Positions 1 to 54,398 of a DNA stretch of 54,398 bases are shown in pieces (position 1 is the first letter of the stretch; the number at the start of each line of letters is the position of its first letter). The notes under the pieces were generated by a model. That model had not been told where the DNA came from. It did not search any database and was given only the letters and a program-made list of their open reading frames with translations. The position numbers and the translations under genes were made by a program. The stretch comes from Gemmatimonadota bacterium (lineage in GTDB: Bacteria > Latescibacterota > UBA2968): contig VXRD01000143.1 in the NCBI GenBank assembly GCA_009838845.1, positions 1 through 54,398 of the forward strand, written 5' to 3'.

Positions 1-76
1 GTTCATAGGCATATATTGTGATTAAAAATATGTATTTATACATATTACACGTTTGCATTTTTGGATTGGAGCCGCT

Positions 77-877
77 ATGAGAAAAATGTATTGGACAGAC
101 CTGAGGACTTCTAAAATTCAGTGTGCAAACGCAGACGGTTCAGATGTCAAAGATCTCGTTACGACTGGATTGCGTATTCCAAATAGCATCGCCCTGGATG
201 GAGACGAGGGTAAGATGTACTGGACGGACGCTGGAACGTCCAAAATTCAGCGTGCAAACCTGGATGGTTCAGATGTCGAAGATCTCGTTGTTACCGATGT
301 ATATCTTCCAGGTGGAATGACGGTGCATGGAAAGAGAAGAAAAATATATTGGACAGACGCGGCCTGGGGAGAGACTGTGGAGTGCAAAGTACAACGAGCG
401 GACCTGGATGGCTCTCATGTCGAAACGCTCGTTTTCACCGAAATGAGTATTCCCAACGGTATCGTTCTGGATCTGGACATGGGTAAGATATACTGGACGG
501 ACTTAACCAAAATTCAACGAGCGAATCTGGATGGCTCTTATGTTGAAACGCTCGTTTTCACCGAATTACTGCCATTGGGGATTGCCTTAGACGTGGGGGA
601 AGGGAAGATGTACTGGACGAACTATAAGGGTGCTGGCGTGTCTAAAATTCAACGTGCGGACCTGGATGGTTCAGATGTTGAAGATCTCGTTACCGCGGGA
701 TTGGATCGCCCGTCGGGAATTGCGCTGGATGTCGTCAAAGGGAAGATGTACTGGGGGGACTATGACAACTATGGCACGGCTAAAATTCAATGTGCGAACC
801 TGGATGGTTCAGATGTTGAAGATCTCGTTACTACGGGATTGGATCGCCCATCGGGGATTGCACTGTGCTGCTTCTAA
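77..877 (+). CDS. YWTD-repeat (LDL-receptor class B) beta-propeller protein
   Basis: Six repeats of about 43 residues each carry a YWTD-type core (MYWTD, MYWTD, IYWTD, IYWTD, MYWTN, MYWGD) followed by KIQRANLDGSDVEDLV-like strands. Six such blades normally make one complete propeller, so at 266 aa this may be a whole domain with nothing else attached. I chose ATG 77 because GGAG sits 5 nt upstream; an in-frame TTG lies at 53. There is no signal peptide or membrane segment, which is odd because characterised YWTD propellers are extracellular. The protein stops abruptly inside the start of another repeat (GIAL then CCF), so the 3' end may be truncated. Binding partner unknown. The fold assignment is firm, the function is not. 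Confidence 0.8.
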   Translation: MRKMYWTDLRTSKIQCANADGSDVKDLVTTGLRIPNSIALDGDEGKMYWTDAGTSKIQRANLDGSDVEDLVVTDVYLPGGMTVHGKRRKIYWTDAAWGETVECKVQRADLDGSHVETLVFTEMSIPNGIVLDLDMGKIYWTDLTKIQRANLDGSYVETLVFTELLPLGIALDVGEGKMYWTNYKGAGVSKIQRADLDGSDVEDLVTAGLDRPSGIALDVVKGKMYWGDYDNYGTAKIQCANLDGSDVEDLVTTGLDRPSGIALCCF

Positions 878-897
878 TACCTCCACCTTTTCAAGGG

Positions 898-926
898 TTG
901 ACTTTCGCTTTTGCATGGGCTATATT
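898..926 (+). promoter_or_regulatory. Sigma-70-type promoter of the structured RNA unit
   Basis: TTGACT (898-903) and TATATT (921-926) are separated by exactly 17 nt, a near-consensus housekeeping promoter. Transcription would start near 933, just before the small ORF and its very strong ribosome-binding site. The nearest downstream full-size gene (rplM) is cut off by a terminator. Confidence 0.7.
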
Positions 927-939
927 GGAACCACACAAG

Positions 940-952
940 AAAGGAGGTGGTC
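940..952 (+). promoter_or_regulatory. Extended Shine-Dalgarno sequence of the micro-ORF
   Basis: AAAGGAGGTGGTC can pair with 13 consecutive bases of the usual 16S rRNA 3' end, with one G-U pair at 950. It ends 2 nt before ATG 955; the GGAGG core ends 7 nt before it, which is ideal spacing. It is longer than the ribosome-binding sites of the ribosomal protein genes downstream. Confidence 0.55.
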
Positions 953-954
953 GA

Positions 955-990
955 ATGAGTGAAATGACCAGTGGAGGTGGCTGTCGTTAG
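955..990 (+). CDS. 11-codon micro-ORF (MSEMTSGGGCR)
   Basis: An 11-residue ORF ending GGGCR starts with ATG behind an almost full anti-SD match (940-952). Its last four codons and stop codon lie in the 5' strands of the long hairpin at 976-1059, so ribosome occupancy would open that helix. The stop TAG is followed directly by GTG 991, opening a second 8-codon frame ending at 1017. It may be a leader peptide, a ribosome-sensing element or a real tiny peptide. The evidence is the ribosome-binding site and the placement only; nothing indicates the peptide's function. Confidence 0.35.
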   Translation: MSEMTSGGGCR

Positions 991-1128
991 GTGCGCCTCT
1001 GCCAGGAGCGGGAATAGCATCTCGAATGGTAGCGCACCTGGCAATCCAAGACAGCCATCGAGCGGTTTGTTATCTGCCACATTGGCGATTTTTTGACAAT
1101 CGCGAGGCAGAAACTTCCGTCAGACGAT

Positions 1129-1181
1129 GCGCCGCACGGAGATGGGTCGGTTTTCCGACACCCGACGTGTGGCGCTTTTTT
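1129..1181 (+). terminator. Rho-independent terminator
   Basis: GCGCCGCACG (1129-1138) pairs with CGTGTGGCGC (1166-1175), one G-U, followed by six T. A second helix, GTCGG TTTT CCGAC (1146-1159), stacks inside. TCCGT (1116-1120) could pair with ACGGA (1136-1140) and compete with the 5' arm, a weak antiterminator-like alternative. Confidence 0.75.
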
Positions 1182-1186
1182 GTGGG

Positions 1187-1215
1187 TTTCTAACTTGACA
1201 AAATTGGATTATACT
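1187..1215 (+). promoter_or_regulatory. Probable rplM promoter region
   Basis: TATACT (1210-1215) is a good -10 element, with TTTCTA (1187-1192) at 17 nt as a poor -35. A perfect TTGACA lies at 1195-1200, but only 9 nt from that -10 and without a matching -10 at 17 nt. Transcription would start near 1222, right after the terminator of the RNA unit. Confidence 0.4.
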
Positions 1216-1252
1216 GTACCTTCAGAGGCTCAAAGATTCCAAAATTAGGAGA

Positions 1253-1301
1253 GGAGGTGAGAGAGTTGCGCCGTAACCATGCGGCGCGATTGAGACGATG
1301 A
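1253..1301 (+). promoter_or_regulatory. rplM leader: distant SD, hairpin and overlapping uORF
   Basis: The only strong SD upstream of rplM (GGAGGTG, 1253-1259) is 38 nt from ATG 1298. It is ideally spaced instead for TTG 1266, which opens a frame of 11 codons plus stop whose TGA (1299-1301) overlaps the rplM start as ATGA. A GC hairpin, GCGCCG (1268-1273) with CGGCGC (1282-1287), lies between them. Either ribosomes reach rplM by coupling from the uORF, or the folded hairpin shortens the gap. Ribosomal protein genes are often autoregulated at such leaders; that step here is inference. Confidence 0.4.
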
Positions 1302-1729
1302 TGACACCGAGTGCCAAAAAAGGTGATGTTGAACACACCTGGTATGTCGCCGATGCAGAAGGCAAGATACTGGGGCGATTTGCCAGTGGCGTTGCCCGAA
1401 TTTTGCGCGGCAAACACAAGCCTTTTTATACCCCCCATGTTGATACGGGGGATCACGTAGTTATTATAAATGCCGAAAAAATACAGGTGAAGGGCAATAA
1501 CAAAGCCCAGCAGAAGGTTTATACGAGCTATAGTGGGTATCCCAGCGGGCTTAAGAAGCAAACGCTGGAAGACGCGCTGGAAAAGCGCCCCACATTTGTA
1601 CTTGAGCACGCGATTCGGGGTATGTTGCCCCACAACAAATTGGGGCGACAGATGATCAAAAAGGTCCGTATTTACGCCGGGTCAGAGCACCCACACCAGG
1701 CTCAGTCTCCTGAGCCTATTGATTTATAG
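1298..1729 (+). CDS. rplM: 50S ribosomal protein L13
   Basis: This is a large-subunit protein that binds 23S rRNA early in assembly. The 143-aa product has the L13 signature throughout: [13 protein letters not shown] near the N-terminus, [17 protein letters not shown], then TYTSYSGYP-like and [11 protein letters not shown] segments. Its length matches the family. ATG 1298 is followed by a second ATG at 1301; upstream the frame closes at 1274, so the start must be here although no SD is nearby (see the leader entry). It is followed 13 nt later by rpsI, the usual partner. Confidence 0.97.
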
Positions 1730-1742
1730 AGGAGGTGATTAT

Positions 1743-2138
1743 TTGGCAGTTGAACCACTGAGTTCTGCTACGGGGCGTCGAAAAACATCAACGGCGCATG
1801 TAAAACTTTTCCCTGGAACGGGATTGATCGTTATCAATGGGCTTTCCGCGCTCGATTATCTCAAACGGGAGACATTGGTGATGATTATCGAACAGCCCTT
1901 AGATGTGACCGAGACCCGGGGGACTTATGATATTGTTGCCAAAGCAAAGGGGGGCGGTTTGACCGGTCAGGCCGGCGCCGTGCGATTGGGTATTGCACGC
2001 AGTTTGCAAGGCGTGAATACGGGCAATCACAAACCCCTGCGCCAGGCGGGCTTGCTCACGCGCGATCCGCGCAAAGTGGAACGAAAAAAACCCGGGCAAC
2101 CCGGAGCGCGCAAAAAATTCCAATTCTCCAAGCGTTAA
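1743..2138 (+). CDS. rpsI: 30S ribosomal protein S9
   Basis: This small-subunit protein has a basic C-terminal tail that reaches the P-site tRNA. The 131-aa product contains GRRKTSTAHVKLFPG at the N-terminus, the GGGLTGQAGAVRLGIAR core and the invariant ending KKFQFSKR. I chose TTG 1743 because GGAGGTGA lies just upstream and the homologous N-terminus begins here; earlier in-frame codons fall inside rplM. Co-transcription with rplM is conserved in most bacteria. Confidence 0.96.
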   Translation: MAVEPLSSATGRRKTSTAHVKLFPGTGLIVINGLSALDYLKRETLVMIIEQPLDVTETRGTYDIVAKAKGGGLTGQAGAVRLGIARSLQGVNTGNHKPLRQAGLLTRDPRKVERKKPGQPGARKKFQFSKR

Positions 2139-2250
2139 ACCAGAGTATTTTATCTGGATATCACATGTATCCTGATTGCTTCACGGGTGCCAGATGGCAA
2201 TGCGGCAATATGAGGGATGCAGAGGACAAACCCAAAGTGCAGGAGGTGAC
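2139..2250 (+). promoter_or_regulatory. rpsB 5' untranslated region with small hairpins
   Basis: A 112-nt gap separates rpsI and rpsB. It contains CCAGA (2140-2144) pairing with TCTGG (2153-2157), and TGCC (2188-2191) pairing with GGCA (2196-2199). There is no T-run, so neither is a terminator. S2 leaders are autoregulatory in many bacteria, but I see no specific match to a known leader. Confidence 0.25.
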
Positions 2251-3009
2251 ATGGCTGTTGTTTCAATGAGGCAACTGCTCGAATCTGGCGTTCACTTCGG
2301 GCATCAAACCCGGCGGTGGAATCCAAAGATGCAGAAATACATTTTTACAGAACGCAATGGTATTTACATTGTCGATTTGCAAAAGACGCAGATGCAAATC
2401 GAAACGGCATATCAGGCTGTGCGCAAGGCTGCCGAAACAGGCCAGCCGATTCTTTTTGTCGGTACGAAGAAACAGGCCAAAGACATCATTTCAGATGCCG
2501 CTGAACGCTGCGACATGTTTTTTGTCAACAACCGCTGGTTGGGGGGCATGCTGACGAATTTTCAAACTATTCGGCAGAGCATTCGCCGCCTGGACACGCT
2601 GGATAAAATGGCCAGCGATGGCACATATCAGCAGTTGACCAAAAAGGAAGTGTTGCGTTTGGAACGCGAGCGCGATAAGTTGCAAAAATCCCTGGGTGGG
2701 ATCCGCAGCATGGGGCGTTTGCCAGCACTCGTATTTGTAGTGGATACCAAAAAGGAAAAAATCGCAGTCGCCGAAGCGCGCCGCCTGGAAATTCCGCTTG
2801 TAGCGATTGTCGATACCAATTGCGATCCGGATGAGGTTGACCATCCCATTCCGGGTAATGATGATGCAATGCGGTCCATTGCGCTGGTTACAAATTTGAT
2901 GGCCGAGGCTGTAATTGAGGGGACAACTGTTCGACAGGATGAAGAAGAAGATGCCCCTGTGCCTGATGCAGGCCCTGAGATTACAGAAATTGATCCCAGC
3001 AATAATTAA
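2251..3009 (+). CDS. rpsB: 30S ribosomal protein S2
   Basis: This late-assembling small-subunit protein is needed for S1 binding. The 252-aa product shows the classical S2 N-terminus ([19 protein letters not shown]), the [13 protein letters not shown] segment, [12 protein letters not shown] and [14 protein letters not shown]. The last 30 residues are an acidic tail (DEEEDAPVP...). ATG 2251 is preceded by AGGAGGTGA at ideal spacing. tsf follows at 23 nt. Confidence 0.97.
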
Positions 3010-3032
3010 ATCAAAAGAGGACGGAGATTGAA

Positions 3033-3632
3033 ATGGCTATTTCTGCAAAAATGGTTCAGGAGTTGCGTGCCAGAACCAATGTGGGCATGATGGATTGTAA
3101 ACGAGCGCTTGAAGAGGCCGATGGCGTCATGGATAAGGCTGTTGAGTTGTTGCGTAAACGGGGCATTGCCAAAGCCGAGAGCAGGGCGGGACGTCAGGCC
3201 AAAGAGGGAGCGATTGCGTCTTATATCCATGCGGGAAGCCAATTGGGGGTTTTGCTCGAGATCAATAGCGAGACCGACTTTGTAGCGCGTACCGATGAGT
3301 TTCAGACGTTTTCAAAAGACGTGGCTATGCACATCGCCGCTGCCGCACCTCTTGTTGTGAATCGCGAGGACGTAGATGCCGAAATGCTGAAAAGAGAAAA
3401 GAATATTTATCGCGACCAGGCACTCAGCGAAGGCAAACCCGAGCACATCGTGGATCGAATTGTGGAAGGCCGCATGGAAAAATACTATCAAGAAGTGGTC
3501 TTAATGGAGCAGGCTTTTGTCAAGGATCCGGACAAAACCATTCAGGACCTGCACTCAGACCTGGCGGCCAAGTGCGGCGAAAATATCACCATTCGCCGAT
3601 TCGCCCGTTTTGTCCTGGGGGAAGAGAGCTAA
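3033..3632 (+). CDS. tsf: Translation elongation factor Ts (short form)
   Basis: This is the guanine-nucleotide exchange factor for EF-Tu. The 199-aa product has the UBA-like N-terminal domain (VQELRARTNVGMMDCKRAL), which contacts EF-Tu, and the diagnostic NSETDFVAR motif. The length corresponds to the short EF-Ts class with one core subdomain (as in Thermus) rather than the ~280-aa Escherichia coli type. The start has GAGGACGGAGA upstream. frr follows without the pyrH gene that normally lies between the two. Confidence 0.97.
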   Translation: MAISAKMVQELRARTNVGMMDCKRALEEADGVMDKAVELLRKRGIAKAESRAGRQAKEGAIASYIHAGSQLGVLLEINSETDFVARTDEFQTFSKDVAMHIAAAAPLVVNREDVDAEMLKREKNIYRDQALSEGKPEHIVDRIVEGRMEKYYQEVVLMEQAFVKDPDKTIQDLHSDLAAKCGENITIRRFARFVLGEES

Positions 3633-3661
3633 GCGTTTATAATGCCCAGAGGAGGTACGCC

Positions 3662-4219
3662 GTGATTGATGAGATTATGGCTGAAGCTCGAACGGCCATG
3701 CAAAAGTCTGTGATAGCCCTGCAAAATGAGATGGGTACAGTGCGAACGGGGCGTGCCAATGCGCATTTGCTGGATCAAATTCGGGTCGAGTATTACGGTA
3801 CACAGATGCCGATTAATCAGGTCGCTACAGTGGGCGTGCCAGAACCGCGTTTGATCGCGCTTCAGCCCTGGGATAAGTCGGCGATTCCACTGATTGAAAA
3901 GGCAATTCTGGAATCGAATTTGGGATTGACACCGACCAATGACGGTACGATTATTCGGTTGCCCATTCCGCAGTTGACAGAAGACCGCAGACGAGAACTC
4001 GTGCGGGTGGTGAGGCAATATGCCGAAGAAAGCCGCATTTCGGTTCGCAATACCCGTCGCGATGCCAATGAACTCATCCGCGATGCGCAAAAAGAAGGCG
4101 AGATTCCCGAAGACGATGCCAGGCGCACAACAGATCGCGTGCAGGATTTGACCGACGAATTTGTCGCGAAAATCGATGAGGTGTTAAAAGAAAAAGAAGA
4201 AGAAATTATGGAAGTTTGA
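3662..4219 (+). CDS. frr: Ribosome recycling factor
   Basis: RRF splits post-termination ribosomes together with EF-G. The product is 185 aa, exactly the usual length. It contains the triple-helix core with GTVRTGRANAHLLDQI, the LIALQPWDKSAIPLIEKAI segment of the second domain and the closing RVQDLTDEFVAKIDEVL helix. I chose GTG 3662 because AGAGGAGGT precedes it and family proteins begin near this residue; an earlier in-frame start would lie inside tsf. A strong terminator follows. Confidence 0.96.
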   Translation: MIDEIMAEARTAMQKSVIALQNEMGTVRTGRANAHLLDQIRVEYYGTQMPINQVATVGVPEPRLIALQPWDKSAIPLIEKAILESNLGLTPTNDGTIIRLPIPQLTEDRRRELVRVVRQYAEESRISVRNTRRDANELIRDAQKEGEIPEDDARRTTDRVQDLTDEFVAKIDEVLKEKEEEIMEV

Positions 4220-4247
4220 TGCGGAACGAGATCTGCTGAATTGAAGA

Positions 4248-4282
4248 GGCCATCTCCATTGCGAGGTGGCCTTTTGGTTTTT
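4248..4282 (+). terminator. Rho-independent terminator after frr
   Basis: GGCCATCTC (4248-4256) pairs with GAGGTGGCC (4263-4271), one G-U, loop CATTGC, followed by TTTTGGTTTTT. It closes the rplM-to-frr unit and faces the convergent lipoprotein gene. Confidence 0.85.
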
Positions 4283-4308
4283 AAGTCTGAGGAGTTCCCC
4301 GGCTCCCT

Positions 4309-4836
4309 TTAATATCTGATCGCATAGATCTCGACAAATTCGCCGTAGTGCCAGACGTAATACGCCGTGCGATAGTGCGATTTGGATCTGCCTGTTGTTC
4401 GGGTGGCGCGTTCGACGGCTTCGGGAGGGTTGACGATCAGGAGTTTGCTGTCGAGGCGAAAACGAAAGCCCAGATGTGTGACGAAGGGCGCGAAGATTAC
4501 ACTGCCTGTTCGCACGTCGATAACGGCGAATTGCTGGCATTCTTCGCCGCAAAACCACCGCACAATAGTTTGATCGCCCGCAAAATTGGGACCGATTTTG
4601 GCACCGTGAATCAAGCGGTCTTTGAATCGAAGCGCGCGCGGATGGCTCACGAGATTGACAGGACGCGGTTTGTCTTTGTAAATTTGGTATTCGGGAATCG
4701 CAAACTGTTCAAATTCGGGCATTTCAGTCACGGGGCCAGGCGCTTCGGGTAACTCGAGTTCGGGCATACAGGCGATAAAAAACAAAAACAGGATGAGGGG
4801 GATCGTCTGATATTTTTTGTATTTTGCGATTTTCAT
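4309..4836 (-). CDS. Conserved hypothetical lipoprotein
   Basis: The 175-aa product begins with a lysine-rich stretch and a hydrophobic run (IPLILFLFFIAC) ending in a lipobox-type cysteine near residue 23, so it is probably a lipid-anchored envelope protein. The mature part contains GPNFAGDQTIVRWFCGEECQ and VIDVRTGSVIF, a pattern I know from small proteobacterial conserved hypotheticals without assigned function. Three cysteines (the lipobox Cys plus CGEEC) are present. It stands alone between two oppositely oriented genes. Confidence 0.7.
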   Translation of the reverse strand: MKIAKYKKYQTIPLILFLFFIACMPELELPEAPGPVTEMPEFEQFAIPEYQIYKDKPRPVNLVSHPRALRFKDRLIHGAKIGPNFAGDQTIVRWFCGEECQQFAVIDVRTGSVIFAPFVTHLGFRFRLDSKLLIVNPPEAVERATRTTGRSKSHYRTAYYVWHYGEFVEIYAIRY

Positions 4837-4916
4837 GATGTCAAATATAAGGCTTTTTCGTCAAGTCGGGCTATCATTTACCCAATTGAAAACAGGTTTA
4901 GTTTATGAGGTGATCC

Positions 4917-5870
4917 ATGAAAGACAAATTAAATGCGGTTGTTCAAGCGCACAATTTTTCGGGTGTGGTTCTCGTCGTGCGGTCGAGAGAGCGATTATTG
5001 GCACAGGGATATGGGATGGCTGACCTGGAAAACAACGTGCCACATGCCCTGCATACCAAATTTCGCATTGGCTCCATAACCAAGACATTTACCGCAATGG
5101 CGGTGATGATATTGGCGGAGCAGGGCAAACTCCAAATAGACAATTTGCTCTCTGAGTATTTACCGGACATTCCCGATCACTGGACCGGGATCACATTACA
5201 CCATCTGCTGAGCAATACGGCGGGGATCAGGCATGTGTGGGAACTGCCTGGTTTTTCCGATACCATGTCGCTGAAAGCAACCTCTGCCGAGACAATTCAA
5301 AAAGTTGTGGATCGGCCTCTCGTGGCGCCGCCGGGTACAAAATACCACTATAGCGGAACGGGATTTTTTGTCTTGTCGCGCGTGATCGAAAAAGTGTCGG
5401 GTCAATCATATCAGACTTTTTTGAAAGCGCACATATTTGACCCTATAGAGATGACCGATACGGGATGCGATCATCCCGATCCAATTTTGCCACATCGCGC
5501 ACGCGGATATGCTCCTGCGGGGAATGGCGTGATCAATTCGCCGATGATCTATATGCCGATTCTGACCGGTGGGGGAAATTTGTATTCCACAGCAGAAGAT
5601 CTGGCGAAGTGGGATGCCGCGCTCGGCGATGGCAAACTGATTTCACAGGCATCTTATGAGCAGATGTTTACGCCGGTGTTGAACAATTACGCCTGCGGCT
5701 GGCGCGTGGTGGACAATGGATCTGTTATGCACGGCGGTAGCGTATCGGGATTCAACACGGTTTTGTTGCGGTTTTTAGATGACGAGGTCTGTGTTATTGT
5801 ATTGAGCAACGTGAATCCCGCCCCTGTAAAATCCATTGCGCAACAACTCGCGGCGGTTGTGTTTGCCTGA
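4917..5870 (+). CDS. Serine hydrolase, class C beta-lactamase/PBP4*-like fold
   Basis: The 317-aa product has the three active-site elements of the family: SITK (S53-K56) as SxxK, YSG in YHYSGTGFF (about residue 141) in place of YxN, and HGG in VMHGGSVSGF near residue 272. Such proteins hydrolyse D-amino peptides, esters or lactams; the substrate cannot be read from sequence. No signal peptide is visible, so a cytoplasmic location is likely if the start is right. ATG 4917 has GAGGTGATCC upstream. A larger relative is encoded at 51626-52978. Confidence 0.85.
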   Translation: MKDKLNAVVQAHNFSGVVLVVRSRERLLAQGYGMADLENNVPHALHTKFRIGSITKTFTAMAVMILAEQGKLQIDNLLSEYLPDIPDHWTGITLHHLLSNTAGIRHVWELPGFSDTMSLKATSAETIQKVVDRPLVAPPGTKYHYSGTGFFVLSRVIEKVSGQSYQTFLKAHIFDPIEMTDTGCDHPDPILPHRARGYAPAGNGVINSPMIYMPILTGGGNLYSTAEDLAKWDAALGDGKLISQASYEQMFTPVLNNYACGWRVVDNGSVMHGGSVSGFNTVLLRFLDDEVCVIVLSNVNPAPVKSIAQQLAAVVFA

Positions 5871-5897
5871 GCAACACTGCTGAGTATTGCGCGTTGC

Positions 5898-5926
5898 TTG
5901 ACTCCCCACTATCCATTGGGTACATT
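5898..5926 (+). promoter_or_regulatory. Promoter upstream of aroC
   Basis: TTGACT (5898-5903) and TACATT (5921-5926) are spaced by 17 nt, giving a start near 5933, about 30 nt before the aroC ATG. Confidence 0.5.
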
Positions 5927-5963
5927 TGCATACCATTCACGTCATGATATAGAGGAGCTTGTT

Positions 5964-7043
5964 ATGAGCAGCACATTTGGTCGCGCATTTCGCATCACCA
6001 CATGGGGGGAGTCACACGGTGGTGGCGTTGGTGTTGTTCTGGATGGATGCCCGCCCGGCCTGGAGATCAGCGAAGAAGATATACAGATTGAACTCGACCG
6101 TCGCAAACCTGGCCAGAGCAAAATTACCACACAGCGCAAAGAAGAAGACCAGATAGAAATCCACTCGGGTCTTTTTGAGGGCAAAACCCTTGGCACGCCG
6201 ATATCGATGATGGTGTGGAATCAGGATGCGCGTTCCAAAGATTACGAAGAAATACGCACCAAATACCGACCTTCGCACGCCGATTACACATATCAGCAAA
6301 AATACGGCATTCGCAACTGGAAGGGGGGGGGCAGAGCCAGTGCGCGCGAGACAATCGGCCGCGTTGCCGCAGGTGCGATTGCGCGCAAATTGCTCAAACG
6401 CGATTGCAATATCGACATTATCGCTTATGTGCGTCAGGTTCACACCCTTGTTGCCAATGTCGATCCCATCGCGGTTACCCGCGAGCAGGTCGAGTCGAAT
6501 ATCGCCCGCGTGCCCGATTCTGAGATTGCCGAGCAAATCATTCAGCGCATTGATGCCGCCCGCAAAGATGGCGACTCTCTCGGTGGCGTGGTCGAGGCCG
6601 TTGCCCATCGCGTTCCTCCCGGCTGGGGGGAACCCGTCTTTGACAAACTCGAAGCAGACTTCGCCAAGTCTATGCTTTCATTGCCCGCCTGCAAGGGTTT
6701 CGAATCCGGCTCTGGTTTTGGCGGTATTGCGATGACTGGTTCTGCACACAACGATCCCTTTTACAACGATGGCAGCGGCATTCACACGCGCACAAATCAT
6801 TCCGGCGGTATTCAGGGCGGTATCTCCAACGGCGAACCCATCGTCATTCGCTCAGCTTTCAAGCCCACTGCCACAATTTTGGCCGAGCAAGAAACCGTCG
6901 ATATCCACGGCAACGCCACCACTCTCAAAGGGCGCGGTAGGCACGACCCCTGCGTCTTACCCCGCGCAGTTCCCATTGTCGAAGCGATGATGGCACTCGT
7001 ACTGGCGGACCACTATTTGCGCCAGCGCGGACAAAGAGGGTGA
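5964..7043 (+). CDS. aroC: Chorismate synthase
   Basis: This enzyme catalyses the last shikimate step, 5-enolpyruvylshikimate-3-phosphate to chorismate, using reduced FMN without net redox. The 359-aa product has the three family signatures: [18 protein letters not shown] near the N-terminus, the central [18 protein letters not shown], and [19 protein letters not shown] near the C-terminus. ATG 5964 has GAGGAG upstream; the earlier in-frame codon would precede the predicted transcription start. The adenylating enzyme follows 3 nt after the stop. Confidence 0.97.
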
Positions 7044-7046
7044 ATA

Positions 7047-8693
7047 ATGATCGATTCTCAAATTTTCACCTGTATTAAAAATGCCAACTCCCATATCTAT
7101 CGCTTTCCGTGGCGGAACTTTACGCATCTCTTAAAAGATCGCGCAGAACATCAGCCAGATAAACCCGCGTTGATCTTTTGCGATTGCGATACGGATGCTC
7201 GCACGGTTATTACCTATTCTGAATTTGAACGCCTCACCGCTGCTCTTGCAGGTCTGATGCATCGCGAATACGGTATAAGATGTGGCGATTGCGTCAGTCT
7301 TGCCTTGCCCAATTGTGCAGAAATCCCCCTGCTCACCCTTGCCCTTTTTCGCCTCGGCGCAACTTCTGTTCCTCTCGATATTGCCAAAGATGTTCCCGAG
7401 CGCAAGCGCTACAAACTGCAGAATGCCGGAGCCAGGTTGCTCGTTGTTTTGCCCGAACATGCAGAAATTCAACGCCGCGCATTACCCGATATCCAGATTG
7501 CGACAACAGAGCAGTTGTTCACCGCCGATGGATATGACGCAGTGGATATCGAGCCTGAGTGGTCTGGGGATTCAGAAGGCGAACAACACACCAGTATTGT
7601 GCTGTACACTTCGGGTACAACAGGCCATCCCAAAGGTGCGCGTATTACCCGACAAAGCCTCACATCCAATGCCGAGGGCATCATTCGCTGGCTCGGATTT
7701 GATGCACGCGAACGCCTCAACCTCGTTTTACCACTTCATCATATCAATTCCACCACGTTCTCAATCACCAGCCTCATGGTGGGGGGGAGCCTTGTGCTCA
7801 ATTCGCGCTACAGCGTTTCGGCGTTCTGGCGTATCATATCGCGGGAGCGGGCGACATCTGCGAGTATTGTACCGACGATTATGGCCGACCTGCTCGCCCG
7901 CGCCGATGACTTTGAGCGCGAGGGCTATGACATATCTTCACTAAAAAAAATTATGATCGGTTCGGCACCTGTTCAACCCAATATTGCCTGCCAATTTGTC
8001 GATCGCTTTGGCGTCCGTCTCGTTCAGGGGTATGGCTCAACCGAAGTCAGTTTGCGCGTTACTGGCGTACCACCCGATTTACCCGATGACCAGTACCGCG
8101 ATGTGCTGGAACAAAATGCCATTGGTGTTGAGCTTGCCAATAATAACATAAGAATTGATGGTGGGCGAAACGAAGGCGATGTCGGTGAAATCCTCGTGCG
8201 CGGTCCCGTGGTTGCCAATGGCTATCTCAACCAGCCCAAAGATACTGCCGAGGTTTTTTGCAATGGCTGGTTCCGCAGTGGCGACATGGGATATTTCCGC
8301 GACCTGTATAACCACCGTTTCTATTTTATGCACGGTCGAAAAAAAGAAATCATCATCAAAGGCGGTGTCAATATATCACCCATCGCCGTTGAAAATGCCT
8401 TGCTCGACGCATGTCCAGAACTCGACGCTGTTTATGTGATTGGTCTTCGTCATGACCGATGGGGGGAAGACGTTTGTGTAGCCGCTATTTTTAGATCTGG
8501 GATTGATCAGTCTGAAGCAGCCCAGGATATTCTCAGACGCGGACAAAGCGGCCAAATCCCGGGTCTGAGTACCTATGAAGCTCCTTCGCGCATTATCCCA
8601 ATCACACCCGAAGACCGCCCGTTGACCTCTACGGGTAAAGTGCAGCGCAGTGCCCTGCAAGAGATTATCCAAAACCAGATTGACAACATCTGA
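7047..8693 (+). CDS. Class I adenylate-forming enzyme (acyl-CoA synthetase-like)
   Basis: The 548-aa product activates a carboxylate with ATP. The P-loop is YTSGTTGHPKGAR; LPLHHINSTT and GYGSTEVS follow, then FRSGDMGYF and GRKKEIIIKGGVNISP, and the C-terminal catalytic lysine lies in STGKVQRSAL. These match acyl-CoA synthetases/benzoate-CoA ligase-type proteins rather than NRPS modules, because no carrier domain follows. The substrate is not predictable. It starts 3 nt after aroC, so the pair is probably co-transcribed. An aromatic acid substrate is tempting but unsupported. Confidence 0.85.
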   Translation: MIDSQIFTCIKNANSHIYRFPWRNFTHLLKDRAEHQPDKPALIFCDCDTDARTVITYSEFERLTAALAGLMHREYGIRCGDCVSLALPNCAEIPLLTLALFRLGATSVPLDIAKDVPERKRYKLQNAGARLLVVLPEHAEIQRRALPDIQIATTEQLFTADGYDAVDIEPEWSGDSEGEQHTSIVLYTSGTTGHPKGARITRQSLTSNAEGIIRWLGFDARERLNLVLPLHHINSTTFSITSLMVGGSLVLNSRYSVSAFWRIISRERATSASIVPTIMADLLARADDFEREGYDISSLKKIMIGSAPVQPNIACQFVDRFGVRLVQGYGSTEVSLRVTGVPPDLPDDQYRDVLEQNAIGVELANNNIRIDGGRNEGDVGEILVRGPVVANGYLNQPKDTAEVFCNGWFRSGDMGYFRDLYNHRFYFMHGRKKEIIIKGGVNISPIAVENALLDACPELDAVYVIGLRHDRWGEDVCVAAIFRSGIDQSEAAQDILRRGQSGQIPGLSTYEAPSRIIPITPEDRPLTSTGKVQRSALQEIIQNQIDNI

Positions 8694-8707
8694 ACTATCT
8701 GCTGCGA

Positions 8708-8736
8708 TTGACACAATTTATCTGGTGTATTATATA
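8708..8736 (+). promoter_or_regulatory. Strong promoter upstream of ykvA-mutY
   Basis: TTGACA (8708-8713), 17 nt, then TATATA (8731-8736), preceded by TATTAT overlapping at 8728. It is close to consensus and lies in the only gap between the adenylating enzyme and the DUF1232 gene. Confidence 0.7.
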
Positions 8737-8779
8737 GGGGTGGTGGGGACTGGCTACTGACCACTTTCTGGTGATTGCC

Positions 8780-9100
8780 ATGATGCGTATTTTTCTCCTT
8801 CTATTTCGTCTCTTGCGCGTACGCGGTGTCTTGTCAATCATCTCTCGACTCCCAAAATACCTGCGCCTTACCTGGCGACTTTTATGGGATTCCCGCATAC
8901 CTTTATTGCCCAAAGTGTTTGTCGTTTTAACCATTTTATACGGGCTTTCTCCTTTTGATATTATCCCAGAGGCAATTCTTCCCCATATCGGATTGGGAGA
9001 TGACATTGTGTTTGTTATCCTGTCTATTCGCAATTTGATCGCGGCCAGTCCTCAGAATATCGTCCAGGAACACGCCCGCAAGATTGCAGAGAAATCGTGA
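8780..9100 (+). CDS. YkvA-family (DUF1232) small membrane protein
   Basis: The 106-aa product is rich in basic and hydrophobic residues, with one clear membrane-compatible segment (PKVFVVLTILYGLSPFDIIPE). The LSPFDIIPE motif followed by LGDD is the DUF1232 signature. ATG 8780 is preferred because GGTGA lies 5 nt upstream; GTG 8771 is an alternative. The function of the family is unknown. mutY begins 3 nt after its stop, so the two are co-transcribed. Confidence 0.8.
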   Translation: MMRIFLLLFRLLRVRGVLSIISRLPKYLRLTWRLLWDSRIPLLPKVFVVLTILYGLSPFDIIPEAILPHIGLGDDIVFVILSIRNLIAASPQNIVQEHARKIAEKS

Positions 9101-9103
9101 TTT

Positions 9104-10198
9104 ATGTCCCGAATGGATTTCAAAACTCAGATCGCTGCCGATCTTCTGACCTGGTATCGCGAGCACAAACGCGATTTGCCATGGCGGCAGACAGACGATC
9201 CCTATCGCATCTTGCTGTCTGAGTTTATGCTCCAGCAAACGCAGGTCGATACTGTTATTCCCTATTACCATCGCTTTCTCGACCGATTTCCCACGGTTTT
9301 CGACCTCGCCAATGCCTCACAGGATGATGTCCTCAAAGCCTGGGAGGGGTTGGGCTATTACGCTCGTGCCCGCAATTTGCACAAAGCCGCGCATTCTATT
9401 GCTATGGACTTTGGTGGCACCGTACCCAATACTTACGATGAACTCAAATCCCTGCCAGGATTTGGGCCTTATACCACAGCCGCAGTTTTGAGCATTGCTT
9501 ATGATCGCGACCATGCCGTGCTCGATGGCAATGTTATTCGCGTTGTCACGCGCCTCTTTGATATCGGCGACGATGTCACGCAAACCCGCGTCAAAAATCA
9601 GCTGTGGGATCTCGCCCAGGCTCTGTTGCCAAAAGGTGAAGCTGGCACCTACAATCAGGCGATTATGGAACTCGGCGCAATGGTCTGCACCGCCAAAAAT
9701 CCGGCGTGCGATCAGTGTCCTGTGCAAAAATACTGTGCAGCGTACAGAGTGGGCAATCCGCAGCGTCTGCCCGTCAAAGGAAAAAGGAAGCCGCGTCCTC
9801 ATCACACGCTGTGCGCGGGCATTGTGTGGCACAATGACAAAGTGCTCATTACCCAACGCCCGCAAAATGGCTTGCTCGGCGGGCTTTGGGAATTTCCCGC
9901 AGGAACGCAACGGGAAGGGGAATCTCTGCAAGATACCTGTATGCGAGGGATAAGAGAAACCGCGGGTATTGATGTCGAAATCAACGATCGGTACCGCACG
10001 GTCAAACACGCTTTTACACACTTCAGTATGACCCTGCACACTTTCCAGTGTCATTATGTCAAAGGGAGAGCGCGTCCAATCGGTTGCGACAATCTCGCAT
10101 GGGTTGTACGTGCCGATTTTAATGCTTATGCTTTTTCCCGCACCAGTCGCAAACTCATCGAATATCTACAACAAGATGTCCAAACCGGTCTTTTTTGA
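9104..10198 (+). CDS. mutY: A/G-specific adenine glycosylase
   Basis: MutY removes adenine mispaired with 8-oxoguanine. The 364-aa product has the catalytic Glu in SEFMLQQTQVDTVIPYY (E40), the helix-hairpin-helix LPGFGPYTTAAVLS with the catalytic Asp in VLDGNVIRV, and a 4Fe-4S cluster motif C-x6-C-x2-C-x5-C (CTAKNPACDQCPVQKYC). The C-terminal third is the NUDIX-like 8-oxoG recognition domain (GGLWEFPAG). The start is 3 nt after ykvA. Confidence 0.95.
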   Translation: MSRMDFKTQIAADLLTWYREHKRDLPWRQTDDPYRILLSEFMLQQTQVDTVIPYYHRFLDRFPTVFDLANASQDDVLKAWEGLGYYARARNLHKAAHSIAMDFGGTVPNTYDELKSLPGFGPYTTAAVLSIAYDRDHAVLDGNVIRVVTRLFDIGDDVTQTRVKNQLWDLAQALLPKGEAGTYNQAIMELGAMVCTAKNPACDQCPVQKYCAAYRVGNPQRLPVKGKRKPRPHHTLCAGIVWHNDKVLITQRPQNGLLGGLWEFPAGTQREGESLQDTCMRGIRETAGIDVEINDRYRTVKHAFTHFSMTLHTFQCHYVKGRARPIGCDNLAWVVRADFNAYAFSRTSRKLIEYLQQDVQTGLF

Positions 10199-10225
10199 TT
10201 TGAACATAATTTCAGGGAGGGGTTC

Positions 10226-11044
10226 ATGAAACTCGAAAACAAAATTGCGCTCATCACGGGCGCGGGATCGGGCATTGGCAAAGCCATTGCGCTCGAAATG
10301 GGTAGTGCAGGCGCGCATATTGCCGTTAACGATCTCACTGCCGAAACAGCCGAGACCACCGCACACCAGATCGAAGATCTCGGGCGCGAGGCCCTCGTCA
10401 TTCCCGCTGATGTGGCTGACTCGGGTCAGGTCGAGGATATGGTTCAACAGACGCTTAATCGCTTTGGACGCATCGATATTCTGGTCAATAATGCCGGTGT
10501 GTATATTCCTCAAGATGGTGGCGTCACAGCCATTACAGATGAGGCGTGGCAGCGCATTCTCGATGTGAATCTCAATGGGCCTTTTTATTGCAGTCGCGCG
10601 GTTGTCAAAGACATGATAGCGCGCAAGCAAGGTGGCAAAATTATTAATATCTCGTCTGTACAGGCCGAAGTTGCGCATTTCGACGCTTCTGCCTATCAGC
10701 CTTCTAAAGCCGCAGTGGTTATGCTCACGCGAACCCTTGCGGTGGAACTCGCTCCTTACAAAATTAATGTCAATGCCATTGGTCCGGGTGCTATTGCATC
10801 CGAAGGTATGGGCGCATCACTTGGTCCTGAAGTTATCGATGCCTACCGCAAACGCATCCCCTGGGGTGCTCGCGGATACACCCGAGATATTGGAACTGTC
10901 GCCGCCTTTCTGGCTTCGGAAGATGCACGCTATATCACGGGCCAAAACATCTATGTCGATGGCGGTTATTTGTCTGATAGCACGCCGACGGAGCTAAAAT
11001 CGCAAGATCATCCCGTTCCACCAGATGACCCGGATCCAAAATAA
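10226..11044 (+). CDS. Short-chain dehydrogenase/reductase
   Basis: The 272-aa NAD(P)-dependent oxidoreductase has the Rossmann glycine motif TGAGSGIGKA near residue 11, VNNAGVY, and the catalytic Ser (NISS) with Tyr-x3-Lys (YQPSK). It ends with the family GQNIYVDGGY segment plus a charged tail of about 20 residues (DDPDPK) that overlaps the next start region. The substrate is unknown. AGGGAGGGG precedes ATG 10226. A second SDR follows immediately, so a two-step pathway is possible. Confidence 0.88.
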   Translation: MKLENKIALITGAGSGIGKAIALEMGSAGAHIAVNDLTAETAETTAHQIEDLGREALVIPADVADSGQVEDMVQQTLNRFGRIDILVNNAGVYIPQDGGVTAITDEAWQRILDVNLNGPFYCSRAVVKDMIARKQGGKIINISSVQAEVAHFDASAYQPSKAAVVMLTRTLAVELAPYKINVNAIGPGAIASEGMGASLGPEVIDAYRKRIPWGARGYTRDIGTVAAFLASEDARYITGQNIYVDGGYLSDSTPTELKSQDHPVPPDDPDPK

Positions 11045-11045
11045 T

Positions 11046-11792
11046 ATGATTCCCAAAAATCTCACCAATAGAACGGCCATTATCTCCGGTGCCGCGCAGG
11101 GTATTGGAAAAGCGATTGCCATACGCCTTGCTGAGGCCGGTGCAAGTGTGGCGATTGCCGATCTCAATCTGGAGAAAGCACGCGAAGCGGCTCGAGAAAT
11201 CGGGGCAGATGCATTGGCTCTGTCGCTCGATGTTGCAAATGCCGAGCGTGTGCAGAATACCGTTGATGAATGTCTCAATACCTGGGGGCGTATTGATATT
11301 CTCGTCAACAACGCGGGCATTGTGGGGCGCGATGTGCCCGTCAAAGATCTCACGGAAGGGGATTGGGACCAGGTTCTCGATATCAATCTCAAGGGGACTT
11401 TTCTGTGTTCGCGCGCTGTAATCGCGCCTATGCTCAATCAAAAAAAAGGTGCTATAGTCTCGGTCGCCTCCATAGCAGGCAAAGAAGGCAATCCCAGCAT
11501 GGCACCCTATTCGGTCTCTAAAGCGGGTATTATATGTTTTACCAAGGTCCTGGCAAAAGAGCATCTCGAGGACAATATTCGCGTCAACTGCATCTCGCCA
11601 GCTCTGATCGAAACCCCACTGTTGGCAGATGTGGAGCCAGAGCAACTGGATTACATGACGTCCAAAATTCCCCTCGGTCGCCTCGGTCAACCGGAAGAAG
11701 TCGCCGCTGTTGTCCACTTTCTCGCATCCGACGATGCCTCTTTTGTGACCGGGCAGTGTTATGATGTCAGCGGTGGTAGGGCGACGTATTGA
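11046..11792 (+). CDS. Short-chain dehydrogenase/reductase (FabG-like)
   Basis: The 248-aa SDR has SGAAQGIGKAIA at the N-terminus, VNNAGIVG, the catalytic Ser in SVASIAG and YSVSKAG, and closes with VTGQCYDVSGG. I chose ATG 11046, one nt after the upstream stop, because homologous N-termini begin here. An in-frame ATG at 11025 inside the previous gene would add seven residues. Neither has a clear SD, so translational coupling is likely. The substrate is unknown. Confidence 0.86.
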   Translation: MIPKNLTNRTAIISGAAQGIGKAIAIRLAEAGASVAIADLNLEKAREAAREIGADALALSLDVANAERVQNTVDECLNTWGRIDILVNNAGIVGRDVPVKDLTEGDWDQVLDINLKGTFLCSRAVIAPMLNQKKGAIVSVASIAGKEGNPSMAPYSVSKAGIICFTKVLAKEHLEDNIRVNCISPALIETPLLADVEPEQLDYMTSKIPLGRLGQPEEVAAVVHFLASDDASFVTGQCYDVSGGRATY

Positions 11793-11798
11793 TAGGAT

Positions 11799-11963
11799 TC
11801 ACCCGAGTGGTCGCGCACTGAATACTTCTCTCAAATAGAGAACGACCCACCCGAGAGCCGTCACTGCTATTGCTACGGCCACAGCGATCAGACACAGCAG
11901 CCATCCCGGAGTTCGGGTATCTGGATCGTGATAGGGATTTCGTCGGGGATCGTCCCAGCGCAT
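11799..11963 (-). CDS. Small single-pass membrane protein, 54 aa
   Basis: ATG 11963 opens 54 codons: a polar N-terminus rich in D, R and P (MRWDDPRRNPYHDPDTR), one long hydrophobic helix (PGWLLCLIAVAVAIAV and onward) and a short positive tail. AGGA lies 7 nt upstream. It is tail-to-tail with the SDR and upstream of nothing on its own strand. No family is recognised; it resembles many short single-helix proteins. The hydropathy pattern and the SD support it as real. Confidence 0.5.
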   Translation of the reverse strand: MRWDDPRRNPYHDPDTRTPGWLLCLIAVAVAIAVTALGWVVLYLREVFSARPLG

Positions 11964-11990
11964 GGTGGTGTCCTGAGTTGTATCAGCAAT

Positions 11991-12431
11991 TTATCGATTT
12001 AGATCCTCTGAAAATTCAGTGCCTTCTGGCACATCTGTATCGCTCTCAAAGCAGATACTAAATCCATCCGGGTCGTTCAATGAAACAACCCACATTCCGT
12101 TTCCGACAAAGGGATTCGATACCTCGATACCGCGATTCTTGATTCTGCGATAGACCGTCAGGGCATCTTCGCACATGAATACAATTGAGACGCCTTCGCC
12201 CATTTTACCTTCGGGCACCCACGAATTGCGTCCCTCCTTTCGGAATTCCTGCAACATCAGCGCAGCGTTCCCGCATTGGAGCCAGCACCAGCGAAGCCTT
12301 CCATCTGGTTCCCATTTATGGATCATTTCAAATCCGAGACCCTCGACATAGAAGCGAACAGATGCTTTGATGTTTGATACCGAAAAAAACGGGACTGCCT
12401 GTTTGACATTTGGTTTTGCCTCAGCGGTCAT
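11991..12431 (-). CDS. VOC-family (glyoxalase/bleomycin-resistance fold) protein
   Basis: The 146-aa product is one glyoxalase-type domain: AVPFFSVSNIKASVRFYVEGLGFEM at the N-terminal strand-helix, GNAALMLQE in the middle, and SLNDPDGFSICFES, where the C-terminal Glu is a usual metal ligand. Such domains act as dioxygenases, isomerases, transferases or drug-binding proteins; which one cannot be told. AAGGAG precedes the ATG. The next gene upstream on the strand is the small membrane protein at 12462. Confidence 0.8.
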   Translation of the reverse strand: MTAEAKPNVKQAVPFFSVSNIKASVRFYVEGLGFEMIHKWEPDGRLRWCWLQCGNAALMLQEFRKEGRNSWVPEGKMGEGVSIVFMCEDALTVYRRIKNRGIEVSNPFVGNGMWVVSLNDPDGFSICFESDTDVPEGTEFSEDLNR

Positions 12432-12461
12432 TATTTGCTCCTTATGTTTTCCAGAGTGTAG

Positions 12462-12620
12462 TTATTGGAAGATATAAAATTCTGCAATGACGGGATCAAT
12501 GCCGCGCACATAGAGCAACGAGATTATTGCGAGAATAATGAAGATAGCGACACAGAGGAGAACAAATCCATGTTTCTGATACCACCATTTGGGGCGGCGA
12601 GGGATGTTGGGATCGTTCAT
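12462..12620 (-). CDS. Small single-pass membrane protein, 52 aa
   Basis: ATG 12620 overlaps the rdgB stop as ATGA, so it is probably translated by coupling. The 52-aa product has a basic, Trp-rich N-terminus (IPRRPKWWYQKHG) and one helix (FVLLCVAIFIILAIISLLY) followed by a short periplasmic-type tail. No family is recognised. Position and overlap make it a stable rdgB companion here, but a functional link to nucleotide-pool cleaning is not shown. Confidence 0.5.
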   Translation of the reverse strand: MNDPNIPRRPKWWYQKHGFVLLCVAIFIILAIISLLYVRGIDPVIAEFYIFQ

Positions 12621-13222
12621 GGTATGGACGCGCTGAAAAGGTCGAGAATGCAGGACAAGATGGCACGCAGAGCCTGGCCCCGGTGGCTGATGCGATTTTT
12701 TTTGCCAGAAGATAGCTCGGCGGAAGTGCAATTGTGGGTGGGAATGAAAAAGAGCGGATCGTACCCAAAGCCATTCTCGCCCCGGGGTGTTGTGAGGATG
12801 CGGCCCTTCCATGTAGCTTCGGTGGTCTGCACCCGGCCATCGGGTGTGGCAAGAGCCATCGCGCAGCAAAAGTGCGCGGTGCGCTGTTTCGCGGGAATGC
12901 CGCGCAGGTTTTCGACGAGTTTGGCATTATTCGTCTCATCTGTGGCATCCTCCCCGGCGTAGCGCGCGGAATACACGCCGGGTGCGCCATTTAAGGCATC
13001 AACCACAAGGCCAGAGTCATCGGCCAAAGCAGGCAAGCCCGTGTATTTTGCAATTTCACGGGCTTTTTTTATGGCATTGGCTTCAAAGGTTTCGCCGTCT
13101 TCGATTACTTCGGGCGCGTTGGGAAACGCATCGAGCGATACGACCTGAATCTCAGAGCCGAGCATGTCCTGGATTTCCCTGCGCTTGCCCTGATTGCGGG
13201 TGGCGAGTATGAGGATAGGCAT
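12617..13222 (-). CDS. rdgB: dITP/XTP pyrophosphatase (non-canonical purine NTP)
   Basis: This enzyme hydrolyses dITP, ITP and XTP to monophosphates, keeping deaminated purines out of nucleic acid. The 201-aa product shows the Ham1/RdgB motifs: ATRNQGKRREI at the N-terminus, ALADDSGLVVDAL with metal-binding acids, GFGYDPLFF and SHRGQAL near the end. Its length fits the family. It lies 11 nt downstream of rph on the minus strand, a common pairing. Confidence 0.95.
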   Translation of the reverse strand: MPILILATRNQGKRREIQDMLGSEIQVVSLDAFPNAPEVIEDGETFEANAIKKAREIAKYTGLPALADDSGLVVDALNGAPGVYSARYAGEDATDETNNAKLVENLRGIPAKQRTAHFCCAMALATPDGRVQTTEATWKGRILTTPRGENGFGYDPLFFIPTHNCTSAELSSGKKNRISHRGQALRAILSCILDLFSASIP

Positions 13223-13233
13223 GGGTGTGGCTA

Positions 13234-13950
13234 CTATTGCGCTAAAACATCACGCTGGAGTTGCGTGATTTCGGAGATGCCCTTTTGGCCCAGGGCGATG
13301 AGGTGTTGCATCTGGTCGAATGTGAAGGGATTTCCTTCGGCTGTGCCCTGTACTTCGACAAAGTTGCCCTGACCGGTCAGGACGATATTCATATCCACTT
13401 CGGCTGTTGCATCTTCGGCATAACACAAATCGAGCATGGGCGTGTTGCCAATGATGCCCACGCTGACGGCTGCGACGGAATCGCCAAGAGGGTTTTTTGT
13501 AATACTGGCCTCATTTTTGAGCTTGTCAATCGCATCGACGACTGCAACATAAGCTCCCGAAATTGAGGCTGTGCGGGTGCCGCCATCGGCTTGTAACACA
13601 TCGCAGTCGATCCAGAGGGTGCGCGAACCGAGTTTTTTGAGATCGATCACGGCGCGCAGTGCGCGTCCAATTAAGCGTTGAATTTCCTGGGTTCGGCCCT
13701 TAGTACCGCGCGTTTCGCGCTCGCTGCGCGTATGGGTTGAACGGGGCAACATGGCGTATTCCGCCGTGATCCAGCCCGTGTTTTTACCCACGAGAAAATG
13801 GGGTACGCGGTTCTCAACACTGGCTGTGCATATAACGTGTGTGTCACCCATTTTGATCAGTGCCGATCCCTCGGCGTGTTTCATAAATCCGCGCTCAATA
13901 CTCACGGGACGCAATTGGTCTGGGCGGCGTCCATCTATGCGCTGGCTCAT
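13234..13950 (-). CDS. rph: Ribonuclease PH
   Basis: This phosphorolytic 3'-5' exoribonuclease trims tRNA 3' ends. The 238-aa product has [19 protein letters not shown] at the N-terminus, the [23 protein letters not shown] phosphate/RNA-binding block (R residues) and [15 protein letters not shown] chose ATG 13950 because AAAGGAGC lies upstream and family proteins begin here; an in-frame start 75 nt earlier would add a stretch that matches nothing. Confidence 0.95.
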
Positions 13951-13963
13951 AAATGCTCCTTTG

Positions 13964-14707
13964 TTACTGCGAACCGATCCATCTTTCTTCGGGATTGCCC
14001 AATTCTCGGAAGTCGTATCCGTCAACGTGAATGATATGACACATTTCGAGAAAGCGAGAATAGATGCGCCCCTGAGCGAGTTCTTTTAATTCATCGGCTT
14101 TCTGATTTGTGGTCACAAATGTCAGGCGTCGATTGGCATAGCGGGCGTCAATGAGGTTGTAGAGGATTTCCATTTCCCATTCGGTATTGCGCTGCACGCC
14201 AAAGTCGTCAATGACGAGATAGGGCACATTGCTCAATACTTCAATCATGGGCATGGCCTGCCCATGCGTGTCACTGCTTTCGTCAAATGTATGTCTGAGT
14301 TCTTGAAAGCTCTTTGATAGTGAGATGAATTTGCCGGGTTTTACAAATCGAAAAATGAGTTCGTTGAGCAAGATATATGCAAAGTAAGTTTTTCCACGGC
14401 CTGGCTCGCCCCACAAATAGAAGCCTTTGATCGATTCTTTGTTGCCGTAAAGATTATCGACCAGGGTGCTGAAATAGGACTTGAGGAGTATGGCTTCTCG
14501 GTTGGGCTGACCATTGTCGTACTGCTCTTTAAAATCCTGTAAGAACTTAAAGCGAAAGGGCGCGGGAATGCCCGATTTCCGGATGTATCTGTCAACATGG
14601 AGTCTCTCCATCCGAAAGGAATAACACGGGCACCAGGTGGGCTCGCCGCTCTTTGCATCAAGGACCATAAAAGGCGACTTGCCGCCGCATTGACAGTGTT
14701 CGAGCAC
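13964..14707 (-). CDS. DnaC/IstB-like AAA+ ATPase with N-terminal zinc-binding cysteines
   Basis: The 247-aa ATPase (from GTG 14707) carries Walker [10 protein letters not shown] and Walker B YLVIDDFG, with the sensor segment VTTNQ, as in helicase loaders (DnaC/DnaI) and IstB. Near the N-terminus CQCGG and CPCY form a four-Cys zinc-ribbon-like site. GTG 14707 has no SD. The frame stays open upstream to the smpB stop, with coding-like sequence, and the only good SD (GGAGGT, 14829-14824) would serve an ATC codon at 14818. The true N-terminus may therefore be about 37 residues longer. No transposase is nearby, so a host helicase loader is the better guess. Confidence 0.8.
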
Positions 14708-14821
14708 TTTTTGAGAAAGTTTGATTTCGCCGTGAAGCCCCGCTTTGACATGTGGGTCGTAGTAGTAACCCAGGTCATCGGGGGGGAGGTCAATGCCTGT
14801 TGTTTGTGGAGATGTGATGAT

Positions 14822-15292
14822 TTACCTCCCGTTGCGAATGCGTGTCTTCAACGCCTGTTCGACTTCGCGCTGGGCATCTCGGCGAGCAATATCGCGCCTC
14901 TTGTCAAATTGTTTTTTGCCGCGTGCCACGCCGAGCTCAACTTTGGCTTTGCCGCGTTTGAAATAGAGTTTGAGGGGAATTAATGTATGGCCTCTTTCGT
15001 TGATATATCCTCTCAGGCGATTGATTTCATGGCGGTGGAGCAGCAATTTGCGTTTGCGCTCGGTGTCGTGGTTAAACTGGTTGCCCTGTGCATATTCGCT
15101 GATATGCGTGTTGTGCAAATAAGCTTCCCCGTCCTCAATACGCGCGTAGCCATCTTTCAAATTGGCTCGTCCTTCGCGCAGGGCTTTGACTTCTGTGCCC
15201 CGCAATTGCAGGCCAGCTTCATAAGTGCTGAGGATGTGGTAGTCGCGCCGTGCTTTTCGGTTTTGCGCGATAATTTTGATACTTTCTGACAT
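14822..15292 (-). CDS. smpB: SsrA-binding protein SmpB
   Basis: SmpB brings tmRNA to stalled ribosomes for trans-translation. The 156-aa product has [30 protein letters not shown], and [20 protein letters not shown], all diagnostic, and the basic C-terminal tail ([19 protein letters not shown]). ATG 15292 has GGAGGT upstream; GTG 15298 overlaps that SD and is less likely. The tmRNA gene itself is not in this window. Confidence 0.95.
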
Positions 15293-15304
15293 TGGCACCT
15301 CCGC

Positions 15305-16135
15305 TCATATATCGGGTTGCAGGATGTGCATGAGATGTTCGAGTTTTTCTGCGCGGTTTGGGTCGTCCAGATTTAGATATGTATATCTGAGGTTGTTCAT
15401 CATGCGAAAGAGTGTGAAGCAGTTGCTGGCTTTAGAAAAGAGATCGTCCGAGATTTTTTCACCAATGAGATCGGCACATTCATTTGCCGTGAGAATCTGA
15501 CCGCGGTTGTGTGGGTCAATATAAATATGTTGATCTTTGTGGATGTATTTGACGATGTAATGCTTGGGTAAAGCGACGCCTGAGATAGGTAATTCAAGGC
15601 GTTGTGCAAGAATGAGATAGATGGCTGAGAGAGTGATAGGCCAGCCGCGCTTGCGATCGATTACGCGATTGAAATACGTGTCGTCGGGATCATAGTGTGT
15701 AGATGCGTGAAACCCTTGCTCGTCAAAGAGATAATGATTGAGCGTGCGAATGATGCGAATGGGATGATCGTCGGGGGCAATCCTGGGCGCGAGTTCAAAG
15801 GCCATGTATCCCAGCCGCGTTTTGTAAGCACTTTCATCGAGGTCGGGATATCCAAATCGCGCCAGCGCAAAGACGCCTTCTTCAAGGGTAATATCGCCGT
15901 GTTGGTCGCGTGTGAGATTGCGAAACCGCATGTCCAGAGACGGTTCTCTAAATTGCCTGAGTACGCGGCTGACTTCTCTGTGCGCGCGTGAGTCTTCGGC
16001 GCAGGCACTGTGGATTTCACGTGTGGCTTTTTCACCCAGATCATACAGTTTTTGGCGCAGGCGATCCGCAATGTCGGGGGAGCAGTCCGATAGAAGCGAT
16101 ACAATGGCGCGGATTTGTTCGGAGTGGAGTTTCAT
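15305..16135 (-). CDS. SirB1-like transglutaminase-fold/TPR protein
   Basis: The 276-aa product matches the SirB1/YchA family: a transglutaminase-like domain with [32 protein letters not shown] and IDPHNRG in the middle, and a TPR-like C-terminal helical end ([18 protein letters not shown]). The catalytic Cys of true transglutaminases is not evident, so enzymatic activity is doubtful. Its ATG overlaps the mnmG stop by 4 nt (ATGA), so the two are translationally coupled. Confidence 0.82.
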
Positions 16136-18009
16136 ACGGGAATACCGCGTTTTTTCAACATGATCATAAGTAGAGAAATGTCAGCAGGCGAAATGCCGGG
16201 AATACGAGAGGCCTGTCCCAGTGATCGGGGTCTGATGCGGGTGAATTTTTCAATAGCTTCATTTCGCAAAGCCGCAATGTCGGCATAATCAAAGTTTTCG
16301 GGGATATATTTTTTTTCCAAATTGTAAAAGCGCTGCACCTGCTCTTCTTGTCGGTCGAGATATCCTTCGTATTTGAGTTCAATTTCGACCGATTCGCATA
16401 CATCCTCAGGCAGGTTTTTAGCAGCAGATGACAATTGTGTGACTATGTCGTAAGACAATTCTGGTCGTCGCAAAAGTTCGGCGAGCGTCACCGCGCGTTT
16501 CAACGGAGAAGAATGCGACGCTTTGAGCGCTGTTTGAACATCGTCGGTTGGGGTGAGGCGCGTTGATCGCAGCCGTTCGACTTCTTCGTCGATTTGTCGT
16601 TTGCGCTTGCAAAAGCGGTTGTACGCCTCGTCGGAAAGCAGTCCAATTTTGCGTCCGAGTTCACACAGGCGCAAATCCGCGTTGTCCTGTCGCAAGAGCA
16701 GGCGATATTCGGCCAGCGAGGTAAACATGCGATAGGGTTCTTCAGTGCCTTTGGTAACGAGGTCGTCAATTAGTACGCCGATATAAGCCTGCGAGCGATC
16801 CAGGATTATGGGATCGTCGCCCCGGGCTGTTAAGGCGGCGTTGATGCCCGCCATAATTCCCTGACCAGCGGCTTCTTCGTATCCGGTGGTGCCGTTGATT
16901 TGTCCCGCAAAAAACAAACCGGCGATGGGTTTGGTTTCCAGGGTAGGATGGATTTGCGTCGGGGGGACATAGTCGTATTCGACAGCATAGGCCGGGCGCA
17001 TGATCTCGGCTCCTTCGAGACCGGGAATACTGCGTACAACCTCGACCTGCACATCTTCGGGCAGGCTCATCGACAGCCCATTGAGATAGATTTCGAGGGT
17101 GTGATACCCTTCGGGCTCGAGAAAAATTTGATGCCCTTCTTTGTCGGGAAAGCGCACAATTTTGTCCTCTACCGAGGGGCAGTACCGCGGCCCCACACCC
17201 TGGATGCGTCCGCTGTACATGGCCGAACGATCCAGATTGCTGCGAATAATATCGTGCGTTTTTGGCACGGTCATTGTGAGATGACAACAGAGTTGCTCTT
17301 GCTCGATGGCGTCGGTATGGTAGGAAAAGGGCCGGGGGTCTGCATCGCCGGGTTGCTCTTCGCACGCGCCAAAGTCGATGCTGCGCGCATTGACGCGCGG
17401 TGGGGTGCCGGTTTTGAGCCGCCCGAGTTCAAAACCGAGTTGCGAGAGGCCATCGGATGCTTTGTCGGCGGCTTGCTCACCTGCGCGCCCCGCGCTGTAG
17501 GAGAAATCACCCACATGAATGAGGCCCTTGAGGAAGGTGCCCGTGGTCAGGATCACAGTTTTAGCGACAAAAACCATTTTGGCTTTGGTGACCACGCCTT
17601 CAATGCGTCTGTTTTTGACCACGAGGTCTTCGAGCAAGCCCTGTTTGACATCGAGGTGTGGCTGGTTTTCGACTACTTCTTTTACGCGAAACTGGTATGC
17701 TTTTTTGTCCGCCTGCGCCCGGGGGGCCTGTACAGCGGGTCCTCTGCGCCGATTGAGCAAGCGAAATTGCAGACCCGTGGCGTCAATATTGCGCGCCATT
17801 TCACCGCCCAGAGCGTCAATTTCGCGCACCATGTGGCCTTTTGCTATGCCGCCAATGGCCGGGTTGCAAGACATCTGCGCGATGGTGTCGAGGTTCATGG
17901 TCAGCAGCAGTGTTTCACATCCCATGCGCGCAGAGGCCAGTGCAGCTTCTGCACCTGCATGCCCACCGCCAACAACAACGACATCGTATTTTTTTTCGTA
18001 GACCGACAT
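16132..18009 (-). CDS. mnmG: tRNA uridine-5-carboxymethylaminomethyl enzyme MnmG (GidA)
   Basis: With MnmE this FAD enzyme modifies wobble U34 of several tRNAs. The 625-aa product has the dinucleotide fold [13 protein letters not shown] at the N-terminus, the GidA signatures [19 protein letters not shown] and [23 protein letters not shown], and the C-terminal helical domain ending in [16 protein letters not shown]. Its length fits the family. mnmE is not in this window. bioB lies 8 nt upstream on the same strand. Confidence 0.97.
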
Positions 18010-18017
18010 ATTCGTTT

Positions 18018-19046
18018 TTACTGTTGAGCGTGTACTGGTGTGCCTATCGCCAGAAGCTGATCGCTTTTCGATTCGCTTTGAATCGTTTCAACTTCAAATC
18101 CCAGATCGGCAATCATCTGGTGCGTATTTTCCACATCCAGACCACCGGTGGTCAAATATCCTTCCATAAAGAGCGAATTGGCGGGATAAAGTGCCAGGGG
18201 CTGGAGGGACCGAAGATTTTTTTCTCGACCACCCGCCACGCGAATTTCGGTTGAGGGGTTGACAAATCGGAACAGACACAATGCGCGCAGACAATCTTGT
18301 GGGGTCAAGGAATTTTGATTTGACAGGGGTGTGCCCGCGATGGGGTGCAGGAAATTGACGGGGATGGAGTTGACGCTGAGGTCGCGCAAAGACACGGCCA
18401 TATCAATTATATCATCGTGGGTTTCTCCCATGCCGATAATGCCGCCGCTGCATGTATCCAGGCCCGCTTTTTGGATGTTGTACAGGGTTTTCAGGCGGTC
18501 TTCGTAGGTATGTGTAGATACAATATGCGGCGTGTGCGCTTTGCTGGTGTTGAGGTTGTGGTTTACGCGATCGACGCCAGCGTTTTTTAAGCGCTGTGCT
18601 TTTTCGCCGGTTAGCAAGCCCAAACAACAACAAATGTCGATATCTACTTCCCGTTTGATCTGGCGCACGACATCTGTGATGGCATCAACTTCATTGTCGG
18701 TGGGTGCGCGTCCGCTCGTGACAATGCAGTATCGATACGCACCGTTTTCTTTGGCTTCGCGGGCTGCATCTATCATTTCGCGAGCTGGTCGCAGGGGATA
18801 TTTATCAATCGGTGCGTTTGAGACCGCCGATTGCGAGCAATAGGCACAATCTTCGGGACACAAGCCACTTTTGGCATTCATCAGCACATGGATGTGTACT
18901 TTGCGCCCAAAATAATGATGGCGCACCTGGTATGCTGCGTGTAAAAGCGGTAGAATATCGCGGTTGGGCGTTTGAAGAACAGCGTGCATTTCAGCAGTTG
19001 ACAAGCCGGTACCGAAGAGGGCCTTTTGGGCATAAAAGGTGTACAT
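18018..19046 (-). CDS. bioB: Biotin synthase (radical SAM)
   Basis: BioB inserts sulfur into dethiobiotin. The 342-aa product has the radical-SAM cysteines [10 protein letters not shown] (C63, C67, C70), the [10 protein letters not shown] segment with a 2Fe-2S ligand, [10 protein letters not shown] and the C-terminal [16 protein letters not shown] precedes ATG 19046. No other bio genes are present, but the biotin-dependent accB/accC pair lies 3 kb away. Confidence 0.93.
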
Positions 19047-19076
19047 AGTATGTCCTGAGTGTCTATACTTTCTGGG

Positions 19077-19598
19077 TTATCGATAAAATGCCAGGCCGAG
19101 GGCTGCGGTTACAACAATGGCCAGAGCGGGATGCAGGTTGAGAAAATTTATGGCAACAAAAGCAGCGACCGCAATCAGGGCAGTGTGCCAGGAGGTAACG
19201 GATTTGGGACACATTTCCCAGACCACGACGATTAAAAGCCCGACTACTGCCGGGCGCACGGCTTTGAGCATGGCCTGTACGAGCGGCGTATCCTTGTAGT
19301 TCATGAAAAACAGACCGAGGACCATCATCATGAGCAATGAGGGGAATACCGTGCCAAAGAGCGCGACCAAAAGGCCAGGTGTGTCGGCGACCTGGTATCC
19401 TATATATGCAGCCATTTTGGTGGCAATGGGACCGGGAAGTGCATAGCCCATCGCAAGGGCGTCTGTAAATTCTTCTATGGTCATCCAGGCATTGCGATCG
19501 ACGACTTCTTCTTGAATGAGTGGAATCATCGAAGGGCCGCCGCCATAAGCAAAGATGCCGACTTTGGTGAATGAAACAAACAGGCGCAATAGCTCCAT
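19077..19598 (-). CDS. Chromate transporter-family (ChrA half) membrane protein
   Basis: The 173-aa product is one ChrA domain: FTKVGIFAYGGGPSMIPLIQEEVV followed by ALPGPIATKMAAYIGY, then four to five hydrophobic segments. ChrA systems work as a two-domain protein or as pairs of short proteins; here only one half is present and no partner is adjacent. I chose ATG 19598 because AAGGAG lies 7 nt upstream; an in-frame TTG at 19619 is upstream of that SD. Substrate is uncertain (chromate or sulfate-like anions). Confidence 0.82.
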   Translation of the reverse strand: MELLRLFVSFTKVGIFAYGGGPSMIPLIQEEVVDRNAWMTIEEFTDALAMGYALPGPIATKMAAYIGYQVADTPGLLVALFGTVFPSLLMMMVLGLFFMNYKDTPLVQAMLKAVRPAVVGLLIVVVWEMCPKSVTSWHTALIAVAAFVAINFLNLHPALAIVVTAALGLAFYR

Positions 19599-19879
19599 CA
19601 AGACGCTCCTTGTAAGCATAACAGATTGTTAAACAGCGATGTTATGAATAAATTTGCTTCTTTTGGCGAATTGGAAATATATCCATTTCACGCTTATGAG
19701 ACAAGGTAAATCACATCGGGAATCGTCGAAATTATTGGCTGATTTTGCAGTGGATTTTTTGGTCAGATTTTTTACATTTGAGAACGATTTTGTCGCGCGT
19801 TAATCTATATCTGGTGTAATTGCGCGGGCAGACGGTGTGATAGAAATGGGATAATATCTGGTTTAATCTCTGTTTATCG

Positions 19880-19908
19880 TTGACAATTTCGGACCTTTTT
19901 TCTATTAT
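19880..19908 (+). promoter_or_regulatory. Consensus promoter of the TPR-to-accC region
   Basis: TTGACA (19880-19885), 17 nt, then TATTAT (19903-19908). The start point near 19915 rules out codons at 19880 and 19907 as starts of the TPR gene. The rest of the 19599-19939 gap is AT-rich, and I see no other feature in it. Confidence 0.75.
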
Positions 19909-19939
19909 GCCCGCTCTTTTTCAAGGGCAAATTACTTCC

Positions 19940-20692
19940 ATGTTGGCAATAAAAAAACTTCAAAAAATCTGTGATCAAAATCCGACATCCATTTTATTTG
20001 CACGTCTGGCAGATGGGTTGTTGCAGCGTGGAGAAGTCGCACGCGCAATTGAGGTGTGTCGCCGCGGATTGCGCTATCGCCCGTCTTATACGGCGGGCCA
20101 TGTGGTGATGGGCAAGTGCTATCAGGCTGCCGGGCATTATGAAGAAGCGCGTCTGGCGTTTCAAAAAGTATTGCAATTAGATGCCGGTCATCTTGCCGCA
20201 CATTGGTATATGGGCAAAATCGCTTTGCAATTGGGCCGTGGTGACCTCGCGCTCAAATATTTTGAACAGGCTCATGCACGCGATCCATTTAGTCCCGAAC
20301 TTATAGAGCAGATTCGCAAACTCAAGGGCGAGGAGCTTGAAGAGGAGCAAGACAACGGTCCTGAGCATGCAGACGAGAATACCGATTCTGGAGATCAGGA
20401 AGTCGTATCTGAGAACGAAGTATTTGCTCAGGCCCTCTTAGAGGAAGATATTGAGGATGATTTAGATACGCTGGTTACGTCGCTTAAACGCGAGCCAAAA
20501 TCCGGGGGGGAGGCCCCTGTTATTGCAACGAAAACGCTGGCTGAGCTGTACGCGAGCCAGGGCCTTATTCGGGAGGCCATCGCGGTTTTGGAACGGGTGA
20601 TTGCACGCGAACCCGATAATGAGCATATTATTGCCCGCCTGGATGAGTTGCGGAATTTATCAGAGGAATCGGAGCATGAATCAGGAGTATGA
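19940..20692 (+). CDS. TPR-repeat protein with acidic linker
   Basis: The 250-aa product has about three tetratricopeptide repeats at residues 10-125 (e.g. YEEARLAFQKVLQLDAGHLA and GDLALKYFEQAHARDP), an acidic linker (EELEEEQDNGPEHADENTD) and a fourth repeat-like pair near the end (AELYASQGLIREAIAVLERV). No signal peptide. I chose ATG 19940 because the promoter at 19880-19908 places transcription after all earlier in-frame starts. A scaffolding role is the usual inference; the partner is unknown. Its end overlaps the methyltransferase start by 17 nt. Confidence 0.8.
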   Translation: MLAIKKLQKICDQNPTSILFARLADGLLQRGEVARAIEVCRRGLRYRPSYTAGHVVMGKCYQAAGHYEEARLAFQKVLQLDAGHLAAHWYMGKIALQLGRGDLALKYFEQAHARDPFSPELIEQIRKLKGEELEEEQDNGPEHADENTDSGDQEVVSENEVFAQALLEEDIEDDLDTLVTSLKREPKSGGEAPVIATKTLAELYASQGLIREAIAVLERVIAREPDNEHIIARLDELRNLSEESEHESGV

Positions 20693-21413
20693 TGGAATTG
20701 CGGAAGCCTATAGGGATTCCAAGCAACTTTCATTTCGAAAATATATTGAAGAATATACTTTTTTTGAGATATTGGGAGATATCCGAGGAGCAACGGTCTT
20801 AGACCTGGCTTGCGGTGAGGGGTTTTACACACGCAAGATTGTGCAAGCCGGAGCGGCAGAAGTCACAGGCGTCGATCTTTCCGCAGAAATGATCAACCTG
20901 GCAGAAGAAGAAGAACGCATCCGTCCTTTGGGATGCAAGTACCTGAATCGAGATGTGGCACGGCTCGATATGGCTGAATCTGTCGATGTCGTGGTGGCGA
21001 TGTATCTTTTAAATTATGCCAGGACAAAAGAGGAACTTCTCAATTTTGTCCAAGTGGCGTATAATAGACTGCGACTGGGGGGGCGGTTTGTCGGATTTAA
21101 TGACAATGTCCAGCATGTTCCCAGAGGAACTATTTCCTTCGCCCAATACGGATTTGACAAAGTGTGTACCCCTGCTCCTGAAGAGGGCGATGTCATTTTG
21201 TATCAAATGATCAATGAAGATGGCACGCAGTTTGAGTTTAAGAATTATTTTCTCAAACCAGAAACGTATCAATGGGCTTTTCAGAAAGCTGGTTTTTCCG
21301 ATTTTCAATGGGTCGGTCCCTTTATACACCCGTCTCAGCAGCACAATCCATTTTGGGATGCTTTTATGTCGCGTCCCCCACTTATTGGCTTTAGCGCGTC
21401 AAAGCAAGGATAA
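20676..21413 (+). CDS. Class I SAM-dependent methyltransferase
   Basis: The 245-aa product has the SAM-binding motif I VLDLACGEGFYTR near residue 42, the acidic VTGVDLSAEMI and the post-I LGGRFVGFND strand. N-terminal MNQEYDGIAEAYRDS is typical of methyltransferase type 11/25 proteins. ATG 20676 (CGGAGC upstream) overlaps the TPR gene by 17 nt. The substrate is unknown. efp follows 4 nt later, but I see nothing linking this enzyme to EF-P modification. Confidence 0.85.
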   Translation: MNQEYDGIAEAYRDSKQLSFRKYIEEYTFFEILGDIRGATVLDLACGEGFYTRKIVQAGAAEVTGVDLSAEMINLAEEEERIRPLGCKYLNRDVARLDMAESVDVVVAMYLLNYARTKEELLNFVQVAYNRLRLGGRFVGFNDNVQHVPRGTISFAQYGFDKVCTPAPEEGDVILYQMINEDGTQFEFKNYFLKPETYQWAFQKAGFSDFQWVGPFIHPSQQHNPFWDAFMSRPPLIGFSASKQG

Positions 21414-21417
21414 TTTT

Positions 21418-21975
21418 ATGGTTTCTACTTCTGACTTTCGCAATGGTATGGTTATTCGCCTGGATGGACAGCTTTTTTTTATGACTGAGTTTGAGCATTT
21501 TAAACCCGGCAAAGGTGCTGCGGTCGTGCGCACCAAGCTCAAGAGTGTGAAGTCGGGCGCTGTGATTGACCGCACATTCCGGTCGGGCGACAAAGTAGAT
21601 GATGTTCGTCTGGAAAAACGCAAGAGCCAATACTTATATAAACAAGACACATTTTACATTTTTATGGATACCCGCACCTACGACCAATACGAAGTGCCTA
21701 CGGAGATTGTGGGCGATGCACAAAAGCTGTTGCAGGAAAATGAGATTGTCGATGTACTGATTGCCGAGGGAAATGCCATGGGTGTGGAACTGCCCATTTT
21801 TGTAGAATTAAAAGTCGATCAAACCGATCCCGGTTTGCGCGGCGATACAGCCACTGGCGGGACAAAGCCCGCGCGTGTGGTAACCGGGGCAACAGTACAG
21901 GTTCCGCTATTTGTCGAGATTGGCGATGTGTTGAAGATTGATACGCGCACCCAATCTTATGTCGAACGGGTTTAG
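21418..21975 (+). CDS. efp: Translation elongation factor P
   Basis: EF-P relieves ribosome stalling at polyproline. The 185-aa product has the KOW-like N-terminal domain with the tip loop KPGKGAA, where Lys32 is at the usual modification position, and two OB domains ending in GATVQVPLFVEIGDVLKIDTR. AAGGA lies before ATG 21418. No epmA/epmB or earP gene is adjacent, so the modification state is open. Directly followed by accB at 9 nt, an order common in many bacteria. Confidence 0.96.
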   Translation: MVSTSDFRNGMVIRLDGQLFFMTEFEHFKPGKGAAVVRTKLKSVKSGAVIDRTFRSGDKVDDVRLEKRKSQYLYKQDTFYIFMDTRTYDQYEVPTEIVGDAQKLLQENEIVDVLIAEGNAMGVELPIFVELKVDQTDPGLRGDTATGGTKPARVVTGATVQVPLFVEIGDVLKIDTRTQSYVERV

Positions 21976-21984
21976 GAGATCATT

Positions 21985-22470
21985 GTGAAAATTTCCAAGC
22001 AGGTAATAGCGAGTGCAAAAGAACTCATCGATCTGATTGGCGCCGATGATGTGCAGGAAGTTGAGGTTGAACGCAAGCTCTTTGGACGCGGGCGCATTCG
22101 CATTGTGCGCGCCAGCCAGCAAGCCCCTATTGTGCAAACACTATCTGCGCCACCGGCGTCAGCATCTGCACCTGTCGATGCACCTGAGACCCAGGTTGAA
22201 GATGCTGTAAGTGAAGACGATGGCCGCTATCACACTTTGCGCTCGCCTATGGTGGGTATGTTTTACCAATCGCCAAACCCCGAAGCACCGCCTTATGCAA
22301 CAGAAGGCGATGAGGTGGCGAGAGGGCAGACCCTGTGTATTATTGAAGCCATGAAAATTATGAATGAAATCGAGTGTGATGTGAATGGTCGGGTGGTGCG
22401 CGTACTGGTTGAAAATGCCGCGCCCGTCGAATACAATACCCCCTTGTTTTTAATTGATCCACAAAAGTAG
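21985..22470 (+). CDS. accB: Biotin carboxyl carrier protein of acetyl-CoA carboxylase
   Basis: BCCP carries biotin for fatty-acid synthesis. The 161-aa product has a charged N-terminal domain, an Ala/Pro-rich linker (about 48-70) and the biotinyl domain with EAMKIMNEIE, where K124 is the biotinylated lysine; the thumb-like YQSPNPEAPPY is present. GTG 21985 is preceded by AGGAG. accC lies 93 nt downstream. Confidence 0.95.
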   Translation: MKISKQVIASAKELIDLIGADDVQEVEVERKLFGRGRIRIVRASQQAPIVQTLSAPPASASAPVDAPETQVEDAVSEDDGRYHTLRSPMVGMFYQSPNPEAPPYATEGDEVARGQTLCIIEAMKIMNEIECDVNGRVVRVLVENAAPVEYNTPLFLIDPQK

Positions 22471-22563
22471 CCCCTCGGGGATGCCCATTCGCTTGTTGTC
22501 GTTTGCCCTCCCCCTTGCGAATGAGCAGGCCCTATTGACCTTTCCTTTTTTGAGATCATACCC

Positions 22564-23907
22564 TTGTTTGAGAAAGTTCTCATTGCCGACCGCGGCGAGA
22601 TTGCGCTGCGTATTATCCGAGCCTGTAAAGAGTTGGGGCTGCAAACTGTAGCCGTTTACTCTGAAGCGGACAGCAATTCACTGCACGTTGGTATGGCCGA
22701 CGAAGATGTTTGTATTGGCCCACCCTCTGGCGAGCAAAGTTATCGAAATATTCCGCGCATTTTAAGTGCTGCCGAAGTGACCAATGCCGATGCGATTCAT
22801 CCGGGATATGGTCCGCTGGCCGAGAATGCCGAGTTTGCCGAAATTTGCGGCACTTGCGGCATTGTTTTTATTGGTCCATCTGCCGAAGCGATACGCAAAA
22901 TGGGCGATAAGGCCATCGCACGAGAGACCATGCAAGGGGCCGGTGTGCCCGTTGCGCCGGGTACGGGGGTTTTGGAGAGCCATGAGGCGGCCCAACAAGC
23001 TGCGCGTAGCATTGGATACCCCGTGCGCCTCAAGGCGGTAGCAGGCGGAGGTGGACGGGGAATGCGCACTGTTTTTTCAGAGCGCGAATTGGAACGCGCG
23101 TGGCAAATGGCACAGGCCGAGGCACAGGCGGCGTTTACATCTGGTGCGCTTTATTTAGAAAAAGAGATTGTGCAGCCCCGGCATGTGGAGATTCAAGTGT
23201 TGGGAGATTTGACAGGGCGTATTGTGCATTTGGGGGAACGGGAGTGTTCGGTCCAGCGTCGGCATCAAAAGCTCATTGAAGAGTCGCCTTCACCCGTAGT
23301 TGATGACGCCATGCGCCAGCGCATGGGAGAGGCTGCTATTAAAGGTGCGCTCGCTGTTGGATATGCCAGTGCTGGTACAGTTGAATTTTTGCTCGACGCT
23401 TCCGGTGACTTTTATTTTTTAGAAATGAACACGCGCATTCAGGTCGAGCACCCGGTTACAGAGATGGTGGCAAGACTCGATCTGGTCAAATGGCAGATTC
23501 TCATCGCAGCCGGTACATCCCTTCCACAATCTCAAGACCTATTTGATTTCAAAGGGCATGCTATTGAGTGTCGGATCAATGCCGAAGATCCCGAGCACAA
23601 TTTCAGGCCCTCGCCCGGCACAATTACGTCCCTTCACATGCCGGGTGGTCCGGGCATTCGCATTGATTCACACATATATACGGGATATACGGTTCCCACG
23701 CAGTACGATTCCCTTTTGGCCAAGCTCATCGGATATGGCGACACGCGCGACGAGGCAATTGCACGGGCAGTGCGCGCGCTTGAAGAGTTTGTGATCGAAG
23801 GTGTGCCAACGACCATTCCCTTTCACCTCCATGCCCTGCAACACGAGGATTTTAGAACGGGACGAGCAACAACAGAATTTGTGAACAAGTTGGGCTATGG
23901 CGGGTGA
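22564..23907 (+). CDS. accC: Biotin carboxylase subunit of acetyl-CoA carboxylase
   Basis: This ATP-grasp enzyme carboxylates biotin on AccB. The 447-aa product begins [24 protein letters not shown], has the glycine-rich loop GGGGRGMR, the [12 protein letters not shown] metal/bicarbonate region and [19 protein letters not shown] 22564 is the only start that fits the family N-terminus; its SD is weak, and the 93-nt spacer contains a CATTCGC...GCGAATG inverted repeat. Lengths and motifs agree with a functional enzyme. Confidence 0.95.
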
Positions 23908-23950
23908 AGTTCATTTCTCACCCATAGGTAAAGGTACAAAGGAGCAGAAA

Positions 23951-24334
23951 ATGTCGGATATTCCAGAGGATTTACTTTTTAATAGCGATCACGACTGGGT
24001 TCGGATTGAGGGTGATACCGGTACATGCGGGATTACGGATTACGCACAGGGAGAACTGGGCGATATTGTGTTTTTAGAATTGCCAGAGATTGGCGATTTT
24101 GTCGCTCAGGGGGAATCCTATGGCATAATTGAGGCGGTCAAGACGGTGTCCGATCTCATTGCACCGGTTTCGGGTGAGGTGGTTGATGTCAATATCCAGT
24201 TGACAGATGATGCTGCTCTGGTCAACGACGAGCCTTACGGAGAGGGATGGATGATTCAAGTGCGCCTTTCAGATCCTTCAGAGACAGAGTTTTTAATGGA
24301 CGCACATGCCTATGCGGGTCTGGTTGATGAATAG
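23951..24334 (+). CDS. gcvH: Glycine cleavage system H protein
   Basis: GcvH is a lipoyl carrier. The 127-aa product has HDWVRIEGDTGTCGITDYAQ at the N-terminus and the lipoylation site ESYGIIEAVKTVSD with K64. ATG 23951 is preceded by AAAGGAGC. gcvT, gcvP and lipoylation genes are absent from the window; the gene stands behind accBC, 43 nt away, so it may serve as a lipoyl carrier in a wider sense. Confidence 0.94.
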   Translation: MSDIPEDLLFNSDHDWVRIEGDTGTCGITDYAQGELGDIVFLELPEIGDFVAQGESYGIIEAVKTVSDLIAPVSGEVVDVNIQLTDDAALVNDEPYGEGWMIQVRLSDPSETEFLMDAHAYAGLVDE

Positions 24335-24350
24335 ATAGAGTGAATAAGGC

Positions 24351-24379
24351 TTGACACCTTGTAGTCAATGCGATATATC
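24351..24379 (+). promoter_or_regulatory. Promoter upstream of HNH-trpS
   Basis: TTGACA (24351-24356), 17 nt, then TATATC (24374-24379), giving a start near 24386. It would drive HNH, trpS and probably the scpAB-rluB-cmk-plsC series. Confidence 0.65.
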
Positions 24380-24442
24380 ATGAGGATTTATATTAGAGAG
24401 TAGATGGGTGGAGGCTAATCGCTATTTTTGAGGTGCTTTATC

Positions 24443-24970
24443 ATGCCCGTGACAATGCCCACGGTACTCAATCAGTCTGTGCTGGTGCTCAATCAGAGTT
24501 ACGAACCTCTGCACGTGTGTTCTGTGCGCAGGGCTATTGTACTGGTTTTTCGAGGTCGCGCCGAAGTTGTCGAAGCGTGCGATTCTCGTATTCATACGGT
24601 GAGCGATTCATTCCCCGTGCCGAGTGTGGTGCGCCTGGCCGTATATGTGCGCGTGCCTCCCAAACCGCTCGCCTTGACCAAGCGCAATATCTTAAAACGC
24701 GATGGGTTCCAGTGTCAGTATTGTGGCATTCGCCGCGGTCCATTTACCATTGATCACGTGGTGCCGCGGTCTCACAATGGGCGCAATTCATGGGATAATC
24801 TGGTGTGCGCCTGCCATCGATGCAACAACCGCAAGGGCGACAATACGCCTGCGGAAGTCGGTTTATCATTATTGCGCAAGCCTCAGTCTCCCAATCGGGT
24901 GACCTTTATTCGACATCATATTGGGGTGCCAGACCGTCGCTGGCGTCCCTATCTTTTTATGGATGATTAA
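24443..24970 (+). CDS. HNH endonuclease-family protein
   Basis: The 175-aa product has the N-terminal LNQSYEPLHVCSVRRAIVLV segment typical of stand-alone bacterial HNH proteins and the zinc-stabilised HNH core CQYCGIRRGPFTIDHVVPRS...CHRCNNRKGD (two Cys pairs and the DH catalytic pair). Such genes are widespread in bacterial chromosomes, and their substrate is unknown. ATG 24443 has GAGGTG upstream; ATG 24455 is a second choice. trpS follows 12 nt later. Confidence 0.88.
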   Translation: MPVTMPTVLNQSVLVLNQSYEPLHVCSVRRAIVLVFRGRAEVVEACDSRIHTVSDSFPVPSVVRLAVYVRVPPKPLALTKRNILKRDGFQCQYCGIRRGPFTIDHVVPRSHNGRNSWDNLVCACHRCNNRKGDNTPAEVGLSLLRKPQSPNRVTFIRHHIGVPDRRWRPYLFMDD

Positions 24971-24982
24971 AAGCGGGGACTG

Positions 24983-26050
24983 ATGGAAAAAAAGCGAATT
25001 TTGACAGGTGATCGGCCCACGGGGCGTTTGCATCTCGGGCACTATGTTGGGTCTTTGAAAAATCGCGTGGCCTTGCAAGATGATTACGAGAGCTATTTTT
25101 TAGTGGCCGACCTGCACATGTTGACCACGCAGCCCCAAAAAGAATACATCGATGCACTGCGTGAAAATATCTATGAGATGGTATTGGATTATTTGGCTGT
25201 GGGTATAGATCCCCAAAAATCGACCATTTATTTGCAATCGGCCATTCACGCTGTGTACGAGATGAATCTATTTTTTGAGATGCTCGTGACATTGCCTCGC
25301 GTGGCGCGGTTGCCCAGTGTGAAAGATATGGCACGTGCGGCGAATATGACCGATGAAGCTATTCCATTTGGTCTGATTGGGTATCCAGTACTTCAAAGTG
25401 CCGATATTTTGATGCCGCGCGCACATGTTGTGCCAGTGGGGAAAGACAATGAGGCGCACGTTGAAGTGACGCGGGAAATTGCGCGTCGGTTCAACGCGTA
25501 TTACGGCGATGTATTTCCCATTCCCGAACTTCTCATGGGCGATGTGCCTACCCTGGTGGGTACCGATGGACAGGCAAAGATGAGCAAAAGTCTCGACAAT
25601 GCGATTTTTTTATCTGATGATGAAAAGACAGTAGAAAAAAAAGTGCGCGGTATGTACACAGACCCCAGGCGCGTTCGCGCGGATATTCCGGGAACTGTCG
25701 AAGGCAATCCCGTATTTATGTATCACGATGCATTTAATCCCAATGTCGCTGAAGTCAATGATCTCAAAACCCGCTATCGCCAGGGTCGCGTGGGCGATGT
25801 CGAAGTGAAAGATAAATTGGCACGTGCGCTCAATGTGTTTCTCGCACCTATCCGCCAGCGCCGAGCACATTTTGCGGCGCAGTCGGGTTATGTCGAGCAA
25901 GTGATTTACGAAGGCACGCTCAAAACCCAAGCACTTGCAAACGAAACGCTTTTGGCTATGAAAAAGGCGATGGGTTTTGCCGGCGTATGGAATCGAATTT
26001 CTCGCAAAGCGCGAGATAGAATGAAAAAACAAGAGAAGGAGGCGCGATGA
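24983..26050 (+). CDS. trpS: Tryptophanyl-tRNA synthetase
   Basis: This class I aminoacyl-tRNA synthetase charges tRNA-Trp. The 355-aa product has [18 protein letters not shown] with the HIGH-type motif (HLGH, residues 17-20), the [11 protein letters not shown] tryptophan-pocket region and KMSKS in AKMSKSLDN. Its C-terminus is unusually basic ([12 protein letters not shown]). scpA overlaps its end by 4 nt. Confidence 0.96.
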
Positions 26051-26841
26051 TTGCATCCAATTTGACAGCTCAGTTCGATCCGGATGCCGCGCCTTATGGC
26101 GTGAAGCTCGATTTGTTTGAAGGCCCGCTGGATCTGTTGCTCTTTCTCATCCAAAAAAACGAGATCGATATCTACGATATTCCCATCGCTGATATTACGC
26201 GGCAATTTTTAGAATATGTCGAGATCATCCAGCGATTAAACTTAGAGGTCGCTGGCGATTTTGTCGTGATGGCCGCCACATTGATGCGCATCAAATCGCG
26301 CATGTTATTGCCCTCTGATCCAGAAGCCGAGGAGGAAGAAGGAGATCCTCGCGAAGAATTGGTGCGCCGCTTGTTGGAATACCAGCAGTTCAGAGAAGTC
26401 GCCGCGTGGATGGACGATCAGCAAACGGAATACCGCGATGTTTTCTATCGGGGTGCTTCGATGGATCTGGAAGATATTCGGAAGCAAGAAGTCGGGGAAT
26501 TTCGTCCCGTGAGCCTGTTCGAATTGCTTCGCGCCTTTAAGCAAGCGATGGATGCGGCGCCAAAAGCCGATTTTCACGAGGTGACACGGGTTGATGTGAC
26601 CACAGAGGAGCGCGCCGAATACGTGCTTGATGTACTCGAGCGACGGCATCAGGTTCCATTTAGCGATCTGATTGCCAGTACATATCGCACTGTTGTTGTT
26701 GTGACATTTATCGCGTTACTGGAATTGATGAAAGAAGGGAAAGTCCGCGTTCAACAGGCCGATATCGATGGAGAACTCTGGGTTTATCGCCGCGATGCTT
26801 TAGACACGGCGTCTTTCGAGGAGGACATAAACGATGTCTGA
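26047..26841 (+). CDS. scpA: Segregation and condensation protein A
   Basis: ScpA is the kleisin of the SMC complex, bridging SMC heads. The 264-aa product contains [30 protein letters not shown] at the N-terminus, [14 protein letters not shown] and the winged-helix C-terminus ([17 protein letters not shown]). ATG 26047 overlaps trpS. scpB overlaps its end by 8 nt, the usual coupled pair. No smc gene is in the window. Confidence 0.95.
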
Positions 26842-27574
26842 GAGAGATGACGCACGCGTCGCCAATCTGGCTACCGATGAAGATGCACGCAACAAAGGCG
26901 TTGTTGAAGCGTTGTTGATTGCAGCCGATGATCCTCTGGGAGCATCGCATCTGTCATCGGTTTTGGGACAGCATACTGGCGCAAAAGAAATTCGCGCTTA
27001 TGTCAATGATCTCAATGAAGAATACGCACAGACGGGTCGCAGTTTCAGGGTTGTCGAAGTCGCGGGGGGCTTTCAGTTGGCTGTACACAGCGAATTTGCG
27101 CCATGGATTCGGCAACTGATGCGCGAGAGAGTCGCGCCCCGGCTTTCTCAAGCTTCCCTGGAAACGCTCGCTATTCTGGCTTTTAAACAGCCGGTTACCA
27201 AAGCCGAAGTCGAGCATATTCGCGGTGTGTCTGTCGATGGCGTTTTGCGGCAATTGATGGAAAAGGGCCTGATCCGCATTTCCGGGCGGTCAGACGCGCC
27301 CGGGCGGCCTCTGTTATACGGAACGACACGCGATTTTTTGAAGCATTTTGGCCTTAAGACCCTGTCTGATCTGCCCCGGATTCGCGAGTTGGAAGAGTTG
27401 CTTCGAGAAGAAGAACAACGGGTGGCCGAAGGCAAAGACAGCCCGTTATCGGGCGTGATCAATACCGATGGGGAAAGCGAACAGGATACCCATGACAGAG
27501 CGCCTGAACCGGTTTCTGGCCCGCGCGGGGGTAGCTTCGCGGCGGGCGAGCGATCGGTTGATCCAAACGGGTAG
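26834..27574 (+). CDS. scpB: Segregation and condensation protein B
   Basis: ScpB dimers bind ScpA in the SMC complex. The 246-aa product has two winged-helix domains: VEALLIAADDPLGASHLSSVLG at the N-terminus and SLETLAILAFKQPVTKAEVEHIRGVSVD followed by GRSDAPGRPLLYGTT. The last 55 residues are low-complexity and polar; the final 28 codons overlap rluB out of frame by 83 nt. Such a long overlap is unusual, and the tail may be dispensable. Confidence 0.94.
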   Translation: MSERDDARVANLATDEDARNKGVVEALLIAADDPLGASHLSSVLGQHTGAKEIRAYVNDLNEEYAQTGRSFRVVEVAGGFQLAVHSEFAPWIRQLMRERVAPRLSQASLETLAILAFKQPVTKAEVEHIRGVSVDGVLRQLMEKGLIRISGRSDAPGRPLLYGTTRDFLKHFGLKTLSDLPRIRELEELLREEEQRVAEGKDSPLSGVINTDGESEQDTHDRAPEPVSGPRGGSFAAGERSVDPNG

Positions 27575-28226
27575 CGTTAAAATAAATGGCGCTGTTGTGA
27601 CACATCCGGGCACGCGATTAAACCCGCATAGCGATCGCGTATGTGTCAATGGGCGGGCGATCCAATCGGTTGATCGACAAACTTATATTTTATTTCACAA
27701 ACCCCCGGGATATCTGGTATCGGCGCGCGATCCGCATCATGCCCAAACAATTTACAAATTGTTGCGCGGCATTGATGCTCGGGTTTTTCCCGCCGGACGG
27801 CTCGATCTGGATACGCGAGGGGTTTTGTTGTTGATGGATGACGGCGATCTGGCATTTCGATTGACCCATCCGCGATATGGCGTAAAAAAAGTCTATCGCG
27901 CATGGGTGCGCGGGCATCCCAGCGAGGCGGTATTGACAGCATTGAGAGAGGGAATAAAGCTCAATGATGGGATTTCGGCTCCCGCACATATTCGCGTGAT
28001 GCGCGCAAGAGGTGGGGATACAGAATTAGAATTGGTGCTTCAAGAGGGACGAAAAAGACAGGTGAAGCGGATGTGCGAGGCGGCAGGACATCGGGTGCAG
28101 TCTTTGACACGCACGCATTTTGCCGGACTCACAACGCGACATCTCGATCCAGGCCAATGGCGGCATCTGACACAAGCGGAAGTAAAAAGGCTTCGGGAAA
28201 TGGTCGGGCTGTACCATGAACAATGA
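27492..28226 (+). CDS. rluB: Pseudouridine synthase (RluB/RsuA family)
   Basis: It isomerises uridine in rRNA. The 244-aa product begins with an S4 RNA-binding domain (MTERLNRFLARAGVASRRASD) and has the catalytic Asp in GRLDLDTRGVLLLMDDG, with the closing KRMCEAAGHRVQSLTR. I set ATG 27492 because S4 domains begin at this sequence; an earlier in-frame ATG at 27468 lacks homology. Which uridine is modified (23S RluB or 16S RsuA type) is uncertain, so the symbol is provisional. Confidence 0.88.
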   Translation: MTERLNRFLARAGVASRRASDRLIQTGSVKINGAVVTHPGTRLNPHSDRVCVNGRAIQSVDRQTYILFHKPPGYLVSARDPHHAQTIYKLLRGIDARVFPAGRLDLDTRGVLLLMDDGDLAFRLTHPRYGVKKVYRAWVRGHPSEAVLTALREGIKLNDGISAPAHIRVMRARGGDTELELVLQEGRKRQVKRMCEAAGHRVQSLTRTHFAGLTTRHLDPGQWRHLTQAEVKRLREMVGLYHEQ

Positions 28227-28233
28227 GTAATGT

Positions 28234-28917
28234 ATGCGCGAAAATGGCATTGTTATTGCGATTGATGGCCCGGCAGGTGCTGGCAAGAGTACAACTGCAC
28301 GGCTCGTTGCAGATCAAATGGAGTACCTGTATCTGGATACCGGGGCGATGTATCGCGCCGTGGGGCTGGCGGTCCTGCAACAGGGTGTTGATCCCGATGA
28401 TGCCGATGGCGTAACCGCGGTGTGTCGTGCGCTCGATCTCGCATTTGAGATGCGAGATGGGCAGTTGCAAACCCTGCTCAATGGGAAAAATATATCCGAT
28501 GCAATTCGCTCATCTGAAATTTCGCAGGCTGCGTCTCGCGTAGCTGTCCATTCAGGGGTGCGCGATGTGCTCGTTGCATTACAGCGGGCCATGGGACGGA
28601 ATGGGGGTATTGTTTTAGAAGGTCGTGACACTGGTACCGCTATTTTTCCAGATGCGGAATTGAAAATTTTTCTTGTTGCCGATCCCGCCGAACGCGCGCG
28701 GCGACGACTCAGAGACTTGCAAAAAAGGGGCGAATCTGCTGTGTTTGAGTCGTTGTTGGACGAGATTCGCATTCGGGATATCCGCGACCGGCAAACGCAG
28801 TTGCAACGCGGCGCATGGCCCGCGCCCGATGCCGTGTGTATAGATACCACAGAATTGTCAATCTCAGAACAAGTGGATCGGATTGTTGCTCTTGCCCACA
28901 GGCAAAATAGGGCGTGA
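28234..28917 (+). CDS. cmk: Cytidylate kinase
   Basis: Cmk phosphorylates CMP and dCMP. The 227-aa product has the P-loop DGPAGAGKSTTARLVA, YLDTGAMYRAV, the LEGRDTGTAIFPDAELKIFL segment and the Arg-rich lid ARRRLRDLQKRGE. It starts 7 nt after rluB. The family order cmk, plsC-like, rpsA is widely conserved and is kept here. Confidence 0.96.
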   Translation: MRENGIVIAIDGPAGAGKSTTARLVADQMEYLYLDTGAMYRAVGLAVLQQGVDPDDADGVTAVCRALDLAFEMRDGQLQTLLNGKNISDAIRSSEISQAASRVAVHSGVRDVLVALQRAMGRNGGIVLEGRDTGTAIFPDAELKIFLVADPAERARRRLRDLQKRGESAVFESLLDEIRIRDIRDRQTQLQRGAWPAPDAVCIDTTELSISEQVDRIVALAHRQNRA

Positions 28918-29582
28918 ATGATAAATGGATGATATCGATGACTTTTTATCGCTTTTGCTGGTGGCTGGCCTACGGGCTGGCCGTTGTTCTCTTTCGGTTA
29001 CGGGTCGAAGGGCGGCGTCACATACCCCAGTCGGGTGCGTTAATTTTGGCTTCTAACCATTGTTCTAACGTCGATCCCGTTATTATTGGAGTTGCGGCAG
29101 GCCGCGAACTTTGGTATCTTGCTAAGGCTGAACTCTTTCCTATTCCGTTGCTGGGAAAGTTGATTCACAAGTTACACGCGATGCCCGTTGACAGAAGTCG
29201 TGGAGACCGCAGCGCATTTTTGGCCTGGACAAAAATTTTGCAGGACGGTAATCCCGTGCTCATTTTTCCAGAAGGCACGCGCAATAAGCGTCCCGAATTT
29301 CTGCGCCCTCGACCAGGGGTTGGCATGCTGGTTTATCGCACTCAGGCACCTGTGATACCCGTATATATTTCGGGCACAGTCAATATCTGGAAAACGATGG
29401 TTGGGCTGGATCGGTTGCAGGTGCGATTTGGCAAGCCCATTTTGGGTTGTCCAGAACAATTGCCCGACAGGCGTCGCGACGCCTATAATTTTGTCACTCA
29501 GGACGTGATGCGTCATCTCGCTGTTCTGAAGCGGATGCGGCGGAAAGCCGGCACGGTCGCACCCGCTTCCCACAATGGTTAA
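28914..29582 (+). CDS. plsC: 1-acyl-sn-glycerol-3-phosphate acyltransferase (PlsC-like)
   Basis: It adds the second acyl chain in phospholipid synthesis. The 222-aa product has a hydrophobic N-terminal anchor (FYRFCWWLAYGLAVVLF), the catalytic motif SNHCSNVDPV (HxxxxD) and the substrate motif FPEGTRNK, followed by PVIPVYISG. GTG 28914 overlaps the cmk stop (GTGA); ATG 28929 or 28938 are alternative starts. PlsC-like enzymes of other specificity cannot be excluded. Confidence 0.88.
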   Translation: MNDKWMISMTFYRFCWWLAYGLAVVLFRLRVEGRRHIPQSGALILASNHCSNVDPVIIGVAAGRELWYLAKAELFPIPLLGKLIHKLHAMPVDRSRGDRSAFLAWTKILQDGNPVLIFPEGTRNKRPEFLRPRPGVGMLVYRTQAPVIPVYISGTVNIWKTMVGLDRLQVRFGKPILGCPEQLPDRRRDAYNFVTQDVMRHLAVLKRMRRKAGTVAPASHNG

Positions 29583-29674
29583 CCATAAGGTGTCGGCACG
29601 GTTTGATCGACGTTGTTCGTCGTTCTTTTTTTATTATTTTGCGCGATTTTTTAGCGCGAAAGGAAATATTTGGT

Positions 29675-31645
29675 ATGGCCGTTAATACCCTTAAACCCAC
29701 CCCTGAAGAAGCCCTGGCCGCGCTGGATGAAAGCGAATATAGCGAGGCAGAATTTAATGAAATGATGGAACTCTACGAAGAGACGTTAGAGACCATTAAG
29801 CAGGGCGAGATTGTTGTGGGTACTGTAAGGTCCATCCACGATGGAATCGTGGTGGTAGATATCGGTTTCAAGTCTGAAGGCGCGATTCCCCTCTCTGAGT
29901 TTGGCGACCCGCCAGCTATAGAGGAAGGCGATGAAATCGAGGTTTTTTTGGAGAGCATTGAAGATCAAGAAGGCCAGGTGGTACTGTCCAAGACCAAAGC
30001 TGACTTTATGCGGGTGTGGGATCGCATTAAGGACGCATATGATAGCGATCAGATTGTAGAGGGTCGTTTGATGCGGCGAATCAAGGGGGGCATTGTGGTG
30101 GATCTTTTCGGCGTCGATGCTTTCTTGCCCGGCTCCCAAATTGACATCAAACAGGTCAAAAATTTTGATCAATTTCTCGGCAATGTGTACCCGTTCCGGA
30201 TTATAAAACTCAACAAAAACCGCCGAAATATTGTCATTTCTCGTCGCGTTGTTCTCGAAGAAGAACGTTCCAGGCTACGCAAACAGATTCTCGCCACATT
30301 GGAAGTGGGACAAGTGCGTCAGGGATCGGTCAAAAATATCACCGACTTTGGTGCGTTTATCGATCTGGGAGGTTTAGACGGGTTGTTGCACATTACGGAT
30401 ATTGCCTGGGGCAGGGTTGGGCATCCATCAGAAGTCTTGTCCATTGGCGAAGAAGTAGAAGTCAAGGTGCTCAATTACGATGAGAAGCGCGAGCGCATTT
30501 CTCTGGGTATGAAGCAATTACAAGACCATCCCTGGAAAGATGTCGAGGAAAAATATCCGGTTGATAACAAGGTGATAGGCAAGGTTGTCAGCATTACGGA
30601 TTACGGAGCTTTTGTCGAGTTGGAACAGGGTGTCGAAGGGTTGGTACACATTTCTGAAATGTCGTGGACACAGCATATTCGCCATCCTTCCAAGCTGGTC
30701 TCCATCGGCGATGAAGTTGAGGTTATGGTCCTGCGCGTTGACCAGGAAGGGCAAAAAATTTCTCTGGGCCTCAAGCAAGTGCAGCCCGATCCCTGGGAAG
30801 ATCTCGACCAAAAATATCCCTCAGGTACACCTCTTCGAGGCATTGTACGCAATTTGACTAATTTTGGAGCTTTTGTCGAAATCGAAGAGGGGATCGACGG
30901 GTTGGTGCATATTTCCGATATGTCCTGGACCAAGCGCATTCGCCATCCGAGCGAGGTGATCAAAAAAGGCCAGGAACTGGATGTTATTGTGCTCAATATC
31001 GACAAAGAGCGCCGGCGCATTTCGCTGGGGCACAAACAGACTATTGAAAATCCCTGGGCGAAATTGGCTGTTACCTATGCGGTGGGCAATGCCGTAGAGG
31101 GTAATATTTCTCGCATTCTCGAACGCGGGGTGGTCGTTGACCTCGAAGGCCATGTCGAGGGATTTGTGCCGATCTCCCAACTGGGTATTGACGACCTTCA
31201 ACGTCCCGATGAATATTTCGAGGAAGGCGATGAGATGCCGCTGAAAGTCGTGGAGTTTGACGAAGACCAAAAGAAAATTGTGTTGAGCGTGCGAGAGCGT
31301 TTGCGCGATGCCGACCAAGATGAAATCGACACTTTTCTGGCGGCACATCCTCGACGTGAAGGCGCTGAAGTAGCAGTGGAAGATGAAGTAGCCGAAGAAG
31401 AAGTCGAGGTAGAAGCTGAGGCTGAAGCAGAAGTTGAAGATAATGTGGAAGCTGAAGCTGAAGTAGCAGTGGAAGATGAGACAGAGGATGAAGAGGAAGA
31501 GGCCGTGGAAGCCGAAGTAGAGGTGGAAGTGGAAGATGTAGTGGAAGTTGAAACCGAAGCAGAAACCGAAACAGCCGAGGCAGAAGTAGAAGCAGAAGCA
31601 GAAACGGAAGCGAAGGATGAGTCACAGAGTAGCAAAGAGGAATAA
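29675..31645 (+). CDS. rpsA: 30S ribosomal protein S1
   Basis: S1 recruits mRNA to the 30S subunit. The 656-aa product contains six S1 (OB-fold) repeats between residues 45 and 540, e.g. GSVKNITDFGAFIDLGG, GKVVSITDYGAFVELEQG and GIVRNLTNFGAFVEIEEG. The last ~100 residues are an extreme acidic E/V/A tract, encoded by repetitive DNA (31364-31640), with the ending KDESQSSKEE. ATG 29675 has AAAGGAAA upstream. The AT-rich leader 29583-29674 contains a small GACG TTGTT CGTC hairpin followed by T8, possibly an attenuator. Confidence 0.96.
   Translation: MAVNTLKPTPEEALAALDESEYSEAEFNEMMELYEETLETIKQGEIVVGTVRSIHDGIVVVDIGFKSEGAIPLSEFGDPPAIEEGDEIEVFLESIEDQEGQVVLSKTKADFMRVWDRIKDAYDSDQIVEGRLMRRIKGGIVVDLFGVDAFLPGSQIDIKQVKNFDQFLGNVYPFRIIKLNKNRRNIVISRRVVLEEERSRLRKQILATLEVGQVRQGSVKNITDFGAFIDLGGLDGLLHITDIAWGRVGHPSEVLSIGEEVEVKVLNYDEKRERISLGMKQLQDHPWKDVEEKYPVDNKVIGKVVSITDYGAFVELEQGVEGLVHISEMSWTQHIRHPSKLVSIGDEVEVMVLRVDQEGQKISLGLKQVQPDPWEDLDQKYPSGTPLRGIVRNLTNFGAFVEIEEGIDGLVHISDMSWTKRIRHPSEVIKKGQELDVIVLNIDKERRRISLGHKQTIENPWAKLAVTYAVGNAVEGNISRILERGVVVDLEGHVEGFVPISQLGIDDLQRPDEYFEEGDEMPLKVVEFDEDQKKIVLSVRERLRDADQDEIDTFLAAHPRREGAEVAVEDEVAEEEVEVEAEAEAEVEDNVEAEAEVAVEDETEDEEEEAVEAEVEVEVEDVVEVETEAETETAEAEVEAEAETEAKDESQSSKEE
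31364..31640 (+). repeat. Low-complexity GAAGCTGAAG-type repeat encoding the S1 acidic tail
   Basis: Irregular 6-12 nt units (GAAGTAGAAGCTGAG and variants) coding Glu-Val/Ala runs at the 3' end of rpsA. The region is prone to length variation by slippage. Confidence 0.7.
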
Positions 31646-31671
31646 GATTGCTCAGATCTTTCTGGCGGTTG

Positions 31672-31709
31672 CAAAGCGTTGGGGCATATCGCCTCAACGC
31701 TTTGTTTTT
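31672..31709 (+). terminator. Rho-independent terminator after rpsA
   Basis: CAAAGCGTTG (31672-31681) pairs exactly with CAACGCTTTG (31695-31704), followed by TTTTT. It separates rpsA from mtaB. Confidence 0.88.
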
Positions 31710-31726
31710 GCAAATGGCTGATTTTT

Positions 31727-33082
31727 ATGCGAGATCAAAAGACAGTTGCGTTTTATACGCTGGGTTGTAAGCTCAATACCTATGACACGCAGTGGTATGC
31801 CGAGCAGTTTGTGGCGCGGGGTTATCGCGAGGTGCCATTTGGCGAGTTGGCTGATGTTACTGTGGTCAATACATGCACTGTGACCGGACAGGGGGACGCG
31901 CAGTCGCGCAAGGCATTGCGCAGAGCACATCGGATTTCGCCCACAGGTACCGTGGTTGCGGTGGGGTGTTATGCACAAACCGATCCAGATGCCCTATCTG
32001 CAATGCCCGAAGTCGATCTGGTGGTAGGAACAGCAGAGCGGACGCAACTTCTGGATCTGGTAAATAATACCTGCTCTTTGGGGCGCACGTTTGTGACGCG
32101 CAGTCGCGCGGCTGATTTCCAGGATATGGATATTTACAATTTTGGCGGGCGCGCTCGGGCTTTTGTCAAAATTCAGGAAGGATGCAATGAATTTTGCTCA
32201 TTTTGCATTATTCCGTTTGCGCGAGGGCGCAGTCGCAGTCGCACGCTTGAGAGTACCGTATTGCAGGTCGAGAAATTGGTATCAGCGGGCTATCGAGAGG
32301 TGGTGCTGACGGGGGTGCATATTGGCGATTACGGCGTGGATTTAGAGGCGCGCGATTTGTTGCAGGTGTTGGAGGCTATTGAGGGGATCAAAGGATTGGA
32401 GCGCTTTCGCGTGAGTTCTATTGAAGCCACTTTTGTGACCGATGCCATGATTGACTTCTTTGCGTCGAGCCAGAAATTTTGCAGACATTTGCACATTCCA
32501 TTGCAAAGCGGTGATAATGGTGTGTTGAAGGCAATGCGCCGCCCCTATACGCGGGAGCAGTATATCGCGCTGATTGAAAAACTCGCGGATCGGATTCCCG
32601 ATGTGGGCATTGGCGGCGATGTGATGGTGGGTTTTCCCGGTGAGTCAGATGAGGCATTTCAAAATACGCGCGATTTGATTGCCAATCATCCCATGACGTA
32701 TTTGCATGTATTTCCGTATTCGCCGCGCGGCAAAACGCCTGCAGCGCGCATGACAAATCAGGTTGATCCTCAGGTGAAAAAGCAACGCGGCGCAATACTT
32801 CGCGAATTGGGGCAGCAAAAGGTGGCGGCATTTCAAGCGCGGTTTATTGGGCGCACATTGCCCGTGCTTTTTGAAAACCGCCGCAATGGACAGTTTTTAC
32901 AGGGGTTGACCGATAATTATATCCGGGTGGTTGCGCCCGCTCCAGATGCCGCGTGTGAAGAGATTGTAGATGTGCGCTTGCAGCGGGTTGAAGACGATGT
33001 GGTCGTCGGAGAATTGGCGGGTTTCGAGCGCGAAATATTACAGCATCACGCGCGGGAATTATTACAGGTGCAAAGTGCATAA
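31727..33082 (+). CDS. mtaB: tRNA t6A37 methylthiotransferase MtaB (MiaB-like)
   Basis: This radical-SAM enzyme adds a methylthio group to t6A37 of tRNA. The 451-aa product has an N-terminal cluster-binding domain (TLGCKLNTYDTQ, VNTCTVTGQGDAQSRK, AVGCYAQTDP), the radical-SAM motif KIQEGCNEFCSFCIIPFARG and a C-terminal TRAM-like part. The GCKxNxxDT and TCTVT patterns favour MtaB over MiaB or RimO. I chose ATG 31727 because the family N-terminus starts here; earlier codons lie inside the terminator. Confidence 0.9.
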   Translation: MRDQKTVAFYTLGCKLNTYDTQWYAEQFVARGYREVPFGELADVTVVNTCTVTGQGDAQSRKALRRAHRISPTGTVVAVGCYAQTDPDALSAMPEVDLVVGTAERTQLLDLVNNTCSLGRTFVTRSRAADFQDMDIYNFGGRARAFVKIQEGCNEFCSFCIIPFARGRSRSRTLESTVLQVEKLVSAGYREVVLTGVHIGDYGVDLEARDLLQVLEAIEGIKGLERFRVSSIEATFVTDAMIDFFASSQKFCRHLHIPLQSGDNGVLKAMRRPYTREQYIALIEKLADRIPDVGIGGDVMVGFPGESDEAFQNTRDLIANHPMTYLHVFPYSPRGKTPAARMTNQVDPQVKKQRGAILRELGQQKVAAFQARFIGRTLPVLFENRRNGQFLQGLTDNYIRVVAPAPDAACEEIVDVRLQRVEDDVVVGELAGFEREILQHHARELLQVQSA

Positions 33083-33105
33083 ACAGCGAGATCTGGACAG
33101 AAAAG

Positions 33106-33138
33106 GCCGATTCCGAAAGGAATTGGTCTTTTTTTTTC
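33106..33138 (+). terminator. Rho-independent terminator after mtaB
   Basis: GCCGATTCC and GGAATTGGT form a stem closed by a GAAA tetraloop (33106-33128), followed by ten T (33129-33138). Confidence 0.85.
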
Positions 33139-33182
33139 CGAAATTCTGAGTATATTCCCGAAGAGAAAGAATTTTTGCGTTT

Positions 33183-33210
33183 TTTACAGGCGATTATCGC
33201 GCTGTATTAG
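33183..33210 (+). promoter_or_regulatory. Probable promoter of the 188-aa gene and mutS
   Basis: TTTACA (33183-33188), 16 nt, then TATTAG (33205-33210), just upstream of AAAGGAG and ATG 33228. Confidence 0.45.
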
Positions 33211-33227
33211 AAAATAAAGGAGTGAGT

Positions 33228-33794
33228 ATGTCTTTTGACACAGGTGATTATGGCGGTGTTTTTTCGGAATTGATTTCCGAAAAGCGATTGAACCCACTGG
33301 ATGGCGGCGAAGAGAATACCGCAGCGAAAAGCGCGCTCGACGCGCTGGCTGTGCAGTCTGCATTTGCTGGCAAAACAGTGGTGGATGAAGATATGGCACA
33401 GGCCTGTATTTCTGGTATGTGGCTGTATCACAACTTTTTAGATGCGTCTCACACCATCAGCCAGAGCATTCATACGGCGACAGGAAGTTATTGGCACGGT
33501 ATCATGCATCGCCGCGAACCCGATTTTTCCAATTCAAAATACTGGTTTGGGAAAGTGGGCAACCACCCCATTTTTGACGATTTGTGCAAGGCTGCGGCTC
33601 GCATTTCTGGTGGTGTTTCCGGTGCGCCAGAATTTTTGACGACGCAAGCACATTGGGATGCGTTTGCCTATGTTGATCTGTGTGCAGATGCTCTGGAGGG
33701 ACGTTCTGCACACGACGTGCTTTGCCGCGAGATCCAATTGTGCGAGTGGGAATTGTTATTTGATTATTCGTATCGAAAAGCGGTTGGGGAATGA
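33228..33794 (+). CDS. Conserved hypothetical protein
   Basis: The 188-aa product is soluble with no signal peptide. It contains MWLYHNFLDASHTISQSI and GSYWHGIMHRREPDFSNSKYW, segments rich in His, Trp and Asp that I recognise from a conserved bacterial hypothetical family lacking assigned function. HTISQSI, WHGIMHRREPD and GNHPIFDDL are its densest conserved-looking blocks and might form a metal or ligand site. ATG 33228 is preceded by AAAGGAG. mutS starts 21 nt after its stop, so the two share a promoter. Confidence 0.7.
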   Translation: MSFDTGDYGGVFSELISEKRLNPLDGGEENTAAKSALDALAVQSAFAGKTVVDEDMAQACISGMWLYHNFLDASHTISQSIHTATGSYWHGIMHRREPDFSNSKYWFGKVGNHPIFDDLCKAAARISGGVSGAPEFLTTQAHWDAFAYVDLCADALEGRSAHDVLCREIQLCEWELLFDYSYRKAVGE

Positions 33795-33815
33795 GAAGCT
33801 TTTAGAGGATTTGGG

Positions 33816-36440
33816 ATGGCGACGCAATTGACACCGGCAATGGAACAGTACGCGCATTTTAAGGAGCAACATCCGGATGCGATTTTGCTGTTTCGGATGG
33901 GCGATTTTTACGAGACATTTTACGACGATGCCGTTGTTGCATCTCAGCTTTTGGGATTGACATTGACATCGCGCAACAATGGGCGTGCAGACCGCATTCC
34001 GCTGGCAGGTGTACCTCATCACGCGCTGGATACCTATCTCGCAAGGCTCATCAGAGCAGGAAAAAAGGTGGCGATTTGCGAGCAGATGGAGCCGCCACAA
34101 AAAGGCAAGAAAGTGGTGCGCCGCGAGGTGGTGCAGGTCGTGTCGCCGGGAACGGTAATGTCCGATGATTTGCTCGATCAAAAGCGCAATAATTATCTCG
34201 TGGGCATTTTTGTTTCCGGCGATCAATTGGGCATGGCAACAGCGGATTTGTCAACGGGCATGTTCAAGGCATCGGAACGCGCGGCAGATGATTTGTGGGA
34301 GATATTGGAGCGCGTGGCTCCCGCAGAGGTGCTGGCGCCCGAAGCGTGGGTCAATGACAATGAGGCCGAGTTTGCAGCGCGGATGCCGGGTGCATTGCTC
34401 ACGCATATAGAAGATTGGCATTTTGGACAGCATTATGCGTACGATGCACTGAGGGAGCATTTCAAAGTGGCATCTCTCAAGGGCTTTGGATGCGATGATC
34501 TCACCGTTGGGATATGCGCCGCGGGCGGGGTGCTGTGTTATTTGCGCGAAAATCAAAAGGGAGCCGTATCCCATATTACGCGACTGGCGCGCGAACACAC
34601 CGAGTCGGTGATGGAATTGGATCTGGTGACACAGCGCAATCTGGAACTGGTTACAACCATTCAAGAGGGGCGGCGCGAGGGTACGTTGTTTGGGGTTTTA
34701 GATCAGACGTGTACGCCGCAGGGCGCGCGGACACTGCGCACATGGCTATCACAACCGCTTGTGGATGTTGGTCGCATTGATGCGCGCTTAGATGCAGTAC
34801 AAGAATTTGTCGAATCTGCGGCACATCGGGACGAAGCGCGAGAGGCGTTGCGCCACATTGGAGACATGGAGCGGTTGATGTCCCGAATTTGTTGCAATCG
34901 GGCCAATCCACGTGAGCTTGTGGCTCTCCAGCGGTCTCTGGAAGCAGTTGTTCCACTGCGAGAAACCCTGTGTGAGTTTCGTGCGGATTTGCTGGTGCGG
35001 GCGCGGGATCAGGGCATGCCGGATCTGACGGAGTTGATTGATTTGATTGCCCACACGCTTGAAGACGATCCACCTGCACAGATCAGCGATGGCGGATATA
35101 TTAGAACCGGCTATCACAAGGAACTGGACGAGTTACGGGAAATCGCATCGGGCGGGCGCGATTGGGTTGCCAACTTGCAGGCAGAGGAACGCGAGAAAAC
35201 GGGTATTGCGTCGTTGAAGGTGGGGTATAACAAGGCATTTGGATATTATATTGAGGTCACCAAGGCCAATCAGGATAAGGTGCCCGCGTATTTTGTGCGC
35301 AAGCAAACGCTGGTCAATGCCGAGCGGTATATCACGCCGGAGTTGAAGGATTGGGAGGCGAAAATTTTGGGCGCAGATGAGCGGGCCAGGGATCTCGAGC
35401 GCGATTTGTTTGCCGCGTTGCGAGAAGAGGTAGCCGGTTGGGTGGAGCCCGTGCAGCGCACGGCGCTATCCGTGGCCACCGTAGATGTGTTGAGCACGCT
35501 GGCCGAGGTGGCGTTCTCCAATGATTATGTGCGTCCCCAGGTGGATAATAGCGTGCGTATTGATGTGAAGGATGGGCGACATCCCGCGGTTGAGCAGTTG
35601 CTTCCGGGCGGGCAGTTTGTGCCCAATGATCTGACGATTGACGGCGAGAAAGATCAAATTTTGCTGATTACTGGCCCAAATATGTCGGGGAAATCGACGA
35701 TTTTGCGCCAGACCGGGTTGATTGCGCTTTTGGCGCAGGTCGGCAGTTTTGTGCCAGCGCGCGAGGCGCGTATTGGGGTGGTGGATCGCATTTTTACACG
35801 GGTGGGCGCATCCGATAATCTGGCGCGGGGCGAGAGTACGTTTTTGGTGGAGATGAATGAGGCGGCGAATATTTTGAATAATGCGACGCCGAAGAGTCTG
35901 GTGCTTTTGGACGAGATTGGACGTGGGACGAGTACGTTTGATGGGTTGAGCATTGCCTGGGCTATGACGGAGTATTTGCACAATGCCGAACAGATTCAGC
36001 CGCGGACGTTGTTTGCGACGCATTATCACGAGTTGACAGAGTTGGAGGATTTGCTGCCGCGGGTGGTGAATTACAGCGTTGCTGTGCGCGAGGCGGGCGA
36101 TACCATCGCGTTTTTACACAAGTTGGTGCCGGGCGGGTGCGACCACAGCTACGGCATTGAGGTGGCGCGTCTGGCCGGGATGCCGGCAGAGATGATTGCG
36201 CGGGCAAAGGAGATTTTGAACCGCCTGGAGCAAAACGATCTGTCGGTGGGGTCAAAGCCCCAACCTGATCGCGTGAAGGAGAATGGGCAGATGCCGCTGT
36301 TTGCGCCAGCAGCAGAAGTGAGGGTTGAGCGGGAAGATCACCCGCTGCTTTCTGAGTTGCGCGATTTAGACATCGCCCATCTCACGCCGGTTGAGGCACT
36401 GGTGAAATTGGATGCGTGGAAGCGTGCGTTGGAAGAATGA
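33816..36440 (+). CDS. mutS: DNA mismatch repair protein MutS
   Basis: MutS recognises mismatches and loops and recruits MutL. The 874-aa product has the mismatch-binding motif FRMGDFYETFYDDA (the F-x-E pair) in domain I, the connector and clamp, Walker A TGPNMSGKSTILRQT, Walker B LVLLDEIGRGTSTFDG, ATHYHEL, and a C-terminal dimerisation region (LRDLDIAHLTPVEALVKLD). Its length is that of MutS1. mutL is not in the window. Confidence 0.97.
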   Translation: MATQLTPAMEQYAHFKEQHPDAILLFRMGDFYETFYDDAVVASQLLGLTLTSRNNGRADRIPLAGVPHHALDTYLARLIRAGKKVAICEQMEPPQKGKKVVRREVVQVVSPGTVMSDDLLDQKRNNYLVGIFVSGDQLGMATADLSTGMFKASERAADDLWEILERVAPAEVLAPEAWVNDNEAEFAARMPGALLTHIEDWHFGQHYAYDALREHFKVASLKGFGCDDLTVGICAAGGVLCYLRENQKGAVSHITRLAREHTESVMELDLVTQRNLELVTTIQEGRREGTLFGVLDQTCTPQGARTLRTWLSQPLVDVGRIDARLDAVQEFVESAAHRDEAREALRHIGDMERLMSRICCNRANPRELVALQRSLEAVVPLRETLCEFRADLLVRARDQGMPDLTELIDLIAHTLEDDPPAQISDGGYIRTGYHKELDELREIASGGRDWVANLQAEEREKTGIASLKVGYNKAFGYYIEVTKANQDKVPAYFVRKQTLVNAERYITPELKDWEAKILGADERARDLERDLFAALREEVAGWVEPVQRTALSVATVDVLSTLAEVAFSNDYVRPQVDNSVRIDVKDGRHPAVEQLLPGGQFVPNDLTIDGEKDQILLITGPNMSGKSTILRQTGLIALLAQVGSFVPAREARIGVVDRIFTRVGASDNLARGESTFLVEMNEAANILNNATPKSLVLLDEIGRGTSTFDGLSIAWAMTEYLHNAEQIQPRTLFATHYHELTELEDLLPRVVNYSVAVREAGDTIAFLHKLVPGGCDHSYGIEVARLAGMPAEMIARAKEILNRLEQNDLSVGSKPQPDRVKENGQMPLFAPAAEVRVEREDHPLLSELRDLDIAHLTPVEALVKLDAWKRALEE

Positions 36441-36456
36441 GTTGGAGATAAATAAA

Positions 36457-36855
36457 ATGGCAACTGTTGATTTGAGGACGGAGGCAAAACAGATTCTCGA
36501 TAAGCTCTCCGATGAGAGTTTGGAGGTGGTAATCAGTTTGCTGAGTTCTCTCAAAAATCGAGAGTGTCCCAAACGGACTGACCTGTTGTCGATCTATCCG
36601 TGGGTTCAGTATCTGTCCGATGTGGAATGCGACGAATTTTTCGAGGATCTCTCCGATGCCGCAAAGGACAATGGTACAGGTGTTGATGAAGTGGTCAACG
36701 CCTGGCGAGAGACCGCAGAAATCCTATCTGACCGCGAAACGATGACCGACATTGCCGAATCGGAAAAACAACTCGCAAATAGTGAGGGGATATCTTGGGG
36801 CAGGGTGAAGGAACGTCTCAATATCAGATCATTTGAAAGGTCGGCTCAAGGATAA
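36457..36855 (+). CDS. Antitoxin-like protein linked to a decayed RelE remnant
   Basis: The 132-aa product begins MATVDLRTEAKQILDKLSDES, a helical start resembling short RelB/DUF2281-type antitoxins, followed by an acidic helical region (CDEFFEDLSDAAKDNG). The start lacks a strong SD. In the same reading frame, directly after the stop, comes sequence coding a RelE/ParE C-terminus (see next entry). It may have been a separate antitoxin followed by a toxin, or one ORF joined by deletion. Function is inferred from context only. Confidence 0.45.
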   Translation: MATVDLRTEAKQILDKLSDESLEVVISLLSSLKNRECPKRTDLLSIYPWVQYLSDVECDEFFEDLSDAAKDNGTGVDEVVNAWRETAEILSDRETMTDIAESEKQLANSEGISWGRVKERLNIRSFERSAQG

Positions 36856-36954
36856 GCGCTGCGTGTTGGTGATTTCCGAGTGATCTATCGCCTCGATACA
36901 GCAGGACATCAAGTCGTTGTTGAGAATGTCGGGCATCGTCGAGAAATTTATTAA
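36856..36954 (+). pseudogene. RelE/ParE-type toxin remnant (C-terminal fragment)
   Basis: Translation gives LRVGDFRVIYRLD ... VVVENVGHRREIY then stop, the usual end of RelE-fold toxins, including the RVGDYRVIY strand and GHRREVY ending. No start and no N-terminal part remain. Just upstream, in another frame, RLKDKR is where the toxin would normally read toward LRVGD, suggesting a frameshift plus deletion near 36840-36860. Non-functional. Confidence 0.65.
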
Positions 36955-36967
36955 AAAACCGTAATAC

Positions 36968-36996
36968 AAAAAAAGCCGATTAATATCGGTTTTTTT
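36968..36996. terminator. Bidirectional terminator
   Basis: Seven A, then CCGAT (36976-36980), loop TAAT, ATCGG (36985-36989), seven T. It would terminate from both sides. Confidence 0.8.
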
Positions 36997-37003
36997 GTGG
37001 CTC

Positions 37004-37046
37004 GACTATTCACTACTGATCCCGTGTTCTTCGAGCCAGATTTTGA
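37004..37046. repeat. Direct repeat, copy 1 (3' end of phyH)
   Basis: 43 nt, 41 identical to 37833-37875; the first 26 nt (GACTATTCACTACTGATCCC onward to 37029) are identical. Copy 2 is the end of the intact phytanoyl-CoA dioxygenase gene. The two copies flank the DUF433/DUF5615 pair. Confidence 0.8.
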
Positions 37047-37119
37047 TTGGTGGGCGACTGGTCAGCTTTGGCGGAACACGGAGGGTGCGATTCGCGGGGC
37101 CGCCAGAAGGGTTGGCATG
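37006..37119 (-). pseudogene. Phytanoyl-CoA dioxygenase-like 3' remnant
   Basis: Read on the minus strand this fragment ends IKIWLEEHGISSE plus stop, against LKTWLDEHGISSE in the intact gene at 37835. Upstream, PSGGPANRTLRVPPK resembles the YSGGRGYTSPTL region. Only about 37 codons remain and no start or active-site part is present. It is a truncated paralog or the left-over end of a duplicated gene. Confidence 0.6.
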
Positions 37120-37131
37120 AGTGGCACTGCT

Positions 37132-37470
37132 TCACTGATGCCGTATCTGAATTGTCCAAATTCCGGACGGCAAACTATCCCAAGCCATAACGCTACTGGC
37201 GACAAATTCGGCTTTCACTGAATCTGGCACATCGCTGTGAATACGAAACAAGATGACGCCGTGAGGGGCGGACATACCGTCACGATGCACAAGGTCTCCA
37301 AAGTCCTTATCATACGTTATCAGCGTACGTCTTTCCCGCGTTGCCAATTCCAGCAGGTTAGGATCTGCTTCGCCCCGGTCCGTTTCCTTCGTCCATCGCA
37401 CATCTTGGCCTGCAGCACGTAGCCGGACAACGACCTGCTCCGATATATTTTCGTCGGCAAGTATTCTCAT
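37132..37470 (-). CDS. DUF5615 PIN-like toxin
   Basis: The 112-aa product begins MRILADENIS and has TLITYDKDFGDL, with conserved acids in the PIN-like ribonuclease arrangement (D6, E7, D54 and D57 by count). Such proteins act with DUF433 antitoxins in type II modules. Its ATG directly follows the DUF433 stop (TAGATG), so translation is coupled. The predicted RNase activity is inferred from family membership. Confidence 0.85.
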   Translation of the reverse strand: MRILADENISEQVVVRLRAAGQDVRWTKETDRGEADPNLLELATRERRTLITYDKDFGDLVHRDGMSAPHGVILFRIHSDVPDSVKAEFVASSVMAWDSLPSGIWTIQIRHQ

Positions 37471-37740
37471 CTACCGTTTGCCATCCATAATCGCATCAAT
37501 ATCCTCCCAGGTCACATTGGACAGCTTTGCACCAGTGGCTGCGTACTTCCGACAGGCTCGGATATCCTCCGGGGTGATGTGCGAGTACATACGAATGATA
37601 TCGGCTTCGCTGCGCCCCCCGTCCAGCAATTCCATGATCAGTTCCACCGAAATCCGAGTGCCTTTTATTGTTGGTTTCCCGGCCAGTATCAACGGATCAG
37701 TGACAATGCGATCCTGCCAGATTGGATTCTTATTTATCAT
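37471..37740 (-). CDS. DUF433 antitoxin
   Basis: The 89-aa product has the full DUF433 pattern: IVTDPLILAGKPTIKGTRISVELIMELLDGG, an HTH-like ADIIRMYSHITPEDIRAC and a short tail. It is the antitoxin of the following DUF5615 toxin, in the standard antitoxin-first order. GAGGAGGC precedes the ATG, and a consensus promoter lies 25 nt upstream. Autorepression by the complex is typical of such modules. Confidence 0.87.
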   Translation of the reverse strand: MINKNPIWQDRIVTDPLILAGKPTIKGTRISVELIMELLDGGRSEADIIRMYSHITPEDIRACRKYAATGAKLSNVTWEDIDAIMDGKR

Positions 37741-37764
37741 AGCGTGCCTCCTCGTGACAAAGAC

Positions 37765-37793
37765 AGTATATTCAGTTCTGCATGTTTTGTCAA
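37765..37793 (-). promoter_or_regulatory. Consensus promoter of the DUF433/DUF5615 module
   Basis: On the minus strand TTGACA (37793-37788), 17 nt, TATACT (37770-37765). One of the best promoters in the window. Confidence 0.75.
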
Positions 37794-37832
37794 CGCGCTG
37801 TCTTCATTCTCCTGCTCACCACCTGTGCCGTT

Positions 37833-37875
37833 GACTATTCACTACTGATCCCGTGTTCGTCGAGCCAGGTTTTGA
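37833..37875. repeat. Direct repeat, copy 2 (3' end of intact phyH)
   Basis: Partner of 37004-37046, 829 nt away, containing the last 14 codons including the stop of the intact dioxygenase gene. Confidence 0.8.
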
Positions 37876-38680
37876 GGGGCGCATCTTCGAGGGTGGGGGA
37901 GGTGTAGCCGCGACCGCCGGAGTAGCTGACGCCGAGGAGTTGTTTTTGGATGGGTGTGCAGCGATCGAGGTAGTGTTCTACCTGCATGTCGTCGCGGGGG
38001 CGAAGCCAGCGATAAGAGTAGCCGTAGAAGAGTACGCGTCGGGGTTCTTTCCAGTAGTTGGTACTGGCTGAGTGCCATAAGCGACGGTCAAAAAATACGG
38101 CTGATCCGGGGGGCACGAGCACCGGGATAGCGTCTTTGTGCGGTGCCTGGCGATCATCTCCGGGAAATGTATTTTGCGTTTGGCTTTTGGGAAGGACGTA
38201 GAAATTGCCGCGGCCAGGTTCAGTCGTGTCGGTGAGAAAAAAACCGATTTTGAGAGAGATCATGGGACGCGGGTTCATGTCAAAATCCTGATTGATGCGA
38301 CCACTATCCTGATGGAAGCCGAGACCGGGTCCGTCTTTTTCGAGTGTTTTGTGCGGTTCTGTAGGGGGGGTCACGGTCATGTGGGTGTGGTAGAGCTGGA
38401 TGTGCCAGCCCAGGATGCCCCACACTTTGGGAAATGTTTTGTACCAGTCGAGCAAGGGCAAAAAGCGGTCGTCCTTGCCTATGAAGTCGTAGTGGTTGAT
38501 GCGCGCTGTGGTACTTTTGCCCATCCGAGCGCGTTCTTCTTTATCTACGCGATCTACTGCGACGACGAGATCGCTGACCATGTCGGGTGGCAGGGCAGCT
38601 GGAACAATGAAATAGCCATCTCGTTTGAATTTGCGCGCCTCTTCTTCTGTCAGACAATAATCGAGACATTTGGGGTGCAT
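37835..38680 (-). CDS. Phytanoyl-CoA dioxygenase-family Fe(II)/2-oxoglutarate oxygenase
   Basis: The 281-aa product has a jelly-roll with the iron triad HxD in GFHQDSGRI and a distal His in LWHSAS; the Arg for 2-oxoglutarate binding is probably the one in KEPRRVLFYGYSYRW. NH2-terminal LTEEEARKFKRDGYFIVP is typical of the family. These enzymes hydroxylate or halogenate diverse small molecules; phytanoyl-CoA is unlikely as the substrate here. ATG 38680 has AAGGAG upstream; an in-frame start at 38725 lies before that SD. Confidence 0.85.
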   Translation of the reverse strand: MHPKCLDYCLTEEEARKFKRDGYFIVPAALPPDMVSDLVVAVDRVDKEERARMGKSTTARINHYDFIGKDDRFLPLLDWYKTFPKVWGILGWHIQLYHTHMTVTPPTEPHKTLEKDGPGLGFHQDSGRINQDFDMNPRPMISLKIGFFLTDTTEPGRGNFYVLPKSQTQNTFPGDDRQAPHKDAIPVLVPPGSAVFFDRRLWHSASTNYWKEPRRVLFYGYSYRWLRPRDDMQVEHYLDRCTPIQKQLLGVSYSGGRGYTSPTLEDAPLKTWLDEHGISSE

Positions 38681-38721
38681 TGTATATGGCTCCTTTTGAG
38701 ATTGAGGCGAAAGACGTAATC

Positions 38722-39183
38722 TCACGTCTTTGTTTTACAGCGTCGCGTCAGTACATACCGGTCTTCTGCGGCGCGATAATAACCTTTCACAAAGTTTTTC
38801 TCGCTAAATCCCCATTTTTCGTACAGGGAAATAGCACTTTCATTTTCGGGATCTACTGTTAAAAAACAATCCACACCGATTTGATCGCAGGCGGCTAAAA
38901 TCGCGTCGAACAAAGCGGAACCAATGCCTTTGCCGCGAAAGGGATGATCCACAAATACTTTGTGCAAACAATACAGTCTGTCCGTTCTCGTGGGAAATGC
39001 CAGCACAGCACCGATCAGTTTTTCGCGCTCCCAGGCACAAAATACCAGTGCGTGCTCCGTCCACAATCGCCAGACGTGTTCGCCATCGGGAATATACTCA
39101 GAATTCCGGTTTTGTGCCCATGCTTCGCGATCCAATTTTGCGATTTCCAGAAAATCTCGCCTCTCGGCAGGCTGAATATGCAT
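38722..39183 (-). CDS. GNAT-family N-acetyltransferase
   Basis: The 153-aa product has the acetyl-CoA loop VDHPFRGKGIGSALF (R/Q-x2-G-x-G/A), LTVDPENESAISLYEKWGF and a C-terminal beta strand. Substrate unknown. ATG 39183 has AGGG upstream; an in-frame ATG at 39249 would add a non-homologous 22-residue extension. It is 41 nt upstream of the dioxygenase, so the two may be co-transcribed. Confidence 0.85.
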   Translation of the reverse strand: MHIQPAERRDFLEIAKLDREAWAQNRNSEYIPDGEHVWRLWTEHALVFCAWEREKLIGAVLAFPTRTDRLYCLHKVFVDHPFRGKGIGSALFDAILAACDQIGVDCFLTVDPENESAISLYEKWGFSEKNFVKGYYRAAEDRYVLTRRCKTKT

Positions 39184-39395
39184 CTCGAATATCCCTGTGA
39201 TAGAGGATTGTACCTGTGTAGATATGGCGAAATGTTTGATGTGCGTCAAGTTATTTTGTATGTCTTATGAGAGATACTTCAAAGGCATTGACATTCTCAG
39301 TGCAAGTCCTATCTTCAGATGCGGTCGGCGACTACAAGTTCATCCACTTTCAGCTTTTGGCCCTTTGTTTTGCCGACCGATAGCGGCTGAGAGCT

Positions 39396-39484
39396 AAGAA
39401 GCTGTTTTAAAAATCCCGGTGTGTTCTCAGGCCGACGCTTTTGCAGCCGTGCTGAGGCTGCTGGGGGTTTTAAGACAACTTCTA
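39396..39484. repeat. Large imperfect palindrome (possible MITE/REP-like element)
   Basis: The left arm (39396-39417: AAGAAGCTGTTTTAAAAATCCC) and right arm (39463-39484) pair over about 22 nt with a few mismatches. An inner helix CTCAG (39426-39430) with CTGAG (39452-39456) closes the middle. The 39184-39501 gap otherwise holds no gene I can support. It could be a mobile-element-derived hairpin, a terminator-like fold or a processing site. Confidence 0.45.
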
Positions 39485-39501
39485 AGAATTGGGAGATAAA
39501 A

Positions 39502-40263
39502 ATGAAGTTGGGTATTGTCACGTATCAAATCGCCGCGGACTGGGATGTTGCCACTATTATTGAAACCTGTGCAAAACTCGGTTATGGCGGTGCCGAACTG
39601 CGTACCACGCATGCTCACGGCGTTGAATCAGATCTTTCGGCGGGGCAACGGCAGGATATCCGCAAACAATTTGAAGATGGCGGTGTCGAAATCGCGGGTT
39701 TGGGTTCGGCATTTGAATATCATTCGGATGATCCCGGTGTTGTGCGCGAAAATATTGATGGCACGATTGAGTACGCCAGACTCGCCGCCGACCTGGGTTG
39801 CCCGGGCGTTAAGGTGCGGCCCAATGGCCTGCAAACCGACAAAGGTATTTCGGTGGATCAAACACTCGAACAAATTGGCAAATCTGTGCGTGAATGCGCG
39901 ATTGCTGCTGCTGATCTGGGGGTGCAAATCCGGGTGGAAGTACACGGGCGAGAAACGCAAAAACCCGCGTATATGCGCACGATTATGGATTGGGCAGATC
40001 ACGACAATGCAAAGATATGCTGGAACTCGAATTTGGGCGAAGTTGAAGACGGCTCTATCAAAGCCAATTTTGACCTGCTCAAACACAAGATCGGTCTGGT
40101 ACACATCACCGAATTGTGCAATCCGGACTATCCCTGGCGCGAACTCTTTTCTCTCCTAAATGCCGAAGGCTATGCGGGATATACGCTGGCCGAAATCCCC
40201 GGCAGTACAGATGCCGAGCGTCTGCTGCGATATTACAAGGCGTTGTGGGAAGCGTATCAGTAG
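39502..40263 (+). CDS. Sugar phosphate isomerase/epimerase (xylose isomerase-like TIM barrel)
   Basis: The 253-aa product has MKLGIVTYQIAADWD at the first strand, a CAKLGYGGAELR helix, and VRVEVHGRETQ, MDWADHDNAKICWNSN and EIPGSTD, the AP-endonuclease-2 barrel pattern with metal-binding Glu, His and Asp. Family members isomerise or epimerise sugars or act as dehydratases. AAAAATG start with GGGAGATAAA upstream. The substrate is unknown; the sugar/lyase genes downstream hint at carbohydrate metabolism. Confidence 0.8.
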   Translation: MKLGIVTYQIAADWDVATIIETCAKLGYGGAELRTTHAHGVESDLSAGQRQDIRKQFEDGGVEIAGLGSAFEYHSDDPGVVRENIDGTIEYARLAADLGCPGVKVRPNGLQTDKGISVDQTLEQIGKSVRECAIAAADLGVQIRVEVHGRETQKPAYMRTIMDWADHDNAKICWNSNLGEVEDGSIKANFDLLKHKIGLVHITELCNPDYPWRELFSLLNAEGYAGYTLAEIPGSTDAERLLRYYKALWEAYQ

Positions 40264-40282
40264 ATAGGCTCCGTCCCTTCTG

Positions 40283-40966
40283 ATGAGCGTACAAAAAGAA
40301 ATTTACGCCCTCAAACGCGAACTCGCCGGGCGCTATCAACTCGGCGAAGAACACCACAATATTTGTGGGCGTAAAATAGGTGTGACGTGTGTTGAAGATG
40401 CCGAAGCACTCTTTGACAAACTGGGAATGGCTGATCCCGATAGCTTTGAGGTGCGGGACGAACGCCTGCCTTATTGGGCAACGCTTTGGGATTCTGCGCT
40501 TGTTTTATCCGATGTTCTGCTCGCGGATAATCTGATCGCGCCGGGCGAATCCGTGCTTGAACTCGGCTGTGGATTGGGCCTTGTCTCATCTATTGCCTGT
40601 CTCAAACGCGCGCGTGTCACGGCCACGGATTACCAGCCCGATGCACTCAAGTTTGCGCAACTCAACGGGTTGCAAATTGCGGGCATTGTTCCCAGGACAA
40701 TGCTCATCGACTGGCGTTCTCCACCGCAAGATCAACACTATGCCACCTTGTTGGGTGCAGATCTCGTGTACGAACCGCGTTTTTTCGATCCTCTTATCGC
40801 CACATTCGACGCCCTTCTCGCACCGGGAGGGCGCGTTTTATTTTCTGAACCCAATCGCATCTTAGGCAGACCTTTTTTTGATCGTTTATGCAATGCGGGC
40901 TGGGCGTTTTCCACTATAACCGAGCGGGAAGGGGCGACAGTGTATGAGATTGTGAGAGGTGATTAG
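40283..40966 (+). CDS. Class I SAM methyltransferase (methyltransferase-16/nicotinamide-type)
   Basis: The 227-aa product has LPYWATLWDSALVLSDVL, the W-rich segment typical of lysine/histidine methyltransferase-16 proteins, then ESVLELGCGLGLVSSIA (motif I), VTATDYQPDALKFAQLN and ADLVYEP. Such enzymes methylate proteins; the target is unknown. It lies 19 nt after the isomerase, and its stop overlaps the convergent DapA-like stop by 4 nt. Confidence 0.8.
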   Translation: MSVQKEIYALKRELAGRYQLGEEHHNICGRKIGVTCVEDAEALFDKLGMADPDSFEVRDERLPYWATLWDSALVLSDVLLADNLIAPGESVLELGCGLGLVSSIACLKRARVTATDYQPDALKFAQLNGLQIAGIVPRTMLIDWRSPPQDQHYATLLGADLVYEPRFFDPLIATFDALLAPGGRVLFSEPNRILGRPFFDRLCNAGWAFSTITEREGATVYEIVRGD

Positions 40967-41853
40967 AACACATCCAATGCCGCTGCTTCGATCTCTTTTC
41001 GCAATGCTTTCTCTTCTTCTTTGTCGAGCGGACGTGTAGGCTTGACGGGATCGCCGCACTCGATTCCCTGCCAGCGCAATACGGCGCGTACGCTGCCGTG
41101 TCCACTGTATTTTTGACAAATCCGAATTAGTTCATTCACGTCTGACTGCAATGTGCGTGCCGTGTCCAAATCGCGTTTGTTCACCGCTTCGTAAATGCCC
41201 ACAAAATGCGCGGGCATCACATTGTAAAACGTGCCAATACCTCCCTGAGCACCTACCGCAATGCCCGATAGGGCCACTTCGTCATGTCCGTTAAAAATAT
41301 GCGGTTTATGCGGTCCGTTGAGTATGCGTTCCATTAAGAACAGGTTGAAATTTGTGAACTTAATGCCCACTACGCCTTCGAGTGCGAGCATCTGGTTGAT
41401 TTGTTCAAACGAATACTCCTGATGCGTGACCACGGGGATGTAATACACAAAGACCGGCAAGTTTGCCGCTGAACTCAGCGCGCTGTAATACGCCAGTATG
41501 TCGTCAAAACGATATCCCTGGACATAAGGCGGCAAACTCGAAATGCCATCGGCTCCTGCATTTGCTGCGTGTTTGGCGAGTTCAACGGCATCGCGTTCGG
41601 AGGGGGTGCCAACGTGTACTACGACTCGTCCATGTCCTTTTGATGCTTTGACGGCAATTTCTGTGGCCAACTTGCGCTCGGCCATTGTCATCAAATAGCC
41701 TTCGCCCGTATTGCCCGCCACATACACGCCGTGTGATCCCTGTTCGTAAATCCGCGCCATGAGTTTTTCATAGGCCGAGGTGCTGAATGCACCTTTCCCA
41801 TCCCTGGGGCTGACCAGTGCGGGATACATGCCCTTAAAACCGTCGATTATCAC
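40963..41853 (-). CDS. Dihydrodipicolinate synthase/N-acetylneuraminate lyase-family aldolase
   Basis: The 296-aa product is a DapA/NanA superfamily TIM barrel: GSHGVYVAGNTGEGYLMT pyruvate-binding loop, LPVFVYYIPV with the catalytic Tyr, and GIKFTNFN with the Schiff-base Lys. It probably performs reversible pyruvate aldol chemistry; sialic-acid- or keto-deoxy-sugar-type substrates are more likely than lysine synthesis because of the carbohydrate-like context. GTG 41853 (GGAGGTG upstream) overlaps the ADP-ribosylglycohydrolase stop as GTGA. Confidence 0.82.
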   Translation of the reverse strand: MIIDGFKGMYPALVSPRDGKGAFSTSAYEKLMARIYEQGSHGVYVAGNTGEGYLMTMAERKLATEIAVKASKGHGRVVVHVGTPSERDAVELAKHAANAGADGISSLPPYVQGYRFDDILAYYSALSSAANLPVFVYYIPVVTHQEYSFEQINQMLALEGVVGIKFTNFNLFLMERILNGPHKPHIFNGHDEVALSGIAVGAQGGIGTFYNVMPAHFVGIYEAVNKRDLDTARTLQSDVNELIRICQKYSGHGSVRAVLRWQGIECGDPVKPTRPLDKEEEKALRKEIEAAALDVF

Positions 41854-42857
41854 AGGGCACCTCCGGTCTTTTCGTAAAGTTCGCGGGATAGCGATTCGAT
41901 TTCTGTGCGTTCAACCAGTGTCTCTAAGAGATGTTGCGGCAAACCCGCTGTGCCGTGATACAAACCGCTCAGGGTACCGGCAATGGCAGCAAATGTATCG
42001 ACATCTCCACCCGTGAGTAGCGCGCGCTCAACTGTGGGGATAAATTCTCCTTCTGAGCGCAAGAATGCCTCTAAAGCCACGACAATTGTGGCCTGGGCTT
42101 CGCTTGGAATGGCCTTTTCTCGCGCAGCTTCGGGCATCTTTACCATGGCTGCCCACGCATCTTCCTCGTTCATTGTCAGCAATGTCCCCACCTGTGCGAT
42201 CAACTCGCCTGTGGATTCGCAAATCGGTCTGGCCGACCACTCGGCTACGTCCAGCACCTCACTTCCGTCCAGCGGGCGATGTGTTACGAGATGCCCCACC
42301 ACATGGGCCATTGCGACTGCAGGTGCAACCGCGCGTGGGTCCTGGTGCGTCACATGGCTCGCTGCAATTGCATCGTCCAGGATATTTTCACCGGTTGCCC
42401 AGTGCCACAAGCCCACTGGCGCGATTTTCATGACCGCCCCGTTGGAGGGGTGGTTTTTCGATGCGGCTTCGGACCACGCCAGGCCCTGATCGAGACGTTC
42501 CAGGGTCTCCTTAAAAGCCCTGCCATACATTTGCAGGAGTCCCTCGCGCCACATCGCCAAAAATCGATTGCTCAGGTCTTCGGGATCGACCTTTTCACAC
42601 GCTATAATTGACTCAACGAGGACGAGGGTCTGCTGGGTATCGTCTGTATATTCTCCAGCCGGTCGGGTCAGCACGCCTTCCCGATTGATTCGCCCTCGAT
42701 AGTGGTCTGTCAATCCCTCTACTGCTTTGATCCGATCCCGGTCCCATCCCTCACAAAAACAGCCCAGAGAATCGCCTATTGCGCCGCCCAGTAGAGCACC
42801 TACAAACATATCTTCGACCTCGATGTCCTCTATTTCGTCGTCCCAATAATCAGCCAT
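41850..42857 (-). CDS. ADP-ribosylglycohydrolase-family protein
   Basis: The 335-aa product has FVGALLGGAIGDSLGCF, GEYTDDTQQTLVL with the conserved metal-binding T-D-D, and GGDVDTFAAIAGTLSGLYHG, the two Mg-binding blocks of the DraG/ARH family. It removes ADP-ribose from proteins or hydrolyses related N- or O-glycosidic bonds. Coupling to an aldolase suggests a catabolic role on a nucleoside- or sugar-like substrate, but that is inference. Confidence 0.88.
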   Translation of the reverse strand: MADYWDDEIEDIEVEDMFVGALLGGAIGDSLGCFCEGWDRDRIKAVEGLTDHYRGRINREGVLTRPAGEYTDDTQQTLVLVESIIACEKVDPEDLSNRFLAMWREGLLQMYGRAFKETLERLDQGLAWSEAASKNHPSNGAVMKIAPVGLWHWATGENILDDAIAASHVTHQDPRAVAPAVAMAHVVGHLVTHRPLDGSEVLDVAEWSARPICESTGELIAQVGTLLTMNEEDAWAAMVKMPEAAREKAIPSEAQATIVVALEAFLRSEGEFIPTVERALLTGGDVDTFAAIAGTLSGLYHGTAGLPQHLLETLVERTEIESLSRELYEKTGGAL

Positions 42858-42900
42858 AATTCAAACCTCAAGTTTAATCGGTGAAAAAATACAAGAGCCT

Positions 42901-43899
42901 CTATTGTGCATCTACGATATTGCGAAATGCTCGAATGTGATCGGGCGTTGTGCCGCAACATCCGCCTATCAAGAATCCACCGGCGTCCAACAAGTCTTCG
43001 ACGTGTTGCGCCATGTCTTCTGGTCCTTGCGAATACGATGCCTGTTTGGTGACTTTGTCCAGGGAGGGTAAGCCCGCATTGGGATAGGCCATCAAGCGCT
43101 TGTTTTCAATGCCGCGATCCCCAAGTGCTTTTTGCATCTGCACTGTGCCCTCAATTGCATAGGGCATGCCCGTGTGGTCTGTATTGCGCGTTTCTGCGCC
43201 ACAGTTCAAGCCCAGGAGTTGCACATCGCCGAGTAGATTATCGCCGTCTGAAAATTCGCCACTTGCCAAAATGTCCAGTAGGTCGCTGGGTGAAACCCCC
43301 CAGTCCGTGCGATAGATCAATTCGCCCGTTTTGCGATCCTTTGTGAATTTATACGTCATATTCACGGCGATGGGCAAGCCCGTTTGTCGCGCAATGTCAA
43401 CGGCGATTGCCGCTTCTTTGGCGGAAAACTGCGTTTCTATGACAAAAAAATCGACGCCGCCTTTGACCATGGCAGAGATCACGCGCTCGTGGGCCGATCG
43501 CACATCTACATTGGGGATGCCAAAAACCGTATCGCCGGCATCGGCTTCGATAGCACCGGGGGAGGGACCGATGGAGCCACCCACATAAACATCCTTCCCG
43601 CTTTCTTCAACGGCTTGCCGGGCGTGTTGGACAGCTAATTCTGTCAGGTGCTCGGCATCATCCTCATCGGCGTCGGCCATCTCGAGATGCAGGGGGGATA
43701 CCACAAATGTGTTTGTGCCAATGGCATTTGCACCCGCATCGATATACGCGCGATGCACTGCTACAACCTCTTTGGGATGCGATAGACTGGCGATGGAACT
43801 GTTTGCCAGATTTACCCCGTGTGCAAATAATTGAGACCCAAATCCGCCGTCATACACCATTGGCTGGTCATCTGCGAGGCGTTCTGCAAAAGACTTCAT
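42901..43899 (-). CDS. Homocysteine S-methyltransferase-family protein
   Basis: The 332-aa product has the Zn-dependent homocysteine methyltransferase barrel: VYDGGFGSQLFAHG at the N-terminus, LLGLNCGAE (C233) and FLIGGCCGTTPDHI (C314, C315), the three zinc-binding Cys. No folate or B12 domain follows, so the methyl donor must be external. As the last gene of the corrinoid operon it is the likely acceptor of methyl groups, giving methionine. Its ATG overlaps the preceding ASKHA stop by 4 nt (ATGA). Confidence 0.85.
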   Translation of the reverse strand: MKSFAERLADDQPMVYDGGFGSQLFAHGVNLANSSIASLSHPKEVVAVHRAYIDAGANAIGTNTFVVSPLHLEMADADEDDAEHLTELAVQHARQAVEESGKDVYVGGSIGPSPGAIEADAGDTVFGIPNVDVRSAHERVISAMVKGGVDFFVIETQFSAKEAAIAVDIARQTGLPIAVNMTYKFTKDRKTGELIYRTDWGVSPSDLLDILASGEFSDGDNLLGDVQLLGLNCGAETRNTDHTGMPYAIEGTVQMQKALGDRGIENKRLMAYPNAGLPSLDKVTKQASYSQGPEDMAQHVEDLLDAGGFLIGGCCGTTPDHIRAFRNIVDAQ

Positions 43900-45824
43900 A
43901 CTGTCATCCTCTTAAATTGACACCCTTCGACAAATACATCAAAAAAATCTGGCTTTGTCTCCAGTTCCACATGCTCAATCCGCTTCACAAGGCGTTCTAA
44001 GCTATCGCGTCGTTTCCGCGAGAGCAATACTTCTCTCGCGCCCAATATCGCGGCATTTCCCACCTTTTCGATGCGTTCTTGTGGCACGGGTGCGAGAAAA
44101 CCGATGTCAATCGCATTTTGCACATTGACGTAATTGGCAAATCCGCCAGATAGATAAAGTCGATGGATCTGGTCGGGTGTGATGCCAAATTCGCGCATGA
44201 CAAGTAACTGCCCACAGTAATTTGCGGCCTTGGCCTGAGCCAGATTGCTCGCATCTTCGCGCGATAGCGCAATGCCGTGTTCGGGCACTACAATCATTTC
44301 ATATTGCTTGCGGTCGGCAAATACGCCCTTTTCTGTCATCAAATCATGCCGCCGAAGTTCGGCCAACAAATCGATCAGTCCAGAGCCGCACAACCCCTGG
44401 GGGGCGCCGTTGCCGATTACGCGGTAATTGAACTGGCCATTTTCCCACGCCATGGATTCGATCGCCCCATCTTGTCCGGGCATGCCACAGGCGATACCGC
44501 CGCCTTCAAATGCGGGTCCCGCCGGACAAGAAGCTGCCACCAACCTGTCTCGGTTGCCCACTACGACTTCGGTATTGGTGCCCACATCGACGAGCATGAA
44601 TATCTCGTCTTGAGCGCCCATTTCTACGGCCAGCATATCCGCTGCGACATCGCCGCCCACATGGCTTGCAATAAGGGGCATGCCATATACCCGCGCTTTG
44701 GGATTTGCCCGAATGCCCAACCGCCTGCTGCTTTCATAAAGGGCGGTTGTTTTTCGCTCTCCGGCCAGATATTCGTGTTCTATTTGAGATTTATAGGGCT
44801 TTTGTCCAATACTCTGCACATCGAGCCTGAAAAACATATCTCTCATGGTGGCATTGCCAGCGACGACAATTTCGTAAATTTCTTGTCGCTCAAAATCCAA
44901 TTTTTCACATAGTACGAGAATTTCGTGGTTGATCGCATTTACCAGTGCCTTCCACAGCTCATTTGGATATTCGCCATCATAGGAAATGCGATACATGATA
45001 TCGCTGCCGCCAAAACGCTGGGGATTTTCATAAGATGCAATCGCAATACTCTCACCAGATTCCAGATCTACGAGATCCATCACAATTGTCGTGGTGCCCA
45101 CATCAATTGCCAGCCCATAGATGTGTCCCCGAAAGCGATCGATGTCTTCTCCGTCGTAGAATACCCGATCGCCACGGCGTGTTACCACGGGATCACGATC
45201 AATTTCCTTTTCCTGGCTCAAGGTCAAAATTTGAGGTTCGCGGCGCAGGGGCACAAATTCAACTTCTGCATCTAAATCTACGACTTCGGCCTGACAGGCC
45301 AGTCGGTAATTATCTTTTAAGAAGGCTTCAGCTTCGGTTTTGGGGCACAGGCTCTCTTCACCTTTTGCAATTTCTACCACGCATTCATGGCATATCCCCG
45401 ATCGAAAACACGACGTTGGAACCTGAACGGCCAGATCGTCGGCATAATCAAATATCGTCTTTCGCGCTTCGAGTTGTTGCACCTTGCCCATGTGTGTAAT
45501 TGTGCCCGTTCCCTTTTTTCGGCGACGACTTTTTTGGGCTTTGAGCGCGGTCTTCATCTCACGATAGGCATCTGGCTCTGTTTCCCAGGCCGTGCGATAG
45601 TCGAGGTTATCGTTGCTGGCACATTGAAAAAGCGCCCGGTTGGGCGCTGGTTTTCGCTGGAATTTACAGCCAAATTTGGCGGTGCACTCGTTGTCCTTGT
45701 TTTTGTAGGGACAGCGCATTTGCGCCTGTTCGTCGGCATGCTGGACAATATCTGAAAAAATTTCAGACATGCGGTCCAGCCGCTTTTGATAGGCTTCTCG
45801 ATCTATTTTTTCACGCTCACTCAT
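43896..45824 (-). CDS. RamA-like corrinoid activation protein (ASKHA/DUF4445)
   Basis: The 642-aa product contains a 2Fe-2S ferredoxin domain (C139, C145, C148, C177: CFRSGICHEC ... LACQ) followed by an actin-like ASKHA domain (GLAIDVGTTTIVMDLVD, LVDVGTNTEVVVG, LSGGFANYVNVQNAID). This is the type of ATP-dependent reactivator that reduces inactive Co(II) corrinoid proteins. Unusually, an extra ~130 N-terminal residues carry four Cys (C38, C47, C53, C68), possibly another metal centre. It overlaps the corrinoid gene by 8 nt. Confidence 0.85.
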   Translation of the reverse strand: MSEREKIDREAYQKRLDRMSEIFSDIVQHADEQAQMRCPYKNKDNECTAKFGCKFQRKPAPNRALFQCASNDNLDYRTAWETEPDAYREMKTALKAQKSRRRKKGTGTITHMGKVQQLEARKTIFDYADDLAVQVPTSCFRSGICHECVVEIAKGEESLCPKTEAEAFLKDNYRLACQAEVVDLDAEVEFVPLRREPQILTLSQEKEIDRDPVVTRRGDRVFYDGEDIDRFRGHIYGLAIDVGTTTIVMDLVDLESGESIAIASYENPQRFGGSDIMYRISYDGEYPNELWKALVNAINHEILVLCEKLDFERQEIYEIVVAGNATMRDMFFRLDVQSIGQKPYKSQIEHEYLAGERKTTALYESSRRLGIRANPKARVYGMPLIASHVGGDVAADMLAVEMGAQDEIFMLVDVGTNTEVVVGNRDRLVAASCPAGPAFEGGGIACGMPGQDGAIESMAWENGQFNYRVIGNGAPQGLCGSGLIDLLAELRRHDLMTEKGVFADRKQYEMIVVPEHGIALSREDASNLAQAKAANYCGQLLVMREFGITPDQIHRLYLSGGFANYVNVQNAIDIGFLAPVPQERIEKVGNAAILGAREVLLSRKRRDSLERLVKRIEHVELETKPDFFDVFVEGCQFKRMTV

Positions 45825-46578
45825 TCTCCTCCTCCCACTCCTTCAACAATTGTACAGCCAGTTCCACGCAGTCCAGGGCGTTTTCACCATATCCATCCGC
45901 CCCCATGTCGTCGGCAAATTCCTGTGTCACAGGGGCACCGCCCACCATGATTTTCACATCGTCTCGCAAGTCTTCGTCGATAAATGCTTCAATTGTCTTG
46001 CCCATATTCGGCATTGTCGTGGTCAACAGTGCGGACATGCCGAGCAATTTGGCTTCGTGTTCTTCCACGGCATCCATAAATTCGTCTTCGGATGTATCCA
46101 CGCCGAGGTCGTGTACGACAAACCCGGCACCGCGCAACATCATGATACACAAATTTTTGCCAATATCGTGCAAATCGCCTTTTACCGTGCCCATAATGAC
46201 CGTGCCTACCGGCTCGACGCCCGAGGCTGACAAGATGGGTTCAATATGCGCCATTCCAGCTTTCATTGCCCGGGCGCACGCGAGGACTTCGGGTACAAAA
46301 ATAAAATTTTCTCGAAATTTAATTCCCACAATGCCCATGCCGGCGATCAACCCATCGTCCATAATTTCCAGCGCACCTACGCCTGCATTTAGGGCTTCGC
46401 GCGTCAATTGATCGACATCGTGGTGCGCGCCATCGATCAATGAAGCGGCAATCGCCTGCATCTCGGGACTCGCGTTTGCGAACAGATCGATATTGCGTTG
46501 TATCTCATCGGGGCGTTCTAAAAATTCTTCTATTTCCTCTTTGATAAACTCATTTTGAACATCGGATAATTCAGCCAT
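45817..46578 (-). CDS. Corrinoid (B12-binding) methyl-carrier protein, MtaC/MttC-like
   Basis: The 253-aa product has the helical cap domain of methyltransferase-associated corrinoid proteins and the lower-ligand motif GDLHDIGKNL (D135, H137, G140), with MSALLTTTM and VGGAPVTQEFADDMGADGY following. It shuttles methyl groups between a substrate methyltransferase and an acceptor enzyme. I chose ATG 46578 because the family N-terminus begins MAELSDVQ-like; an ATG at 46599 would add seven residues. It overlaps the MtaA-like gene by 8 nt. Confidence 0.92.
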   Translation of the reverse strand: MAELSDVQNEFIKEEIEEFLERPDEIQRNIDLFANASPEMQAIAASLIDGAHHDVDQLTREALNAGVGALEIMDDGLIAGMGIVGIKFRENFIFVPEVLACARAMKAGMAHIEPILSASGVEPVGTVIMGTVKGDLHDIGKNLCIMMLRGAGFVVHDLGVDTSEDEFMDAVEEHEAKLLGMSALLTTTMPNMGKTIEAFIDEDLRDDVKIMVGGAPVTQEFADDMGADGYGENALDCVELAVQLLKEWEEENE

Positions 46579-47623
46579 TAACGCTCTCTGCCTCCGCATG
46601 CCAATCCACGACTGCTTTTGGGATTTCTTTCAGATTTTCGATTGATGTTTGCAAGGGAATCGCACATTCAGGCCCCACCAGATGTACTCCTGCACTCAGG
46701 TTTTTATACACTTCTTCTTTTACTGTTTCCGGCTCTTTTGAAAATAGCGTTTCCGGATTGTTGATATTGCCGACCAGCGCGATTCGTTCTTTTACAATAT
46801 CGATTGACTCATCTGGATCGTTTTTGGAGTCGTAGTGAAATGCCGCCATGCCCGTTTGCGCGATGTATTCCATCCGATCAACGGTGCGTCCGCATATATG
46901 CAAAATTAGCGGAATGGGTATGCGATCGGCAAATTCGATGTGCAATTCGCGCAAATACCGGTCGTAATAATCGCCGCTGACCAGATCCCCCGTTGCGTGA
47001 TCGGGCAGGGTCAAGGCATCAGCTCCCGCTTCGATTTGCGCTACGCCAAATGCGACGGTTACTTCTTTTAATTTGTCCAGAATTTGCCGCGTGTGATCCG
47101 GGTCGTCCAATGATAGGAGCAAAAAATCCTCTACGCCAAAGCAGTGATACGCCAGAGACCAGGGTCCCATTGTCTTACCGATAATCGCCACTTCATCGCC
47201 GTATTCTTTTCGCAATATGCCAATCGCGTCCAGCACGCATTTTGTATCGGGATGGGTCAATAAGTTCGATGGGATTTCAATATCATCTACCTTGTGCCAG
47301 ATCGGTTCTCTCATTTGCACTGTGGGCCAGTTGTCTTTTTGTTCCCACTGGATTTTGCACCCGAGTGCGGATGATTCCTGGATGATTGTAAATACGGGCA
47401 TGATCGTGTCAAAACCCAGTTCGGTATAGCTCGTTGCCGCCAGCCGTGCCATGAGTTCTGGTTCGCGATTTGCCTGCGGAAATGGCGCATCGACGAGATC
47501 CATCAATTCTACGGTTGCAACCGAAGTCGGGTTACAGGTCGGTGTGCGATCCACAGGCGCCCGATTGAGTGCGGCCAATACGCGGTCGCGCGGTTTCATT
47601 GGTTTTGTTGTCTGGTCGTTCAT
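46571..47623 (-). CDS. MtaA/MtbA-like (UroD-fold) zinc methyltransferase
   Basis: The 350-aa product is a uroporphyrinogen-decarboxylase-fold protein, but it carries the zinc motif H-x-C-x75-C (H242, C244 in LHICGRT and C320 in GPECAIP) of methylcobamide methyltransferases (MtaA, MtbA), plus HYDSK and LVGNINNPETL. True UroD activity is unlikely. With its neighbouring corrinoid protein it forms a methyltransferase pair. It may take methyl from the substrate or hand it to a thiol; its direction cannot be told. ATG 47623 has GGGAG upstream. Confidence 0.85.
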   Translation of the reverse strand: MNDQTTKPMKPRDRVLAALNRAPVDRTPTCNPTSVATVELMDLVDAPFPQANREPELMARLAATSYTELGFDTIMPVFTIIQESSALGCKIQWEQKDNWPTVQMREPIWHKVDDIEIPSNLLTHPDTKCVLDAIGILRKEYGDEVAIIGKTMGPWSLAYHCFGVEDFLLLSLDDPDHTRQILDKLKEVTVAFGVAQIEAGADALTLPDHATGDLVSGDYYDRYLRELHIEFADRIPIPLILHICGRTVDRMEYIAQTGMAAFHYDSKNDPDESIDIVKERIALVGNINNPETLFSKEPETVKEEVYKNLSAGVHLVGPECAIPLQTSIENLKEIPKAVVDWHAEAESVNG

Positions 47624-47638
47624 ATGTGACTCCCGTTC

Positions 47639-48268
47639 CTAATTTTGCGCGCTCGGGGCTGCGAGCACGCCCCGGCTGGCAGCCTGTTCCAATTCTCGCA
47701 TGACGGATCGCACATTGGGGGCGCGTACGAGTAGGACACCTATGAGGGGGTCGTGTGTCATGCCGCAATCAAAGCGCACCTGGTCTTCTTCCACTTGTTC
47801 CAATTCGCCCAGTTTTGCAAGCCCTCCGGCCACCAATCGAATGCGCCGGTCTGCGCCTTTTTCATCGCTATCAGCCGTGATTTTGTATGCGCCATTAGAT
47901 TGGGGCGTTGCGGAAATGTGCAATCCCGATTTTTTGTCCAGGATGGTCAACGGACGCATAGATACGTCGTCATCCATGCCGAGTTTGCACGCTTCTAGGA
48001 ATAGTCGCTTCACAGAGAGCAGATGTGTGGCGCCACACGGAAAGCGCAATAATCCCTCGCCTGCGTCTTCCATGCCTCCCAGGACGCGCATTGCATGGTT
48101 CACGGAGTCAATACGCGCTTGTGCCCCGTCTATCTGGCTGTATGTGTGAACGCGAAAAGTCGTGCCCTGTGCGTTTTCTTGACGGTATAGCCCAATTGTG
48201 ATGTCGTGAAAATGGACATCCATTGGCACCAATTCTATTCGCCGACCTATGTCTAATGTCTGTCCCAT
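47639..48268 (-). CDS. Unrecognised protein with duplicated RFxCGxTH motif
   Basis: The 209-aa product is not familiar to me. It has an internal duplication: residues 52-90 and 142-180 align, each with R-I-x2-V ... L-G-x-(M/L)-E ... R-F-x-C-G-x-T-H (RFPCGATH, residues 75-82; RFDCGMTH, 165-172). The 90-residue spacing and conserved Cys and His suggest two copies of one fold, possibly metal- or cofactor-binding. The protein is soluble. It lies 15 nt upstream of the MtaA-like gene and is co-transcribed. AAGGA precedes ATG 48268. A function in the corrinoid pathway is inference from position. Confidence 0.6.
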   Translation of the reverse strand: MGQTLDIGRRIELVPMDVHFHDITIGLYRQENAQGTTFRVHTYSQIDGAQARIDSVNHAMRVLGGMEDAGEGLLRFPCGATHLLSVKRLFLEACKLGMDDDVSMRPLTILDKKSGLHISATPQSNGAYKITADSDEKGADRRIRLVAGGLAKLGELEQVEEDQVRFDCGMTHDPLIGVLLVRAPNVRSVMRELEQAASRGVLAAPSAQN

Positions 48269-48282
48269 GAGAATCCTTCCTC

Positions 48283-49146
48283 TTACCTATCAAGCACATA
48301 TCGACGCACGGCTTTGGCAAATCCATCGTTTTCAATGTGGTCGGTTTGTAGAATATTTTCCCCGGCCACTGCGCGATGGGTTGCTGCATCTGCGTTGTGC
48401 ATCAATACACCGGTTCCGGCTGCGCGCAACATGGGCAGATCATTATTGCCATCGCCCACAGCCATCACCTCATCGAGGCTGCCGCCAATGTGGTTGGCTA
48501 TCGCTGTGAGTGCCGCGCCTTTGTTCACATCCGGGTGCATGATTTCGATGCGACCCGCCACGGCCCAGGCCATGTAAATTTGATCGCCGAATATATTTTT
48601 TAATTCATCAACTGTTTCATCGGCATGTCCGGGTTCGGGCAAGAGCATTATTTTGGGGGGCGAGGCCAATTCTTTTGTGCGTACTCGCTGCGCGAGGTCG
48701 GCATCGACTTCATAGACCATATTGGTCATTGTGGCTACCGCGCGGCTCATTTTTGTCATGCGGTCGGTGATATAAACTTCGCAGGGCCCCTCATTATTCA
48801 TGTCGCAACGACAATATACAAAATTCATGAGCCGGTCATCGGCATATTGGACCAGCGATGAGAATATGTCATCGGGCAAACACTGTTCGTGCATGAGTTG
48901 GCGTGTGCCATTTATTTTGGGAGCAAAAACCATTGCGCCATTATAACATCCGGCATAGAGGGCGTCGGCCACGCTGGGGTTGCTTACAAACGGAATTTGG
49001 TTGCGTTCGAAATTGCGCCCACTCATAGACGCTACAGCTACGCCGCGATCCAATAAATCGCAAATCGCCGCCATCGAAGCATCCGATGGGGTGTTGTTGT
49101 GATTTAAGATCGTTCCATCCAGATCAAATGCCACAAGTCTGATCAC
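48283..49146 (-). CDS. HAD-superfamily hydrolase (Cof-type)
   Basis: The 287-aa product has motif I FDLDGTILN, the Cof-type cap in the middle, and motif IV VGDGNNDLPML. These are Mg-dependent phosphatases of sugar phosphates, nucleotides or phospholipid-type compounds. I chose GTG 49146 because GAGGAG lies 5 nt upstream; an in-frame TTG at 49164 overlaps the Gfo/Idh stop. It is part of the corrinoid operon. Confidence 0.85.
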   Translation of the reverse strand: MIRLVAFDLDGTILNHNNTPSDASMAAICDLLDRGVAVASMSGRNFERNQIPFVSNPSVADALYAGCYNGAMVFAPKINGTRQLMHEQCLPDDIFSSLVQYADDRLMNFVYCRCDMNNEGPCEVYITDRMTKMSRAVATMTNMVYEVDADLAQRVRTKELASPPKIMLLPEPGHADETVDELKNIFGDQIYMAWAVAGRIEIMHPDVNKGAALTAIANHIGGSLDEVMAVGDGNNDLPMLRAAGTGVLMHNADAATHRAVAGENILQTDHIENDGFAKAVRRYVLDR

Positions 49147-49156
49147 TGCATCTCCT

Positions 49157-50194
49157 CTAATCAACCAGGGGCAATCGAACGGTTCCGCCGCGCTCTGCCG
49201 AGCGATGAACCGCTTCGGTAAATTCCATATATCTCATGCCTTCGTAAAAGCTGGTATCGCCCTGAGGCCCACCCTTGATGGCATTGATAAAATCTGCTTC
49301 GACAGTCCATTCTGCGGCTTCATCTTCGGGGATGGGAATTTGTTGCGGTCGTCGATCACCCGTTTTTGCACCGCGGATTTGCGTTCCCATGTCGTAAGTC
49401 AATGTGCCTTCGCTGCCATAAGCTTCAACGACGGAGCTTCCGCCAAATTGCGCGACGCCCGAAAACAGAAATGCCGCACGCGCACCATTTTCCATTTTGC
49501 CTATGACATGCGCCATATCAGGTGTTTCAACCGGTCCAGTACCAGACCCATCGGGTAGAGGTCGCTCTCTGGTAAAAATTTCGGTTTCTGCCGTTATGGT
49601 TGACATATAGCCAAATACGCGTGCGACGCGCTCGACGGTAATGCCCATTCCCAGGATATTCAGACCGGAATACCGGCGCATTTGTCGCCAGTGCAATGGC
49701 TCTTCGATATCCCAATAACGCCCGCCCAGATCGCGGACATATACGTGGAAGATATCGCCCAAATACCCTTCATCTATGAGCCGCCTCAAGAAACGCCCGC
49801 CTTTCCAGGGCGGTGCTGGACAAATTTGGGTTACGAGATTTGTTTCCCGACTTCTGGCATACATCAATCGGGCTTCGCGCAAGTTCATTGCCATGCGCGC
49901 CTGTACAAAGGTGTGTTTGCCCGCGTCTAAGGACGCGAGGACGAATTCACAGTGTTTGTACGGCCAGGTGCCGATCATTATGGCATCGATATCGTCCCGG
50001 TGTAACAGGGTCTGTGGGTCTGTCATGGCCTCGGCTGATAAGCCCTGTTCGGCTATGACCTTTTCACCGCTTTCTATGCTGCGGTTGCATATTGCCACGA
50101 CTTCGGCGTCGTCAATTTTTGCCAGTCCCGGAAAATGTCGGCTCCGAAAAATACCACCCGCACCAATGATGCCAATGCGAATTTTATCTGCCAT
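49157..50194 (-). CDS. Gfo/Idh/MocA-family oxidoreductase
   Basis: The 345-aa product has the Rossmann start IRIGIIGAGGIFRSRHFPGLAKI, the variable EKP-like region replaced by GTWPYKHCEFVLASLDAGKHTFVQ (no EKP), and the C-terminal dehydrogenase domain. These NAD(P)-dependent enzymes oxidise sugars, inositols or related alcohols. It heads the operon; GAGGTAAAAA precedes ATG 50194. The substrate is unknown but could be the methoxylated compound that feeds the methyltransferases. Confidence 0.82.
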   Translation of the reverse strand: MADKIRIGIIGAGGIFRSRHFPGLAKIDDAEVVAICNRSIESGEKVIAEQGLSAEAMTDPQTLLHRDDIDAIMIGTWPYKHCEFVLASLDAGKHTFVQARMAMNLREARLMYARSRETNLVTQICPAPPWKGGRFLRRLIDEGYLGDIFHVYVRDLGGRYWDIEEPLHWRQMRRYSGLNILGMGITVERVARVFGYMSTITAETEIFTRERPLPDGSGTGPVETPDMAHVIGKMENGARAAFLFSGVAQFGGSSVVEAYGSEGTLTYDMGTQIRGAKTGDRRPQQIPIPEDEAAEWTVEADFINAIKGGPQGDTSFYEGMRYMEFTEAVHRSAERGGTVRLPLVD

Positions 50195-50312
50195 TTTTTA
50201 CCTCGCTGTGTTGTCGTTGTTTTCCCCAATGTTCAGGGGTATAGAAACTGTAGTGCGAATGTATCACAGTTTTTGTCAATTAGCAAACAAATCGGTCACG
50301 GCAACGCTGCCA

Positions 50313-51623
50313 TTAATCATTCCTGTTTTCGCTTTTCGCCAAACTGGCACAGACCAGTTCTTTGTCATTTCGGGCGAACACATGTTTATAGGCAAACGCA
50401 GGATGTGACCACGTGACACCACCTCTGCGGTTCAACTGGTCGCGCGTCGGTTCGATCAGTTTCGCGCGGCTGATGATATTCAGCCCGTCCGGCGAAAGCG
50501 TTGTAATCAGGAGTTCGCCGCGCTCATTAAACATCCAGACCTTATCGCCATTTTGGATAAAATGGATGTTGCTCCAGCGCGCTTTCGGAACCGCGGTGAG
50601 GTCTTCCCAAATCCGGTCGCCGTTGCGGGCATCGAGACAGCGGAGTTCCCCATAGCTATCCACACCGTAAATGTAATCGCCGAGTCGGATCGGGGTTGAC
50701 ATCGTGGAATGGAGCGCGTCTGTGTTCCGTTCATTTCTACCCTTACGGTGCCAGCCGAATTGCATTATCGGCTTATCTGGATTCAGTTTCAGCAGCAATG
50801 AGCCTTCAAAGAAATCAGTGATAAACAATTCATTTTGGTAAAAAACGGGACTTGCGATCCCGATCTCCATGCGAGTCGGGGGAAACGGATGGCGCCAATG
50901 CGTGCTGCCTGTCTGCGGGTTGAGCCCAGCGATATTTCTACCTGTCCAACAGACGAGCACCCGCTCGCCCCCCTGTGTAATCACAATTGGAGCTGAATAA
51001 GATGCGTTGTCTTCAAGGGCTTTCCATTTTTCGGCTCCGGTTTTGTGATCGAAAGCGACGATGCACGCTCCGGGCGTGCCGCCGATTTGGACGATGAGGT
51101 GTGAACCCTCGACAATCGGCGCGCTCGCAATCCCCCAGGTTGGCATCTCAATATTGTATTCGGCGTTGAGGTCTTTTTTCCACTTCAACGTGCCGGTTGC
51201 AGCATCAAAGCAGTGGAGATGCCCCATCGCCCCTAAGGCGTAAGCGAGTCCGTCATGAATGATAACATTGGCTCGAGGCCCGGCGGTATAGTCAATTCGG
51301 TATTCACAATCGTAGGTGAAGGACCAGATCAATTCACCTGTTTCCCAGTCGAAACAGTGAACACGTTCGACCTGTTTCGGTTTCGCGAGACGGTCAGTAA
51401 CGTAAACGCGCCCGTCAGCGACGCTCGGGCCGCTATAGCCGCTGCCGATTGGTACTCGCCAACGAATCGGGATCTCCGGTCCGTCAAATGCCTCCAATAT
51501 CCCGGTTTCGCTCCAAACACCGTCCCGGTGCGGTCCCCGCCACTGCGGCCATTCATCGGCTAAAATCGAAGAGAGGGGGACAAGCACAGCGAGCAGCATT
51601 AGTTTCAATAGGATTCGGTTCAT
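50313..51623 (-). CDS. Exported PQQ-like beta-propeller protein
   Basis: The 436-aa product begins with an N-terminal signal peptide (MNRILLKLMLLAVLVPLSSILA) and then WPQWRGPHRDGVWSETG, the start of planctomycete-type outer-membrane/PQQ-like proteins. Repeated motifs such as LHCFDAATGTLKWKK, CIVAFDHKTGAEKWK, IAGLNPQTGSTHWR and LRCLDARNGDRIWED are the BamB-type blades. No catalytic residues of a quinoprotein dehydrogenase are evident. It starts 2 nt after the serine hydrolase stop, so they are co-transcribed. Confidence 0.85.
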   Translation of the reverse strand: MNRILLKLMLLAVLVPLSSILADEWPQWRGPHRDGVWSETGILEAFDGPEIPIRWRVPIGSGYSGPSVADGRVYVTDRLAKPKQVERVHCFDWETGELIWSFTYDCEYRIDYTAGPRANVIIHDGLAYALGAMGHLHCFDAATGTLKWKKDLNAEYNIEMPTWGIASAPIVEGSHLIVQIGGTPGACIVAFDHKTGAEKWKALEDNASYSAPIVITQGGERVLVCWTGRNIAGLNPQTGSTHWRHPFPPTRMEIGIASPVFYQNELFITDFFEGSLLLKLNPDKPIMQFGWHRKGRNERNTDALHSTMSTPIRLGDYIYGVDSYGELRCLDARNGDRIWEDLTAVPKARWSNIHFIQNGDKVWMFNERGELLITTLSPDGLNIISRAKLIEPTRDQLNRRGGVTWSHPAFAYKHVFARNDKELVCASLAKSENRND

Positions 51624-51625
51624 GG

Positions 51626-52978
51626 TTAATCTTGTCCTTTTTTAAAACGCAAATTTTTGACCCGGTTTCCCGTTAGCCTGAACCCTGTAACCCGTCCCGC
51701 ATCGTTTCGCGTAAAATAAACTTCTGGAAAAAACCACGCATCCCCGACGAAATGATCGTCGTTACAGGTTAGCGATATGTCGTCATGCCGTCTGTGTTGC
51801 GCCACGAGCCGGTCTCCTCGCACACCAATGGTATAGGTGGTATCGAGTTCTTCAGTGTAATAATCGCCTTCGAATTTTGACAACTGTTCTGGTGATAGGG
51901 GTTCGGTCTCGTTGCTTTCAGAGGGTTGCTTATCCGGCTCGAGTGCCTCGGGCGCAAGGGCATCAGCGAGATAGATATCAGCGATCTTTTTCGCCAAATT
52001 AAGCGGATTAAAGGTCTCCAGATTGCACAGTATGACAATGCCAAATTTCTGATCCGGAAAGCGTATGAGATGGCTGCGAAATCCCCGCCATGATCCGCCG
52101 TGTCCGGCCGTTTTCAGTGCTCTGTACTCGCCGATGTCCAATCCGAAGGCGTAACTGATCTGTTTCCCATTATTGAGAACCCCTCGCTGATGCATCTGCT
52201 CAACCACTGCCTGTCCGCCTATCTGTGCATCGTCAAAGTTCAGAATCCACTTTGATAGATCTTCTACTGTTGAATAGAGCGAACTCGAACCGAGAGCGGT
52301 TAAATTGTTCACGGCATTCTTGAATTCACCGTCTTTCACGGACAAATAGGAATACGCCCGGTTCTTTACAATCATCTCGTGGTCATCGTGAAAGTGGGTG
52401 CTGGTCATGGCGAGGGGCTTAAAGATGTTGGCGTCTGTCCATTCGCGAAATGAATCTCCCGTTATTTTTTCGACGATTTCTGCCAGCAGATTATACCCCG
52501 TATTTGAGTATAAAAACGTTGCTCCAGGCTCGAAATTGAGTTCTTTCTGGCGTCTTACCATTTTCAAAATATGTTTAAACGAAATTACGTCATCCATCTC
52601 TCCGCCCGCGATGACAAGTGCCTGTACCCAATCCCGCAGTCCACTCGTGTGATGCACCAGATGTCGAATCGTTATTTTTGTTCCAAAATCCGGGACATCG
52701 GGCAAGTGCATCCGAATGTCGTCATCCAGCGAGAGTTTCCCTTCGTGTAACAACGTGGCGATGGCAAAGCCCGCAAATTGCTTGGAGACCGAAGCAATGT
52801 CGAAGATGGTTGTCGGCGAAATGGGGATGTCGTATTCCAGATTCGCCATCCCGTATCCGCGCTTGTAGATAATTTCGCTGTCTTTGATAACCGATAGGGC
52901 GGCACCAGGGGAATCTGGCTTGTCCCATTCCGCGAATACTTGATCGACTTTTGCCTCAAGTGACTCGTGATTTGTCAT
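51626..52978 (-). CDS. Serine hydrolase, class C beta-lactamase fold, with C-terminal extension
   Basis: The 450-aa product has SVSK (S63-K66) in FDIASVSKQFAG, YSN in FLYSNTGYN and HGG in AGHGGSWRGF. After the catalytic domain (about residue 340) a linker leads to a C-terminal domain (SKFEGDYYTEELDTTY), common in family members that act on peptide or ester substrates. No signal peptide is visible. It has weaker relatives here at 4917 and sits between class A-like and PQQ propeller genes. Confidence 0.85.
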   Translation of the reverse strand: MTNHESLEAKVDQVFAEWDKPDSPGAALSVIKDSEIIYKRGYGMANLEYDIPISPTTIFDIASVSKQFAGFAIATLLHEGKLSLDDDIRMHLPDVPDFGTKITIRHLVHHTSGLRDWVQALVIAGGEMDDVISFKHILKMVRRQKELNFEPGATFLYSNTGYNLLAEIVEKITGDSFREWTDANIFKPLAMTSTHFHDDHEMIVKNRAYSYLSVKDGEFKNAVNNLTALGSSSLYSTVEDLSKWILNFDDAQIGGQAVVEQMHQRGVLNNGKQISYAFGLDIGEYRALKTAGHGGSWRGFRSHLIRFPDQKFGIVILCNLETFNPLNLAKKIADIYLADALAPEALEPDKQPSESNETEPLSPEQLSKFEGDYYTEELDTTYTIGVRGDRLVAQHRRHDDISLTCNDDHFVGDAWFFPEVYFTRNDAGRVTGFRLTGNRVKNLRFKKGQD

Positions 52979-53004
52979 TGGTTACCTTCTCTCGGCGCTC
53001 TTAC

Positions 53005-53796
53005 CTATATCATACCCGTCACTTGCATCGCGGTCCTGGCAATCTCGGAGAGCGCGCATTCGCCGGTGACGCGGTCGCCGAGTTCCCGGCTGTAGAGGGC
53101 AATCACCATCGTCCCTGCTGGAGATTCGACGAAGCCGACGTCATTGATTACCCCCCGATTCGAGCCGGTTTTGGAACCCCAGCGATAGGTTTTGGAGGTC
53201 GGCACATATCGGCCGATGCGGCGACCATTCTGTTGCTGGGTCAAGGTGGTGAGCATGGCCTGACAGGATGCGGGGGATGCAGCCTGGTCGTCAAGGATTG
53301 TCTTGACGACGGTAGTGTAGTCGTTGGGTGTAGCCCAATTTTCCTGTTCCCCTTCAATTGCGAGACGTCCGCGCATGGGACGTCCGAGGCAGGAGGCAGT
53401 CATACCGAGGTCTCGCATTGTCGCGTTGATGCGATCCATTCCGACCACTTCAATCAATATGTTGGTGGCGGTGTTGTCGCTGATGGACATCATCAAGTAG
53501 AGGAGATCTCCAAACGACAGTTGCAGTCCGGTATGCATGTGTCGCAGCACACCACTGCCGGGAGATTTATCCTTAGAGCGGACGATGTATGTGTCGTCGA
53601 GCGCGAGTGTGCCGCGATCAATGGCTCTGTAGATCTCGATCATGATCGGGATTTTAACTGTGCTGGCCGCCGGAAACTGATGATCACCTCGTGAGGCCCA
53701 ACGCTCTCCCTGAGGCGAAATCACACTGACGCCGATCGTGCCGGGCGATTCGTAATCTTTAACCGTTTGTTCCAGCTTGCTCCAGTCTGTGGTCAT
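53005..53796 (-). CDS. Class A beta-lactamase-like serine hydrolase
   Basis: The 263-aa product has STVK (S45-K48), SDN (S106-N108) and KTG (K209-G211), the three canonical blocks. The omega-loop Glu is not clearly in an ExxLN context: the only nearby acids are in AIEGEQENWATP. It also lacks a signal peptide, whereas secreted beta-lactamases have one. It could be a cytoplasmic peptidase/esterase-like relative rather than a resistance enzyme. AGGAG precedes ATG 53796. Confidence 0.8.
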   Translation of the reverse strand: MTTDWSKLEQTVKDYESPGTIGVSVISPQGERWASRGDHQFPAASTVKIPIMIEIYRAIDRGTLALDDTYIVRSKDKSPGSGVLRHMHTGLQLSFGDLLYLMMSISDNTATNILIEVVGMDRINATMRDLGMTASCLGRPMRGRLAIEGEQENWATPNDYTTVVKTILDDQAASPASCQAMLTTLTQQQNGRRIGRYVPTSKTYRWGSKTGSNRGVINDVGFVESPAGTMVIALYSRELGDRVTGECALSEIARTAMQVTGMI

Positions 53797-53819
53797 GGTG
53801 ACGCTCCTGAAACTCCGTC

Positions 53820-54050
53820 TCAGTTTGTCACTACCAGTGCGTCTTTGGCTTTGCGAGGCAGTTTGACGAGGATGAAATAAGATTCGGGATACAAGTAGTC
53901 TTCTCTTGATTCATCAATGACTCTCAAATACCCCTCTTGCGCCGCTTCTTCGTCAGGCAGAATCTGGTAGATCTTCCGCTTCTCCAGATCGTCGCAGTCT
54001 CTGTTCTCAATACACAGCGCGAATTGAGATTCTGATAGGTTCTTTTTCAT
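53820..54050 (-). CDS. Small conserved hypothetical protein
   Basis: The 76-aa product contains FALCIENRDCDDLEKRKIYQILPDEEAAQEGYLRVIDESREDYLYP, a pattern I know from a common bacterial hypothetical family of SH3-like size with no known role. It overlaps the broken nuclease-like gene by 44 nt. Confidence 0.7.
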   Translation of the reverse strand: MKKNLSESQFALCIENRDCDDLEKRKIYQILPDEEAAQEGYLRVIDESREDYLYPESYFILVKLPRKAKDALVVTN

Positions 54051-54398
54051 TTTGGAAATCCATTCCTTGAAATTCTTTGTGAGTCCGGAAGTAAGTTTCT
54101 GCTATCTCATAAATCCTTTCATCTGAAAGTTCATGCGCCCAAGCTGCATATTCGAGCAGTTGCGCTACCGCTTCTCTTGGAGCTTTACCCTTTTTCAGTT
54201 CGACAATAATAAGATTTCCAGCCGAATTGACCCCAAGAAGGTCAGGAAAGATGGTCCCTTCTTCAACTATGGCAGATGTTTATCTGCCAATCCAGAGAAT
54301 AGGCTCTTGAGCAAATGCCCAAGGACTACGCTCAAGCCAACTCTCCAGATGGTTTTCAAGTTCGAGATTTGTTTTTTGCGCGATAACGAGTTCAGCAT
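54007..54398 (-). pseudogene. PD-(D/E)XK nuclease-like gene (NucS/DUF91-type), broken by in-frame stop
   Basis: On the minus strand one frame reads ...LELENHLESWLERSPWAF then WIGR-stop-TSAIVEEGTIFPDLLGV, NLIIVELKKGKAPREAV, and on to IRAVY and a stop at 54007. The continuous homology on both sides of TAA (54282-54280) shows a CAA-to-TAA nonsense change at a position that is normally Gln. FPD and IVELKKG are the typical catalytic D and E-x-K residues. The 5' end is beyond the window. It may be a pseudogene, a sequencing error or a readthrough case. Confidence 0.6.

Follow-up and report, generated by a model that had tools for sequence, protein, structure and literature searches.

The window, a stretch of 54,398 nt from a Latescibacterota genome, carries near its start a gene for an RNA of about 249 nt (933-1181, forward strand, as are all window features given below), with its 5′ end placed from promoter spacing and its 3′ end from the terminator. 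The promoter, TTGACT-17-TATATT (898-926), is one of three promoter consensus matches in the region, and its hexamers are conserved across the Latescibacterota alignment. The RNA ends in an intrinsic terminator (1129-1181) comprised of a helix (1129-1137/1167-1175) followed by TTTTTT (1176-1181), with double changes in four of the nine helix pairs; this element was overlooked by a simple terminator scan, its inner loop being too long. An earlier note on this DNA had proposed both elements and had held that the terminator separates the RNA from rplM. These claims stand, as do all the other features that it described within 898-1181, each of which is present where the note placed it.

The terminator is followed by a promoter-like element for rplM, TTGACA-16-TACCTT (1195-1222), recognized from consensus only and bearing a weak -10, and then by the rplM coding region (1298-1729), a neighbor outside the RNA. 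The TTGACA between terminator and rplM is present in most relatives. In most genomes of the same family (f1) and of a second family of the order (f2), rplM is the next gene after the RNA, neighbor genes here and elsewhere having been named by eye from translations. Two members of the same family (L072 and L081) carry other genes downstream of the RNA, planctomycete copies of the L062/L066 type lie upstream of prfB, and the remaining copies adjoin unrelated genes, with the downstream gene differing between phyla and even within phyla. Given these varied neighbors and the TTGACA element, the RNA is most likely an independent gene, and the changing downstream gene makes action in trans likely. 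A leader of rplM, which would occupy a constant place before that gene and share one transcript with it, was rejected in view of the covarying terminator in between, the separate promoter-like element and the relatives without rplM behind the RNA. An attenuator with a leader peptide does not fit either, since the peptide frame is not conserved and there is no constant downstream gene.

Immediately upstream of the RNA lies a gene for a YWTD-repeat protein (53-877), and other genera of the order have in that place what looks like a gene for a peptide-transport permease. Further along the window, the stretch between rpsI and rpsB (2144-2231) gives a weak match to the Rfam family t44 (22 bits, cut-off 44, E 0.35). 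In other bacteria t44 is an RNA upstream of rpsB, a place that this stretch matches.

Two Shine-Dalgarno sequences and a short reading frame

The first Shine-Dalgarno sequence (SD1; 938-952), AGAAAGGAGGTGGTC, forms 15 contiguous pairs, one of them G.U, with the 16S rRNA 3′ end of the same genome, which reads ...GGCTGGATCACCTCCTTTCT (the exact mature end is presumed). The earlier note had claimed this complement over 13 nt, with AAAGGAGGTGGTC as the SD sequence, and the pairing is stronger than it supposed. The 15-position run is the longest pairing to the 16S tail in the 54-kb window; first-order Markov windows reach runs of 10-14, so that run length alone is weak evidence. In planctomycete and acidimicrobial copies SD1 is extended by C or CA, giving 16-17 pairs against the same tail. 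A guide for 16S 3′ maturation is unsupported, as the complementarity ends at the presumed mature 16S end.

Behind SD1 lies the 11-codon open reading frame (ORF) that had been described as ending in GGGCR and a stop (955-990, MSEMTSGGGCR, stop TAG at 988-990). Within it, 7 nt before the stop codon, stands a second GGAGGTGG (SD2; 973-980), which the earlier note had overlooked and on which the whole architecture seems to hinge. SD2 is found also in Planctomycetota and Actinomycetota, and in Latescibacterota it is invariant apart from a G to A change in L011. Predicted duplex energies over 83 copies run from -24 to -30 kcal/mol for SD1 and from -10 to -16 kcal/mol for SD2. The distance from GAGGTGG to the stop is 6-10 nt in 82 distinct copies (8 nt in 37 and 7 nt in 30), mostly from Latescibacterota, Planctomycetota and Actinomycetota, which were gathered by a script allowing 3-13 nt to the stop and for the most part through a pattern already requiring GAGGTGG. 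The sole bias-free set comes from a search with the extended SD and start codon only, run over 59 planctomycete and 60 actinomycete genomes. It returned six planctomycete and ten actinomycete sites, and all 16 proved to be copies of the RNA with GAGGTG[GA] before the stop of the short ORF. The motif reads GAGGTGG in each of them except L196 and L197, which have GAGGTGA; this variant can likewise pair with the 16S tail and, in L196, faces UCACC in the helix P1 described below.

The short ORF starts with ATG, GTG or TTG, occasionally with CTG, ATT or ATC, and stops at TAG (45), TGA (25) or TAA (14). Its length of 10-16 codons varies by whole codons, with frame and stop retained. The peptides are alike within each lineage (TSGGGC[RS]; T.EVA.R; SQRGGTA), but across lineages GAGGTGG occurs in each of the three frames, giving GGG(C/S), RGG, RRW or EV(A/V), with two of these frames represented within Actinomycetota. 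The constraint thus acts on the RNA motif rather than on the peptide: the nucleotides of SD2 and their distance to the stop are conserved, with the peptide as a probable by-product.

In E. coli prfB, an internal SD sequence about 3 nt from the shift site drives +1 frameshifting. The window RNA is comparable in that an SD-like sequence inside an ORF would act when the A site of the ribosome contains a stop codon, but its class has a spacing of 6-10 nt, no conserved slippery site and no downstream frame. A programmed frameshift as in prfB or dnaX is ruled out by this spacing and by the absence of a slippery site.

Fold and alternative pairing

The predicted fold of the RNA has an energy of -114.1 kcal/mol against -84.8 kcal/mol in shuffles (z -5.98), none of 200 shuffles being as stable, and RNAalifold on 14 distinct relatives gives -75.5 kcal/mol. 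Over these 14 relatives the 58 helix pairs show 98.0% paired cells, and the compensatory base changes that the earlier note had suggested looking for occur in 16 of them, changed on both sides. The helix covariation score is 0.286 against 0.186 in shuffles (0/500), and controls with slid partners pair at only 31-45%. Together with the promoter and the covarying terminator, these values bear out the description of a stand-alone structured RNA.

The start codon lies in the loop of a small hairpin (948-970; 948-952/966-970, UGGUC/GACCA), which is maintained by G.U changes in L012 and L019 and shows no double changes. Helix P1 pairs the 3′ half of SD2 (976-985) with GACAGCCATC (1050-1059), an internal mimic of the anti-SD sequence bearing compensatory changes across two phyla. 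Helix P2 joins 986-996, which includes the stop codon, to 1032-1042; it is nearly invariant, so that covariation is uninformative and neither supports nor contradicts it. The 3′ hairpin domain (1063-1119) is built from 1063-1065/1117-1119, 1069-1078/1106-1114 and 1085-1088/1100-1103, with 11 pairs changed on both sides, and this domain and the terminator helix show the strongest covariation. P1 and the helix 1073-1078/1106-1111 are present as first described, and the helix then given as 989-996/1032-1039 is in fact longer, namely P2. The last codons of the ORF and its stop do lie in P1 and P2, so translation and folding must compete, as had been pointed out.

In Latescibacterota the 3′ half of SD2 has as its partner a downstream CAGYCAYC; the Actinomycetota mostly have CAGYCACC or CTGYCACC in its place. 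Over these two phyla five of the ten P1 pairs are changed on both sides and covariation reaches 0.301 against 0.183 in shuffles (0/500), in a test whose Actinomycetota sequences were chosen for bulge-free pairing, a choice that favors the helix. Across Planctomycetota P1 pairing is not above chance, and any internal switch would thus be lineage-specific. Other pieces resembling the 16S tail occur elsewhere in the class: GGACCACC, extending up to GGACCACCTCC, is a complement of SD1, reaching p<=0.05 in 18 of 40 copies from Actinomycetota, chiefly Acidimicrobiia, and three planctomycete copies (L121, L122 and L125) carry 3′ of the ORF GGATCACC, which reproduces part of the 16S 3′ end exactly.

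Distribution and kinship with Ms_IGR-5

A search of 60 genomes with 933-1185 recovered the RNA in 15 of 15 genomes of f1 and six of six of f2, with a weak match in one genome of a third family; this distribution was reproduced with a covariance model covering the first 129 nt. The earlier note had made its reading depend on conservation of the helices or ORF in close relatives, and the RNA is indeed present in all 21 genomes of f1 and f2. In a fourth, sister family of the same class (f4; G022-G046) BLAST, pattern and covariance model found it in none of 25 genomes; the RNA is dispensable in some relatives, and in f4 it has been lost or has diverged. Each f1 and f2 genome holds one full copy, as does the genome of the window, so the several copies per genome that the note had thought worth seeking did not appear. 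One relative (G008) carries in addition a 34-nt 5′ fragment comprising SD1 and the start (L031 1435-1475, minus strand), situated between direct repeats and apparently a partial duplicate. The only other extended-SD site in the search of the phylum (L057 1500-1597, from G013) lies upstream of a sigma-factor-like gene, ahead of a short ORF (MTRGQLARKTQVN...) that looks like the truncated start of a regulator.

A GTDB scan with SD1, ATG and GGAGGTGG found the arrangement in Latescibacterota, Planctomycetota and Acidimicrobiia. A looser pattern which, as in that scan, required no stop codon matched 35 of 392 planctomycete and 31 of 296 actinomycete genomes, and the reversed control pattern gave two and three matches. 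A Pseudobdellovibrio copy (L097) has the same motif order in one of 97 genomes of its group and could be a result of transfer or chance. Four further sites (L094, L099, L112 and L155) were judged chance matches within or before ordinary genes, and an origin in phages or viruses was set aside, viral contigs having given no match.

The earlier view that this RNA resembles nothing known does not hold. The Rfam model RF02471 (Ms_IGR-5) matches 933-1082 of the window at 39.5 bits (E 1.3e-6), below its curated cut-off of 45, and a relative, G013, passes that cut-off at 46.6 bits; for comparison, the Nocardia farcinica copy (L029) scores 142.7 bits and L147 84.8 bits. In the other direction, a model built from Latescibacterota only (R1) finds Actinomycetota copies with best E-values of 1.4e-11, 6.4e-10 and 5.9e-9, the Nocardia copy at 1.8e-5 and L147 at 2.2e-4. 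Covariance-model searches of the kind that the note had recommended thus recovered the RNA in f1 and f2 and homologs in Actinomycetota. With matches in both directions, the window RNA is by sequence a homolog of RF02471, though formally under the family threshold. Shared features are the 5′ end (UACAC..GAAAGGAGGUGGUC), SD1, a short ORF with GAGGUGGCUG just before its stop, and the 3′ strand CAGYCAYC. RF02471 has been described only from Actinobacteria, a group to which the genome of the window, a member of Latescibacterota, does not belong; the bases paired in the Rfam structure differ from those paired in the window fold, and the parts of its literature consulted do not mention a double-SD architecture.

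The distance between the RNA and purM, a gene that is Rv0809 in M. tuberculosis, is 2.4 kb in one Actinomycetota genome that resembles the Rfam consensus. The M. tuberculosis sRNA ncRv0810c is reported to be essential or associated with a growth defect (PMC5241402); that it is the same RNA as Ms_IGR-5 is only a lead. Ms_IGR-5 itself is catalogued as an sRNA of Actinobacteria and is expressed in Streptomyces (PMC8079986, PMC8780764) and M. smegmatis (PMC10454040). Ribosome reads were reported on its homologs from M. abscessus and M. smegmatis in a paper that itself cautions that many non-coding RNAs show such reads (PMC4974804). The sections seen of these four papers on Streptomyces, M. smegmatis and M. 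abscessus give no function for it (PMC8079986, PMC8780764, PMC10454040, PMC4974804). An Rfam entry that had lacked an explanation and had been regarded as limited to Actinobacteria is thereby extended to no fewer than three phyla far removed from one another, and its anatomy, in which a tiny frame is bracketed by two ribosome-binding sites, is exact and open to testing.

Capture of ribosomes as a possible function

This anatomy suggests a stand-alone, probably trans-acting RNA homologous to Ms_IGR-5 that captures ribosomes as a "double-SD minigene", a reading to which about an even chance is given. SD1, a near-perfect complement of the 16S tail at the 5′ end of the RNA, would recruit the 30S subunit with very high affinity, and the ribosome would translate the 10-16 codons of the ORF, the peptide being irrelevant, while opening the helices that contain its last codons and stop. 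Once the stop codon occupied the A site, the 6-10 nt between the GAGG core of SD2 and the P-site codon would equal normal initiation spacing, so that SD2 could re-engage the anti-SD sequence and hold the terminating or post-termination ribosome, or the 30S subunit, on the RNA. Such retention is suggested by this initiation-like geometry at the stop and by a precedent, cryo-EM work cited in PMC9955659 in which an SD sequence close to a stop codon reportedly kept mRNA on the ribosome during recycling. When no ribosome is bound, SD2 would pair with an internal anti-SD mimic, as would SD1 in many Actinomycetota, and the supply of ribosomes would thus set whether the RNA is closed on itself or open and occupied by a ribosome. 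The probable result would be an altered pool of free 30S subunits, or a freed 3′ mimic strand acting on other SD sequences.

A "ribosome-responsive RNA", one of two functions considered earlier, is borne out in part: the extended SD and the translated-looking frame fit it, as do the ribosome reads published for Ms_IGR-5 homologs (PMC4974804). Sequence comparison shows the RNA with its fold and frame, both SD sequences and their spacing, and the alternative pairing; the switch itself, like ribosome retention and any physiological role, is what we infer. More tentatively, and with some doubt, the RNAs of Latescibacterota, Actinomycetota and Planctomycetota may form a widespread class that seizes and holds ribosomes, imitating a perfect mRNA start and parking the ribosome, after about a dozen codons, at a stop with a second SD, and that, through its 16S-tail mimics (CAGCCACC, GGACCACC and GGATCACC), senses free 30S subunits. 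Should these RNAs hold ribosomes, they would represent a new RNA-based control of the free ribosome pool beside protein hibernation factors, tmRNA and 6S/Ms1 RNA. They would also bring a natural example to the debate over whether ribosomes are held by internal SD sequences, and the presence of a homolog in laboratory strains such as M. smegmatis makes the idea directly testable.

The likeliest of the alternatives is an ordinary antisense sRNA acting by base pairing, in which GGUGG and CCACC would serve as stem and seed and the ribosome binding and ORF would be incidental or merely stabilizing. The cataloguing of Ms_IGR-5 as an sRNA, the covarying 3′ hairpin domain and a 3′ strand, CAGCCACC(UCC), that could pair with the SD sequences of mRNAs all agree with it. 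It is nonetheless unlikely, as it leaves unexplained the stop fixed 6-10 nt after GAGGTGG, the open ORF with its whole-codon changes in length, the near-complete 16S complement at the 5′ end, and the presence of SD2 in Planctomycetota, whose P1 pairing does not exceed chance. Quite improbable is a translation sensor in which translation of the short ORF decides the formation of the helices, and with them of the 3′ hairpin and terminator, and in which the RNA so reports the status of ribosomes or release factors, possibly through read-through into rplM in the lineage of the window. The placement of the last codons and stop within P1 and P2 suits such a device, as do rplM behind the RNA in most f1 and f2 genomes and prfB behind the planctomycete copies noted above. 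The other copies have unrelated neighbors, L072 and L081 having no rplM, while rplM has a promoter-like element of its own behind the terminator, and the mixture of stop codons (TAG 45, TGA 25, TAA 14) ties the RNA to no single release factor.

A functional micro-peptide (MSEMTSGGGCR and its relatives), the other function considered earlier, would explain the retained frame, the strong SD sequence and the similarity of peptides within lineages, yet its core is dictated by GAGGTGG, which is read in three frames across lineages and in more than one even within a single phylum; such a peptide is very improbable and, on this ground, was ruled out. Weakest is a leader in which SD2 serves a second, translationally coupled gene overlapping the stop, which is hardly credible and was ruled out in spite of initiation-like spacing and a GTG directly after the TAG in Latescibacterota, the second frame not being conserved: 57 of 82 copies have no ATG, GTG or TTG near the stop, the frame is otherwise mostly short and erratic in length, and a terminator or unrelated gene comes next. 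In the other 25 copies, of which Latescibacterota contribute 15, a start codon does occur near the stop, and re-initiation could conceivably take place there.

Among known systems, the proposed ribosome-capturing RNA is comparable to minigenes and mini-ORF leaders such as the axe-txe minigene, in which a very short ORF with an SD sequence likewise takes effect through ribosome binding and not through a protein (PMC8708949). These act in cis on a downstream gene, whereas the window RNA ends in a terminator, is followed by no constant gene and carries a second SD at its stop. The alphaproteobacterial sRNA CC2171 (RF01867) is alike in its near-perfect extended SD (AAAGGAGGUGAUCC), short ORF starting with GTG and compact terminator. 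Its model has no match in the window and reaches 32.7 bits on planctomycete L062 and 37.2 bits on L113, with a cut-off of 75. Two alphaproteobacterial copies (L169 and L170) have 24-26 codons and, unlike the window RNA, lack a second SD before the stop, for which reason CC2171 was rejected as a member of the same family. In these copies the RNA lies at about 2501-2680 (L169) and 2501-2670 (L170), includes a short ORF (MSHC...) as well as a perfect extended SD, and is possibly a distant analogue.
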